Assembly (NCBI GenBank): GCA_000934385.1
Contig: KN880553.1
Coordinates: 1-64,000 of the forward strand
Length of the DNA: 64,000 nt
Direction of reading: 5' to 3'
Source: Cylindrobasidium torrendii FP15055 ss-10
Lineage: Eukaryota > Basidiomycota > Agaricomycetes > Agaricales > Physalacriaceae
A model generated the notes under the pieces. The model saw only the letters and a list, made by a program, of their open reading frames with translations, did not search any database and had not been told where the DNA came from. Made by a program: the position numbers and the translations under genes. Of this stretch, positions 1 to 64,000 are shown piece after piece; the first letter of the stretch is position 1; the number at the start of each line of letters is the position of its first letter.

Positions 1-574
1 CCCACGGGCCACCGTTTCTGGAGATTTCTCAGTGCAAAGTATGCCCAGGTCGCTCTACCTTGCCCAGTATATTTCAATACTGTACAACACTTTTGGAGGA
101 ATTGTACTACACTATTGCTGGCCCGAGAGCGTGCGCCGCAGGCGCGCGCGGCAGGGCAACACTCTCTTCAATTTCATTCATTGGCTCTTGGGTATGGCCC
201 GAGAGCGCGCGCCGCAGGCGCGTGCGGCAGGGCAACGCGCAAGGGAAGTATGTACATGCAAGACTTTGAGCTTTAAGCCTCAGGCTTCGAGCTTGTTTCT
301 CTCTTTTAAAGTCACGTCGTATTATCATCATGATTATTAATGAATGCTACGGTTTGTTCATGCCGCTTGTCGGCCAGCCCCCTCCGATCTGAAGTTTGTT
401 CACCCATGCATGTCACTCACGTGATGCACCTTTCTTCCGGATTGGAGGACCGATCGGGCCGACCAAAGTCGAGACCTTTCCACCATCGTCGTGTGCCATT
501 CACGGCGTGAAATTGTAGAGCAGAACTCCCAATAAAATTCGTAGTGTCGTAGAAAAAGCAACTAAAAATACACG
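1..574. other. Intergenic left edge, no gene seen
   Basis: I see no convincing gene. Short open frames here lack introns, domains and family resemblance. The stretch contains a GC-rich direct repeat (listed separately) and the 5' flank of the TFIIS gene. Confidence 0.5.
119..240. repeat. GC-rich direct repeat, two ~43-bp copies
   Basis: Two near-identical GC-rich units start with tggcccgagagcg: about 119-161 and 196-238, 77 bp apart start to start. They differ at only a few positions, and each contains a small near-palindrome around gcgccgcaggcgc. The origin is unknown; it could be a dispersed genomic repeat or part of a decayed element. Confidence 0.6.
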
Positions 575-1560
575 ATGGCTACGAATGGCGTTGAGTTGAA
601 GAGCCTTGTAAAGCAATTGTCAAAAGCATCGGAACCGGTACGCTTTTTCCTTTCTTTCTGACTGCCATCACTTATCGCGGACCCCAGGAAATCTTGAATA
701 TTCTTGGACAACTCAAGTCCGGTTATGAAGTGACGGAGACCCTGCTTAGAGTGCGTCGTATGCTGCCGCTTGGCGCATAAGATTTGGCTGACGTCGATAA
801 CAGGAAACCAAAGCCGGCCTTGCGGTTGGCAAACTGCGACAACACGCCAGCAAGGACGTGGCGAATGCAGCGAAGGACTTGGTGAAGAAGTGGAAGTCAG
901 ATGTTGGAAAGAAGACCGCGGCTGCCGCAGAAAAGACACCAGCAGCGAAGGTTGCCACCACCACCACCTCCGCCCCGAAGAAGGCAAAGCGCTCGGCCAA
1001 ATTGGACTTCGGCTCCATCAAAGCTACGCACGATGGGACGCGCGACAAGTGCGTTGAGTTGCTGTACGACGCGTTAGTCGAGGACTCTGAGGTGTCCAAA
1101 GAGCAGCTGCTCGACATCGCTGTCGGGATTGAAGCCAAGGTCAACGAGGGCGAATCCAAGGACTATCGCACACGCATCCGCCAGCTTTACGTCAATCTCA
1201 AAGACAAGAAGAACCCCACTCTGAAGACTCGTGTTGTGGACGGCACCATTGCTCCCGCCCGATTTGCGACCATGTCCAGCGCCGAAATGGCCAGCGATGA
1301 GCGTAAAAAGGAGGACGCGAAGATCATGGACGAGAATCTCTTCAAGGCGCTTTCGGCCAACGAGCAGCAAGCAGAAACGGACGGCTTCCAGTGTGGACGA
1401 TGCAAGCAGCGCAAGTGTGTCTACCGCCAGGCGCAGACGAGATCCGCTGACGAGCCGATGACTACGTTTGTCACCTGCACCAACTGTGGACATAAGTGCG
1501 TTATCCATCCTTCCCAAATCCAATTCTCTCATGCTCATTTTCAGATGGAAATTCTCGTGA
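575..1560 (+). CDS. Transcription elongation factor TFIIS
   Basis: Spliced as 575-637, 688-750, 804-1495 and 1545-1560, giving 277 residues, close to the usual 280-310 of fungal TFIIS (yeast Dst1). TFIIS rescues backtracked RNA polymerase II by stimulating transcript cleavage in the nucleus. The N-terminal LW/TFIIN-type helical domain (LKSLVKQLSKA) covers roughly residues 1-80. The central polymerase-binding domain (TRDKCVELLYDAL) covers about 115-225. The C-terminal zinc ribbon has C-x2-C (CGRCKQRKC) and C-x2-C (CTNCGHK) and ends in WKFS. The acidic Asp-Glu pair required for cleavage is present in RSADEPMT. The last intron splits the Lys codon of CGHK, and only four residues follow it. The model is complete and family assignment is secure. 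Confidence 0.95.
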
Positions 1561-1880
1561 ACATTGGTGCCCCCTGTACTACTATATCTTATGTATTCCG
1601 CTTGCTAATCCGTATTGCTCTTCGGTTTCCATACCCACCTTGTCAATCTCACCTATATTTTGTCCCTCCGCGGGTTATCATTCGCATACTTGGCTCATCT
1701 TGCAGCTCTTTGCCTTCAACATGAGCCATCTTCGCAGAGGTATTAATCGTATTGCTCGTGGCCACTTAAAGCCAGTGCCCCACTTGGCGGTATCGCAAAC
1801 CTGGAAGATGCTGACTAATTACTCTATGCGCCACGACGATTTGACGCGATCGGTTAAGCTGTCTTTCTTACAATCTTACC
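1561..1880. other. Intergenic, 3' and 5' flanks
   Basis: Between the TFIIS stop and the next start. It probably holds the TFIIS 3' UTR and the promoter of the following gene. No further gene is visible. Confidence 0.5.
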
Positions 1881-2759
1881 ATGAGTGGCAGACTTGCATC
1901 GTTCAAAGGCCCTTCAACGCCAAATTCTTCGCCCGCGAGACAGGTCCCAACTCCAAAGCAACCACCGACTCCAAAAAACACACCCAGGTCACCGAAAGCA
2001 ACCAAGAATGCAAAGCAGCAGCCGCAACAAATCCAATCTGAACCTACCGAAACAACACACCATCGCAAGTTCCGACTGTTGCTGTTGGATATGAAGGGTG
2101 CTGCAGAAACTTGGGATGATTTGGTTCTGGTTGACGGGCTGAAGGCAGCCAAGGGATTGGTAGATGCAAGAACACAGCTCGAGTACGTACTGTGTCTAGT
2201 TCCACGCCACGAAAATGCGAGCATGTCCATAGCAATGAACTTCAACTTGTGGAGGAGCGCCGACCGCGGACACGGCTAGTCGGCCCCAAACTTGCGATAA
2301 TGGAGAGTCGAATCAATGACCTTGATGCTGTTCTTGTCAAACTGGTTTGTCTTCCTGGCGTCTCATTTCTTATTCTTGTCCTCTTCCTCTTCCTTCTCTC
2401 ATGTCCCATCTCAGAACAAACAGTTTCGAAAAATGACTTCAATATACGATGCGATGGAGAGTCTACTCGTTGACGCGCATGCTACGAGGGGTTGGCAGTT
2501 TGCACAGCAGGAGCCTCTGTGGCTTACTTGGCCGCTTGAGCGCTTCGTAAACGAGCTGAGCCAGCTTATACCTCTGTACCATCGCGAGCTCAATATCCAT
2601 ATCGCGTTGGTAGCCCGGCTACGCAAACATGCTATGCCATTCGAAGAGGCAAGGAGGGCGGTCGCTACATGGAGTGAACAGAGGTGGCTCGAAGACCAAG
2701 GATGGGAAGCGAAATGGGAGGACTTGTGCGAGGTCGAAGTAGACCGGTGGGATATATAA
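1881..2759 (+). CDS. Hypothetical protein with C-terminal helical region
   Basis: Spliced as 1881-2182, 2233-2344 and 2415-2759, giving 252 residues. The N-terminal ~60 residues are low-complexity and rich in Pro, Ser, Thr, Lys and Gln. From about residue 65 the protein is predicted to be mostly helical, with heptad-like leucines (ESRINDLDAVLVKL) followed by QFRKMTSIYDAMESLL and a charged, Trp-rich C-terminus. Both introns keep phase, which supports a real gene. I do not recognise the family; the helical layout would suit a coiled-coil subunit of a complex, but that is inference only. It lies head-to-tail behind TFIIS with a 320-bp spacer. Confidence 0.75.
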
Positions 2760-2942
2760 ATCAGGTACAAGTTTGCAATGAAAGTTGAAACTCACTTCGC
2801 GATCCAGACCCCGGAAACTAGGTTCGACAATTTCCAATTTGAGACAATATACCGAGCACGACCAAACAGTGTCTTGTCATGTATCATACAAATAGAGATG
2901 CGGGGGGCTCAAACGCGGTGTAAACATCTCCCTCCTACCATC

Positions 2943-5140
2943 ATGTCCTCTTATTTCTCACAGGCAGCAGCGTGTGCTGGCGTGGCAGGTGCTCTCTATG
3001 TCACTTCGCCAGCAATATGGGCGGGCCTACGGAAACGCAGCATCGAGAACAACACTGCATACTTCGATATGCAAAAGCTCGGAACTTCACGCGAGGCGTC
3101 CACCAAGATACCTGGAACGGCGGTGGTATGTGGTGGGAGGTGTGTACCCAATTATTTCAGATCCTGCCTCTGTTAAGCTGCTGGATAGTATTGCTGGTTT
3201 GATCACAGCGCGAGTCTGTCATGACCATTTCGAGCGGGTCCTCATAATCGAGCCCGAAGCCTGGCTCACCACGGAGGAGGGTCAACTCACCGAGGCATAC
3301 GCTCAAGCGTCGAAACGCGCGCGCATCATGCAATACGACGCTTACCACGGTTTTCACGCGTTTGTATACAGTGCGCTTGCAAACCTCTTCCCTAATTTCG
3401 ACGAAGAAGCGGCGAATTCAGATGTGAAGTACGTTTTTGTGTACGGTGTGCTGGTGTGCTGGTATTGACACGAATACCTCCAGGGTCGATAGGACCAATA
3501 TGGACTTCCGCGTTTCTGGTGTTGCCCCTCCTCCTGCGCCCAAGTACTATGGCGGTAATTACCCCAAGCGACTTTGGGGCAGTCGTCGAGGCTTGGAAAC
3601 ACTCTTACGTCGTCTTGCTCTCGATAAGAAGGCCTACCCGAACATAGAGCAGGTCGTTGGGAGCGTAGTCAGTCTTGTCCCTGATAAACATCACTCTGGC
3701 ACCCTTGCCGGCGTGGTCTACCGCGACGAAACCGGCACCACGCGTGAAATCCCCGCAGCGCTCATCATTGGTATGTCCATCACACCGTCCAATGCGTTGC
3801 CTCGAAGTGCTCTTCCTCTTGGAGGGAGCATACCACTGACACTGCACCGTCAGACGCAACTGGTGCCGCCCAGGCTGGACAGAAATGGCTTTCAGAGCTG
3901 GGTTATGCACAGGATCTCCATATTCAATCCTATAATCCCCGCGCAGTGTATGCCTGCATTATCATGCGCGTTCCGCCGTCCTTCTGGGATAGCCTTAGCC
4001 ATATGCCGGACAACGCTCGTGGACCTGGTGCTGGTCCCGTTATGTTCTTGATGCCCAACATCGAGAAAGAGAACAGGGCGGCCGTCGTTGTGCGCAACGA
4101 ACATGGATTCAGTGGGTTCATATGGCTGGTCGATTGGATTCTGCTGACACCACGTCCCAGTTCATATGATTGCTGCTGCATGGGGAAGCCCCGACATGCC
4201 TACAACCCTCGATGAATACATTGCGTTTGTACATTCTCTGCATGTACTCGAGCCGCTCCCCGACTGGCTCTTTGACTTCTTGGACAAATTACACGAGGTC
4301 GAGGATACGTTCACCTTGCAGAAAATCAGGCAGAGTGCGTCTAACTTTATCTCGAATGATTCTTCGTGTGCTGACTTTGCCTGCTCGCAGGCCCGTCTTC
4401 GTTACTTCCGTATGAAAAGTGTCAGAGTCTTCCAGACAACTTCATCGCCCTCGGCGATGCCAACTGCCGCATCAACCCTATCTATGGGTACGTAGTACAC
4501 TCAGTATTCCTCACTTCTTGCCCAAAATTGCTAACACCCAAAAACTACAGCCAAGGATTTGCAAAGGTTGTGACGGGTGCATCCTGCCTCAACACGTTGC
4601 TCTGGCAAACGCGCAACGACCTTGTCATCCCGCGCAACTTCGGACGCAAGTTTTTCAATCTACAGGCGCCCAAGATCCAACCGTTCTGGTATGCACGCCC
4701 TCTTCACTGTGATGTGCAGACTTTTGACCATTCTTCAAGGACAAGTCCCAAGTTATTCGGTGGGCATTTTGATCTGGTTGGTTCGGTCGCTTGATTCACC
4801 TTGCGCCTAGATTATCCTCGACCAGACACCGTCCCCGTACCGGGAGAGTATGACACCCAGTTCTTCAAGTTCATGAGGTGGTATTTCGGGAGCATTCGTA
4901 AACTGGCCCGCAAGGTGCGTTCCCATTATACTCCGGACATACAGGTCTAACCAATACATTGTAGGACGAACAAGCGAGTAAGTGTTCCCCTTTTGCGTGT
5001 GTTGTATCATGATGCTCAACGGAACTCTAGATCTAGTCATTTACCGCAACGGCATGATGTTGGACTCGGCCCCCATCGACCTGTTCCACCCTTTGCTTGT
5101 CACCAAGGTATTTTGGCGGTGGTTGACTGGAGTGGCGTGA
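2943..5140 (+). CDS. FAD-dependent monooxygenase-like oxidoreductase (intact copy)
   Basis: Eleven exons: 2943-3139, 3189-3428, 3484-3770, 3854-4111, 4161-4334, 4391-4487, 4551-4688, 4740-4759, 4811-4914, 4965-4977 and 5031-5140. They give 545 residues in one uninterrupted frame. Residues 8-28 are hydrophobic and may anchor the protein in a membrane. A Rossmann dinucleotide motif follows (TAVVCGGSIAGLITAR, with acidic IIEPE at the strand 2 end). DATG near residue 242 and the FAD-binding GD motif (ALGDANCRINPIYGQGF, Gly-Asp at 407-408) identify a class A flavoprotein monooxygenase-like fold, related to squalene epoxidase and PHBH-type hydroxylases. The substrate is unknown. A paralogue with the same exon layout lies 2.7 kb downstream beyond an F-box gene but is broken. 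Confidence 0.9.
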
Positions 5141-5560
5141 GCATACTAGTCATTATCGGTGTGAAATGGGTGCATTTATGGGTAAATAGTTGTAGGGAGA
5201 AAAGGACTTACTTAAGGAAAGGCCGCGAACCTTGCGCGAACCAGCCCTTCCATTATGATAATTTATATATTGTAAGTAGGCAAACTCCCGAAATTGCGTC
5301 CTGTAAGGTCCACGTACGTTCTTGTTCGATTTATAGGCGATAACTGCCAAGTGTTGCATAGGGCGTGCTTGTTTTTCCCTTTTAAATGCGTTGGTATTTG
5401 TCCTTATGTACGCGCGAGGGAATCGCGATCGAAACCGTTTGCTTAATACCACCATTCTGCCACCATCTCATTCTCTGCGCGACTCTGACGCGACCGGACG
5501 GCGGCTCGACCTGCGCTGACCTTGGTCGGGTAGATGCAGTGATTTCCTCTCATTGGAGTC
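5141..5560. other. Intergenic spacer
   Basis: Contains the 3' flank of the FAD monooxygenase and the 5' flank of the F-box gene. I see no gene or clear element. Confidence 0.4.
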
Positions 5561-7505
5561 ATGTCCGCCGGGACTCAGTCGGTATACCAGTGTTCTCCAG
5601 CAGAGCAAGCGCTAATGAGTATCAAACAGAGCATTGCCTTCGCCAGTGCATCTCGACGTGCTCGAGAAACTGAGAACAGGCTATATTCTACCTCCTTCGG
5701 AGCTCAATGCGGCTACTGCTCATGCAGATGAATTGGAAGACGAAATTGCCGAGCTAAAGCGACGACTGCGCCAACGACGTTTATCGCTCAAGCACTATAG
5801 CTCCCTGATATCTCCAATACGTCGGCTGCCACAAGAGGTCCTCGCCTATATATTCGAACGGCTGGTTGTCGACCAAGAGGATTACAAGGTCTCCGTACGC
5901 TCGCAGCGGCTTGCCCTTGGGCAAGTCTGTGCATACTGGAGAAGGGTTTCGCGCGAGAACTGCCCTGGAATGTGGAAGTGCTTTGTTCTGGACATCGAAT
6001 ACACCCCTCTTCCCCACCGGAGCTATGCAACATACTACAACACACATCTTGCCGCGGACTCTGACGGGGGCTATGAAGACGAGGAATCCGAAGACGAAGA
6101 ATACGGAGATGAAGAATACGATGAAGAATACGGAGATGACGGATATGGGCTCTACGAAGACGGGTATGACAACGGTTATGGAGACTACGAGTTATCCTAC
6201 GAGGAACGGTCTGCGCTTCGAGAAAGACAGGCTCGTCAAGCCGAAGCAGATGCGAGGGAACGAGCCGAATCAGAACATCGGTACAAGCACGACATGCATG
6301 TCCGTTCCGTGGCTTCGGCGCTGGCAACAATGCTACATCTGCCGCTACATTCCCCACCACAAATAGAAGTCACTATTCGCGCAGGTCCCACTTTCCGGAA
6401 CGACCTCTACGCGCCATTGATCCAGAACAAAGGACGCATCAGGTCATTATCAATCGTTGGACAACGGAGCGACATCGACGAGTTCATCAGCCGGATGTCT
6501 GCACACACTTGGCCCGAGCTACAAGTGCTCTCAGTATCGCATACCAATACGGCGCCGGTCGTCAGCCCACCCTCCTATGAGAGGCATATTCTTCGCATCC
6601 CAAATATTCGTGAATTAACCCACTTTCGACCGAAACTGGCGATGGGATGTCGGCATACCACGCTCACCACGCTCATCACCTCTTTCGCCTCCAGACACAA
6701 CTGCGAAGAAGTCCTACTCCAGTGTACCGTCCTCGAGTCATTGTTCATCACGCATGTCGATGAGGATATGCGTCCCGTGCCCTTTCCGGATGTCACTGAA
6801 GTAGGAAGTCTACGAACCCTCAAGCTCTCAAGGTGCGCCGCTGTAGCGCGGACAACGCTTGACTCACTTTCATTTCCCGGACTTGACACGCTGAGCCTTG
6901 TCGAGGCGCCGCCTTCAACCAGTCATCCCGGATGTGGCATACCCACCATGTCTGGCGCCCCTGCCATCATCTCACGGTTGCTCGAGCGATCCAAGTGTCG
7001 CTTAAGAGCTATCATCGTCGAAGTTGCAGGAATCTCCAGACCAGTGTTGAGCGAAATTCTCATTGCCGCCAACACAGTCACCTCCGTCTCTCTTGGGACC
7101 ATCCTTCCGTACAAGCAGGAGATGGACCCAATCGTCGAGACGTTCACTCCGCAACAGGACAAGGTTGTATTACCCAGGCTTCGAAAAATCGAGCTGACTA
7201 TAGACCAATTTCCAATGCTAGCGCCTGTATATGGCATTGTGCGTTCGCGGAAAGACGCTGGGTACATGCCATTGGACGAACTAAGGATGAACATACAAGG
7301 CGTCGACCGGCATGCTCTGCGACGCTGGGAGCGTGGCAGGCTTGACGTAAAGAAGCATTTGCAGCTAGCGGTGAGATGGGCAGAGGCTGGTGTTATCAAG
7401 AAGATTTCGGTTGTTACTTTGGTGGATGGTGTAGACTTGGTTCAACAACTAATGGACGACAGCCTAAGCATACCAACTAATCCTCGCCGCTGTTGTAGTG
7501 CATAG
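5561..7505 (+). CDS. F-box protein
   Basis: The open frame from about 5620 to 7505 (~620 residues) has the layout of Agaricomycete F-box proteins. A short N-terminal coiled coil (LEDEIAELKRRLRQRRL) leads into SPIRRLPQEVLAYIFE, the F-box core, then VCAYWRRVS, and a long region expected to form leucine-rich-type repeats. Such proteins recruit substrates to SCF ubiquitin ligases through Skp1. Between the F-box and the repeat region sits an acidic, Tyr- and Gly-rich low-complexity tract of ~45 residues, which is unusual. The frame has no ATG before the F-box, so a small upstream exon is likely. The ATG at 5561 with a short intron ending at 5629 would give a continuous frame, but this start is uncertain. 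The gene sits between two FAD monooxygenase paralogues. Confidence 0.8.
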
Positions 7506-7887
7506 TAGTAAGTATCCATTTTAGTACGCTATTAATTCTATAATAATGTTCTTCATTTGAAAGAAATCGCAGTGCGACCAGGTACTCCAACAAACGAGCT
7601 CTACGTTTCCAACACGCACAACCGACAGGTGCTCGTCGGGTATAATCCGCACTGAATGCTTTTCTGACCTTCATCCTGTTTTGCACAGGCTGACCGACGG
7701 CCACGGCACAACGGAAGACCGGACTCTCGGTTTCCATTTCGAGATAATGTAGGTGGCTCTGTCCAACTCGCAATTGACGAGGTCTTTATGGGTAGCCCTA
7801 CAAATACCCAAACCATGAGCTGTGAAAGTTGTCATCCGCCCATCACTCGTTCTGCCAAACCAAATTCTTCCAAACCAACGCCGATAT
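7506..7887. other. Intergenic spacer
   Basis: Spacer between the F-box gene and the FAD monooxygenase pseudogene. No gene is visible. Confidence 0.4.
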
Positions 7888-8622
7888 ATGTCTTACACTG
7901 TGGCAGCCGTGTGCGCTGTCGTGGCCAGCGTTCTCTACCTTGCCTTCCCAGTGTTATGGGAAGCCGCCAGGAAGCGCAACATGGCAAAGTATACCGCCTA
8001 CTACGACTTGAAAACGCTCGGGCACAGCAGAGAAACGTCGTCGAAGATCCCTGGGACGGCGGTCGTCTGTGGTGGAAGGTACCTTCGATTCTGTGGCTCC
8101 TTGATGTCTTGCGTTGACTTGTTCACCAGTATCGCTGGATTGCTCACCGCGCGCGCTTGTCATGACCATTTCGAGCGCGTCGTCATCATCGAGCCCGAGG
8201 CTTGGCTCAGCACAGATGAAGGCAGACAGACGGAGGCATTGAACCAGACATCAAAGCGCGCGCGCATCATCCAGTACGACGTCTACCATGGCTTTCACTC
8301 GCTCATATACCGCGCTATGGCCAATTTCTTCCCGGATTTTGACAACGCCGCCGCCGCGTCGGGCATAAAGTATGTTCTCCAGTAACTCAATCCCACTGAG
8401 TACATTACTGACGACACAAATCCCAGAGTCGACCGAACGGACATGGATTATCGTATCTCTGGGGTTTCTCCTCCATCGGCTCCAAAGTTTTATGGTGGTA
8501 ACACTCCCAAGCGACTTTGGTCCAGTCGTCGAGGCTTAGAGACGCTCCTTCGTCGTCTCGTCTTGGACACTAAGGCATACCCGAATATCGAGCAATTCGT
8601 CGGCAGCGTCCTCAACAGTCCC

Positions 8623-8625
8623 TGA
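8623..8625 (+). other. Premature stop after frameshift in pseudogene
   Basis: In the exon corresponding to 3484-3770 of the intact paralogue the frame slips by one base just before this TGA. Reading one frame over restores VPEEDHSNTLSGIVYRD, which matches VPDKHHSGTLAGVVYRD of the intact copy. Confidence 0.8.
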
Positions 8626-8983
8626 AGAAGATCATTCCAATACTCTCAGTGGCATTGTTTATCGCGACGAAAACGGCGTCAAACGTGAGATCCCTGCTGT
8701 GCTGATTGTTGGTAAGCTCTTGTTTTCATTCAAATATTTCCATTAGTGTTGAAATGACTCTTCTTTAGACGCTACTGGTGCCGCACAAGCTGGTCACAAA
8801 TGGCTCCCAGCACTCGGATTTGCGCAAGACCTACAGATTCAGTCGTACAACCCTCGCGCCGTGTATGGATCCATGACAATGCGCGTCCCGTCTTCGTTCT
8901 GGGACAGCCTCAGCCATATGCCGGATAACGCTCGAGGGCCCGCCGCAGGGCCCGTGGTCTTTTTGATGCCCGACATTGAGAAA

Positions 8984-8986
8984 TAA
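8984..8986 (+). other. In-frame TAA in pseudogene
   Basis: The intact copy reads gagaaagagaacagg (EKENR). This copy reads gagaaataaaatagg, so the third codon is TAA. The flanking codons remain alignable. Confidence 0.85.
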
Positions 8987-10063
8987 AATAGGGCGGCGGT
9001 AATTGTACGGAATGAACATGGATTGAGTGTGCATTTTCGTTTTTGTGCTGGACCGTACGCTCACCCAAGCACATTGATTCATATGATATCTGCTGCGTGG
9101 GGCATTACCGAGCTTCCTGAAAATCTCGACGGATTCACTGCGTTTATTCGCTCGCTGCATGTGGTGCAGCCACTCCCTCAATGGCTCTTCGACTTCCTGG
9201 ACAAATTGCACGAGGTCGAGGATACCTTGGCCTTCCAGAAAATCAGGCAGAGTGCGTTACCGTCTTGTCGACTCGTTCCTTGTACTGACAGCAGACGCAG
9301 ACCCTTCGTCGCTTCTTCCGTATGAGAAATGCGCACGCCTGCCGGAAAACTTCGTCGCTCTGGGAGATGCCAACTGTCGTGTCAACCCCATCTACGGGTA
9401 CGCCTCGATACTTCTCATTACATGTTTTGACCAATATCTCACGCTTCTGAATATGACAGACAAGGCTTTGCGAAGGTTGTTAACGGCGTGTCTTCTTTAA
9501 ACACCCTACTCGAGCAAGGGCGCTTTGAACGCGCTCTTCCGCGTGACTTTGGACGTAAATTCTTCAACATGCAGGCGCCGAAGATAGAGCCGCTGTGGTA
9601 TGCCTCCTTAGCTTAGAACCCTAGTTACTGACCATCCTTTTGCGCAGGACGAATCCCAAGTTGTTTGGTGAGTGCTCCTGCTTTCTATCGCTTCAATTTG
9701 CTCATTTTAGCGTAACGGTAAGACTACCCTCGCCCAGATACAGTCCCCGTCCCCGGCGAATCGGACAATCAGATGTACAAGTTCAAGAGGCGGTATATCG
9801 CGAATCTACGTAAGCTGGCTTTCAAGGTTCGTGCCCCGCGTGAATTTGATCAACAACGTTGACTGACTGGAGAATGTTGGCACAGGACGAGCAAGCAAGT
9901 GAGTAGCAAGCCCCTGGTTTGATCTATAATGTATTACTCTAACGCAATCATAGAGTTGGCCATGTATCGAACCTCTATGATGCTTGATTCCGCCACCATC
10001 GACTACTTCCATCCGGCGCTCATCATCAAGGTTTTTTGGCAGTGGATGACAAGCACGGCCTAG

Positions 10064-10752
10064 AGGACATCAACAGAACTAGATCTATCAAGCAGGATAT
10101 AATTACCATAGCGTTCCGGGGACTGGCACAGTCATTAGATTCAGATTAATCTCGCTCTGACCGCAAGCTACAATAATTATTGATTCAGTTTGAGCATTCG
10201 GCTATGAAATTGCTTTCGGAGGCCCAAAGGGCTGCGTAGTAAGACGGCGACTTATCTTATCATCTCGAATTCCCCGAAAATCCCGTCGGAATAAGAGCTC
10301 GAAGCTCACAAAGATTTTAATGCCTTTCGAAACACGTTTATTTACGTTCTGTGCCTCCATCGTTCTCAAAATGGCATGGGTGACTCGGACGTATGGTTGG
10401 GGATGCTTTAGGCCGATGTTGAGCGCAGGATATCTACTGAGGCAAGACAGCAATTCAGTAAAGGATGAAGACCTTCGTAAATAGTTGTCTAGTTTCTGGC
10501 ATCATAAGACGAGGTTCTAAGTAAATTAAGATAGTGTAAATACTGTGGCGTAGTGAGTCTAAGTAGTCGAAGCCACCTGGCGTATGCTATAGTATTAGTA
10601 TGACACGGAATAAAATAAATAATCTATGATTTATAGGATAAATTTCAGAGTATTTCTATAGTGCGGGGATTGTAGCGCTGCTATGTCGGGCAACGGCTGC
10701 CGTCGGCGAATGCGTATGATGGGGAGGTGGCATGACGGCGCATTTATCTTGC
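10064..10752. other. Gene-free stretch
   Basis: Beginning of a gene-poor, AT-richer segment behind the pseudogene. I find no open frame with family resemblance or a consistent intron pattern. Confidence 0.4.
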
Positions 10753-11002
10753 TCATCGAAGTGCAACTGGCTCCCAGAAGAATTGGTTGCCTGGCTAGGA
10801 AAATGTTAACTCTCATTTGATTTTTAACTTCAAATTGATCACGCACGCCGTTGGTCACGTTCGATATGTGCGCTACCCGACAGACATACGGTGAGATAGT
10901 CTGTCTTTGGTTGTTATATGAAAGTACGTGGATGACATCTCCAGCTTGGAAGGACACGTTGAGAGCCCAGGAGCGCACGGGGTTAACTCGCGAGTATGCC
11001 AT
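10753..11002 (-). CDS. Small CBM5/12-like carbohydrate-binding protein, copy 1
   Basis: Two exons on the minus strand, 11002-10859 and 10794-10753, with a 64-nt intron, give 61 residues. The pattern is that of a single chitin-binding type-3 (CBM5/12) module: an early aromatic (SWALNVSFQ), then AGDVI, a middle strand, YVCRVAHIS, and a closing PGNQFFWEPV. CBM5/12 modules typically read W..Y..GD.V...G..Y.C...H....P....W. The protein has no signal peptide, so it is probably not secreted by the classical route. A TATAAAAG sequence lies about 75 bp upstream of the ATG. The same fold and the same last-exon layout recur at 12817 and 14431. The family call rests on motif pattern only. Confidence 0.65.
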
Positions 11003-12816
11003 TGCGATAAAGTCAGGAGGTAGGAGGAGAGGGCTGTAGTGTTCGTGCTGACTCCCAATTTTTCGTGAAAAGCTTTTATACCAAGCGCGCGGAGCCTCCA
11101 GCTATATATCTGAGTCTGTGTAGCCAGGGAGGTATGCCTCGGAATTTACTAATCGACGAGGAATGTGGAACAAGAGTCACTTAGCACATGAGAGGCTGTC
11201 GTTGAAGTCTACACAATCTATTGAGATACTCGTGAAGTTCCGCACGGACTGCTCGAGGAAGAATAGATACGGGAGGGGCGAACTGCGCTGCAGGTCGGTC
11301 GAACCGTATCGACAGCCATTTGCTGTCGCTGCTCGCCCTGCTCCAACCTTTCCAACACGTAGCCCGTGTATCACCCTTCGAAAGAGAAAACCGTTTGTGT
11401 AGGATTAGGAAAAGATAAGAGTCACACCGGACTCGCGAAGATGTTGGCTGTATTTGCATCGCCACGCGCGTAGTAACGAGGATCTCCAAAACGGGAAAGT
11501 AGGTGTGACAGCGCAGTTGCACTAACGCGACATGATCTAAGCATGATGGGCCAAGGTATCACGATTCACAGGGATACTTGCGGGATACCATCAAAGGACA
11601 ATTTGGATAGCATTTTGGCGGGTTGTTAGGTGGCACAGCGCGTAAGGTGAGTCGCACTCACAGCTTAGTAGCGCTTGTAGCATGTCACTAACTACAGTGT
11701 CATACTAGTGCATCAGCGTGGTAGTTCCATGCGCACGAAAGAGCATATCTGTAATACCCAAAGCCTAATATATAATACAGCAACGATCGACGAAAACATA
11801 GGCTAACTTCCCAGGCGTAACAACGGTGAACTTTGACTGGCTCCAGATTTAGAAAAAATCACAATGATTAACGCTTTAGCCCCTTGAGATGCAAAGAAGG
11901 GAATCCCGAAGGCGGGGACCTTGAGGCTAGTACTACTAGCTATATTGCTCCTTCAGTATCTCCAATACCTCGATTTTGAGTCTGTCATCGTTGCAAGACG
12001 TCATTTCGATAGAGTCAAGTGAGGTCAGAAAGGGAATAACCGCGCTCAAACTCCAAATCTTGCCTTCGTGAATAATTTTGAGTCGGATGTCAGCGGTCCG
12101 ACTCGTTAGATCTTTATCACCTTGAAGGCGGGAGCCATCGCAGTGCCCTCCATGACTAAGTAAACGGCAATACATTCTCAGCATCTAGCCTATCGGTGTC
12201 TAGATAATTTCACTCGTGACTCTTTTGAGGCTTCTGGGAAAACAGGCGTGGGAAGTTACTGAAAGCTACTGGTTAAATTAGCGTCGATTTTTCGGATTGA
12301 CATATCGAACGAGGCCAGGAGGATACAAGCGAGTAGCGAGACATTCCAGAATATATTTTCGAGTCTCCTAAGCTTTGCATCTGCATGGGATTGTCCGATA
12401 TGTCGAATGAATCATTGCACATCTAAGTATTCCGGGGCGAGCCTTTACGCCGCACGGAGCTTAGAGCAGCGAGAACCGCAATGAATCTAATCGTTATGCT
12501 GTTTTTTTTTCTGCACTTGTGAGTGGTTGACACGGAACACGAAATAGACAAATCTACATGAATAAAATTAAATAGCCTGTTTTTGACTGCTCCATTTACT
12601 GACGCCCGCTTGCAAACAAGGGTACGTTCGACAGCCAGCTAGGCAATCCGAGTTAGGGATGTAGCTGTTAAGTCGAGTCAGTAGACTCTATCGGTTCTTG
12701 TGGCCTTTTAAGAGGGCGTCGCAAAGCGCTACCGACTCTCGAACTCATCCCACAACCACACACACTGGCGACCTTCATAGCGCACAGAGCATACAAAGCA
12801 CACACCTGATCAGTTC
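11003..12816. other. Gene-poor 1.8 kb
   Basis: Apart from the promoter of the minus-strand CBM-like gene and the 5' flank of the next copy I see nothing identifiable. Open frames are short, unspliced and unlike any family. It may be decayed repeat DNA. Confidence 0.4.
11073..11080 (-). promoter_or_regulatory. TATA box of CBM-like copy 1
   Basis: TATAAAAG on the minus strand, about 75 bp upstream of the ATG at 11002. Confidence 0.5.
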
Positions 12817-13108
12817 ATGCCCTCGACTACGCGCAACGACCTCTGGCGTACTGGAACGATGTATCCAGCGAACATACAATGCCTAGTATCCACCTTGCAC
12901 CAAGGGCAAGAGTATTTTGTCCTATACCGTTGCCTACAGCCGCGTAGGTATCTCAGTCCCCCGTGCTACCCAGTATATACTAACTTGGAAAGCAGATATG
13001 AGCAATGGAAGCAACAGGGTACGTGCTAACCTTCGACGACGTGAATATTCTCACGCGCCCCAACAGCCTCCCAACCCAAATTTCTGGGTGATGGTCCCGT
13101 TCCATTGA
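12817..13108 (+). CDS. Small CBM5/12-like carbohydrate-binding protein, copy 2
   Basis: Three exons, 12817-12943, 12996-13018 (only 23 nt) and 13067-13108, give 63 residues. A textbook branch site tactaac sits ahead of the first acceptor. The protein reads WRTGTMYPANIQ, then EYFVLYRCLQPHMSNGSN, and closes with PPNPNFWVMVPFH, matching the W..G..YPA...(Y/F).C...H.S...P..FW pattern of copies 1 and 3. Exon 2 (23 nt) and exon 3 (42 nt) have exactly the same lengths and phases as in copy 3. No signal peptide is present. The Cys-containing strand resembles copy 1, whereas the N-terminal WxxGxxYPA resembles copy 3. The splice model is inferred from this parallel. Confidence 0.6.
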
Positions 13109-14430
13109 GGACCTTACAAACACCCCCCGGCGTCGCTCGACGATGCATCAAAGACGAAGCAGAACCCAAAATGACAGCCCCAAGGACATACATAGCAATT
13201 AGATTCAGAAATTGGACATCAACAATGATTGGCTTGGAACATCGAATACACTTACTTACCTACATATTACTCGCTAGACGCATTACAGACTCAGAATAAT
13301 AGTCATAGCCCCGCGCGCCAATCCCACGAATGGATGGGTGCACCTACCCCCGACCGCAAAGGAGCACTGAGCCGGCCGCAAGCGAAAGATAGCTAGCTGA
13401 CTCCTCTGCGTCGAGTCCAACCACGTCGCACGAGTACCGGAATCGTCTGGGTACTGAGCCAAAGGCTTTGACGCTCTGCAATGAGCAGTATAGTAAGCGC
13501 AAATGGGTTTGGCCTAATACCCACAATGATGTAGCCAGCTTGCAACACGTAGGATCCAGCCAGAGATTTTTTCGCAGGAATATTACGAGGCTGGAGCCGG
13601 ATGCATGGCTCTGAGTACATTCCTAACGAGTTAGATGATTATCACTGTTCGGGCAGCGCTGAAGGTGTTCGTCGCGGCTGCCTCTTGATCCATCCGAGCT
13701 GCAATGTATGCAATGCTCCAAACGAATTCCGCATTGGTTCATAATACTCCGTGCAGCTTGGACTCAGAGAGCTACAGCTAGCTACCAGCGGGCTCATCGT
13801 AGAAAGGTTGGAGGGGTCGTATGGCTATGAATGTGTAGCTGTGGACTCGGAGGATTGCGTCGGAGCCGCCAATTCACAAGCGTCCATAACTTGATGTTTA
13901 TCGCCTCGTTTGAACGAAGGCGAATGATTGGAAGTTGAACGTGAACGGCTGATGGGTTGTAGACAGAGTTGGTAGTTCCGGTCAACCTCCCTTTGCGCGT
14001 CACGTTCGATCACACCGCGAGCCGAAGCCTGCCGAGTTGATGGCGGGTCGCTGATGCCCGCTAATGGCGTTTTGATAAACGTTGGTACATATTGAAGATA
14101 CGAAACTTGTAAAGCATCGCAATTAATGCAAAATATTGATTGAGCTGGAAGCTCTTGAGGGTTTCCTGTGGGTTTTCCGCCCATTGTCCAGCTGGTGGAT
14201 GAGGCGGCTGGTGCAGGCCGGGACGGGAGCACAAGCAGCAAGCCTCAAACTAATCCTCATTGTACCATTTGAAGTCTGCTGTACAAGTACTTTCCTTTTT
14301 AAAGGCTCAGAGAAACAAAGGAAATCCAACATCACCTTGGACACCTCTTACATTGCAACAGACTACACACCTATTATTTCACATCTCAACAACATTCTAT
14401 CCCCAACTACCTTTTAATCGACCTACCAAT
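13109..14430. other. Gene-poor 1.3 kb
   Basis: No supported gene. A 138-codon minus-strand frame around 13825-14241 has no domain and no introns, and I do not accept it as a gene. The right end holds the promoter of CBM-like copy 3, including tttttaaagg near 14297. Confidence 0.4.
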
Positions 14431-14725
14431 ATGCCTATGCGTGTCCCCTTCAACATGTGGCGCGAGGGTGCTGCCTACCCCGCCGGAAGCACCGTGACTG
14501 TCATGAACGGAAACCAGCTTCTTACTTTCCAGGCGCGCATCAACCGTGAGTAACTTCATCATCCAAGAGTATAGGGTTGCGAGGAAATATATTGATCATT
14601 ACTCGCAGACACCAGCACGCAGAGCAATAGGGTATTTCTTCACTCAGACCGGTCATGTATCTGTCGCTGACATAGCCTTGTAGCCTCCCAGCCCTGACTT
14701 CTGGCAGCTTGTTCCCGGCTTTTAA
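14431..14725 (+). CDS. Small CBM5/12-like carbohydrate-binding protein, copy 3
   Basis: Exons 14431-14545, 14609-14631 and 14684-14725 give 59 residues. The sequence runs NMWREGAAYPAGSTVTVMNG, then LLTFQARINHTSTQSN, then PPSPDFWQLVPGF. That is the CBM5/12 arrangement of a Trp, Tyr-x2-Gly, a central aromatic strand, His-Thr-Ser and a closing Phe-Trp. The middle exon (23 nt) and the last exon (42 nt) are the same size as in copy 2. There is no secretion signal, and the small soluble single-module form recalls cytosolic fungal lectins. Chitin or another glycan as ligand is an inference from the family. This copy has the cleanest splice sites of the three. Confidence 0.7.
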
Positions 14726-15317
14726 GTCAAACACGGAACACTATCCCTCACGATCATGACTTGTCATAGTACTCTACATCTTCTACTAATATAATACTCG
14801 TATTTATTTATTACGCATAGACACACTAATACTACAGTACCAAAGATATCTCTACTAGTCGTACTATAATTGAAGTGTTTTCCATCGTTGAACCCGCCCC
14901 AGGTCCAGCATGTCAAAGACCCATCATTCGGCTGTCATTTTCTGCCAGCCCAGTAAAAGGATACAACAGAAGGGCTCCCATCTAGAGACTTTTCTATGAC
15001 ACGCTTTAAAACGATGAAGACATCCATATTGGGTGTTCTTTGTGCTTTGTAAGAAAGTCCGCAGTTGATCCGCACGATCGCCGCGCTAGTAGGTTATAGG
15101 TTAAGAACAAGATGGGGTGTCTCTTCGTTGCGCTATCGACATGTACTTGCCAAATACTTCATAGTATATGAGCACTGGCGAAGAGCATTGATTGATTGAG
15201 ACTCAAGAGAGATATATTACTAAGTACATAGCAGTCCATGGTTGTTTTCAAAGCAAGTAACGATTTATGATAAATACACATTCACGGCATCGGTTCCTTC
15301 CATAATAGAGACCAGCC
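14726..15317. other. Intergenic, AT-rich
   Basis: AT-rich spacer between the convergent CBM-like copy 3 and the GT15 gene. No gene seen. Confidence 0.4.
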
Positions 15318-16998
15318 CTATTTTCCCGAGAAAAGGTTCTCGTAGCGTCGTATGCATGACTGTGGTGCGTAGTCTACGCGTTGGATGAGCACGGGGAACG
15401 AGGAAGACAACGAGAAGGAAGACATACCGAGACCGTCCCCGGCCTTGCACTCGCAATTGAGACCCTCGTAGTCCGCGCCGCTTGGACAGTGCTGGAAGGG
15501 TTCATGGCGGTAACCTATATTGCGGAAGAAATGGAGCTGCTCTTTTGGTGCGAAGAGTGCAGCGGCTATGGAGTGTACTGGCGCGTCTCCCCAACGCTGC
15601 GCAAAGCCGCGTGAGCCCCAAGTTACTGAAGCGCGGTACGCCAGACGCACCTCGTAGTAGAACCCTCCCCGGTTCTCTAAGTAGTCGAAGAATTTCTCAT
15701 ACGCCTCGCTCCGCCAGAAGTTCATGTCTGCGATTTCGAAGTTGCTCCAGACTGCGAGAAGGAATGAGCAAGATGTGCCATGATGCAGCAAAGAGAAAGG
15801 GCGGCGCACAGTGGCAGAGGTTGTACGTCTTTCCTTTGTTGTCGCTGAGGAAGCCTAATGCGTTGTCTTCGTTGACATACTCTGGATGCTTGACCATGAA
15901 CTCTGTATTCTGATTAGGCCCGTCCGCAGGAAAAAGGGGTGGTGCGGATAGACGGACCCTTCACGGTCGACCATAGCGTGGGTATGGTCTTCTCCCATTC
16001 CGTGAAAGCTATCGTGAAGCCTATGCAGGAAAACGATCAGTCTGTGCTCGACACGCGTCGGGGCTGGCGCACCATAGATCTTGTTGTTGTCCCGCAGGTA
16101 GTCGAACGGGTCGAATTTGACATCGCACATTATCCGCACGTTCGGCCTGGGAGGCTGCGTTAGTGGCACATCACTGCGCTCGCCCGAGGGTACGCACTCG
16201 ACACGCCAATAGTAGCGGTACTGCTGGAGAATAGGTTGTTTATAGAAGAACTGCGGCGTACTGTCAGTTGGGCGCGGTCGAGAGTGTGCAGAAATAGACC
16301 TCACCCCCGAGTTGAAGCGACACATGTTGCGGTACGGGACGTTGTCTGCATAGATAATCTTTGCCTGGGCCATCTTCTTCCTTCCTTTGGTGGCCATGAC
16401 CTCGTCTATCCAATTTGGTTGTGACCAGTGCTCGTCAGGAATGAGGCCGAAGGACACATGAGCGGATGTTGCATTCTTGACGCGGCTATGCGAGAGGTTA
16501 ATGGGGGTACTATGTGCGGGGCAAATACGGAAAAAATGGACCTTTTGAACTCCTCCGTGAACTCCACCTCATTCAAGAATGTCCATGGGTAACCATGTTC
16601 GCGATTGAAGCGGTTCTCGACTGTGGCCATGCTGGAGAGGACACCGTCGATTTCGTCGTTCCGCGCAAGCATTACCATGGTGGCATTGGCTGTGCCGATA
16701 CCGACTGGTCGAGGGGCCTCAATCTTTGTAGGGGATTCGTGCGCGTCGGAGGGGTTATGCAGCGCTACATTCTCTGAATCGGGCCGCAGGGCTTCGTCGG
16801 GAACCTCTATCACCACTGAGGGCACCAGGTCCTCTTGAAGAACACGATTTGAGTAGAACCCGCAAGCGAGAGTGTATGTGGTGTAGAGTATGACAGCCTG
16901 AGAAACAGTCCATAGACGCCCCAAACAGTGAAAGAGAAACATACGACGCAAGCCGAGATGAAGCCAGTTCGTTTACGGCCAGAGAGAGAGAGGTACAT
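15318..16998 (-). CDS. GT15 alpha-1,2-mannosyltransferase (Kre2/Mnt1 family)
   Basis: Ten exons on the minus strand: 16998-16945, 16897-16511, 16475-16305, 16250-16198, 16146-16073, 16020-15965, 15909-15810, 15751-15651, 15596-15428 and 15373-15318. They give 406 residues, normal for the family. It is a type II Golgi protein: a short cytosolic tail, a membrane span at about residues 11-34 ([20 protein letters not shown]), a stem, then the GT15 domain. Family landmarks are [68 protein letters not shown] and [16 protein letters not shown], ending in a Cys-containing tail. These enzymes add alpha-1,2-mannose from GDP-mannose to N- and O-glycans of secreted and wall proteins. It is divergently transcribed from the coiled-coil gene at 17481. 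Confidence 0.95.
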
Positions 16999-17480
16999 GG
17001 TGGTGAGAGTAAAGAAGGAGGCTGTGGAGCGGAAGAGGGGATGTATTTTGGGCGTAGCTGCGCATTGATTTTCTCATGCTCGCTCGACGGATCGCAGAGT
17101 GATCGGTCCAAAACATGATGGTAAATTCCGGATTCAGTGTGGAATTAGCTAAGTTGCCTGTTAGTTGACCTTTGTCTTCACCATAGTGCTATAACCAAGC
17201 ATTTGCTGATTTTACCGCGCTTACGAGTGGCATGGCAATAGTTCCCCACGTGAGTCTGCTCGTGACGTAGATGGTCGTAGCTGCAGATATCGACCCTGCT
17301 GATACAATCCAAAGCTTCGTTCTACTAATCAAATAAAATCCCCAAATGTGCAGTATACGAAGAGAATATGCGAAATGAGCTACAGTGTCGACGGTGGCAA
17401 TGATCGCACGCGACAAGCGACACATGTGATCGTGTCGTTCTTGCCTTCTACCACCATCTCCCTTTTCGGCGGCGTGCTTG
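16999..17480. other. Divergent promoter region
   Basis: The 482-bp spacer between the minus-strand GT15 gene and the plus-strand coiled-coil gene. It should hold both promoters. No specific site is recognisable by eye. Confidence 0.5.
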
Positions 17481-19504
17481 ATGCGGTTCCCTTTGCTCCG
17501 ACGTCTCTCCTTGCTGATACACCGGCGTACACGGTCCGAACCTTTTGCTGGCAACATCCCCGTCGAGCCCTTGGACGCTCTCACACGCTCGTACTCGCTA
17601 GGCAACGTCAACGAACACAGTCAATCACCAAACTTCGCCTACCCCATCCCGCCGCCACACAAACTGCATACTCCTCCTCGCTCCCCTATCGCATACTATC
17701 CTAGCCCGCTCATGATGGCACCTATGCAGCCCGCGCCGCCGACCGATGCCGACCTCGTAGGACCGTACAAGCTCGCCGCCCTCGATCAACGCATCTGCGA
17801 GCTCGAATTCGAACTGAACCAGCTCAACGGCGAGAACAGTCATCTCAAGTCAACGAACAACACGCTCAAGTTCGATCTTGAACTCCTCCAAGAGCAGCTC
17901 GCCAATCTCGAAAACGGCGAACGCCCGCTCCCCTCAGACGTCCGGCTCATCACCAAGGAGGCCCTCAATCTGCTTGGCTCTCAGGCGAAACGATCGGCGG
18001 AAATGGACAAATATATCAAATCGCTGGTCGATTTGGGAATGCAAACTAAAAACCCCGTCTTTCCTCGCGTCCACCAAGCTGTCCTCGATGGTCAGACCTT
18101 CGACGAGGCAATGGTTGAAGCTATTCGTGACGCCGCCGCCCGCCCCGATAGCCCGTGGTCGAATCTTATACCTGCTGTCATCGGCCCCCGCACCAATCAA
18201 CAATACCTCTCTGCCCTCAGTCTGACTCTCCAAAGTCGTAAAGAGAACAAGGAGCTGCAAGGTGTCAAACACTTCTGGAAGTCCGTCGCAAAGCAAGCTC
18301 CCGAGAACGTTGACCTCATCACTCCGTCGGCGTCGACACTGTCTACCGTGCAAATGCAACTACCGAGTGATAGGAAGCTGGCTGCTGACGATCTGCTTAC
18401 AAGACTCCGCGACGGCTCCCTTCCTCTTCGCGGCCAAATTCTGTCACAAGCGACTACTTCTGGCTCGGAAGCGTCTGAGATCTCTAGCTTGGCTGTATCG
18501 TATCGTTCATTCCCTGCACCACCGACTACACTCACGCCTCCACGGCCAATGCGCGCACGTCCCGACTCTGAGCTCCTTCCCACTGTCGTTGCTCCAAGCC
18601 TGTCTCAAGTTTCAGTGAAACTGCCCTATCTGAACTCGTTCGCAAGCTCGACGCTGCCACCACTCGCCAGTCAACGGTTCAAACAGGACCTTATCGCTAG
18701 TCATTCGATTGAACGGTTTTCGATAAGACGTAGCAGCCGCGAGATCTCGTCTGCTGAGATTTCAACTATCTCTAGCACGAGCTCAGATGTATGCCAAAGA
18801 CCTAGCCTGCTTTGCCCAGTACTGATCTTTCATAGTTGGTCAAGGCCCAGGTCGACACGCCGTACACGCTGCCCGACCTCCCGCGCGACCTTTCAGACCC
18901 TTCTGACCTGGACATCTTTGGCCCGTCTTCTTCCACCATCGGTTCACTTTCGCACGCCTCATCTCGCAATGTGAACAGGGGGTCACTGGAAACGTTGGCG
19001 GAAGAGGACGAGCAAGATTTTGAGATTGTTGATATGACACTCGTGGCTGAGCCTGAGCCTAGCAAGACTGTGACCCCGAAGAAGTCGATGCTGCCGGTAA
19101 TGAGGAGAGGGATTGTGCCGCGACAAGGCGACGTAACTCATCCCAAGGAAAAAGCTGTATCCCTGCCCAAGAAGCATGACGCGTCTTCTCCTAGGAAGGG
19201 CGGCGGGACTACTGTCGGGACTACGGGATCGCCAAGGAAAGCCGTCATACGCAATGTGCCTCGTCCAGCGACGCCTCCATCAACCACGCGGCGACCGACA
19301 GCTCCCAGTCCTCTGAAGCCGCAGCATCATCTCACATCTCCATCCAAATCTTCGCTCAGACAGCCAACGATTTCGTCCATGAAGAAGACGGCTCCGGAGG
19401 TCGTCATGCCCAAGCCGACGTCCCCGTTGAGGATACAGAAAAAGAAGGACAAGAGGATGTCCCCGATGAAGAGATTGAGCAGGATGGTGAAGGGCGTTGC
19501 GTGA
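17481..19504 (+). CDS. Hypothetical coiled-coil protein with Ser/Pro/Lys-rich tail
   Basis: Two exons, 17481-18788 and 18836-19504, give 658 residues. The N-terminal ~90 residues are Pro-rich. A clear coiled coil follows (RICELEFELNQLNGENSHLKSTNNTLKFDLELLQEQLANLE), reported here as residues about 95-140 without the full string being needed for recognition. The middle is helical. The C-terminal third is disordered, with many SPxK/TPxK-type sites (SPRK, TPKK, SPMK) that would suit proline-directed kinases such as Cdk1. I do not recognise a named family. The composition is consistent with a microtubule- or cytoskeleton-associated protein, but this is inference. The start is taken at the first ATG of the frame. 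Confidence 0.8.
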
Positions 19505-19944
19505 ACACTAAACTACTAAGTAGGTATCAACTTACTTTACTATCTGGGAAATGCGAATTCCTTGTTTTGTTTTTTCTTCTTCGTCAGACTATGGACACTG
19601 GTCAGATCTCAGGCTTGTTCTGGGTGGGGTAGGGATCTGAGCAGTGAGCATGCTGCCGCTGCGCTCCAAGGACGCATGCGCCACACTAGCTTAAATAAAA
19701 TATCCATGCGCTGTTCCTGGGTGAATCGGGCGCAAAACAGAGTGTGTGGTGCCTGGGCGCGACCGGATTCCGGATATCACACAGTGTCATGTGGGGATGG
19801 GGTGTATGATATAAAAGCGGATAGGACATTTGGGCAAGTCGATTGGCCATTACCCCCCATTTTCTGCACCACCACTACTCAAGTTCTACCACCAAACTGT
19901 TTAATTTCTTGACCGACATACCCCCACCAACACCGACAAACATT
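19505..19944. other. Intergenic, promoter of DW peptide gene A
   Basis: Contains the 3' flank of the coiled-coil gene and the promoter of the repeat peptide precursor, with a TATAAAA at 19810. No gene seen. Confidence 0.5.
19810..19816 (+). promoter_or_regulatory. TATA box of DW peptide gene A
   Basis: TATAAAA 135 bp upstream of the ATG at 19945. Confidence 0.55.
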
Positions 19945-20344
19945 ATGCGTCTGACGATTATTGTTGCAACGTTGCTCGCGGCTGTGGTGTCGAGCGCACC
20001 TGTACTTGAACGCCGACAGAGTGTCCCGCCTGATTGGAGGACGACGGAGGTTGATGCTCGGGACGGTGGTGGATCCCCGACGTGGAGGGTTGGGACTGTC
20101 GCTGGGCGACAGACTGCCGACTGGAGGGCCGAGGAGGAGAGGCAGACGGCGGACTGGCGCAGGCAGACAGCTGATTGGAGGACTGAGGGAGAGGAGGAGG
20201 AGGAGGCAAAGAGGCAGACGGCGGACTGGAGAACTACGGGTGAAGAGGAGGAGGCCAAGGAGAAAAGGCAGGGTAAAACCGCGGACTGGGTGCGTTTTTT
20301 TCTTGTTCTTGGCTTCGGGGAGAGCTGACGTCGTGTTGTAGTGA
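19945..20344 (+). CDS. Repeat secreted peptide precursor ('DW' family, gene A)
   Basis: Exon 1 is 19945-20289 (115 codons). A 52-nt intron separates the final Trp codon from the stop, which is exon 2 at 20342-20344. Residues 1-18 are a signal peptide (MRLTIIVATLLAAVVSSA). After LERR the protein is a chain of short units ending in Trp: one QSVPPDW, one GSPTW, four QTADW and a final KTADW. Most units are preceded by Arg or a dibasic pair (RR, KR) and followed by Arg. Acidic spacers (EEEEEAKR, EEEAKEKR) lie between them. This is the layout of a Kex2-processed multi-peptide precursor: cleavage after KR/RR and trimming of C-terminal Arg would release repeated Gln-initiated peptides ending in Asp-Trp. 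No CaaX box is present, so it is not a basidiomycete lipopeptide pheromone. The function is unknown. Confidence 0.85.
20000..20289 (+). repeat. Tandem peptide-coding repeat (QTADWR units)
   Basis: Within gene A the coding sequence repeats a cag-ac(t/a/g)-gc(c/g/t)-ga(c/t)-tgg core, encoding Gln-Thr-Ala-Asp-Trp, at residues 56-60, 67-71, 74-78 and 91-95. Related units sit at 25-31, 43-47 and 111-115. Spacing is irregular, so the array grew by unequal steps, not as a perfect satellite. Confidence 0.85.
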
Positions 20345-22194
20345 TGTGTCTGTGTCTATCTTGTCTTGCTGTGTGTGAAATAACAGGCTGCTGAATATTT
20401 TATTGATTTCATGTGCGTTTATCTCATCCCTCCCTCCTGCTACCCCGTTTGTTGTACATTGGGCTCATACTCGACACGCAGCTCGTGTACCGGAGAACCT
20501 TCGTCTGTCTTTTCCCTCCTGCCCCCTACGGTATCATTATTATCACCCTTCCAAACCCAATGAAACTCCACATTCGAGAATTTGACCTCACATTGGACCT
20601 CGGCTGTTCAACCCGCCGTCCGGGGCGGACTCCATGAGACCCTGCCCTTCCCGCCTTGATACAAGAGTGCTGGTAAAGAATTGTGGTAAGGAACTTGAAG
20701 CGGTGCATGTTCGCTTGTGAGCTGGAAGTTCAACGTTCAACGTCAACGTTCGTGGCTAGGTACGTCCGTCGGTCGGTATCAGGTTGAATACGCGGGCGAG
20801 GGTTTATAGCAATGATACATCTCGACAATAGGGATTTATCTCGCCTCGAAGGCCGCAGAACTCCCTCAAGGACACAGGGCAGGATAATCCGGGCGATATC
20901 TGAGCGAGGACAAACATCTGGGTCTTGTCACAACACAAATCGAGCGAGGCAAGGCCTGCTCTCGACATGTCCGAGGTGTGTGCGCGAGGATGGGTGTAGA
21001 AATGCTGGATGGCGTGTATGTACACATACACTTCGCCATGGTGCTCAGGGCCCTTTGTGTACGAGGATGTTCCCATTTGCCAATCAGCACGGATGGGCAT
21101 AGTGCAGTGTTTCTCATAGTTTCGAGAGTCCTTTCGAGATAACGAGAACGGCACTCCTCCGGATACTTTGACAAAATCAAAATCAAAACACTTCATTCTC
21201 ACTGCGAGCACACCTGCTGATCTTGGGTACTTCTCTCCTCCTCCTCCGATGACTAGTTACAGCATTGACTTCGCCACCAACGCCACTATCTCTTTCTCAT
21301 CATCTCGGGTCTAACATAACGCTACTGTATAGCTGGTAGGGTAGCTCGCTATGCATGTCCGGATTGCCACAATTCTTGAGATAGTTAACTGTGAAGTATG
21401 ACGGGGAGTGGCTGCGCCATCCGTGAGTGCACCTTCCACTGTAACGAGTAGCCGTACTCTTACTTGGCAATAGTCATACCAGCAAAGACGGTCGGTGGTG
21501 TTACTCTAAAGCTCCGTCGAGAAGAAGCATGAGACCAAGGCACATAAACAACCTGAAATCAATATGATATCACGACTTCCAGCCCCGAGGCTTGTTGGAG
21601 ATGAGCGGGCGTTGTCAATGGTCACTTGTTTGTGCGATGGCGCTATATAAGTAGGGCAAGATATTCAACCCAATCGGCAACAAGGATGGCAAGATAGCAA
21701 ATCGCTTCCCGCCTAGAGAGTTGAGTCTGACCGCGCTGGATCCGTTGATAGAGCTCATCAATGGAACCAGCGGCAGTAGATAAACAACTCGCAATTATCT
21801 GCAAGGACGGATCAACGAGTAGAGCTATGGCCGACCGATGAGTTCGGCGGATACTTCACAGTCGAGTAGGTGTCAGTACACAATACGCAAGCTTGTATCG
21901 ACCGACGGTGACATTGCATTTGCGTAGCGCCTTTTGGAACTACAGTGCTAAGTTCTTGACTGCCCCCGGAGGTCTCTCATACGGTGCCACAAAATAAGGC
22001 TTTCATCCGTAATCTCAGAGCATAGCCGCTAAAGTGAGTCCAGGCAGGCATGCACGAATATGGGGGGGAGATGGGCCCTCGATATGCCGCAGGCACAGCG
22101 CCTACGCGCATATAAAGCTTTCGTACTTTCACCCGTCGCCCAGACTGAATCACTGCCACCACACCAGTCTGATACGTCGCATTTGCGTGTCGAA
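20345..22194. other. 1.85 kb without supported gene
   Basis: Between DW genes A and B. Longer open frames (for example on the minus strand near 20804-21211) show no domain, no introns and no family signature. I see no transposase or repeat boundary. Confidence 0.4.
22111..22117 (+). promoter_or_regulatory. TATA box of DW peptide gene B
   Basis: TATAAAG 84 bp upstream of the ATG at 22195, the same distance as in gene D. Confidence 0.55.
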
Positions 22195-22375
22195 ATGTCT
22201 TTCCTGGTACTCTTTGTTGCCTCTCTTATCGCAATCGCTCGTGCAGCACCGGTCGAGGAGCTCAGTCGTGCGCCTGGCGCTAACGATGCACGCTGTGGAG
22301 GGACCGGAGGATGCACCTCAGACTGGGTACGAACATTGTAGAGCGTGCAAACTTGTGCTGAAAAGCCTACAGTGA
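22195..22375 (+). CDS. Small secreted peptide precursor ('DW' family, gene B)
   Basis: Exon 1 22195-22326 encodes 44 residues. A 46-nt intron (22327-22372) follows the last Trp codon, and exon 2 is just the TGA at 22373-22375. Signal peptide MSFLVLFVASLIAIARA, then a short pro-region ending in Arg25, and a tail APGANDARCGGTGGCTSDW. Cleavage after Arg25 would give 19 residues; cleavage after the second Arg would give CGGTGGCTSDW (11 residues), whose two Cys could form a disulfide. It shares with genes A, C and D the signal peptide type, the basic residue at 23-25, the C-terminal Asp-Trp and the isolated stop-codon exon. The function is unknown. Confidence 0.75.
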
Positions 22376-23245
22376 TCAATCTAGTCCCAATGATTGATGA
22401 AGCATTATGGCGACTGTGCCAGCAGCGTATGTACCTGCTCACAATCATGGTCCGCGCTCACACCGTCATGATTTAGATAACGAAGTCCTCATGGGTTTCC
22501 TACCGAGCCCCGTGGTCCCCCAATCATGTATCCCTTCTCGTCTTCTTGACCCTAACAGTAACCCGACGACTGCAACACAAGTATGTAGCGTAAAACGCAG
22601 AACAATGACACGCTCGATTTGGATATGAAAGAACAGTGACTGCACTGTATCCGACCATCGAAGGTGATCGGACAGGACTGATGGGATACACCCGGCGCAT
22701 CAGTCGAACTACCTCGTTCATCGCACCATAAATACACCATTTTGGCAACACGAAAAACAGTCTATCTGTGTGTGCCATACATCCTGATTGTCGAAATCAG
22801 AGATCTGTATCATTAAAAAGAAGCTTTTGGAGAGTCTAGAGCCGTCGGTTTGACGCGAGTGGGTCATGTTCATTATTGAAGCTCCGCGATCGCCTTTGCG
22901 CGGTGGTATTGCGTGCATAGGGAGTATTCACTTGCAACATTTCGTTCTGACTGCTTGTCCATTCATTAACAAGCCTCTCCAGAGTCTAAAGGTTTTGTGT
23001 GTCCTCATGATTATCACGCTTGCAGCTCAAATTCACTAGATAATGCCCGCCGCATGCATGCGTGAACCCGTGCCACCCACTAGGTTGAGTACTTCAAGTT
23101 CCTTGATCTCCTGTGGATCTAGAAATGCCGAAGACGTCTGATAACGTAAGAAGACGTGGCTCTTTCGCTCATTTTCCCTCCAGGCTCAGGCTTAACCTCC
23201 CACCACCACGATCCGTTCGAACTTGCCCAGCCCATCACTAGCACT
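22376..23245. other. Spacer with repeat copy 1
   Basis: Between DW genes B and C. It contains the first copy of a ~35-bp dispersed repeat (22601-22635). No gene seen. Confidence 0.45.
22600..22636. repeat. Dispersed ~35-bp repeat, copy 1
   Basis: aacaatgacacgctcgattt followed by ggatatgaaagaac. It matches copies near 23589 and 24110 with a few substitutions and occurs only between the DW peptide genes. Confidence 0.6.
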
Positions 23246-23406
23246 ATGCGCTTCTTCGTATTTGTCGTTGCCGCTGTTGTCGCACTCGCCCAAGCAGTGC
23301 CGATCCAGAATCGCGCGCCTCAGGGTGGGCCGCCGCCGCCTCCCGACTGGGTGCGTGGTTTACCACCATTGAACACGTCTTATTCACTGATTCTGCTCTT
23401 TAGTGA
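23246..23406 (+). CDS. Small secreted peptide precursor ('DW' family, gene C)
   Basis: Exon 1 23246-23350 encodes 35 residues. A 53-nt intron follows the Trp codon, and exon 2 is the TGA at 23404-23406. Signal peptide MRFFVFVVAAVVALAQA, then VPIQNR, then APQGGPPPPPDW. Cleavage after Arg23 would give a 12-residue Pro-rich peptide with the family's Asp-Trp end. The N-terminus is very close to that of gene D (MRFLVLVVATLVAFAYGAP), which supports recent duplication, while the mature parts differ completely except for the last two residues. No TATA box is obvious. Confidence 0.75.
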
Positions 23407-23587
23407 ATGATTCCAAGAACTTGAGCTCTCGTATGAATGATTTAATGTTGTCTTTTCCCTCTGGCAGTGTGAGTTTTCTAATCGCGCTCCACAAGTTCGA
23501 GTCGTCCTCATTATTGCCATCGCTCCAGATAGCGCGCTAGGCCCCGACGTTTTGATATCTCCACGATTAACATAGCGCGCACGTAAC

Positions 23588-23624
23588 GTAACAATGGCAC
23601 GCCCAATTTGGATATGCAAGAACG
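23588..23624. repeat. Dispersed ~35-bp repeat, copy 2
   Basis: aacaatggcacgcccaattt then ggatatgcaagaac. It lies 183 bp behind the stop of gene C, compared with ~226 bp for copy 1 behind gene B. Confidence 0.6.
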
Positions 23625-24106
23625 ACCTAGGTCCATAATGTGTTACTGAAAGAGGCACGCTGAATAGACATCAGCAGCCGCTCGATTTTTCCCACGCTCG
23701 CGGCATAGAGGCCCGAGTCGTAATCACGGTATCTATGCTCTCATTGGAACACTCTCGTACCCACAAGCTTTTCTGTTCGCATCGGAGTGAACATTGAACG
23801 GAGCCTGAAAGCGATAACAGACGACCAGGTCATTGGACAAGATGAGGCTTATGAACTGTATCGTAGGTGCCGGTCCGTGGTGCTTTATCCGTAGGAACGG
23901 ATGGTCAAAGATGAAGCCTGTGCGCTCAAGCTCGGATCGTCACAGTGGTGTTCACTCGCAAGATTCGAATAGCATTTCTATCTTTTCCCATATAAACCGC
24001 CTTCTCACCGGTAAATGAAGTAGACATATGAAATGATGGGCAATATCTTGATGTTAAAAGAGCCTCGGCTATCCTCGATTCAAAGATTTTTGATGGCGTC
24101 CTGGTG

Positions 24107-24143
24107 AACAATGGCACGCTCGATCTGGAGATAAAAGAACAAG
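24107..24143. repeat. Dispersed ~35-bp repeat, copy 3
   Basis: aacaatggcacgctcgatct then ggagataaaagaac. It lies ~625 bp upstream of the gene D start, comparable with copy 1 (~645 bp upstream of gene C). Confidence 0.6.
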
Positions 24144-24645
24144 ACGGGTCCAGTGATCGGTGCTCCTTGGGTCTCCAAACCAACACACTCTTTGCTTGCA
24201 ATAGCTTGTGCTGCTAAATTATTCGATCCACTTCCATGCTCACTTTTTGGCCCTTCCTTCAGCTTTTGGAACATCTGGCTGCTCAGGCTTATGCCTCAGG
24301 TACAATTCTCGTCGAATGATATGACGAATGGGGTACATTGAGCATTATTGCGATGTTAGAAACAGTGGAATGTCGTACGACTCTGCTCAGCTATTGCTCG
24401 ATTCACCGGGCGAACATCGCGTACACATTACCCTTTGCGCAAAACCCATCAACATGCAGTGTACAAACGCACGAGAAAGGCAGCCGTTTCCTCTTCTCCG
24501 CCGGAGGGATCCTGCCTGCCTTGAAGGGACCTGACTCTCAGGCCCTCAATTCACCGCGTGCATGTGTGAAGTCTCTTCAGTCGCAATCAGACGCAATGAG
24601 AAGCTGAGATGCACCGGAGAAACGAGAATGATAATCCGTGCAGCA

Positions 24646-24653
24646 TATATAAG
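24646..24653 (+). promoter_or_regulatory. TATA box of DW peptide gene D
   Basis: TATATAAG 87 bp upstream of the ATG at 24733. Confidence 0.6.
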
Positions 24654-24732
24654 AGGCCATTTCTGTTCCTGTTCTACCCAGACTCGACTCACACCACTAC
24701 TACATCGCATAGACCGATTTTTTCTATCCACC

Positions 24733-24891
24733 ATGCGCTTCCTAGTACTCGTCGTCGCAACACTCGTCGCATTCGCCTATGGCGCGCCAACAGAGCCAGA
24801 GCAGCGGGAGCCCCACCCTGGCGTTGAAAACGCTGACTGGGTACGTTGCGCTCCCTACTCAACTGATTCTTTCCTGACAGTACGCTAGTAA
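24733..24891 (+). CDS. Small secreted peptide precursor ('DW' family, gene D)
   Basis: Exon 1 24733-24840 encodes 36 residues. By analogy with its three paralogues, an intron 24841-24888 (gtacgt...gctag) follows the Trp codon and the stop is the TAA at 24889-24891. An alternative acceptor at 24880 would add about 18 residues, so the end is a little less certain here.  Signal peptide MRFLVLVVATLVAFAYG, pro-region APTEPEQR, then EPHPGVENADW, an 11-residue candidate mature peptide with the family's Asp-Trp end. It lies 270 bp from the 3' end of a convergent transcription factor gene. Confidence 0.75.
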
Positions 24892-25160
24892 ATTTCCTCT
24901 CCTTCTGGCGATCACCTACCCGGAGGGCCGGCCGTGAGCGTCAGCGCTATAGCGTACGTTGTTCACTGATGCGCCAGGCTCATGCTCACAGACAACGTAG
25001 TCACCAATTCCCAGTGTTGTCCCCATTAGCCACTATCTCCAACCCATGTACACCTTCCTTTTGTATGAAAATGGCATTTAAATTGGGGCATTACATGGTC
25101 TTGTATATCGATGAACCTCCCAGTCTCTAAAGTACATTTCAGTCATCTATCAGTCCCTTC

Positions 25161-27402
25161 TCATTCATAATCTGGAAGAGACAGATACTCCCTCAAAGCC
25201 AACGATACTTGCTCATTGTCCGACGAGATGCTAGATCCACAGCCCGCCTCCTTTATCTCGTCCAAAATCCCCAGCAGATCGTCCCACAGCCGCAGCGTAT
25301 CATTCGTGCCCGCCATAAGATACAGCCTAATCTGCCAGAACCAGCGCGCAACGACGGCCACTCTGTCCGTCGTTAGCTTTCCCAGCGTCGCGCCAGACTG
25401 CGACTGCAACGCCCACAGTGAGACGTGCGCCAGCCAGTACAGTGCCATCACCTTGTCCGCAATGGGCAGGCGCTGCGGACTCGCCGAACTAATGGCCGTC
25501 CAGATGACCATCCAGTTCTGCAGCATCCGATAAAACCGCGAGGCTTCATCCGCCTCCATAGGCGCCGTCTCGCATCTCTGGGCATACTGGGTTATCGTCA
25601 CGTTGATAACGCAATTGATATACGAGATGAGAGTGAGTGCGTTCCGGCAGTTGAAGCGTCCCAGGAGTGGCGCGCTCTCCTCCAGGTCAGCCGTCTCGAG
25701 AAGGTATACGACTTGGAGGAGTGAAACCTCTGGAATCGACGTCGTAGGTGACGAGCAGACGAGCGAGTACCATTCTTGTGCCGAACGCGCCTCCCAGAGA
25801 TCGCGATTGCAAATGAGGGGAACGTCTGTCTCGTGAGCCGCAAGTAGTGGTGGACTGCCCCAGACCACGCTATGGCAGTTGTCGACCTCGAAGGCTAGCG
25901 CGATAACCCTGAACTTAATCAGCTTTGGGTACGAATGCAGTGGTGGATGGTGGCCTACCTTTTGGCACTCTCATAAGTTACCCAGTCCATCCAGACAGCC
26001 TCCACATCTTCAATAACATAGGGCAGAGACCAGGTCTGCACGAAGTCGATCAATCGCGACTCGCGGACCATCTGACTTTGAGTAAGCCAATGTTTGTCGA
26101 AAACACACGAGCCAACGTACCAGGGCAACACTGCCGTGAAGGAATCGAGTGACCTTCCGCACTTCTGGGGATGCATAGAGCTGCACAACCTTCTGAGTCA
26201 TGATCACAGCAGCAGCAAGTGCGATTTGCTGTCGCAAATTGCCCTGAGCCTCAAGCTAAGCGCGTCACATTAAGCCGGGACGATAATCAAAGAACAAAGG
26301 AAACTGACCATTTCCCGCGCGCCAGTGTAATGCATCTCTGTTATAACATCGACAACAAAACGCGAGGCAAACTCGGTGTCTTGGGCGTGGACAGAGCCAC
26401 ACGCCTGCATCGCCCGCCGCGTACTTGGCGGAAAAAAGCCAAGATCGCGCGAGGAATGGTGGAAAAGTGGGACAAGCAGGGACTCGGAAAAGTTGATTTG
26501 GAACAGTCTTTCTATAGGGCGGAAAGGGAGCGTGAGAGACAATTCTTGGAGACGAGTGGCTGTTCAAATACATACCATATTCTGCCTCTATGGAAGGTCG
26601 AGCCAATATCATATTTGGCATGGCGCCCCCGTGCCGCGCCTCGACGCAGGTCCGGTCACTGCTGGTATCGCTGTGCTGCGACTGGGGACTCTGGCTCTGA
26701 TGTCCCCGTTCGATGGGGGATACCACCGCGGAAGTTGGTGTATCACTTGGAGGGGTAATGGCAGTTTCGACTGTGGGGACGTCTTCCGGGGTTGCTGTCC
26801 GTTTCTTCCTGCGAAGCTTGTACACGCAGAGCCTTCCTTGCACTGCACAAGGCCCACACCTGGGTTTCTGCATATCGCAGCCGTCGCTTGCATGGGCACA
26901 TGCCTTTAGGTTTGAATTGAGATTTGATACGGGGCAACGATACCCAAAGGACACACCTCGCATGACACTGGGGGAGGGGGAGGACGAGGGGTGCTTGCAG
27001 AGCTAGTCACGATGAATAAGGGAATGCTATGCAGAATCAGGACGCACCTTCCGTCACAGGTCTTCATATGGCGCTTGAGCACATCTCTCCGAGTAAATCC
27101 AGCCTGGCAGTACTGGAGAAAATGATTAGGGCCTAGGTTGACCCCGTTGCCAGATGGACAGTACCTCGCATGTATGACGCCGGTTCTGGGAGTCTTTTGG
27201 ATGTTAGAAACGAGGGAAGTCCACTTGGGGAGGATGCGGACGGACGTGAGAGCATATGGCGCTGTAGATGGTTCATTCTTGTGTACATGCCCTCGCAGAC
27301 GGGGCATTTTAGGGTTTTTGGGAGGACAGGAATGTTGCCGTTGTGGTTTGTGCGCGATGTGCGGAACACCGAAGCGGCGGGGCGAGGAATCGCCTCTGTC
27401 AT
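25161..27402 (-). CDS. C2H2/Zn2Cys6 transcription factor, paralogue 1
   Basis: Nine minus-strand exons: 27402-27246, 27193-27165, 27112-27048, 26993-26957, 26903-26576, 26511-26309, 26255-26121, 26071-25959 and 25908-25161. They give 604 residues. The N-terminus combines two C2H2-type fingers (CPVC...H49-x3-H53, then CEYC...H77-x3-C81, the last ligand being Cys) with a GAL4-type Zn2Cys6 cluster at residues 95-122 (CEAC, CDMQKPRCGPC, GRLC). A Ser/Thr/Pro-rich linker and a long helical region follow, as in fungal regulators with a fungal_trans-like middle domain. It should be a nuclear DNA-binding regulator; its targets are unknown. A paralogue at 40712-43004 has identical lengths for six of the nine exons. 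It lies tail-to-tail with DW peptide gene D and upstream-adjacent to an MFS permease. Confidence 0.9.
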
Positions 27403-27873
27403 GGTGGCCAGATAGTGATGATGGTCGAAGTAAGAAACAGAAAGGCTCTGCGGCTGAGTCTCAAGTCCCCGACGGTCCTGGTCGCCGATCGTGCCAATCC
27501 GGTGATCCTGATCCGGTAAAGGTTGTAATCCGTTCCGCCGGTTGGATATCCTATTCTGGACCGAGATAAAATGCAATTCAAATTATTATTGTGCCACTGA
27601 CATAAATTTGTGCGGAACAGGACAAGGAGCAATTTGTTCGTGTACTAAAAACTCTCAAACAAACTTCAGGATGGTGGCAAGCACGTTCACAAAGGTAATC
27701 TATCAAGATCTCGAAGCGGAGCCCAAATTCTTCTCTAAGATCTGGGGAAAAAACTCGAGCTGTCCACCCCTCAAATCACGCGACGTGCGTGAGCCCGGAC
27801 AATCTAATGATCACATTGGTATTACCTAACAATTACTTGGTATGGGGACTCCATCGCTCGATGTGCCTTTGTG
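27403..27873. other. Promoter region of transcription factor 1
   Basis: 471 bp upstream of the minus-strand transcription factor and downstream of the MFS permease 3' end. No gene seen. Confidence 0.45.
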
Positions 27874-30088
27874 CTATCCCATGTACCGGAAATTTGGTGC
27901 CTACAGCTAGGTTAGTGGAATGTCATTCCAGTTAATTCAGGGAAAGTTACCTTGTCCGCTAGTTCCCTTGTGTCCACCGAAACATCCGGGTCTGGTTTTC
28001 CATGCAGGGAGTCTCTCCGTGCATTGTCCCATTTGTACGATACCTAGTATATTCAATAGGTCAAAGTCGATATCAGAGGCAAAAAACATACGTGTAAAAA
28101 AACACAACACAGAGCAGCAAGAAGCTCGAGAGCGCAGCAAATGGCGAACCCGCGACTGTGGAATGTGAGAGAACCGTCGACGGTGGTATGGCGTAAGTCA
28201 GACACACGTATACTTTGGTCCATCCGCCTTCGGATAGATGTGCGACCCCAGGATACTGCCACACTGGCCGATGGCCATAAACATAGGGATGCCCGTCGCC
28301 TTCTTGGTCTCCGACCCTAGGTTATGTGCATCTGGAGGGTACACCATGTCAGTCTCCACTGTCGAATGCTTGAGGAGAAAAAACTTACACCAGGCAATGA
28401 TGATTCCAATCGAGGTGTAGGTCCCAGTGGTCAAGCAGAACGTCGCAAAGTACCGTGCGCCGTTGTTGTCTTCGACCGTCAAAAGAATGCTATTATAGGT
28501 GAGAACAGAGCGACAGTCGCAGATGCAGACGTACATGTATCCTATCGCGCCAATGCACGACGATCCGGCCATGAAGAGGCCTCGCGTTTGCAGACGGTCT
28601 GTGACATACGAAACCATGGACATCACGACTGCCGCAACGGCGTAAGGTGGCACAGTCATCAGTTGGGCAAGCGCATCGGCTATACCAACCACATCCTCAG
28701 CCTCGATTCATGCATAGGAAGATTTAAAACCCACTGTATCCAAAGGTTTTGATGATAGTAGGCAAAAACGCCGAGATGCTCGCTAAAGCACAGTTCAATC
28801 CGAAGAAAATGACCCCGCCGGTGTATACCCTCCAATCCTTGAACGCCATCCAGATGTGTGCTGTACAGTTACTCAGAATCATTCACTACCGCTTTCAATA
28901 TCGGTCCGGCTCGCACCTCTATTCACTGTATACCCAACATCCCCACGAGCGACTTTGTGCATCCGATGGAGCGCAATCTCACGCTCGCGTTCAGTGAGCA
29001 GCTTTGTACGTTCCGGGCGATTAGGCAACAGAGCCACTGTTAGGACTCCTAGGATCACAGCCGGAATGCCCTGCCAGTGATCTGTTAGTAGGATGTCATG
29101 TGACCGCGATGTGGGGAAGACGCGCACCTCGATAATGAACAAGAGCCTCCAGTTTGAGATACTAGACTCGATTTGATTCACGCCGAACGCAATGAGACCA
29201 CCAAACGCGCCTGCTACGGCGGCGAATCCGAACCAGTATGCCATCTGATTCGGTATGAGTGGTGGTACTACTACTCGACGAGTGAATTGTGCGTACGCGT
29301 AGCCCCATTTCATGTTTTGTGTAAAAGAGCGCTGTTGAAGATCATCAGGCGTGTATCGTGGTGCGGAAAGATAACACACAGTAATACAATGGAATACCAG
29401 GTCCAAAGCACCCCTCAAAGAGTCCCATAAACACGCGTGCAGAGACGAGCCCGCCAAAATTGAAGGCTGTCGCCATCAGCGTCGATGCAAGCCCCCAGCC
29501 CACGGCAGCGCTTGCTATCCAGAAATGAGGCGGGAACATCTTCGACGCGATGCTTGCGGGTATTTGAAATAGGATCTAGAAGCGAAATGAGCAAGTTGAG
29601 ACTCCGAGTCAAGTGAAGTGAGCAGAGAAAAGACGCACATACGAGAAGAAGAAGGCAGAGTTCACCCAGTCGAAGTAGTATCCAGACTCGTCCCCGCCCA
29701 GCACGTCCTCTGGGAGACCTTGCAGACGCGCATTCCCCAGGTTAGACCGGTCAAGGTCTGGCACGCGAAAGAGGTATCAGTGACCCTTCTTCCATGCAAA
29801 CCAGGGGATTGGAAAGAAAAAGAGAAGAGGAGGAAGGTGGTTCTCAGAAGAAGATACCACCAGCCACCTCTCAGATTGGATTGAATTGAAACAAGGAAAA
29901 GAGAAAACGCGAGTGTACGTACAAGCAAATAGATAGAGCAAGCATGTCATCGGCAGGATGTAGGAATCCAACTTGCGCACGAGATGACGCTCCTCTACCT
30001 CCGTTATAGGCTTGCTCATGCCGATGATGGAGCTCGAGGAAGCGTTGCGGTCCTCAGATTCGGAGGCGGCTTTTGCATCGTTGTCCAT
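27874..30088 (-). CDS. MFS permease, anion:cation symporter (Dal5/Tna1-like)
   Basis: Thirteen minus-strand exons: 30088-29923, 29757-29639, 29575-29380, 29331-29297, 29244-29128, 29070-28917, 28860-28735, 28679-28535, 28489-28389, 28331-28208, 28155-28092, 28043-27951 and 27900-27874. They give 488 residues, normal for the family. The protein has the ACS hallmarks: LYLFAYLDRSNLGNARLQGL at the first span, the signature region GWGLASTLMATAFNFGGLVSARVFMGLFEG, YYSLFYTKHEMGLRMAYWFG, a central LPNRPERTKLLTEREREIA loop and the end DNARRDSLHGKPDP. Homologues take up allantoate, nicotinate, pantothenate and other carboxylates with protons at the plasma membrane. The substrate cannot be deduced from sequence. 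It is transcribed in the same direction as transcription factor 1, which might regulate it; that is only a neighbourhood inference. Confidence 0.92.
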
Positions 30089-30414
30089 GGTGGGAAGAAC
30101 ACAGGATCAATACGAATTCCGACTGGAGTCCTTGTACTTTTAACTCAGGCAGCTGTTGGCCGGCCTTTTTGGCGGAACGAAATCATCGTAGAGTGGAAGT
30201 TTGACATCGGCGTGGAGTGGTGCCGGGAGGGCGTGCATCGTCGGAACTACTCGGCCGACAACCGCCACTCACGAAAAAGGTAAGCATGGTAAGAACGGCG
30301 TCATTTTTTAGTGACGGAGATGGTGGGTTTGCTGATTACAAAGCGAGACTTGCCTCCTAACCCGGAAAATTTACAAGCAAAGACGATTCGAATAACTACT
30401 AGAGAATAAAGATA
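30089..30414. other. Promoter of MFS permease
   Basis: 326 bp between the permease start and the 3' end of the WDR59-like gene. No gene seen. Confidence 0.45.
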
Positions 30415-33400
30415 CTACAATTTACAACTACATCCACACCCCGTTGGGCATCCTGTCGCAGCATCCAGCTTACGGCTGCATGAGATATGGATGACATGTA
30501 AACAGCTCATACAACTTCTTGATAGACCTAAGAATGAGGTTTAGGTTGCAGGAACACTGTCGTTCAAATTAGTTCACACACCTTTCACGGGAAGTTGACA
30601 CGCCGCACACGCCGGACTAGTAGACGGTCGGAGACACGTCGTACAAGTAAACGCTTTCGAGTCCGGTGGGAGCGTCGCCCGACATGATGAACACAACCTC
30701 GTCACCCCAATCTCATGTTCTCCCTTCTCACCCTCCAAGTAGGGTTGTACAACTTTCAAAAGCTCCAACCGCTTCTCAAACATCTCCCACCGGAAGAGGA
30801 TTTCCGCATACACATTCACATACCGCGCCATCCTTGCCACGTCCTCGTCTGTCCACACGTCCTTCTCTGGGTCCTTCTCTGGCAACGTCTCCATCAGCGG
30901 CGGATGAAAGACGATCTTCTTCACCATTGGTCCCCCAGCCCCAGTGGTTGTCGTCGCTGTCAACGTCGACATCACACTCTTCGATGGACTAAACGACACC
31001 GCACTATTCCTTCTTTGTTGCTCGTTCCAGCTCTTGCTCAGCGGCGCCCCAAGCACACTTCCCCCACTCCCTGGCGCTCCAGTGCTTGGATTACTCTTGC
31101 GATGTGGTGGCTGCGGCGAAAAGGGCTCGCGCTGCGCATGGGCTGCAGGAATGGGGATACTTCCTGTACCCGTCACCCGACTCAATGAACTCGACCGACT
31201 CGACTCTACAGGCGTCATCAACGCCCCATCCATCCCGCCTGGCAACTTCTCCGCTATGAACTGCTTGACATTGCTCGTGTTAAACAAGCTCGACCATGAC
31301 CCCGTACGCGACGCCGATGTAACGCTCGCAGACGCCGGTATGGGGGGCGTCCAATGTGGTGATTTAGGTGATTGCGGTCGTGACTGCAGACGGGAAATGG
31401 GATGGCTGTTCTGCGCCCGTTGTTGGCGTCGGAGGCTAAAGTAGTCGAGCCCAAAAGCGTCTGAATGAGTCGAACGAAATGGTGACTGCGTTGGCATACT
31501 AGGTGTCGGAAGAGTAACACAGGCAGGGGGTAAGAAGGTTTGAAGGATGATCATGGAAACCATCCCCAAAAGCTGTATGTCCTTCCTGAGTCCAAGCTCA
31601 AAGACTCTGTGGCTGGTCAGTCACTGCATTGACGAACCAACGGCAAACGTACAATCGCTTTGCGAGCTGCCATAAAATTGTGCTACGCTCGCGTGCCTCT
31701 ATCTCCACGCCTGCATCTACAAAGTTTAAGATGCTCTTGAGTGTCAAAAAGACCCTGGCATGGTCATATCTGCCGTACTTGACCGCCACTTCGGCGTTCC
31801 GTGAACATAGTGCTGGTAAGTCCACCACAGGTACTCCAACCGTAGCCTTCTCCCCATCCTTCCCTACACCTATGACACTGAAGACGTATCCTTCCGCCAC
31901 CTTGCGATCCGGTCCTGCAATAGTCGACGTATTTAGGAGAAGCAATGTGCTCCTGCTGACGGGAACCACATATCTATCCCGATCATCCTTCTTGCCATCC
32001 TGGAACCCTCCGCGGAACTGCTCCTGGCTGAAGGTCAAGAAGTTCGTCATGATCCTCGACATTGTGTCCTCGGCACCCCTACGCGCAGGCAATGAGCTGC
32101 CAGGGTGTGACCCAATATGAGATCCTGGTGTGCCGTCGAAATCTAGTGAAGCGTTCTCGAGAGCACGAAGGGCGTCCGTAGCAAGCGAAGGCGACTTGTA
32201 CAGATTTGGCCGGTCTTGAGGTGATTCCTCGGGTGACATAGGCTTCGGCGGTGCGAGTTTAGCCCCAGGAATGACACGAACAATTCGGGGCGGCGCGCGA
32301 GAAAACTTGATAAGGCTCCCTGAAAACATCCATGTCAAGCCCATCCTAAATGAGAAGCTAAACACTCACCATCCGGACCAAAGCTACCTTGGCTTGTCCG
32401 CGGCTCCGCTAAGTTCTTGTTGTTTCTCATCAGGGCAGCTGTGAACTCTCTCTCATCTCTCTTCGCATTCCCATTGGTCTCTTCATCGCTCGACTCGTCG
32501 TCCAATCCGACCTGTTGCTTATCATCCGCGTCCATATCCTCATTCTTGAATATCAGAAATCGCAGGCAAGCCAGGAGACATGGACGTCGTGATTCTCGAA
32601 GATGCTTGAGTTTCCGGAGTATACGTGCACGGTCGTTGATACTGATGAGCGGGTTTTGGTCCAAGCTAACCGTGGGCGTTCCCTCAGGTCCCTCATCGGG
32701 ATATTCTTTCGGAAAGGTAAAGGTGACACGCATGAAGACGAACACAGTGGACGATTGCCCCCAAGGCCCGTGCAAGCCGATGGTGCAGAACCGCTTCTTC
32801 GAAGTAAGCTCGTGCTTCTCCAGCTTGACCCTATGCGGCGCAAGTTTGGTCACTGTGGAGGTAATCCTACGGAATGGTCAGCTTGCTTCCTCCAGAAAGG
32901 TGCTGAGACATACTCGTCCTGCAGCGTCTCCCTTGTCTCCTCGATGTTCATTATGCCACTTCGACTTCGACTCTCACTCCGTCTGCGTTCAGTCTCATCG
33001 CCAGGTCTCGAGACTGAGCTCATTCGACTAGCAGTAGCACTATTATCACTTCCGCCGTTGCTACCACTGCCGCGCCGGCGGTCCTCCACTTTGACACTGG
33101 CGAGCCAGGTGAGGCCATCGACAACCGAGCGCCCCGTGGACTTGCTCATGCTCATAGGACCACGAGTCATCTTCGGGGCCTTCATTTGGTGTGCCCCAGG
33201 ACGGAGTGCGGGGATGCTGGGATGCATGGTAAGCAGCGGTGCGGGTCCAGCACGAACTTCGGCCAGAATAGAGCGATGTCCAATAGGCGCAGAAAACGAG
33301 GGTGTATCTTTCGACGGATGAGGAAGCGTGCGGTAAGAGATGGTAGACTCAGGGTCCCAATCCAGAGGAGGGGGAGGCGAATACCCAATATTCTGTTATA

Positions 33401-34779
33401 ACCATCAGTAGTGAGAATACCATGTATGCGACTACACACGTCAATCACGTCCGGGTCGACTGCCCAAAAGCGCAATGTGCGGTCCTTTGACCAAGTGATG
33501 AGTTGGAAGTTGTTGCCATCAGCTCCCCCGCGGCGCCAAACGAACTCCTTCACGACGTCGGTGTGGCCTTCGAAAACGTGCGCCGGGTACCCTGGCTTGT
33601 CATTGGCGTACATCTCTAGTCGACTCTCGCCGCGCTGAGCCAGGCTCAACAGCCCCCGTCCGAAGGGTAGCGTACGTGCTCTCCAAACAGGATATGTGGT
33701 GTTGATGAGAGCCTTGGGGCCGTCATTGGGATTGTCGGTATCCCAGACCTTAATCGTTCTGTCGAGAGAACAGGTCACGATTTCTTTTGCATCTTGGTGA
33801 GACCAGTCAATGCCGTATATCTTGGACGAATGCGCGCGAATCCTCGAGATGGGCAGAGAGCCCTTGCGGCGATCCCAAATGAGTACCTCGTCGGCGTGAG
33901 CAGACGCGAGGATGTTGCCGTCCTGGCGACTCCATTTGACCTGCGTGCCAGACGCTGGCGGATATTATGAGCAACAGCACATGAGGGAGTTGAAAATGGC
34001 ATCATTGGCATGGACTCACCGTTGAATGCGCACAGGCCAAAGACAGGCTTCTTGGGGCCTCGGAGGTCCCATGTCCAAATCCAAGAGTCGATGCCCGTGC
34101 TCGACACTATATCAGGCTCGATAGTGTGCCAATTGATATCCGTTATGGCACGGTAGTGGGCAGAAAGGATATGTTCAATGTTGGAGTTCCCCGACGCCTT
34201 TAGATTCCAAATAAGACTAGAGACGAGTTTAGATGAGTGAGGAAGGTTGGTTGAGTACGCACAGTTTCTCACAGGAAGTGGACACAATGTATTCCCCACG
34301 GTGCATGTGTGGATTCCACTGTACATCGGCAACATCCCAAGTTCCGCCCTGAGGAAGGAAACGCGGTACTTCAAGGTTGGCTTCAAGGTCGATGATGAAC
34401 AGTCCCCGGCGCCTGTGTCCTACAGTCAATTTCTGAGGTCTCATATATCTTCAACATACGCAGCAAGTACTATGTCCCTCGAATTAGGACTGATGCTCAT
34501 CTGGTGCTGGTCAGAACAGAAAGCGCGTAGATAGAGTTGACGTACATTGCCAACGGCACCGCCGACCATTTGCTTCATATCGTACAACATATTCTTATGA
34601 AATCCAGACGTTTCATCCACCACTTCTAGCCCTGGAGTCAATGGGTCATGATGGCCAACAGGACCCTGCCCACGCAGTAGATGGAATTTCGTCTTCGGTA
34701 GGTCGACATTCGAAAGTCGGCGTCGAGCCCAAAGGCCACCAACGTCGCCCGATTCATCACCGAGTGGAGAGAGGGGCAT
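30415..34779 (-). CDS. SEA/GATOR2 complex subunit WDR59 (Sea3/Mtc5)
   Basis: Ten minus-strand exons: 34779-34546, 34500-34460, 34412-34263, 34216-34020, 33954-33440, 33392-32914, 32866-32370, 32319-31653, 31606-30582 and 30527-30415. They give 1305 residues. A WD40 propeller covers about residues 80-380 (WNPH..., IWTWDLRG, VLIWDRR, IKVWDTD, LRFWAVD). An RWD domain lies around 540-640 (FTFPKEYPDEGP). The C-terminal ~70 residues form a zinc RING-like module (CSSC, CTTC, CAAC, CMSCLHVIHISC, CPTGCGCSC). That order is diagnostic for WDR59, a vacuolar/lysosomal-membrane complex subunit that promotes TORC1 signalling by antagonising SEACIT/GATOR1. The start is the first in-frame ATG; similar sequence (RFRPPSPGR) just upstream suggests the true start may lie slightly further 5'. 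Confidence 0.92.
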
Positions 34780-35485
34780 TAAATCATGTCTGTTTGAGGC
34801 GGGAATGGTGGCGACGCGTCCAGGTGATGGAGGTCGGAAGCGCACTATTGCATCCACGCGATCGGTCAAGACGGAAGATGCTGACTAATTTACTGTCCGC
34901 CACACATGCTTCGTTGCTCTTACAATGTCCTGAGTTATGGCCAGAAGCTTTCAAAAATAGTCAACGAAGCCAAGCTACGATATCACAGCACGGAAATATG
35001 TTAAAATTAATGAAATCCCTCAGGTCCCATTTTCGTGAATCTCGCAGTTGCACATTCCGCTGACCATAATCGACGATGTCCCTACCACGCTCTTCGGGGA
35101 GCTTCACTAAGCCCTGAATATTTGAATAAGCTGCTTCTTGACTAAACTAGCCGAGTAACGTGTTTAGCCCAACCGGTCCACGCCTCAATGTCTACCTGGA
35201 CCACAAGAGCAGTCTGTAGTTGAAGAGCACTACGAGAAGCAAACTGGAAGATACATACACCCCACATACTTGGGGGCGAATGCCTAAACATCTCGGACTA
35301 GACTTGACCATGACCTACAAGCAATGGTCACAGGCTTTTTATCAGAGAACATTGGAGTTCAAGCTCAAGAATAGTTAAAGCGCAAAAATATGTCACCGAT
35401 ACAGTAGCTAGTGTACATAGTACTTAGACCTCGATAAGAACAAACCTATCTTGTAGACATATATGTAGGAGGAACGAAAAGAAAA
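34780..35485. other. Intergenic
   Basis: Promoter side of the WDR59 gene and 3' flank of the next minus-strand gene. A few codons upstream of the chosen WDR59 start remain open and may belong to it. Nothing else seen. Confidence 0.4.
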
Positions 35486-36754
35486 TCACTGTCGTACATC
35501 CCAGGTAGTGGCGAACCTTTCCTGTAACTTGTCGGCATCCGTGACTGCTCTCTTGTACATCTTGTTAAAGCTATCCAACCCCCGCTGCATATCCGCAAAA
35601 ATCTCCCGATTGTTCTCCATCCATGCCTCACACTGCAACAACTTTTCCAGTCCATTGCGCATCTCCGTCAGCCTACCACATATAGCGAGTATATCCTCGC
35701 CCAACCCAACGATCTCCTCCAGCTGCCTCACCCGCTTCATTGCCGTCACTTGGTCCGCGACCTCCCACACATCGATCTCCTGGGGTATGTGAAGCATCTT
35801 GCCCCAGGTCAGGCAGTACTGGCCTACACGGCCGACAGAGTCACTTATACGCGGTGCATGACCGTTGTAGTCTTCCGAACGAACCATGCAGATTCCATAG
35901 TCAGGATGAATGGCTTTGACGAGGCAGTCGTTCAACATCCGGTTCAGCTCCTCGTCCTCCAAGGGGGCTTGACCAGGGCTATGCGCCATTTGGTATACAA
36001 CGGCTCGTACGCGTGGGAGTTGTGTGGCTCGACGTAGAATCCCAGCGATACGCCGAAAGATACTCAACGGACCATCACCCGCAACGTGTGTAAGGGCGGG
36101 TGCGATGGTGAGAATGTGCTCGAGGAGGCGCGTCGATGTACCCTGGAACAGGGCGAAACTGAGGTGTGTAAGGCCGGGTAGTTGACGGTCGGAGAACCAC
36201 TCTAGCGCTTCGTCAGGAATCCCGGCACCGATGTGAAGGTGCCGTAGACGAGTGCAAGAGGTGATGTAGGCTGCTGTCGGTGCGCTGAAAATGATGCCAC
36301 GACAAATAAAACGAGACACTCCAGTACAAACCGCAAAGACAGGCCCAAGAGGGTCCGAGTCCCAATATGCACACCTTGGTGTACAGCGCACGTCGATGGA
36401 AAGTACTTTGACGGTGCGCAAGAAGAATGCATCGTCATTGCGAGATTCAATGGCTGCCTTGAAAGCGTTGGCATCACCACAGTCCCTGATCCAGACAGTA
36501 TGGTAGATTATGGGATCTAGCCTGCGTGCTGTGAGCACTGAACGCCACCCGCCCCGAAAAACTGACCATTTCTTGAATGCCCGCGAAACAGTACACCATC
36601 GCACTGCACTTTGGTAGTCCAGAGTAGCCCCCGCCTTGACTATAAGCATGCCTACGTCCGCAGGAAGAGAGGCAAGCCTAGCGCCTAGCAGCAGAGCTGC
36701 GGTGGATTCGGAATCGCATTTTCCAGTAGGGGCGGTTTCAGACGTGCTGGCCAT
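35486..36754 (-). CDS. F-box-like hypothetical protein
   Basis: Two exons, 36754-36567 and 36521-35486, give 407 residues. The 45-nt intron is a multiple of three without a stop and so can be read through, but splicing it joins VSRAFKKW to LDPIIYHTVW, which restores the W(L)xPLLYxTV pattern that follows the F-box in many basidiomycete proteins. A degenerate F-box-like stretch (LPADVGMLIVKAGATLDYQS) precedes it; the middle resembles leucine-rich repeats (LRHLHIGAGIPDEALEWF). The C-terminal ~100 residues are predicted coiled coil (RQLEEIVGLGEDILAICGRL). An upstream in-frame ATG at 36928 would add 58 residues of unconvincing sequence, so I prefer 36754. The biochemical role is unknown. Confidence 0.75.
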   Translation of the reverse strand: MASTSETAPTGKCDSESTAALLLGARLASLPADVGMLIVKAGATLDYQSAVRWCTVSRAFKKWSVFRGGWRSVLTARRLDPIIYHTVWIRDCGDANAFKAAIESRNDDAFFLRTVKVLSIDVRCTPRCAYWDSDPLGPVFAVCTGVSRFICRGIIFSAPTAAYITSCTRLRHLHIGAGIPDEALEWFSDRQLPGLTHLSFALFQGTSTRLLEHILTIAPALTHVAGDGPLSIFRRIAGILRRATQLPRVRAVVYQMAHSPGQAPLEDEELNRMLNDCLVKAIHPDYGICMVRSEDYNGHAPRISDSVGRVGQYCLTWGKMLHIPQEIDVWEVADQVTAMKRVRQLEEIVGLGEDILAICGRLTEMRNGLEKLLQCEAWMENNREIFADMQRGLDSFNKMYKRAVTDADKLQERFATTWDVRQ

Positions 36755-37379
36755 GTACGGCCTGCTGGCGAGGTTTCCAGCGTTATGCAAAGACAATGGG
36801 GGTCTGGAAGAGAATGTGGTGGAAGGAAGAATGTGGTGGAAGGAAGTCAACTCCAAGACGTGGGTCAGGACCCAGGACTCCGCGGCGATCACATTTACTT
36901 TGATGAGATCATCGGCATCAGGTCGCATTGCTAGTTCTCAGATTCTGTGCGCGAACCAAGCGCGAGAAAGTGTCCATCCAGATGGGTGCGTGGTATTCGC
37001 GGTGATTATGTTGGACACGCGCACTCTCCGGCCAGTTTCTGTAAGCTGCGGGCATCAACACCAGATCCAATTGCGACGAAAGTGGCTCAATCGCAGCGAA
37101 ATAGAGCAATGATATGTTCTACATGGGTCCACATACTGAAAACTAGACCGTCATGACATCTTACCCACACATCTCGCACCCTTGGATTCCTCAGCGAGTA
37201 AAGTCGGGTACCTACTACGAACTCAGCACTATTGACTGGGCGCTGTGAGCGTCAAGCTGTGATCAATATATTGGCAAGATACCTGATTAGAGGCAATTCT
37301 TAGGTACAACAAAGATTCTTTATCATTTCCGCGCGGAGGATACATGTACATGAATAAACAGGATTTTGCCTGCGGGAGG
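36755..37379. other. Intergenic
   Basis: Holds the promoter of the F-box-like gene and the 3' flank of the HAD gene. A short imperfect repeat (gtggaaggaa motif) occurs near 36818-36846. No gene seen. Confidence 0.4.
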
Positions 37380-38173
37380 TCAGCTATCGTATGGCGGAAG
37401 GCTCCATTCCTCCGGTTTGAACTCCTCCAGTGAACGAAGGACTTGGTCCGCCTTCTCCTCCCCATCGTATGCTACATCCAGCAAATTCTGGTCCGGTACC
37501 CAGATAACTATCGGAACTCCATGAAAAAAAAAAAGATAAACCTCGGACTTGTTTGCTCACCATTCATTCCAGCCCTCTTCCCAGCCTGCATACCGGGAAG
37601 GCCGTCTTCGAAAACCAAACCCTGCTTCCGCCTGGAAAGCTGTGCCTCATTTTCTGCACCGGCGTTGGGCCCAACATCTACGTGAAGCTTGTCGCGCGCG
37701 GCAACGACAAAGATGTCAGGATTTGGCTTTCCGCGAACATTTTCTAGGTCATCATCACCACAAACAACACGCTCTCCGAACAAGTCGAACACATCTCTGA
37801 GGTTGCTCGTCTTTAGCTCGTATTTACTACGGCGACTACCGGTCGCGACGCAGATGGGGATACCGTGCTTCGCGAGGTGGCGGATAAGCTTCTCCGCCCC
37901 AGGTAGGAATGGGACGTGCGGCCAGGTTTCGTCCTGCATGAGATTCCGCTTCACAAGGTATTCATCCATCGTCAAAGGAATTCCAGGGAACTGCGAGAGG
38001 AGGTGCTCTGCAGCAGCGCGTTCGGGTTTCCCCATGCATCCGGCCTTGATGTCCCAGGTCATCGTGACTCCGTGTGGGGCAAGAATTGCATTTGTAACAT
38101 CCGTGTAAACACTCTCGGTATCAAGAAGCAATCCGTCCATGTCGAACAGAACATAGGATATGGGACTCGGCAT
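37380..38173 (-). CDS. HAD-superfamily phosphatase (pseudouridine-5'-phosphatase-like)
   Basis: Two exons, 38173-37561 and 37507-37380, give 246 residues. HAD motif I is FDMDGLLLDTES with the nucleophile Asp and the acid/base Asp two residues on. Motif II lies at CVATGSRRS, motif III at the conserved Lys of GKPNPDIF, and motif IV at VFEDGLPGMQA. The cap is the alpha-helical C1 type between motifs I and II. This set matches the GS1/HDHD1 and yeast Dog-like subfamily, which dephosphorylates small phosphates such as pseudouridine 5'-phosphate or sugar phosphates in the cytosol. The exact substrate cannot be told from sequence. The gene is complete and the catalytic residues are all present. Confidence 0.92.
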
Positions 38174-38626
38174 GATGGTGGTTAGATGGGATTGAAGAGA
38201 CGCGATCGCCAGATCGAATCAGCAGTCGGATGACGGTCCCGGTGCCCGTGTTTTCAACCAAGTCAATTCTGTGAATGGAATGTAAGTACGAGGACAAGAT
38301 CATCTTTCTCGGGTTCAGGATATGCATACAGCTTTGAATTTGTCGGAGCCGAATGGGGCTACGAACGACTTGTCCCTGAGTTTCTGTTGGAGTGAAAGCT
38401 TCGTAAAATATGGGCATTGGGCACCATCTACTAGTTTGGGCAGTACTGGGCAATAAAATAAGTGTCGACTCTCCATGACTTCTGAGTCGTTACTAGTCAC
38501 TGTTCAGCACGGTCTTGACTCGAACGACGAAGTATCGCTAAACCTTGAGGCTTGGAAGTTGGCCTCAAGCTCCCGGGCCCGTCGTCCAATACAAAACTTC
38601 AAAAGAAAGAGAGAGACTCGACCAAG
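38174..38626. other. Intergenic
   Basis: Between the HAD gene start and the tRNA gene 3' end. No gene seen. Confidence 0.4.
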
Positions 38627-38729
38627 TGCCCCCTGCAAGGCTCGAACTTGCGACCTCAGGATCACTCAAGCATTGCTTGATCATACTTTCATATGAGACC
38701 TGCGCTCTAGCCAACTGAGCCAAGGAGGC
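38627..38729 (-). tRNA. Elongator tRNA-Met (CAT) with intron
   Basis: On the minus strand the acceptor GCCTCCT pairs with AGGGGGC, followed by discriminator A at 38627. The D arm (GCTCAGTTGGCTAGAGC), the anticodon loop CTCAT-A and the T arm GCAAGTTCGAGCCTTGC are all present. A 29-nt intron (TGAAAG...GAGTG) interrupts the loop one base 3' of the anticodon, the usual eukaryotic position. The GCC start identifies the elongator form, not the initiator. CCA is not encoded. Confidence 0.93.
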
Positions 38730-38868
38730 GATAGCTCCTATTCCCCTGCGCCACACAGATTGCGCACGCACAAGACAGAGCAAACCAGGACGAAGGAGAA
38801 TGCGATATCAGATATCGTTTGCGGTACAACGCCAGATTTTATATACATGTTGATACAGTATTTTGATG

Positions 38869-40526
38869 CTATGATTCAGCAGGTGTTTCCTTTTCCTTCT
38901 CGGGCTCTTCATAGCCTTCCACCTTGATATCATTGAGACCAAGCTCTTCGTTCTGCTCCCATGTCCGGTCGTACATCTCCACCGTCATGTTCGGGTCAGG
39001 GTCTGGTGCGTACAAGTTTTGGACATATGAGTTTGCCATGGGGTCGTCGACAATTAGAGTAAATGGTCGCTCCGCGTTTTTAACCTACGCCAGGACTCAG
39101 TCGGGATATACGCAACAAAAATGAGATGAACGGACCTCCTTGAGTTGCTTCAGGAACGTCTCGAACTTGAGACGTTCATCGGTCTCTGCTGAATCGCCAG
39201 TGAAGACCTTCTCGCTGAGTTCCTCGTAGACCTGGTTGAGAATACCCTCAAGAGTGGTAAAGCGACCGCCGAGTGTTCCATGAGTAAGCACCAAATCAAT
39301 CTCTGGTATCCTCAATCCGCCTGTCTCGCTCTGGTCGTTGTAAGCACGAAAGCGCAAGGACGCCAGAGACTATGTCACCTTGAGAATATCTCGCGATAAG
39401 TCCTCCGAGTCCTCCACCTTCAGTATGATGCGCTTTCCTTGCTCAGAAATAGCGCCCCCAGACTTGACTTCGTTGTCCCGGTAGCCACAGCGGTCACAGC
39501 TTGTCGCCATGATCAAGACGTCCTACACAACGGCTGAGACGATAGACTCAATGAAGGACACTGACATACCTTGAAATACGGAATATTGGTCTTTTTCATG
39601 TTGGTCTCGGTAGGATGTCCACAACTCGAGCAAGGGGAATGGAAGGTAAATATCTCATCGTCTGGCTTGTCATTCTCATCTTTGGGCTCTTCGGCATCAT
39701 CTGCAGAAACAAGGCCGAGTTGTACATTTTGTTCGAATGTGCGAGAGTAGGTGCGCATGTTCCATTTGGGGTCCGACATGGAGTCGCGGAATTCAATGAA
39801 GGAGTTGCCTGAGGGATCGTCGAGCTTGACAGTGAAAGCGGGCATGGGTAGGTCCTTTGTAGACGCTTTCGTTATGGTCGTCTCCTCCACATCCTCATCA
39901 AACTCGTCCTTGCCGATAATTTCTTGCAGCTTCTCGATGATACCTTGAAGAGCAGCATGGCCTTCAGGATCCTGAATACGGCGAAGTGGTTGATCCATGC
40001 TGAGATCAGCAATCACGTCGCGAATGAGTCCTTCGACAGTAGTAAGCTGCCCGCGCGCACAAGGTGGGAGGGTGAGTTGGTATTCGGATATGACAACTTC
40101 GCAGGTCGGCGAGCGGACAATCTGCCGGTCCAGGTCTGACCGGTCCAGAATTCGAGCAGTGTAGACCGCACCCTCCTCTGAGAGAAAGGTGTGAGATATG
40201 TACACCAGTTTATGTAGAGAAGCGCACTTCTAATAGTGCCCGCTGACTGGATTTCATTGTTCGTTGCCCCACAGTGCTCGCAGCGGAAAGACATGACGAC
40301 GACCTCTTGGAAGAACGGGATTTTGGTCAAGAGAAGCCTAGTAACGCCCTACTGAATGTAGGTTAGAACGATTACCTTCGAATTAAATCGCGACACTGAC
40401 TTGTTCGTGACATTCCATGCACAGGGAGTCGATCTGTTGGACGACAGATCCTTCATCGTCCTCGCCAGCGCCGGTGCGCTCGGCGGATGCTCCAATCGTA
40501 GGGAAAAGATCTTCTTTGACGGACAT
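38869..40526 (-). CDS. Zinc-finger protein ZPR1
   Basis: Six minus-strand exons: 40526-40401, 40348-40228, 40177-39570, 39522-39379, 39330-39136 and 39084-38869. They give 469 residues, as expected for ZPR1. The duplicated ZPR1 architecture is complete: zinc finger 1 ([20 protein letters not shown], then CEHCG), the first A/B domain, zinc finger 2 ([20 protein letters not shown], then CDRCG), and the second A/B domain ending near [12 protein letters not shown]. In yeast ZPR1 is an essential chaperone for eEF1A folding, moving between cytosol and nucleus. The gene starts 186 bp from the 3' end of transcription factor 2 and has no unusual features. Confidence 0.95.
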
Positions 40527-40711
40527 GGTGGTTGGTAATAGAGCGAGTCAGCGATGAAAATCATGTTGCTCGAGATATGATCGCGCCGCGATCGGAAGGT
40601 CAATCTAATCTTGTCAGTTGCGGGAGTATTACATTTATTGAATCTAAAGACGAGCAAATCGCCTTCCTTCAGCTCTTCCATGCAGTTAAATAGTACAAAG
40701 ATACATAATGA

Positions 40712-43004
40712 TCAATCGTGATCCTCGAGGTCGTCAAGCTTTAAACAGTCCACAAAGGTACAGAGCCCATCATATTCGTCGGCTGCTCGCTTTTCGTCCA
40801 AGCCTTCAAGGATCTCGACCAACGACCTCCACAGCTTGACCGTATCCAACGACTCGGAAGCAAGAAACTCTCTGATATGCTTGAACCAAGCCGCGATAAC
40901 AAACAACCGTTTGTTCGACAATTTTCCCAGCAGTGTTCCTGTCTCTGATTGAAGCGCCCACAGTGCTACCTGCGCCAGCCAGTAAAAGGGCGTCGTATCT
41001 TCTGCCAATGTCACTGTTTGCCTTGAGTCGAGTGTCGCGCCGTGGAGCCTCGTCGAGATGAGCCACCAGTTTTGTAGCTGCTCGTACATGGGTCCTGCGC
41101 GCGCCTCGATCCATGCATCAGTCTTGTCTTCCACGGCGCGTTCGCCAATAGCAAGGAAGATATCACGGGTTATATACAAGATAGGTGACAACATGCTCCT
41201 TCGCGAAACGTCGGGGAACTGGAGGGCTTCGAGCTCGGCTGCAGGTGTTGAGATGAGGCTCATCATTTGGTTCCACGGGACGCCAAGGGTGTCGAGGGCT
41301 GGAAACGGGAGGGAAAAGACCAACGCATACCAGTCGTATGCCGTCTCGGCGTCCCATAGCTCTTGGGTGCATGCGAGCGCAATGTTCATCTCCTCCGGTC
41401 TCAGAAGAGGTTTTTTGCCCCAGAAGATACTCTGACAAAAGTCGACGTCTTGTGCGACCCAGTAGGCCCTAATGATCTCTTGTCGGTCCCTTGACCAGGT
41501 CGATGAACATTTGACGTACTTTTTTGCACTCTCATATACGGTCCACTCTCGCCAAGTCTGCTCAATGTTGACGACGTCGTGGGGAAGGATCCATGTTTGA
41601 AGGTGCTTGAGAAGACCAGATTGCCACCACATCTCGAAGAGAGGTTCAGCACCTTATCAAAGTGTAAACACGAGCTCACACACCATGACCATGATACCAT
41701 GTAAAAGTTTGGACATGTCTCGGACATCTTGCGAGTCGTACAATTGCGCGACCTTTGTTACCATCACAACAGCAGTAGCCAGACAGGTTTGAAGTGGTAT
41801 GTTTCCTGTAGCCTCCATCTGGACGATGGATGATGACAGAGTGTAGACTCCAGAACGAAAGGACATACCATATCCCGAGTGGCAACGTCTCGCATCGCGT
41901 CCATAGCCTCCAAGAGGTACTTCCTGGCAGATTCCCTGTCTTTGGCGTGCGTGCTACCACACGCACGCATAGCATAACGAAGCGCTTCTGGCGTGTCGGG
42001 TGAATTCCGCGTGGTGACATGGAATAATGGTGCAAGAAGATATGACGCAAATTCCTCATCGAACAGTCGTTCTCCAGGAGGATGAGCACAAGTAAATTTG
42101 CAGAACGAGATGTGCATACGATATTCCTGTTCTCGTGTTTCCGTGGGGTCAACATCACCTCTTGGAAGCTGGTGGAAAAAGGCGCCGACGAGAGAGCCTT
42201 CCTCGTCATGAGAGTTAGCCAGAGGCGCAGCTGGCGCGGGGTTGTCTGCCCCATCGATTGACACCGATGGGTCGACCGAAGCAGTACGGTCAGTGGTCCC
42301 TGCTAGACGATGCTTTTTGTCGACCTCATCGCCCGGGTGGGATTCAGGGCTTGCGTCTGTGCTCGACCCTGAGCTGGAAGATAGGCCGGAGCTCGCGGTG
42401 GGTGCCCGCGAGCCTTTCGTATTTTTGGTACTCTCGTTGGTAGCAAAGACACACTCGCGCCCTTTCACGACACATCGTCCGCATGTCGGCCTTTGCATGT
42501 CACAGGCATCGTTCGCAACGCTGCAGGGCTGCAGTGGGAATAAAAGGATAAACGGAAGATAAAACCATGGGTGGAAGAGTGCGTACTTTGCAGTCGAATT
42601 CCTTTGTTCGACGAATGGGAGGACTGCGAAGAGACAGAGCATGAGCGCCTCGCTGCGCGCTCTTGTATGCGCTAGCTTACCTTCCGTCGCACTTCAGTCG
42701 ATGACGCTTCAGAACATCGCTCCGAGAGAACTCGTAACTACACCGCTATAGCAATTGATCAGTGCCAGCGGGAGGCAAGCCGAAGCAGTGCATACTTCAC
42801 ACTTGTGATGCTTAGTTTGAGTATCTGGGCAGGGCCATGAGTATACAGAGAGTGCCTTCAAAGAAATGACCAACGAGAGCGCATATGTCGATGAAGGTGG
42901 CTCATCCTAGTAAACATAGAGTCGCACATCGGACACTTGAACGACTTTGGAAGCGTCGGTATGTTGCCATTATGGAGGGCGCGCGTCGGCCGAGACGGGC
43001 TCAT
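40712..43004 (-). CDS. C2H2/Zn2Cys6 transcription factor, paralogue 2
   Basis: Nine minus-strand exons: 43004-42875, 42824-42796, 42745-42681, 42623-42587, 42528-42120, 42071-41869, 41818-41684, 41632-41520 and 41468-40712. They give 625 residues. Exons 2, 3, 4, 6, 7 and 8 (29, 65, 37, 203, 135 and 113 nt) equal those of paralogue 1 exactly. Two fingers (CPMC...H-x3-H; CERC...H-x3-C) precede a Zn2Cys6 cluster at residues 86-113 (CKPC, CDMQRPTCGRC, GREC), then a Ser-rich linker and a helical regulatory region with HAKDRESARKYLLEAMDAMRD and ALQSETGTLLGKLSNKRL matching paralogue 1. Introns 5 (48 nt) and 8 (51 nt) are in-phase and open, so a naive model would read through them. It is divergent from the CCCH-RBR gene at 43422. 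Confidence 0.9.
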
Positions 43005-43421
43005 GATAGTAAGAGGGTAAGGATTTGTTTAGAACCTCCCAGCCTGGATGATGGTGGCAGAATGGAGAATGGAATGTAGATTTAAATTCTCCTGGAAATG
43101 ATCCCAAACATCCACCGGATTTGCTTCCGAACACATATATGATGGGCGATCAATTACTTAATCACGGTCCATGTTCGCCTACTATCATCGTCAGTCCACT
43201 GTAACTGGCTCGCAGTCACACTTTCGCGTCAACTCGCTCGTAATACTGTTATGTTGCGCCGGTGAATTTCTGTAATGCGACGCTTCAAAGCTTAAGTAAT
43301 GAGACGGTAGGCGTCAATCTCCCTTTGCAGTATCACTTCAATGTAGAGCTTGACTGACGTTGAATAGGCGCCCATATCCTAGTCATGGGGGCCTCGTGCG
43401 TGGCCCTTCGTATCGCCCATC
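43005..43421. other. Divergent promoter region
   Basis: 417 bp between the minus-strand transcription factor 2 and the plus-strand CCCH-RBR gene. It probably holds both promoters. Confidence 0.5.
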
Positions 43422-46202
43422 ATGTCCGTATCTCAGCTCATCTGTCCATATTTCCTACAGGGAAAATGTATGTACGGGGATGACTGCCGGCAACGACATT
43501 CTCTTCCCTCGACTATCACCAAACCACCTCCGGCGCGAAAGATCATGGCGTGCGCATTTTACTCCAAGGGAACCTGTACCAAGGGAGATAAATGCCCATT
43601 TTTCCATCCCACTTCGCAAGCTCAAGACTCATGGCGTCGCGCCCCAACCTCGCAGGAAACGCCCAAAACCTCGACTGGGGCATTCAAACCATGCGCTTTT
43701 TACTTGAAGGGAAGATGTACGAAGGGAGACACGTGTCCTTTTCCACACACAGGAGGAGTTATTTCGCAGCCTCCATGCGCCTACTATTTGGCTGGGAGGT
43801 GTCGGTACGGGGCACAATGCAGCGCGTCGCATGACGCACCATCCTCTCCTGTATCTTCAAGCTCTCCGACGCCTCCATCACCGCTCTTCAGGACCTACGC
43901 CCCCTCAAAGTCGCGCGCGATTCCAATTCGCTCCCAACCTGCGCAAGAGACTACAACAAAATCTCGCAATCCCAATACGACCAAGGTTCGACTCTAGCGG
44001 TCTGTCCACTGATGCATACTAAAATTTCCAAAGGGTAACGCCCAAGATGGTATCGATGAGAGCCTCGCCGCAGCCTCGCCTACGGAAACACCTCTGGTTG
44101 AACATGAGATGACCCTCTCTCATTGTGGTGTTGTCTTCACAGCAGGGGCTCGAGTCAAAGAGGTCGTCACCCCCTTTGAATCATGCACCCTCATTGTCGC
44201 CAACCTAGTCGAGGAAGAAACTCAGGCATCCCTCATCCGAGTATTTGATCCTTTCGGTTCGCTGCAGACCATCGTCCTGTTGCGCGACCGCGACACTGCC
44301 ATGGCTCGCGTAACATATCGTACTGCGGCGGAAGCTACTTCTGCCATTCACGGCCTACGTGGATCCCAATACCAACCCAAAATGGATCTCAAGGTTGTCA
44401 AGAGCGGGGACGCCGTTTTGCGCAGCACAAAAGTCAAGCTCAGCTGGTACGCGCCGAAGCGTATAGGATGGGCGCACTATAAAACCATCGCCCGAGCGCG
44501 CGAGAATGCAGCGCGCCTCGATGGTACCAAATTTAATTCCACCACTATCAAAGCGACCTTTCAGACGCCATCATTCCGACAACACACATCGTTTTCCGTC
44601 GAGCTGCGTGGCCTCCCTTCGAACACCACCGAGACCCACCTTGCGCGTTTCTGCAGGTCTGAGACTGTCGCGCTGAAGCCAATGGGGTATGACAGGGACA
44701 CTTCCCTCCTCGATGTTCAGTCCCAGCTGCAAGAAGTAGGTCCACTCGAGACGTTCGACGCCCTTCCGGTAGACAGTACCAAAAGCAAGATCGTTGTGTT
44801 TGCACAGTTTGCGCACTCGGAGCATGCAGAAGCGGCTGTCGCCAGGCTGCACAATTCGAAGCAGTCCTATCTAAACCATTCCCCCATGTGGCTTGAGCGT
44901 ATTCACGCCGTCAAGTACACCGTTTCAATTGGTTTACTTTCAGCCATCCGAGACCCGCTAGAGGTGCTAGCTGCCACCTGCGAGGATTGCAAACTCAGAT
45001 TTTACGAGCCTCAGGCCGATGCACCTCAGGAAAGCGCAGGGATCGCCACCATTCGTCTTTTCAGCGCGAACGCTAAGGCACTCGGAGTGGCCAAGCGACA
45101 GCTAGAAAAATTGCTGGATGGAGAGCGTCTTGTTGACCATAGCGGGATGCAGGTTTGGGACGAGTTCCTCGTCGAAGTCACAGGCGAGAGATTTCTGCAC
45201 TTTATTGAGCGGATTCACGGAGTCTATGTTAAGTGCGACAAGAGGAACAGGGTTGTGCATCTATTCGGCGGCGTCAACGGGGGCCTGGAAGAGGCGCGCG
45301 AAGCAATCCTCGAGAGGTTGGCGGAACTCAAGACAAGTTCCACGGAGATTCCTGTTGAACGTTCTGTGCTCGCCTGGCTGATGCGCGGCGGCATGGACGT
45401 GCTCAGCGAGAGATTCGGCCACGAATTTGGAACTGTCAACATTGTCCGCAGGATACTAGTCGTGAAACCCGATATCGAAGTAAAAGAGGTGCAAGCTGCT
45501 ATTGACAACCGTGGCCGCGCTGTGGCTGTATCCAATGCCCAGTCAGACAGCGCATGTTGTCCTGTCTGTTGTAGCGATGTCGATGCGCCCTACACGCTCC
45601 AGTGCGGCCATGCATACTGCAAAGATTGCTTGACTCTTATGCTATCGACAACCAGCTCCGCCGCGCCTTCCGTGGCTTGTATCTTCGAGGACAGCGAGTG
45701 TAGATCCTGCCATTCGAACATCGACCTCTCTGTCGTTCGCGAACTCTTGACCCCGGAGCAAGAAAGAACGTTATTCGAAACTTCGTTCCGTTCCTATGTC
45801 CACTCCCATCCAAACGACTTCAAGTACTGCCCTACGCCCGACTGCGGCGTCATCTACAGGCCAGGAGATGAGGGAACTGTACTTTCGTGCCCTTCTTGTC
45901 TTGACAAGATTTGCGCAGCTTGCAACACACAATTTCATGAAGGTCTGTCGTGTTCGGAATACAGAGACCATCGCGAGGGAGGGGAGAGGAGCTTCAGGCA
46001 GTGGAAGGCAGCGAACCAGGTGAAGGACTGCCCGTCTTGCGGCGCGAGCATTGAAAAGGTGGCTGGTTGCAACCATATGACCTGTTTGAGTTGCCAGACG
46101 CATATGTGTTGGGTATGTTTGAAGACATTTGCCGCTAGCGAAGTAGACTCGGAAGATGGTGTTTATGCCCACATGAGGCGCGTTCACGGGGGAATCCAGT
46201 GA
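43422..46202 (+). CDS. CCCH zinc-finger / RBR E3 ubiquitin ligase
   Basis: Two exons, 43422-43985 and 44034-46202, give 910 residues. Four CCCH fingers with C-x7-C-x5-C-x3-H spacing occupy residues 8-26, 44-62, 91-109 and 119-137. After a disordered linker comes an RRM-like region (CTLIVANLVEEETQASLIRVF...) around 225-330, then a KH/RRM-like helical-strand section. The C-terminal third is an RBR module starting near residue 697: RING1 (CPVC...CGHAYCKDC), IBR (YCPTPDCGVIYR, CPSCLDKICAAC) and RING2 (CPSCGASIEKVAGCNHMTC). The Cys of GCNHMTC is the expected thioester residue. It should be a cytosolic or nuclear RNA-associated ubiquitin ligase acting through a RING-HECT hybrid mechanism. Similar domain orders exist in fungi, but targets are unknown. 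Confidence 0.92.
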
Positions 46203-46331
46203 TACACATGTAGTAATCTTTCGGAGTCGCCGACTCGACAGGTAGAAAATGAATTGAATTACAGTTTGACGGATTATTGTACATAATTCAACGAGAGTGA
46301 AGGAGTGGGCGCAAGTTGTGTCATAAAATGT

Positions 46332-49300
46332 TCAGAAACCCCCATTCGAGAGACTCGCCGGGACAGACCCAGCGCAGGAATTTGCACTGTCCTTATCGGC
46401 GGTCAAGGTGATCACGATGTCGCCTCCCTTCTTGAAAGTGTCCTGGAAGTCGAAATGGCAGCGAGTGTCGACGGCAACGCCGTTCACCGTGACGCTTTCC
46501 ACATATGCTGGGGTCCCTGCAGGGATAACTTCCTGGATACTATCGGTGGAGTAGTTGACGACCGTGACGGTGGTTGAGGTGCTGAGGTAGTCATTGTGGA
46601 TGGTGTACTTGGGAATGAACGGGGAAAGAATGAGTAGTTCTGAAGTTGAGGGCACTGGATAAAGTCCGAGTAGATGGAATGTTAGCAAAGATGCCATGGC
46701 CGCCTGGTCGTCGTTTCCGGGAAGCCCTGCTGCCGCTAATAGGCCGAACGCGTCAGGTAATCAGGCGAAGGTATGAATCAGGAATACGCACTGATGCCAA
46801 AGTTTTGGAATACGACTTTGCGGACTTGATCGACGGATAGAGCAGGCTTGTCGGCGTAATGATATCCAACGGGAGTTTGGAAGGAAGGTTCGTTACCAGC
46901 CAGGTAATACCCTGCATCGAAGAAGTGGTTGAGTCGGTTGACGAAGGTTGACTAAGTATAGCACCCAGTAGTAAGTACTGGTTCAGTGAGAGTCAACGTT
47001 GGGAACGACGTACGTTTCCACCCATAAGCTCGATAAGGTGCGCGGTATCGTGGGGCGCAAACCAACTGTATTCCCAGGCGGAAGACTCGTAAAATCCGTT
47101 GACGTTGTCCGCCTCGAATGAACACGAGCGGGAGCCCTGATTCTGCGGGGAACAGTTAATCGGGTCGCTATACTCGAAACTGCCGTCCGGGCGACGCTTC
47201 TGCATGAATCCGGTGAAGCCGTCACTTTCAACGCTTGGGTCCCAAACGTTGCGGTACCACTTTGGAGAGGTAAGAGAAATAACCACGAAATATGCGAGAG
47301 ACGAACAAGGGATCGATTATAATATGTGTCCATGTCTTCGGTTTTGTTTAGGAGTGCTGCGACCTGATAGATGCCAAAATCCTCGAAGGAGTACTGAAAG
47401 AAGTGAGAAACAGGATTATACAGATGTGATACCACATGCCTCGAGCGTTCGGCTGGCCTCGCGCGTCTGCCGGCCCATACTGAAGGCGTCGAGGACTGCA
47501 AAAGGGACATAGCCGTATTGCCTGGCCATCAATCACCTTGTGAGCATCCGTAGAAGATGGCAAAGTACAACTCACTTGTAGACGTCGACTTCACGGCCAA
47601 TGGTGTTCCATTCGGGAGGGTTTGCCTCACCATCGGCGAGTAAGGCTTGATACAACTCGTTGAGGTCGATTCCGAGCTCGCTTGCTTCCTCCGCGTAGTT
47701 GAGGGCGAAGTGGGAGACAATATTGTCAGCACTGCTACCTGCAAGTATGTATATTAGCAAACATCTTCTCTACACGATGGACTGGCTAACCTCCTTGAGT
47801 GTATCCAGGAACGTTATTTGTCCTCGACTCGGGCATCCAGCCTGTCTTGCGCCATCCATCGATGTAGGCGTCGACTATTTGGGCAAATTCGACGGGTGAG
47901 TGGAGAGCCATCAACGGGAAGAAAGTCCGATACTGTAGCATTCATGAGTACACTGCGGTGGCAGTACTAGTTACTCGAGGCAACGCTCACAGTATCCCAG
48001 CTGCAATAAAGCGAGTCAAAGTAGTATGCAGATGTGTCAGCAAAAGGGCCTTGGGCTTCTCCGGTAGCATTGTTCTTCACGAGCCATGGAATCAGTAACA
48101 TAAGACTAGATTATGAAATGGGACGCACCGGCGTCAATGAGGCGCGATACAAGGACGAATACAACATCTCAGTGATATTAGCTGGCGTGTTTGCAATGTC
48201 GATTTCAACCTTCTTCAGACGGTCGTTCCATAGGGCCTTGGCGCGCTGGACAATCTCGTCGAAGCTTGCATCGCCGACTTCTTCCTCTGCATTCTGGCAT
48301 GCTTGCTCCTTCGACACGTATGAGACGCCGACACGCATGGTGATAGATTCTGGGTTATTGGCAAAGGAGACAAGGGCACCAGATTGGTAAATTGGGCCGC
48401 CGATGAGATTCTCTGTGAGGTTGAGATGAAGTTGACCGAGCCCCTTGGCGTCAAGGCCGTAGCTACAAAAACCCTTAGTGACTGTATAAAAAATAGCAGA
48501 ACAGCCACTCACTCATCAGCTCTCCAAATACCGTACTCGTCAATTTCTTGTCTTCCGCCGTCGAGGAGGTCGTAGCACGCAAAGGCCTGATAGCGGGGAC
48601 GCGAAGGACCAAAGCTGTTGAATAGGTTAACTTTTCGACCGCTGCCACCCAATGTTTGTACAGACCTTGAACTCCAGTGTCCGCCTATGGTGATGCGCCC
48701 CTTCTCTGGATCAATATCCAAAGACCCGCCAGCCCATGTCCCTGCGTTGTCGAAGGCCATGTCAAACACGATGTAGGGCTTTGAGCCACTAGGCCAGCTA
48801 AACCGTTCGAGCCCCGCCCGCCGAGTCGCGGTGGCCTCCATCTTCAGCTCATTATCCAAAGTGAGCGCAAAGTAGCCTGGGGAGGCGTCTGGAACGTGTT
48901 AGAGATCTATTTGAACGACGAGCACGCAGGCGTACCATCGGTATCGGGCTTACGAGACCTCTTCCTGAGGTTGAAGTGAGTGATACAGGTGTCGAAGCCA
49001 TCAGGGCACAAAAGAGGCATGGTTTCGAAATTACCATACGAGCCTGTAGGGTGGGATGAGTATACAACTCGTGCATAGCGGAAGTTTGTGTTCATACCGG
49101 ATGCGCCTGTTCCGCTGTCGTGAAGTGGACTAAACCCTTTAATCTGCTCGTCAGGGTTGGTGATATATCCTGGGTGTTCTCAGCAACTATTCAGTTCGAC
49201 CGAGTAGAGAACTACACACCCGCAGGAGCATATCCGGTCATGTCGGTGGTGAACTTTGCCTGCAACGCACGTCAAAAGACTGGGGAATGGGACATGTTGT

Positions 49301-49613
49301 CTACTTACCATCCCAAAAGGAACAGAGGCCCCGGGACTTGCACACCAAGTGAGTGTCAGGGCTGCGATAGAAACTATTGACTAACCAGACATCGCCATCG
49401 TTGGCTATGGGTGTCAGTTGCAGTATGATAGAGTGTCAAAGGCATACCGGTTCCAATGAAGACGTTGACCAGAGTAGAAAGGTCGGGATTTGGGTCCGTT
49501 GCTGCGTCGGCGATGGCCTGCGTTATTCTAGCTTGCACGTCGGGCGACGGCTGGGCCAGTAAAAGTAAAGGAGTGACTGTTAGAGAGAGAAGAGAAGAGA
49601 AAAGGAACTTCAT
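46332..49613 (-). CDS. Secreted GH92 alpha-mannosidase
   Basis: Multi-exon minus-strand gene; I verified the two ends and several junctions but not every intron. It begins MKFLFSSLLSLTVTPLLLLAQ, a signal peptide, followed by LSTLVNVFIGT and, across two introns, ANDGDV.PGASVPFGM, the N-terminal GH92 signature. Further segments match the family: GFSPLHDSGTG, YLALT-type strands, AYYFDSLYCSWDT, NNVPGYTQGG, GFTGFMQKRRPDGSF, and GLPGNDDQAAMAS, equivalent to the GNEDxGQMSAW catalytic region. GH92 enzymes are calcium-dependent exo-mannosidases, mostly alpha-1,2, acting on N-glycans and fungal mannans. It should act outside the cell or in the wall. The gene ends at 46332, 130 bp from the convergent RBR gene. 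Confidence 0.9.
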
Positions 49614-51145
49614 TTCGCCAAAGGAACAGACATAATCTTCACGCCCTCTTATAGGGCGCGCCGGCCATCGGCTCGGGTCCGGAGAAGACAACTTTCGGTA
49701 AAAGAAGCAGTCCACTTGCCCAATTGACGAGCTCAACACAGGCTCAACCTGGGCTCAACATGCCCGTACGGGAATCAATATGCGACTTTTCGCGTGTAAT
49801 CAACCTCTTCATGCTCCGAGAGGCATAAGAGTGCTCATTCACGCTCACCTGCTCTAGTGGCCTGGCCGCACAGGCTTTACTGTTTCGACAACCACAAAGC
49901 TTCTCTTTCGAAAGTAACACACAACCATGCGTAGCATCCGCGTGGTATTATCCACGGGGCTTGAGTTAGAAGGACACTGCAATGGGAACTTCAGGATTCT
50001 GGCAACATCCAGGTTAGTGGTTCACTCTGCGCGTTTCTTGGCGAGAAGCGGCCATCGCAGGTCAGCTCTGAGCGTCATATTGCGGCAAACAGGCGTCGCG
50101 TATCAAGTGATTTGACCATGACGGGGAACGCCAAAGACCCTACGATGGCGGTAGTCGCAGCAAGCGGCCACATTGAGCCTTGCTAGCACATGGATCGCGT
50201 GATCGATCATAGTGATGGGGCGCCACAATTACAACTGCGTTCAGGTTTGCCCAGAATCAATATCAAAATTCAAACCTCCTGCAAAAATGAGATTCCATTG
50301 TTTTTCATGAGATCAAGAGTACTTTTTAAGATAACTTATAATATCACACTAAGAAGCCATTCGATTCAGACGACCAGACGACATATTCGGCACGCCAGGA
50401 TCCCTACCGTCCGGGATGAGTCGTTGGATTTAAGCGTTGGATTGCGGATGGTGAGAACGCTCACCACGGGAGCGAGGAAGTGGTATCAATGTCGCTCTGC
50501 AGGAGGGTCGACCACGACGAGCTGATGTTGTAGTTAACGTTGATATGAAGGCACGATCGCATGCCTAAAGAGAGAAGCTCGCCTGAATTTGGCCTGAATG
50601 TGGCTGGATCCAAAAAGAGGAGATCAAAAATATGCTGTGTAGCAAAGGAGTCGGAGCCTCGAAAGCTAGTTGAATACCTGCATATGAGTTCTCTACTTAG
50701 GTGGTTTATGATACATATAAGTTAGTCTGGTTGGCGTTGGTGATTTTGATGCACTGCCGATGATGGGATGAGAAATACTTAGTGCTTCATTGATGCAACT
50801 ATACTTACTGTATCATAAATTGCAATTGCTGCGGGGACATATCCTTTCTCGACTACTTTGTGGTAAATGCTTGCCGACAGGCGCAAAAGAAGCAACATCA
50901 GAGACTGCCGATGGGTATTTAAGACTTTCAATGTCCGGATTGATATGATATACTTGATTTTACAATGAACGTCGGTAGTCTCACGCTATGCCGAAGAATG
51001 CCACTGGCAGGGCTCGTTGAGAAACGTTCACTAGGACACGGGCCGGACACCGATCACACGTGCCGGATGTTTGCCGGCCACGTGCCGGTTTGCCATTTTC
51101 CCCAACCACGACCACGAACGGCAAGACGAACACGATTGATTCGAC
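49614..51145. other. 1.5 kb without supported gene
   Basis: Promoter of the GH92 gene on the left and of the long repeat protein on the right. The middle has only short frames without features. Confidence 0.4.
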
Positions 51146-54100
51146 ATGAGCATCGTCGGAGGGATGCTTTCGCGGCGATCTCCGCGACTTCGCGTCTCTA
51201 GCCGAGTTGGATTCATGATGGACAGCTTGGTCGCTATTGCTGCTGGAATTGTGCTTCGCGTTGTGCTCGCTACTGTCATTCCAGATGGCACACCCGGAAA
51301 GCCAGGCGCGGCAGCGGTCGATGATTCGTTTTTCGGAGACAAGAACCGACGTGTTTCGACGACGCTTATCGGACTATGGGAGGGCATTGTCGTCCAACAT
51401 CTCGTGCAGACGATGCCCCGCGGCTCCCCAGACCCTTACATTGGCTGGGCCGTGCGCCTGCTCGTCGACTATCTCATTACGGAGGATTTGAAGCGGGTGA
51501 TCATGGTTGTCGTCTGGAGCGGTATGGGACTTATCATGGCGGACAACGCGCCGGGCGTCTGGAAAGAGATGGGTATGCACCGACGGTGGCATAGATTCAG
51601 GCGGGAGCTCTACGTCTTGACGCGCCAGGCGCCCGTCATCGAGTTGCCAGAGCTACGTCTTCCTCAAATGCCAGAGCTTCCGCGGATGCGGACCTCATCT
51701 TCACGCCCGTCGACCAGAGAAAGAGAAAGAGAGGGCCACAGGGAGAGGGAGAGGCTTAGGGAACGCGAAAGAGAGCGTGAGCGGGACAGGGAATCAAAGC
51801 CACGCACTGTGCGTTTCTCACGGCACCCAACGCCAGCACAGTCGCAATCCGCGTCCATTGAATCTTCCGCGGATTCAGAAGAAGAGTCAACGCGATCGCC
51901 GGTCGCAGCACGCATGACACCGAATCCAATTTCCCAGCAACCTTCCTCCTCGCGCAGGCGCACTGCTCCTGTTGCTCCGCCCATTGTTTCATCCCCGTTG
52001 GTCCCTCGAGAGGCGCGACCGCCTTCATCCTCGCGACCGTCAAGCTCGTCACGTCGGCGGCATGCAGCCCCGCCGCCGCCGCCGCCGCCGCCACCTCCTC
52101 CTCCACCCCGCGTTCACCGTCCACCTCGACACCCTATTCCCGGGTTCTTCCCCGACGAGGACGACGAGGATGATGTCTCTGAGATTGGTACCGAGCTCAG
52201 CATCCCGATGGACGACTCTGAGTCAAGCAGCCCATCCGTGCGCGACTTTGGTGGCCCGACCGGCGATAATTTCTCACGTCACGACCTCTATTTAATGGCC
52301 CAGCGCCAGAATCTCGACTTGGATGCCATGAGCTCGGCCAGTTCGGAAACTGCAGAGCCCATAGCGAACTTACCAGAGATTGTTCAGGAAGAGGAAGTGC
52401 CCACACCCAAGCTAGAAACTACCGAGTTCCCTGCAGAGGAAACACCAGAGGAAGAGCAAGAACCAGAAGAGCATGTCGAAATGCCTCCCACTGCAGACAT
52501 ACCAGATATGATATTTGATGCAAGACTCCCACCGTTGCCTCTCGCTGATCAACCCCCGCCTTCAGTTCCGCCGAAGCCCATCTATGATCTCCCGCTACCA
52601 CGATGGGCATCTCCAACAGTGCCTCAGTTCATCCCTGGAACAGCAATCCCAGTCTCAACCTATGGCGGTGGTGTCGATGCCCCCGTCTTTATTCCTGGAA
52701 CAGCTGCCCCTGTATCTGCGTTCATTCGTGAGGTCCCTCCTCCGTTCCAACCTACTGCTCCTCTGGTAAGCTCGTCCATCTTCTTCGCTTCAGTATACTA
52801 ACCATGTACACAGGTTGCTGCTCCTCTGCCTGAGCCAGAACCAGAAATTGCACAAGAACCAGAGCCAGAAGTTGTACAAGAACCGGAACCTGAGGTTGAG
52901 GAAGAACTTGTTGTAGAGGAATCACTGCCCGATCCTGAGCCTATCGTTGAACCGGAGCCAGCCCCCGTCATGCCCAGGATACTGAGGCGTGTGCCCTCTG
53001 TCGATATCTTTGCGGACCCTTGGGCCGACCTCGTTCAAGAAAGGCAACGTTCCTGGGGCCAGCTCGAATCTCGCGCACCCACCGTCATCGACGACGTTGC
53101 ACCCTACCAACCGGAAGTGGGTACACATAGCCGCAAGACCTCAGTTGACAAGGGCGTTGGCCGTTCTAAACCTCCCACGGAAGTCTTCATCGAGCCTCCG
53201 CCAGGACCAGCTCACAAGGCAGAAATGGCTGTAGGGCCTTCCCGCCCCCCGACAGAAGTTGGAATTCCGCCGTACAGACCTCCCGCTCCAGTCAAGGGAC
53301 CATCTAGGGCCCCCACGGAGGTAGGCATTGCACCTGTGACGAGGCCTGGATCAGCGTCTGCCGCAAAGGTCTATGCGTCCGTGGGTTCGTCGAGAGCGCC
53401 AACAGAGGTTGGAATACCATCCTCCTCGCGCCCTGCTTCCTCGCGCCCGCCTGCTGTATCGAGATCGCCCTCATTTGAACGCCCTCACCCTGGTGTCGAA
53501 GTCCCTTTGCCGGCGACTCGGGCGCCTTCCGAGTTTGGCATCATCCCGCCTTCAAGTTCAAGGCCCGTCCCGTCAGCAAGCACGAAACCAGTTCAGCCCA
53601 GTAGCTCGAAAATGCTGCCGGCAAGCTCGAGGCCGGCTCCATCACGACAATCGTCCACGGATGCAACCCATGCATCGAGGGTTCCTCTGCCTGTAACAAG
53701 GGCGCCTTCTGAGGTTGGTACCATAGCTCCTACCCGACCAACCTCAGCTTCCCGAGCTGAGTCCATTGCACCTGGCGTCGGTATACCGTTGCCAGCTTCC
53801 AAGGCACCAACTCGCGCTCCGACTGAGGTTGGAAGCGTTGCTCCTGCCTCGAGACCGTCGAGAGCAGAGTCTGTCGCGCCTGGTGTCAATGTACCACTAC
53901 CGGCAACACGGGCTCCTACCGAAGTTGGAACTATTATGCCGACTCGGCCGCCATCAGCTGCCAGGACGGAGTCTGTCGCTCCCGGTGTCAATGTACCGTT
54001 GCCAGCATCCAAGGCTCCGACACGTGCGCCCACTGAGGTTGGATATGCGGCCTCTGCGAGCGCTTCTAGACCAGCACATTCAAGATCAGAGTCCATTGCT

Positions 54101-56769
54101 CCGGGTGTTGATGTCCCGCTCCCTGCATCCAAGGCTCCGACGCGTGCCCCAACTGAAGTCGCGTATGCAACGTCCTCAAGCACTTCACGGCCAGCACACT
54201 CAAGAGCAGAATCCATTGCTCCCCAAGTTCCTCTTCCTGCGTCCACGGCTCCGACGCGTGCACCTACCGAAGTTGGATACAGCTCATCTGCACGATCAGC
54301 ATATTCGAAGGCAGAATCTGTGGTCCCAGGAAGCGATGTTCCATTACCTGCTTCAAAGGCGCCCACGGTATTTGACGTAGCGACTGGAAGACCCAAGTCA
54401 GCGTCAAGAGTTGCTGAACCTGTCCGCTCAGCAAGCCCCATCAAGCCAACGACGACGCCTTCCCGAACTGCGACACCTACTCGGCCAGCGTCGCGTGCAG
54501 CGACCACCTTCGATATGCACACTGGGCGTGCCAGGGTGGAGACTGTTGCGCCGGAGACTGTGGCACTACCGCCCAGCAAAGCACCCACAGTTTTCGATAT
54601 CACGACCGGAAAGGGCAGGGAAGCGGAAGAGGAAAGCATTAGCAGGCCGCCATCGAGAGATGACACTGTTGTTGGGATGGCTGTTGGTGTGCCATTGCCT
54701 GCGACGAGGGCCGGGACCGTTGTGGATATGCCTACGTCCTCTGTGCCGACCAGACCTCCATCTGTTCCTGCGCGGCCGCCTTCTGCCCATGCGCGACCGC
54801 CGTCAGCGTCTGGAATCCCGTTGCCTGTGAGTAAGGCGCCGACGACGGTGGATGTGCCAGCTTCGAGTCATAGGAAGCAACCATCTGCGTCTGGCATTCC
54901 CTTGCCCGCAAGTAAGGCTCCCTCGTCATTTGATGTACCGGCTTCGAAGGTCAATTACTTTTCTTTGGACGTGGAGCCTTTTGCTAACGGAACGCATGAT
55001 AGGTTCCTCTTCCTGCGTCCAAAGCCCCCACAAGAGCGCCAACAACCGTCGGAGTGCCTCCTTCTAAGGTCTGCAATCCTTATGCCTTGCCTGCTAGACA
55101 TGCTGATGTCTATCATAGGTTCCACTGCCAGCATCCAAGGCACCTACATCATTCGATGCGCCAGCACCTGTGGCTGCCTCGAAAGTTCCACTGCCGCCGT
55201 CGAAAGCACCGACCTCTTTCGACGCTCCGACTGTTCCTTCATCCAAGGCGGCATCGAAGGCGCCCTCTGTTATGTTTGACGAACCACCAAAGCCATCCGC
55301 TGAGGAACTACCACTCCCTGCCTCGCGCGGAACGACAGTATTCGACGTTCCGAGAAGTAGGAGTAGAATTCCCTCTTTGGGTACCCGCGACAAACCTTGG
55401 GAGCCGCCTATGCCTACAAACAAGCCGCGCATGCAAACTGCTAGAGCACCGACGTTGTATTCTGTACCTGGAAGTACACCGACCGATGATGCTGCTTCTT
55501 CAGTACGCGATGACATGAGCCAGGCGGGGTTTGATATGCCCACAACGGCGGGGTTTGACAACCTGCCGGCCATGCAGAATGATCTGGACGTTATTCCGCC
55601 GGCGCCCATGTCGGCGTTTGGATTTGGAAGCGATATGGACACAAAACCCATCGGGTACGGCGCGTTCAGAGATTCGTTTGGAAGTGTGCTAGGAAGCCGG
55701 GCGCCTACAGAGATTCCTGAGCCACAAAGACAGCAGCCTGCCAACATCACGGCTGTTGCCTCTTCCTCCAACATTCCGCGGCAACGACAAGATTCAGATG
55801 GGTCTGGGACGACAAAGGGCGCGCCGATGTCGCGGGCGACGTCAGTGCAGCCTCCAAGTGCCTTTGCATCGAGCGATGCGCCGAATACTGTTGCAGGCCC
55901 TGCGTTCCCGGTGACCGAGGTGCCGATGCCACAGCCGTTGTCCCCCACACCTGTGTCGATAGCGCCGCTTTCGGCTGTGTCGAGGCTGGAGGCGGGGCTG
56001 GCGCAGGATACGCCGCCGCCGCCATACCCCGAATTTGATTGGGAGGAATCGGAGTCAAGGAGGCAGTCGCAGTCTGAGAAGGACGAGCCATCCCCTGGAG
56101 AGCCAGAGTCACCTGAGGAACCAGAATCGCCTCAGTCGCCTGAAGACGAGGCTGAGGATGTTAACAGCGAGCTCAGTCTGGTCACGGATGGGGGCGAGGC
56201 GTTGCTGGATGCGAGTGGGACGTTGACGGCTGCGCTAGCACATTATGCGAAGATGGGTGAATATCGGGCAAGAGAACGGGGTTTGGCGGATGAAGTCAGT
56301 GCGGCGGACGGCAGTAGTGCGAAGTCGAAACATGCCGAGTTGGAGGGTGTGAGGCGGAAAATTGATAAGATGAAGGACAGAGGGACCAGGAAATTCTTGA
56401 CGGATGGTGAGACTTCAGCGTGTTTATTCTAGGGTGTTGTGCTGACGTCTGCCTCAGAAAAACTGCCCAACCATAAGCTTGATCTTTCCAATGCTACGGC
56501 GCCTAGGGCGCCTGAGATTCTGCAAACTCGTGTTGTTGAACTCCTGGGCTCGACAGGCTTCGATGTTCCATTGGAGGTGACGCTGCCGAAGGGCGGCAAC
56601 AACAAGGCGAAGCAGGTGAAGACGCGCGTGACTGGCTTCTTGCAAGAGTGCGTCCTGATTTCTACACCTTCCGTCGTGTATGCTGACTCTGTTCTATAGC
56701 TATGGCTTCACGTATAAGGATGATCCAAATAACGGACGTATACTTAAAGTGACGAAGCCGATGCCTTGA
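51146..56769 (+). CDS. Large low-complexity repeat protein, possibly membrane-anchored
   Basis: Six exons: 51146-52765, 52814-54949, 55003-55068, 55119-56406, 56458-56647 and 56700-56769. They give 1789 residues in one frame. The N-terminal ~150 residues look folded and contain hydrophobic segments (MMDSLVAIAAGIVLRVVLATVI; LKRVIMVVVWSGMGLIM) that may be membrane-inserted. Then follow an Arg/Glu-rich charged stretch, a run of 13 prolines (HAAPPPP...RVHRP), and from about residue 650 a long array of degenerate 25-35-residue units built on VPLPASKAPT-RAPTEVG, later VPLPASKAPT-xFDV. A conserved ~90-residue C-terminus (APEILQTRVVELLGS, GFLQDYGFTYKDDPNNG) looks folded. I do not recognise a family; a scaffold or wall/septum-linked role is speculation. 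Confidence 0.85.
53230..55260 (+). repeat. Coding minisatellite-like repeats (VPLPASKAPT/RAPTEVG)
   Basis: Within the large repeat protein at least 15 diverged units of roughly 75-105 bp encode VPLPA(S/T)(K/R)AP followed by (T/S)EVG in the first half and by (T/S)xFDV in the second half. Exons 3 and 4 each begin with a repeat unit, and intron 2 lies inside the array, so some introns may have arisen in or been copied with the repeats. Confidence 0.8.
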
Positions 56770-57549
56770 TGATAGATAGACGAAATGTGATGACTGTGCT
56801 CTATATACCTTTACGATTCGTTACATATGCTTACCTTTGTACCTCTACCCCTCGCCGCCTGTATATAGGACGCTGTTGATTGCTTTTTTCAGTGCTTGCT
56901 TTTTATCTACTTTCCTTTACTCCGGATGACTCGAAACGAACAGGTTCTGCTCGATGCGTGGAAAACAACTGAGGTGCGACATGTACATAGGTGAGAGCGA
57001 CTACTGTAAAGTCAACGGTTCTACATCATCGTGAACGACCAAGGGTGTGCAATAGACTTTGCTGTGCATCACCCGGGTGTCTCTTATCATGTAGGACACC
57101 TGCACCGCTGACTGGAATCGACGAACAGTCACCACTGCGGCATCTTCCGTGCTGCCCGATCGATCGTCGGGTGCGGGAGCGCTTTGGCTTTCTGCCTCCG
57201 ACTGCCGTCTCAAGTCCAACGGTTGCTCAAAAATTCTCCTGCTCTAAAGAAAGTTAAACCCGCTGGCGGGGCTAGTACTCCTGTGTGGTGCAGAACTTAC
57301 GTCGGCGATTCTCCGGGCGGGCTACGGGCGCACCGCATCTGAAGCAGACGCGTGCTGATAACCTCATCCGGTCCACCAAGGCATCCTGCTTCTTGCCTCC
57401 GCCAACCACAGTCTATCTGGCGCAGTCTTCGAATTGCAGCTGCCTGGTGCGTCACCTTCACCGCTGTTGGCTTTTCTCGCTGACCAAGCTACACAAGCTT
57501 TTGTCCGAATCTGCCAAACTGATTAACAGCACGTTTTTGGGCAATCGAT
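56770..57549. other. Intergenic
   Basis: 3' flank of the repeat protein and promoter of the DUF6699-like gene. No supported gene. Confidence 0.4.
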
Positions 57550-59031
57550 ATGTTATACTCCCCAGTCGGCTCTTTCCCACGCAGCGTGGCCGGCACGCCC
57601 AGTACCCCGTATGCAATTTTGTCTCCTCCCTCTAGCCACAACTCCATAGACGACTGGGAGGCTTCATCTCCGACATTGTCAACGTCCTCGTCAAGCTGGC
57701 ACACCGACAGTAGCACCATGTACTCTCCATCCCATCATGGCTCGCCCCAATTTTTGGGCTCTCCTTGGACCGGTTCCCATGCATCGTTGTCGAATTCGCG
57801 GTCCCACCGCAGCTCGACCCGCTCCTCCAGCACAAGCTCACGGCATTCGCGCCACTCTAGCACGTCATCCCAGACACCTGGAAGCAGTCCTGGACGGTCT
57901 CCCAATGGCAGTGATTCTGGCTACGAGACTGCCAGCTACCCAGACCCAGGTCGCCGCACGAGGCAGCCTTCGCCAAACATCTATGCGCCCCGCGCGGCAC
58001 CGCCGTTCTACCCTCTAACAGCGGACGACGATGAACCCGAGCCCTTTATTCCGCCCATTGAACTGCTTTCCCGCACACCGCCACCGCCACCAAGGCAGCC
58101 AACTCCTGCCCAACCAGTTCATAGCACACCACCTCCGCCCATGGTCGCTCCTTCGACGCCATGGGGTCCTGCTCAGCCCATGTTTCCCCCGACTACGTTT
58201 CCTGGTCCGTACGGTGTGCCTTCTGGCGCCTTCTACAGTCCGTATCATCCCACACCTGGAATGCTTCACCCCCAGCATGCTGCCTTTCCTCCATATGGCG
58301 GCGCCTTACAGTTCGGATACACGCCTGCTGTACCGCAACAACCAGTACTCCCGACATTCTATCCAACGCCAGCAGCTGCTTTCTCTGTACACGAGCAGAC
58401 CCCCAATATCATTCCAGACCCCGACTTGGAGGACCACTTCGAGATCCCCGACGTCGGGGAGATACCGAAAACGCTGCATTATCAACTTCAACGGGCGGCG
58501 CATCCGGTCCAGGACTCGGACGGAACCTGGTGTGCATTTCCCTCTTTGCACTGGGACGTGGTCTTCCAGCCCATGGAGAACGCGAAATATATGCACAGTC
58601 CATCTAGCCTGGCCGAACTTCCAGATTGGTACTCGGCAGCGTTCTCGCCAGATACGCCTCGTGTCGTGCAGTTCACGTCCTCGCACGAGATGCTGAAGAC
58701 GGTCATGGCGCATTCGCCGTGTGTGCTCAAGACCTGGGATATTATCACCATCGAGCGTTTGCTGCAGCTCATTTATGACTATCTTCATGAGCCATTGAGT
58801 ACTGCCGAGAGGGAGTGGGTGGTGGGGACGCCAGGAAACAAGGCAAGATTGGACGATGCCAGGACGGCCCGGTGCTACGACACGCTCCATTGCAAGCCGG
58901 AGGACGATATGATCTATTTGCGCTCAGACTTGTTGGGTCACCACCGAAGGTTCAACGGCTTGCAAATGACGCTGAGGGAGAGCGGGCAGTGGAAGGTCTC
59001 GATGGACTTCCTCCCTGGCTCTTCATGCTAA
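57550..59031 (+). CDS. DUF6699-like protein with disordered N-terminus
   Basis: A single open frame of 493 residues. The first ~330 residues are Ser-, Pro- and His-rich and presumably disordered, with a dense Ser/Arg tract and several Pro-rich segments (TPPPPPRQPTPAQP). The C-terminal ~160 residues are compact: FPSLHWDVVFQPMENAKY, LAELPDWYSAAFSPDTPRVVQF, WDIITIERLLQLIYDYLHEPLS, and a final Trp-containing strand. This fits the DUF6699 domain found in many Agaricomycete proteins, whose function is not known. The domain call rests on my recollection of the pattern (LHWDV..P), so it is moderately sure. No introns are needed. Confidence 0.8.
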   Translation: MLYSPVGSFPRSVAGTPSTPYAILSPPSSHNSIDDWEASSPTLSTSSSSWHTDSSTMYSPSHHGSPQFLGSPWTGSHASLSNSRSHRSSTRSSSTSSRHSRHSSTSSQTPGSSPGRSPNGSDSGYETASYPDPGRRTRQPSPNIYAPRAAPPFYPLTADDDEPEPFIPPIELLSRTPPPPPRQPTPAQPVHSTPPPPMVAPSTPWGPAQPMFPPTTFPGPYGVPSGAFYSPYHPTPGMLHPQHAAFPPYGGALQFGYTPAVPQQPVLPTFYPTPAAAFSVHEQTPNIIPDPDLEDHFEIPDVGEIPKTLHYQLQRAAHPVQDSDGTWCAFPSLHWDVVFQPMENAKYMHSPSSLAELPDWYSAAFSPDTPRVVQFTSSHEMLKTVMAHSPCVLKTWDIITIERLLQLIYDYLHEPLSTAEREWVVGTPGNKARLDDARTARCYDTLHCKPEDDMIYLRSDLLGHHRRFNGLQMTLRESGQWKVSMDFLPGSSC

Positions 59032-59485
59032 TCAATGTACGAGTTCGTAAAACAAAAGTTTGGTTCCATTACTGTATCATCAGACTAGAAAGTCCTTCTG
59101 TAGTTGACAACCCTCATCATGCTCACGACGACGTTACGCTTGTATAAAATCATTTCGCTGACTTACTGGATTCCTACGTATTCTTCTAGATACCACATTG
59201 CTTGCATATCATCCTCACTACGAGGTCTGAAGGCCTGAAGCTTGGAGGGTGAAACTGACACCGTTGGCACAGTGATTGAAGATAGGCGTGCAGTACTTGC
59301 GCTTGGCGGTTCCTTCAATGTGCCCACTCAATTCGAAAATGCAATACATGACAAGCGCAAACAACCTCCATTAAAAGCGAAAAAAACAGGTCAAGGCCTC
59401 TATAATCCACATCTAGTGCGCTACCAGTACGTAGACTACAACGGGACCATAGAAAGGGACCATGTCACTGATCTATCTCCACCGC
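59032..59485. other. Intergenic, convergent 3' ends
   Basis: Spacer between the converging DUF6699-like and PAQR genes. No gene seen. Confidence 0.4.
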
Positions 59486-61182
59486 TCACTGGTACACCGA
59501 CCCAATCTCCTTGAGCAAAGGAAGCGCCGACTTGTACTGGTAAACAGCCAGCACGATGAAGCAGTGCCAGATAGAGTGCGAGCCGACACCGATGGTGTCA
59601 AGACGCGAACGCCATTTTGGTGACAGCCAGCGTTCCGGGATGTGTGTCGCGTAGAAAACGAGTCCAGCGATGTACGATGCCAATGATGGGAGAAGCGGCA
59701 TCACTGCAGCATTGTCAGTCCCAAGAAAGCCCAAAGGATTGCAGGTTAAACGTACAAATGAAGTGAAGCATCTCCTTAGTTGAGTAGAGATATGCAAAGT
59801 TGGCCATGGGCGCGAGCGACGAGAACGCTAGGGTGAGGAAGAACAGAATCCTCCATCCTCTGTTTTCGTAGCAGTTGAACCACTGCATGAATGGGAAGAT
59901 GTTCCCCGCGAGGCCAGTGAGGAAGCACAACGAGAGGTACGCATTGCGGAGCGTGGGGTGACCGCCGAAACCGTAGTAGACGACGGCACCGACGCTGGCG
60001 CTGATAAGCCACCCAATCCCAACATAATCAACACGACTGCAGAATTCCATGCTGGCGTGGTGCGCACAGCCAGCCATGGTGTGGTACACTGAGCTGCAGC
60101 CGAGGCAAATGAGAGCAAATATCATGAACAGGCGTTGAGGGGTATCGATGTCGGTAGCAGATAGGTTGAAGCCAGGAATGCAGTGTATTCCCCATAAGAG
60201 GAACGGAATTAGGTGTGTGTGGATGTTGACTGGAAAATATTAGAAGGGTTGGGCAGAATGGAGGAGGGCACGTACGAGTCTCGTTGTGGAATGCGAAGAG
60301 AGATAGTACAATTAACGGCCATCTTTCTATGGGTATAAATCTAGGGACAATCAGAAAGGGCTTACACACACTGCACAATACACACCTATAGCCTTGGGTA
60401 ACAAATGGGTTGTTGCGCCATCTTGGAGGGAGCTGGTCGTATTGGAGCAAACGGCACCCTTCAAGCGAGTGCTTGACTGCCTCGGCAACCTGGTGTGCAG
60501 CACGCTCAATCATATCTGGCCCCTCGTCGTGAATCTCCTGCGCTGTCTGACTGGCCATTTCAGAGATGGCATCCATGAAGCCCGCCAGTTTTGACGACAG
60601 AACAGCGGACACTACACTGAATGCCGAGGGAGAATCGGCCGAAAGTTGGCAGTGCAGCCGTTGGAGGTGGTCTAGGAGTGTGGGCAGATAGTCGATGGGC
60701 TGGTCGAAGTCGAGGTCGTGGAACTTGGCACGCACGTCCTCGAATTTGGCGCGCATATCGGTCATGTCGGGTAGGTGAGAGCGCATATCCTGGATAGAAG
60801 GGACGTCCGGGAGTTCGGGCAGATGCGCCTTGAGATTTTCAACGGAGAAGTCGGGCAGATGTGAGGACACGTCGACCCGAATGGATTCCAGCAGCTCGAG
60901 TGTTTCCTGCACCCACTGGTTCGCGTCTTCCATCGCAACCTCTCCTTTGGCCTTCCAGGCTTCAAAGTCGGGGGTGTCGACCTGGGAAAGACGCTGCTCC
61001 GCCTCCGCAAGATACGAGAGCACCATGAAGCGCAGTGCAGCCAAAGCCTGCGTCGGCGACGACGGGGACAGGTCGAGCGCCTCCAGGCTGTAAGGCAGCG
61101 GCCGGCATATGGGCACTTTGGCCGTCATCGCGTGCGGCGATGACGGAGACCGTGGTCGGCGCTGGCGGACTCCTGCGTTCAT
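59486..61182 (-). CDS. PAQR / hemolysin III family membrane protein (Izh3-like)
   Basis: Four minus-strand exons: 61182-60386, 60340-60276, 60229-59756 and 59703-59486. They give 517 residues. A long cytosolic N-terminal extension of ~255 residues, as in yeast Izh3, is helical and contains LP-D repeats (SSHLPDFS, AHLPELPDVPS, SHLPDMTDM). The seven-span PAQR domain follows with the metal-binding motifs: HNETLNIHTHLIPF, the SSVYHTMAGC region with its conserved His, and HSIWHCFIV near the end. Fungal Izh proteins affect zinc and sterol homeostasis and resemble adiponectin receptors with ceramidase-like zinc sites. The protein should be in an internal or plasma membrane. All expected His residues are present. 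Confidence 0.93.
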
Positions 61183-61458
61183 GACGGTGAGAAAAAGAGT
61201 GTGGGCGACGACTACAACAAGAGTTCGAAAGCTTTCCGGTTGTTATCTCCCGAGCTCCGATCAATCCGAAAGCATCACGCTTGATAAGCAATTCATTCAT
61301 TTCCCTTCCGCAGACCGCCACTTTGACCCGAAGCGCCCATAGTCATAATGTCAGCCTGACTCTTGCTAAAAAAGTAAGAGCCTTACTAACTCGAGATATA
61401 AAGGCTGTCATTTCTCTGAGTTTTTTGAACCCAAACACATTCTACGCTTAGCACCACA

Positions 61459-62127
61459 ATGTCCTATGGTGCTCCAAGATTATTCATCGCTGGGCTAGGC
61501 AACCTTCCTTTTCCGTCCACACGCCACAGGTTTCTTGGTCCTCTTCCTCATGCAGCCTACGCCCGCTGACCACGCCCACCCAGCGTTGGCCAGCTCATTG
61601 TCGACGCCCTCGCCGCGCGTTTTGGTATCCAACTTTCGCGCGACCGCAGAGGCTTCACAGGCTCCGGATATGTTATAGTGGGAAAGACCCCAGTATCACT
61701 CACGCTGTTTAAATCGCGTGCGTAATTTTGAAGAGATTTAGGCTGGCGCCCGCTAATCCACAGTCTATCAGGCGATCTCATGAACATCTCCGGCCGGTCC
61801 GTGGTTACAGCGTACCGCCAAGCAGCGTCTTCGCCAGATGCGATGATTGTGCTGTACGACTCGCTGGGACACAAGCCCATGAAACTTTCTGCACGCTTGG
61901 GAGGCTCGGCTGCTGGCCACAACGGTGTCAAGAGCGTCGTGGCAGCACTCGGTGGGGAAGCCAACTTCTGGCAGTTTCGTGCAGGAATAGGGCGAGAAGG
62001 ACAAGGAGACCCGTCGAGCTATGTGCTGTCTCCTCTGCCATCAGAAGAGATAGCATTTTGGAAACAACAGGGCCTCGAACTGGTCATTCGCGAGATAGAA
62101 AAGGTCGCCAAACAATTACCAGAATGA
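61459..62127 (+). CDS. Peptidyl-tRNA hydrolase (Pth1, bacterial type)
   Basis: Three exons: 61459-61529, 61584-61721 and 61764-62127, giving 190 residues. The catalytic set of the Pth family is present: GLGN with the Asn, STRHSVG with the catalytic His, VLYDSLGHKPMKL with the Asp, and GHNGVKSV with the His-Asn pair. The enzyme releases tRNA from peptidyl-tRNA that drops off ribosomes. As the bacterial-type form it is expected in mitochondria, though no clear targeting presequence is visible. Intron 2 is 42 nt with a clear gctaatc branch site; using the upstream GTGCGT instead would break the frame. Position between the PAQR gene and the arrestin-like gene tells nothing more. Confidence 0.9.
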
Positions 62128-62592
62128 GCACTCAGTCTTATTGTTGTACTGTTGTTTTTGACGCCTTCATAGATACATACATTACTCACCTTGTAATGCG
62201 TAATCCTCAAATGACAACCTCTTCTGGCACGCGTAGGGAGGTAACCGTACAGTTCAAGGTCAATACAAAGATGCCCTTGAATCGTTGGGGGTTCACGGTC
62301 AGCTCCGTATTGATCTTGAACTGAACGGATGTCTTTCTTTACCCGTGTCGCCTCTTTCAAGTATGATTATTAGACTCTGAAGTGTCGACATCTCAGCGCT
62401 CTCAGCCTCTGGAAATTGGCACTGAGCTCGATGAAAGACAAAGTAGTCATGATGTCCTACACACACGTCGACGTTTAAAAGACGATACAGTCCGTACGTC
62501 GAATCATATATTGCATATGGATCGTATTATTGACACTATACATGACTATTAACTAGCAGCTCTATTAACATAAACAACCTGACCATAATAAA
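62128..62592. other. Intergenic, convergent 3' ends
   Basis: Spacer between the Pth gene and the minus-strand arrestin-like gene. No gene seen. Confidence 0.4.
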
Positions 62593-64000
62593 CTATGTAT
62601 CTTCACTCATTGGAGCATACGCCCTAGGCCTAGGTCCTGGCGCATACATCGTGACAATGTCCACTCCCACCTCTAGCAGAGGCTCGCGTAAGTCTCCTTT
62701 GTATGTGAACTTGGGATGTTCAATTGGCATCAGTACAACGCTGTACTGCCAAGAAGTCAGTGTCGTACACTCCACCACATATAATCACAACGCACCCTAA
62801 TTCTGTAGTTCCCCATCTGTGAGGTCGGCCTCAGCTGAGGATGCAGCTTGACTTCACCCTCGAAATGCATTCTATCATCGTCCGGCTCTCGATGTACCGG
62901 CCACCACACCGCCGTACCCACATCCTGCGCTGTGTCTTTCCATCTTCCTTGGGTCTCGTGGTATCGCGCGCTCCCCATCGAAACAGCCTCTTTACGGACA
63001 TCTACCACGGTATCCATAGCTGGCCGTTGTTGATAAACCGAATTCTGAATGTTAGATGGATAGACTGTGAGGGTCTGTCGTAATCGCAGGCTGATGAGCG
63101 CTGGATTGAGGCGTGAGAGGACATCGTGGTTCGAAGAACTGATAGAGAGCATGCAGGGGATAACAGAGCCCCGTGTATAGGACAGCTATGATTACAATTA
63201 GGATGACGCTGTGAGGGAATTGAATGCAAAGCTCAAGCGTACCGGCCGTGCAAGCCATAGCTGAGGAGGCACCTATGTGAGTACATGGGATACTCGGATA
63301 GTAAGAACACACGGACCGTGCATTTCACCTTGAGCTGAGCGTTCTCTCCCGTCTTGCCATAGAATGTACACGGTGGTAGTGTCCTCCACCCGTCCGGGTC
63401 GACGTCTGGTCCCGGAATAGATGTGCTTTCATTGTATGCGAGGCTGCGAAGCTCTGATGGAGGCGGTGGACGCGAGCGTGGCATGTAGGCTACCACTGTC
63501 CGTATCGAGCTGAGCATGCCATTGAGCCCCAGGCATACACCCAAGCACGCCGACGCCTCACCTTGACACCGCAGTGACCAGTCCTGAGCGCTTCATGTGA
63601 AGAAACAACGAGTATTGGACATCGTTCTTTCCTACTGGATCCACCGACGTTTGTGGGAGTCGATACGTCGAGCCATTCAAGTCGACCTCTGTAGGTATCG
63701 AGAACGAGAACGGGAGTTCCACTGCCTGTAGTTTGTGTGACGATGAAGAGCGGTCCCATAACACAACTTTGTGCTCTAGAAAGAGCCATTGCGTCGAGGA
63801 CGTCAATATTTGACCCATGAGCTACTTGTATAGAATAATTAGCCTAAACTCGGTGTGAAATATCAAGGACGCACCGTAAGTGTCACACACCGTGTCGACC
63901 CAGCTTTCTTGGCATCGAGGACCAAGGCTCCTTTGATTTTATCCCCCTCTGCGTACATTGGCACCTGTTTTGAGGCGTGCGCCCGACTCAACAACTTCAG
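62593..64000 (-). CDS. Arrestin-like protein, 3' part (truncated by window edge)
   Basis: Minus-strand multi-exon gene whose 5' end lies beyond 64000. Visible segments: GALVLDAKKAGSTRCVTLTV, then TQWLFLEHKVVLWD, VELPFSFSIPTEVDLNGSTYRLPQTS, VQYSLFLHMKRSG, and a C-terminal exon HPKFTYKGDLREPLLEVGVDIV ending at 62593. The strand pattern and the motif LPFSF.IP...LP.S.....V.YSL are those of the arrestin N-terminal domain in fungal alpha-arrestin-related proteins. These act as adaptors in ubiquitin-dependent endocytosis of membrane proteins. I did not resolve every intron, and no PY motif is visible in the part seen, so the assignment is moderate. Confidence 0.7.

Follow-up and report, generated by a model that had tools for sequence, protein, structure and literature searches.

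Four small genes lie on the plus strand of the window (the whole 64,000-nucleotide stretch of Cylindrobasidium torrendii DNA that was analysed) and are referred to here, with their start positions, as A (19945), B (22195), C (23246) and D (24733). Their reading frames, read directly from the sequence, follow a common plan comprising a signal-peptide-like start, xP at residues 18–19, an Arg at residues 23–25, a divergent tail and a terminal Asp-Trp (DW). After the Asp-Trp codons, all four genes continue with GTRCG...YAG and a stop codon, which a small phase-0 intron sets apart from the rest of the frame. The frames, the Arg positions, the DW ends, the donors and acceptors, and the stops as first codons, as described in an earlier note on this DNA, were all confirmed in this way. 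The features are as follows; for the coding exon of A, an identical database protein is available in addition to the sequence.

19945..20289, + strand: gene A coding exon, 115 aa, repeat precursor MRLTIIVATLLAAVVSS-AP...-QGKTADW
20290..20341, + strand: A intron, 52 nt, GTGCGT...TAG, branch-like CTGAC
20342..20344, + strand: A stop TGA, first codon past the intron
22195..22326, + strand: gene B coding exon, 44 aa, MSFLVLFVASLIAIARAAPVEELSRAPGANDARCGGTGGCTSDW
22327..22372, + strand: B intron, 46 nt, GTACGA...CAG, no CTRAY
22373..22375, + strand: B stop TGA
23246..23350, + strand: gene C coding exon, 35 aa, MRFFVFVVAAVVALAQAVPIQNRAPQGGPPPPPDW
23351..23403, + strand: C intron, 53 nt, GTGCGT...TAG, branch-like CTGAT
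23404..23406, + strand: C stop TGA
24733..24840, + strand: gene D coding exon, 36 aa, MRFLVLVVATLVAFAYGAPTEPEQREPHPGVENADW
24841..24888, + strand: D intron, 48 nt, GTACGT...TAG, branch-like CTGAT and CTGAC; earlier CAG at 24880, a possible alternative acceptor
24889..24891, + strand: D stop TAA

The signal region passed a hydropathy threshold (9-residue mean >2.2 within the first 25 residues) in all four genes; signal peptides were judged by hydropathy and by eye, and cleavage after residue 17 was assigned by eye. Splicing of A–D at the drawn junctions is predicted, and only A is matched by a database protein: the spliced A product is identical to a 115-aa protein on a 72,730-base contig, and that protein ends at DW. 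Among 5.8 billion database proteins, none was recorded for B–D, and searches with A and with B–D brought up no relative from other genomes (E ≤ 10). The A, C and D introns contain branch-like CTRAY motifs, while the B intron has CTGAA instead. Use of the earlier CAG acceptor in D would yield a 40-nt intron and the product DWYASKFPLLLAITYPEGRP rather than DW-stop, and further AGs are present in the introns of A and B too.

This arrangement is not a product of chance. When TGG was required to be followed by GTRNG and YAG|TRA with an intron of 40–60 nt, only 4 of the 2,340 TGG sites on both strands of the window matched, and these are exactly A–D. Irrespective of the preceding codon, the donor-acceptor-stop pattern occurs at 20 of 128,000 positions in the window, and it is therefore the linkage to TGG that is special. 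A genome-wide search for Trp at a donor with a stop directly behind the acceptor, proposed as a check in the earlier note, was run as GAYTGGGTRNGN{30,55}YAGTRA and gave 10 places (nine forward, one reverse) against two for the reversed-pattern control. A–D account for four of them; at the other six, the upstream frame, judged by eye, contained no signal-peptide ORF (6/6). Without the Asp, TGGGTRYGT..YAGTRA showed little excess genome-wide (27 vs. 21 in the control); of its 24 places outside the window, the upstream sequence was read for two, both of which were also matched by the former pattern. DWR pairs occurred at 19 places genome-wide, against 15 for the reversed pattern; A holds two of the 19, and the remaining 17 showed no secreted repeat precursor. 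ADW-stop occurred at 42 places (control 40), and no signal peptide was seen by eye upstream of any of the 42, each inspected over ~250 nt, a span that would cut longer frames short. ADW preceding Lys and Arg/Ser occurred at 13 places (control 12), all inspected over 500 nt and none repeated. DNA searches with 22000–25000 and 19945–20400 retrieved self-matches only. Across the whole contig (72.7 kb, both strands), a signal-like start with Trp and either a stop or an intron-stop was found at A–D, all with the intron; three direct-stop candidates (signal-like start, Trp and stop) were rejected as members on visual inspection. No further family member was found genome-wide with the patterns tried. 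Rfam reported one tRNA only, and a bacterial promoter scan, uninformative for a fungus, detected nothing.

If the precursors are cut after Arg, the candidate cores are as listed below, with coordinates derived from residue numbers for A and computed for B–D.

20017..20037, + strand: A core 1, QSVPPDW, flanked by RR and R
20110..20124, + strand: A core QTADW copy 1, R on both sides
20143..20157, + strand: A core QTADW copy 2
20164..20178, + strand: A core QTADW copy 3
20215..20229, + strand: A core QTADW copy 4
20269..20289, + strand: A last core, QGKTADW, end set by the stop codon, not by Arg
22294..22326, + strand: B candidate core of 11 aa with two Cys, CGGTGGCTSDW; 19 aa if R25 is the sole cut
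23315..23350, + strand: C candidate core APQGGPPPPPDW, 12 aa; QGGPPPPPDW once AP is removed
24808..24840, + strand: D candidate core EPHPGVENADW, 11 aa; GVENADW once EP and HP are removed

The six Gln-initial DW cores of A lie between acidic spacers, and repeated cores occur in A only, with B, C and D having one core each. These lengths agree with those given earlier (11–12 residues in C and D, 11 or 19 in B, repeated 5–7-mers in A). The basic sites of A include RR twice and KR twice, and some cores are preceded by GR or ER, whereas B–D have single Arg only and no dibasic site. Past the Arg, B (R|APGA), C (R|AP) and D (R|EPHP) carry XA/XP dipeptides, which are putative Ste13 sites; A reads R|Q before its Gln cores, with no such dipeptide. 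DW ends all four products, and SPTW and DW occur additionally inside A. The side-chain charge of the candidate cores is 0 to −3, and a reading as cationic antimicrobial peptides was dropped because the cores are neutral to acidic. Basidiomycete a-type mating pheromones have a C-terminal CaaX and no signal peptide; this reading was dropped too, as A–D have no CaaX but a signal-like start and a DW end.

At the N-terminus, B, C and D share 9–12 of 19 residues with one another, and A is the least similar (5–7/19), while the core sequences diverge strongly among all four. In the signal region of B–D, pS is 0.41–0.67 vs. pN of 0.22–0.28 (19 codons, few sites). The suggestion of common descent is thus borne out as a local family by the N-terminal similarity of B–D and the exon structure in 4/4 genes. 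The accompanying suggestion, that the exact C-terminus is under selection, is plausible only: DW persists although the rest of the core is unalignable, but the shared intron position alone indicates descent and not selection. In the 300 nt upstream of A–D, the best z among six pairs was 2.7 (B/C), which does not show a shared promoter. Downstream comparisons with z of 9.9 and 10.6 reflect one short repeated element, D downstream gave z of 3.1 and 3.4 against B downstream and the C–D gap, respectively, and a flank comparison with z of 22.8 is the same DNA against itself and hence meaningless.

The genome encodes proteases of the Kex2 and Ste13 types. Profile searches gave one match to the Kex2 P-domain (PF01483), on contig C7, and two to the DPP IV-type, Ste13-type domain (PF00930), both on contig C86. 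The Ste2 (PF02116) search gave no match at E ≤ 1, but control genomes also gave none, leaving it with no positive control. UstYa (DUF3328) had seven matches, on C57 and C156, and oligopeptide transporter (OPT) family matches occurred on 12 contigs; neither was found on C123, the contig of A–D.

Taking these results as a whole, we propose that A–D are paralogous precursors of linear -DW peptides, which are probably secreted signals. That they are precursors of secreted -DW peptides is very likely; granted this, a signalling role has an even chance, and the full model of precursor and processing, with signalling as its leading but unproven role, is reasonably likely. The products would be short, linear and secreted, with a free -Asp-Trp end. 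We infer that signal peptidase removes approximately residues 1–17 to leave an [A/V]P start, and that Kex2-type cleavage takes place after Arg, at RR, KR or a single R in A and at a single R in B–D. A Kex1-type carboxypeptidase would trim the Arg left behind each DW inside A; since no Arg follows the last core, its DW end would be defined by the stop codon itself. A Ste13-type dipeptidyl peptidase could remove AP-GA (B), AP (C) and EP-HP (D) past the Arg, and N-terminal Gln (in A, and in C once trimmed) could become pyroglutamate. The likeliest use would be as alpha-pheromone-like signals between hyphae, in which DW may serve as a shared anchor and the variable part of the core may provide specificity.

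Several observations argue for the precursor model, namely the recurrent exon structure and its restriction to four TGG sites, the DW cores between acidic spacers that cuts after Arg would free from A, the database protein identical to spliced A, the Kex2 P-domain gene on C7 and the DPP IV-type gene on C86, the Trp-ended relatives in kind detected by mass spectrometry (MS) (PMC9769878), and the retained signal region of B–D (pS > pN, at few sites). Le Marquer et al. propose that basidiomycete precursors carrying Ste13 sites serve as hormones, which is also in its favour. Against it stand the lack of repeats and dibasic sites in B–D and of XA/XP before the Gln cores of A, the ambiguous D acceptor and the B intron with no CTRAY, the lack of a relative outside the genome at E ≤ 10, and the Ste2 result, from a search with no positive control. 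An internal signal also gains no support from Coprinopsis, in which six kep knockouts had no phenotype (PMC9769878).

An identical processing route could instead release peptides directed at competitors, bacteria, animals or the wood of the host rather than at the fungus itself, a possible but doubtful alternative. It would accommodate both the silent knockouts and the strong divergence of the A–D cores, and a role towards the biotic environment was suggested by Vogt et al.; however, the synthetic peptides that they assayed had no antibacterial activity (PMC9769878), the charge of the cores is unlike that of cationic antimicrobial peptides, and the fixed DW end better fits recognition by one receptor or carrier. 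It is unlikely that A–D resemble Qsp1 of Cryptococcus neoformans, that is, single-core Trp-ended peptides matured extracellularly, re-imported by an oligopeptide transporter and acting inside the cell. Qsp1 (NFGAPGGAYPW), 11 residues long and rich in Gly and Pro, is secreted as a pro-peptide that Pqp1 matures, and depends on import by Opt1 (PMC7537855, PMC5959062). B, C and D likewise have one Trp-ended core of 11–12 residues, that of C also being Gly/Pro-rich, and OPT genes are present in the genome. Unlike A–D, however, Qsp1 ends in PW and homology is not demonstrated; no OPT match lies on C123, and OPT genes might serve nutrition in any fungus.

It is also conceivable, but highly improbable, that splicing departs from the drawn introns or that B–D are decaying copies, so that the C-termini would be others (DWVR... 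if retained; DWYASKF... in D) and DW would be incidental. The earlier CAG in D, the B intron and the lack of database records for B–D speak for this account, but AG|stop recurs in 4/4 genes despite different intron sequences, the four matching TGG sites are A–D themselves, the database protein of A ends at DW, and the frames are intact with silent exceeding replacement change in the signal regions of B–D. The least credible alternative is that A–D are precursors of dikaritins (ustiloxin type), with cores cyclised by UstYa oxidases, the sense in which the RiPP-like option raised in the earlier note is disfavoured. A alone matches the dikaritin precursor architecture of signal peptide and Kex2-separated repeated cores, and UstYa-family genes do exist in the genome. 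By contrast, these lie on two other contigs, UstYa is nearby in only 103 of 1680 Basidiomycota repeat precursors, the DW cores have no Tyr, and B–D are unrepeated.

Within the preferred reading of A–D as -DW peptide precursors, activity might further be gated by splicing. Intron retention would extend the reading from DW to DW-Val-Arg plus 10 (A), 2 (B), 17 (C) or 13 (D) residues, moving or destroying the DW end, and the active end would come from spliced mRNA with its stop-only exon alone. That A–D represent a hidden class of splice-gated, single-core DW hormones in mushrooms is quite a long shot; if true, one-core genes would evade repeat-based surveys and length-limited gene callers. The pipeline of Le Marquer et al. 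uses KR/RR (or KK) cuts, at least four fragments and at least three repeats, and excludes the C-terminal part, and B–D would therefore be invisible to it. B–D thus illustrate what published repeat-based searches miss, and the DW|intron|stop signature offers a specific handle for finding more such genes. With four paralogous precursors that share one end but differ in their cores, the 5-kb cluster would also be handy for finding the reader of the DW end.

Among known systems, A–D would share the secretory route and the Kex2/Kex1 logic with the alpha-pheromone precursors of Ascomycota and the alpha-like ones of Basidiomycota, and the XA/XP dipeptides past Arg in B–D resemble, by sequence, those of alpha-pheromone precursors (PMC6339444). 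The differences from the precursors described there are that the A–D cores are unlike alpha-factors, B–D are unrepeated, the Gln cores of A are not preceded by a Ste13 dipeptide, and this genome gave no Ste2 match, in the search that had no positive control. The closest counterparts are the Trp-ended repeat proteins Lentinula edodes 2599, Pleurotus ostreatus 1091723, and Coprinopsis cinerea 490115 and 447393 (PMC9769878). Vogt et al. (2022) detected Trp-ended Kex2-processed peptides by MS in Lentinula and Pleurotus (-AADW) and in Coprinopsis (GPPAPSW), those of these Agaricomycetes including SGTGEASAADW and SGVAADW, with cleavage after single Arg and pyroglutamate on Gln (PMC9769878). Trp-ended secreted mushroom peptides are therefore chemically known, although that study found no function for them, which contradicts the earlier view that no named family has this combination. 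Like those proteins, A–D have a signal peptide and short Trp-ended cores that would be freed at Arg; the -ADW ends of A and D resemble -AADW, PPDW resembles PPSW, the non-repeated C-terminal core GPPAPSW resembles C, and the Q-initial cores there resemble A. Accordingly, A reads as a repeat precursor of this kind with six Gln-initial DW cores, and B, C and D read as single-core relatives, which, having one core each, are by definition not Kex2-processed repeat proteins (KEPs). Unlike the published proteins, B–D have one core with no dibasic site, and four precursors with differing cores lie inside 5 kb; the intron that directly precedes the stop in A–D may be a further difference (PMC9769878). 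Three features are new here: precursors with a single core, an exon that holds only the stop, and the clustering of differing cores inside 5 kb.

Re-reading of the window sequence reproduced each element of the four-gene structure claimed in the earlier note. The plus-strand genes A, B, C and D (starting at 19945, 22195, 23246 and 24733), candidate precursors of secreted peptides ending in Asp-Trp (DW), all begin with about 17 hydrophobic residues followed by [A/V]P at residues 18–19, with Arg at 23–24 in A, 25 in B, 23 in C and 25 in D. In all four, the exon ends GAC TGG and a donor follows the Trp codon directly (GTGCGT in A and C, GTACGA in B, GTACGT in D), and the intervening 52 (A), 46 (B), 53 (C) or 48 nt (D), with an ambiguous acceptor in D, lead to a stop codon (TGA in A–C, TAA in D).

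This arrangement is a property of the A–D cluster and not of Trp ends in general. On both strands of the window, GTRNG with YAG|TRA at 40–60 nt after TGG occurs at 4 of 2,340 TGG sites, exactly those of A–D, and the same donor-acceptor-stop pattern after any codon at 20 of 128,000 positions. Genome-wide (29.3 Mb, 494 contigs; the contig carrying the cluster, C123, is 72,730 bases, of which the window spans 1–64000), GAYTGGGTRNGN{30,55}YAGTRA gave 10 matches vs. 2 with the reversed pattern. The six of these that lie elsewhere (L003 and five more loci) had no signal peptide detectable by eye in their upstream frames. With the Asp requirement dropped, there was little excess (27 matches vs. 21 in the control).

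Splicing of A is supported by the protein database, where a 115-aa protein, a gene model, is identical to the spliced product; the unspliced reading would carry 12 extra residues. Intron retention would append Val-Arg, which arises from the donor GTRCG itself, plus 10 (A), 2 (B), 17 (C) or 13 (D) residues, so splicing could gate the product; the pre-stop intron may also be simply inherited.

The common descent proposed in the earlier note is supported among B, C and D, which have 9–12 of 19 N-terminal residues in common (pS 0.41–0.67, pN 0.22–0.28), and by the DW end, donor and AG|stop junction, which in A–D have been kept longer than the remaining sequence. A shares 5–7 of 19 residues with B–D, and in these comparisons the silent sites are saturated or nearly so. 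The cores gave no convincing alignment outside the signal region and DW, and the promoters no clear similarity. The persistence of DW in these four genes of one genome may reflect selection on the end, as the note had argued, or an inherited intron place. The search for orthologues found A's own database protein but no record for B–D at E ≤ 10, an alignment of B, C and D yielding two candidates, neither within that threshold. Mushroom proteins are well represented in the database (965 relatives of TFIIS at E ≤ 1e-20; among the best 120, the closest other species to the frame at 801–1721 is Hymenopellis radicata, 61%). However, the search depends on shared five-letter words, and therefore missing relatives of short, fast-changing sequences are weak evidence.

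Cut in silico after Arg, the repeat precursor A yields QSVPPDWR, TTEVDAR, DGGGSPTWR, VGTVAGR, four copies of QTADWR, AEEER, two Glu-rich spacers and a C-terminal QGKTADW. After Arg, B continues with APGA, C with AP and D with EPHP, all made up of XA/XP-type dipeptides, the kind removed by Ste13. The genome contains a Kex2-type P-domain match (contig C7) and a DPP IV-type gene (C86); a search of it for Ste2, run without a positive control, gave no match. The most economical account would be a set of linear peptides, secreted and alike in their DW end, which a single type of receptor or carrier would recognise, the internal ends of A being made by Kex2 plus Kex1 and those of its last core and of B–D being set by the stop codon.

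The Pfam scan covered 30 of the 148 stop-to-stop frames of at least 110 aa in the window and may therefore have passed over genes that are smaller or rich in introns. Further matches were to housekeeping genes, and no protease, UstYa (DUF3328) or oligopeptide transporter (OPT) gene lay near the cluster among the frames scanned.

15318–16972, minus strand: GT15 mannosyltransferase exons, Pfam match to Glyco_transf_15 (alpha-1,2-mannosyltransferase family), upstream of A
25164–25970, minus strand: Fungal_trans frame, Pfam match, convergent with D and ending 270 nt from it
38627–38729, minus strand: tRNA, 103 nt, a length at which it probably contains an intron

Elsewhere in the genome are two UstYa-family loci (L012–L018; C57, ~65.1–65.7 kb, and C156, ~31.2–32.0 kb) and two OPT-family gene sets on C126 (~54.2–61.5 kb; L023, L025, L027, L028, L047) that share one orientation, lie ~5 kb from each other and look like a tandem pair. 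Within the cluster, a 46-nt plus-strand stretch (70–76% identity; core ACAATGRCACGCYCRATYTGGA) recurs after B (22601–22646), after C (23590–23635) and before D (24107–24152), with three matches at ≤3 mismatches in the window against an expectation of 0. This stretch could represent a common 3' element, or else what is left of a gene that once lay between C and D. By eye, TATA-like stretches lie 80–135 nt before the ATG of A (19810–19817), B (22110–22117) and D (24646–24653), with none obvious before C.

Among titles and abstract beginnings, with most subscription journals outside the scope, neither a stop-only exon in such genes nor DW-peptide function was treated. Basidiomycota have alpha-pheromone-like precursors, for which hormone roles have been proposed (Le Marquer, 2019, PMC6339444), most precursor types are confined to a single genus, and a DUF3328 gene is nearby in 103 of 1680 basidiomycete precursors (Umemura, 2020, PMC7329392), according to the main texts of both papers. 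Cylindrobasidium is not named in these main texts; A may already be listed in a supplementary table. The comparison with Qsp1 is based on PMC7537855, PMC3203159 and PMC5959062.

The earlier statement that no named family has this combination does not hold against Vogt et al. (2022, PMC9769878). There, Trp-ended cores occur in many basidiomycete precursors, including a seven-fold SGTGEASAADW in Lentinula and MSGVAADW, SGVAADW and LSGVAADW, with Ste13 motifs, in Pleurotus, and GPPAPSW in Coprinopsis; QMRPPSW and QYKAPSW are reported from Pichia expression, and cleavage after a single Arg is noted. The same study describes no phenotype for six knockouts of kep (Kex2-processed repeat protein) genes and no antibacterial activity. 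By their sequences, A–D fit among these precursors, TADW and NADW of A and D resembling AADW, PPDW resembling PPSW, and GGPPPPPDW of C resembling GPPAPSW.
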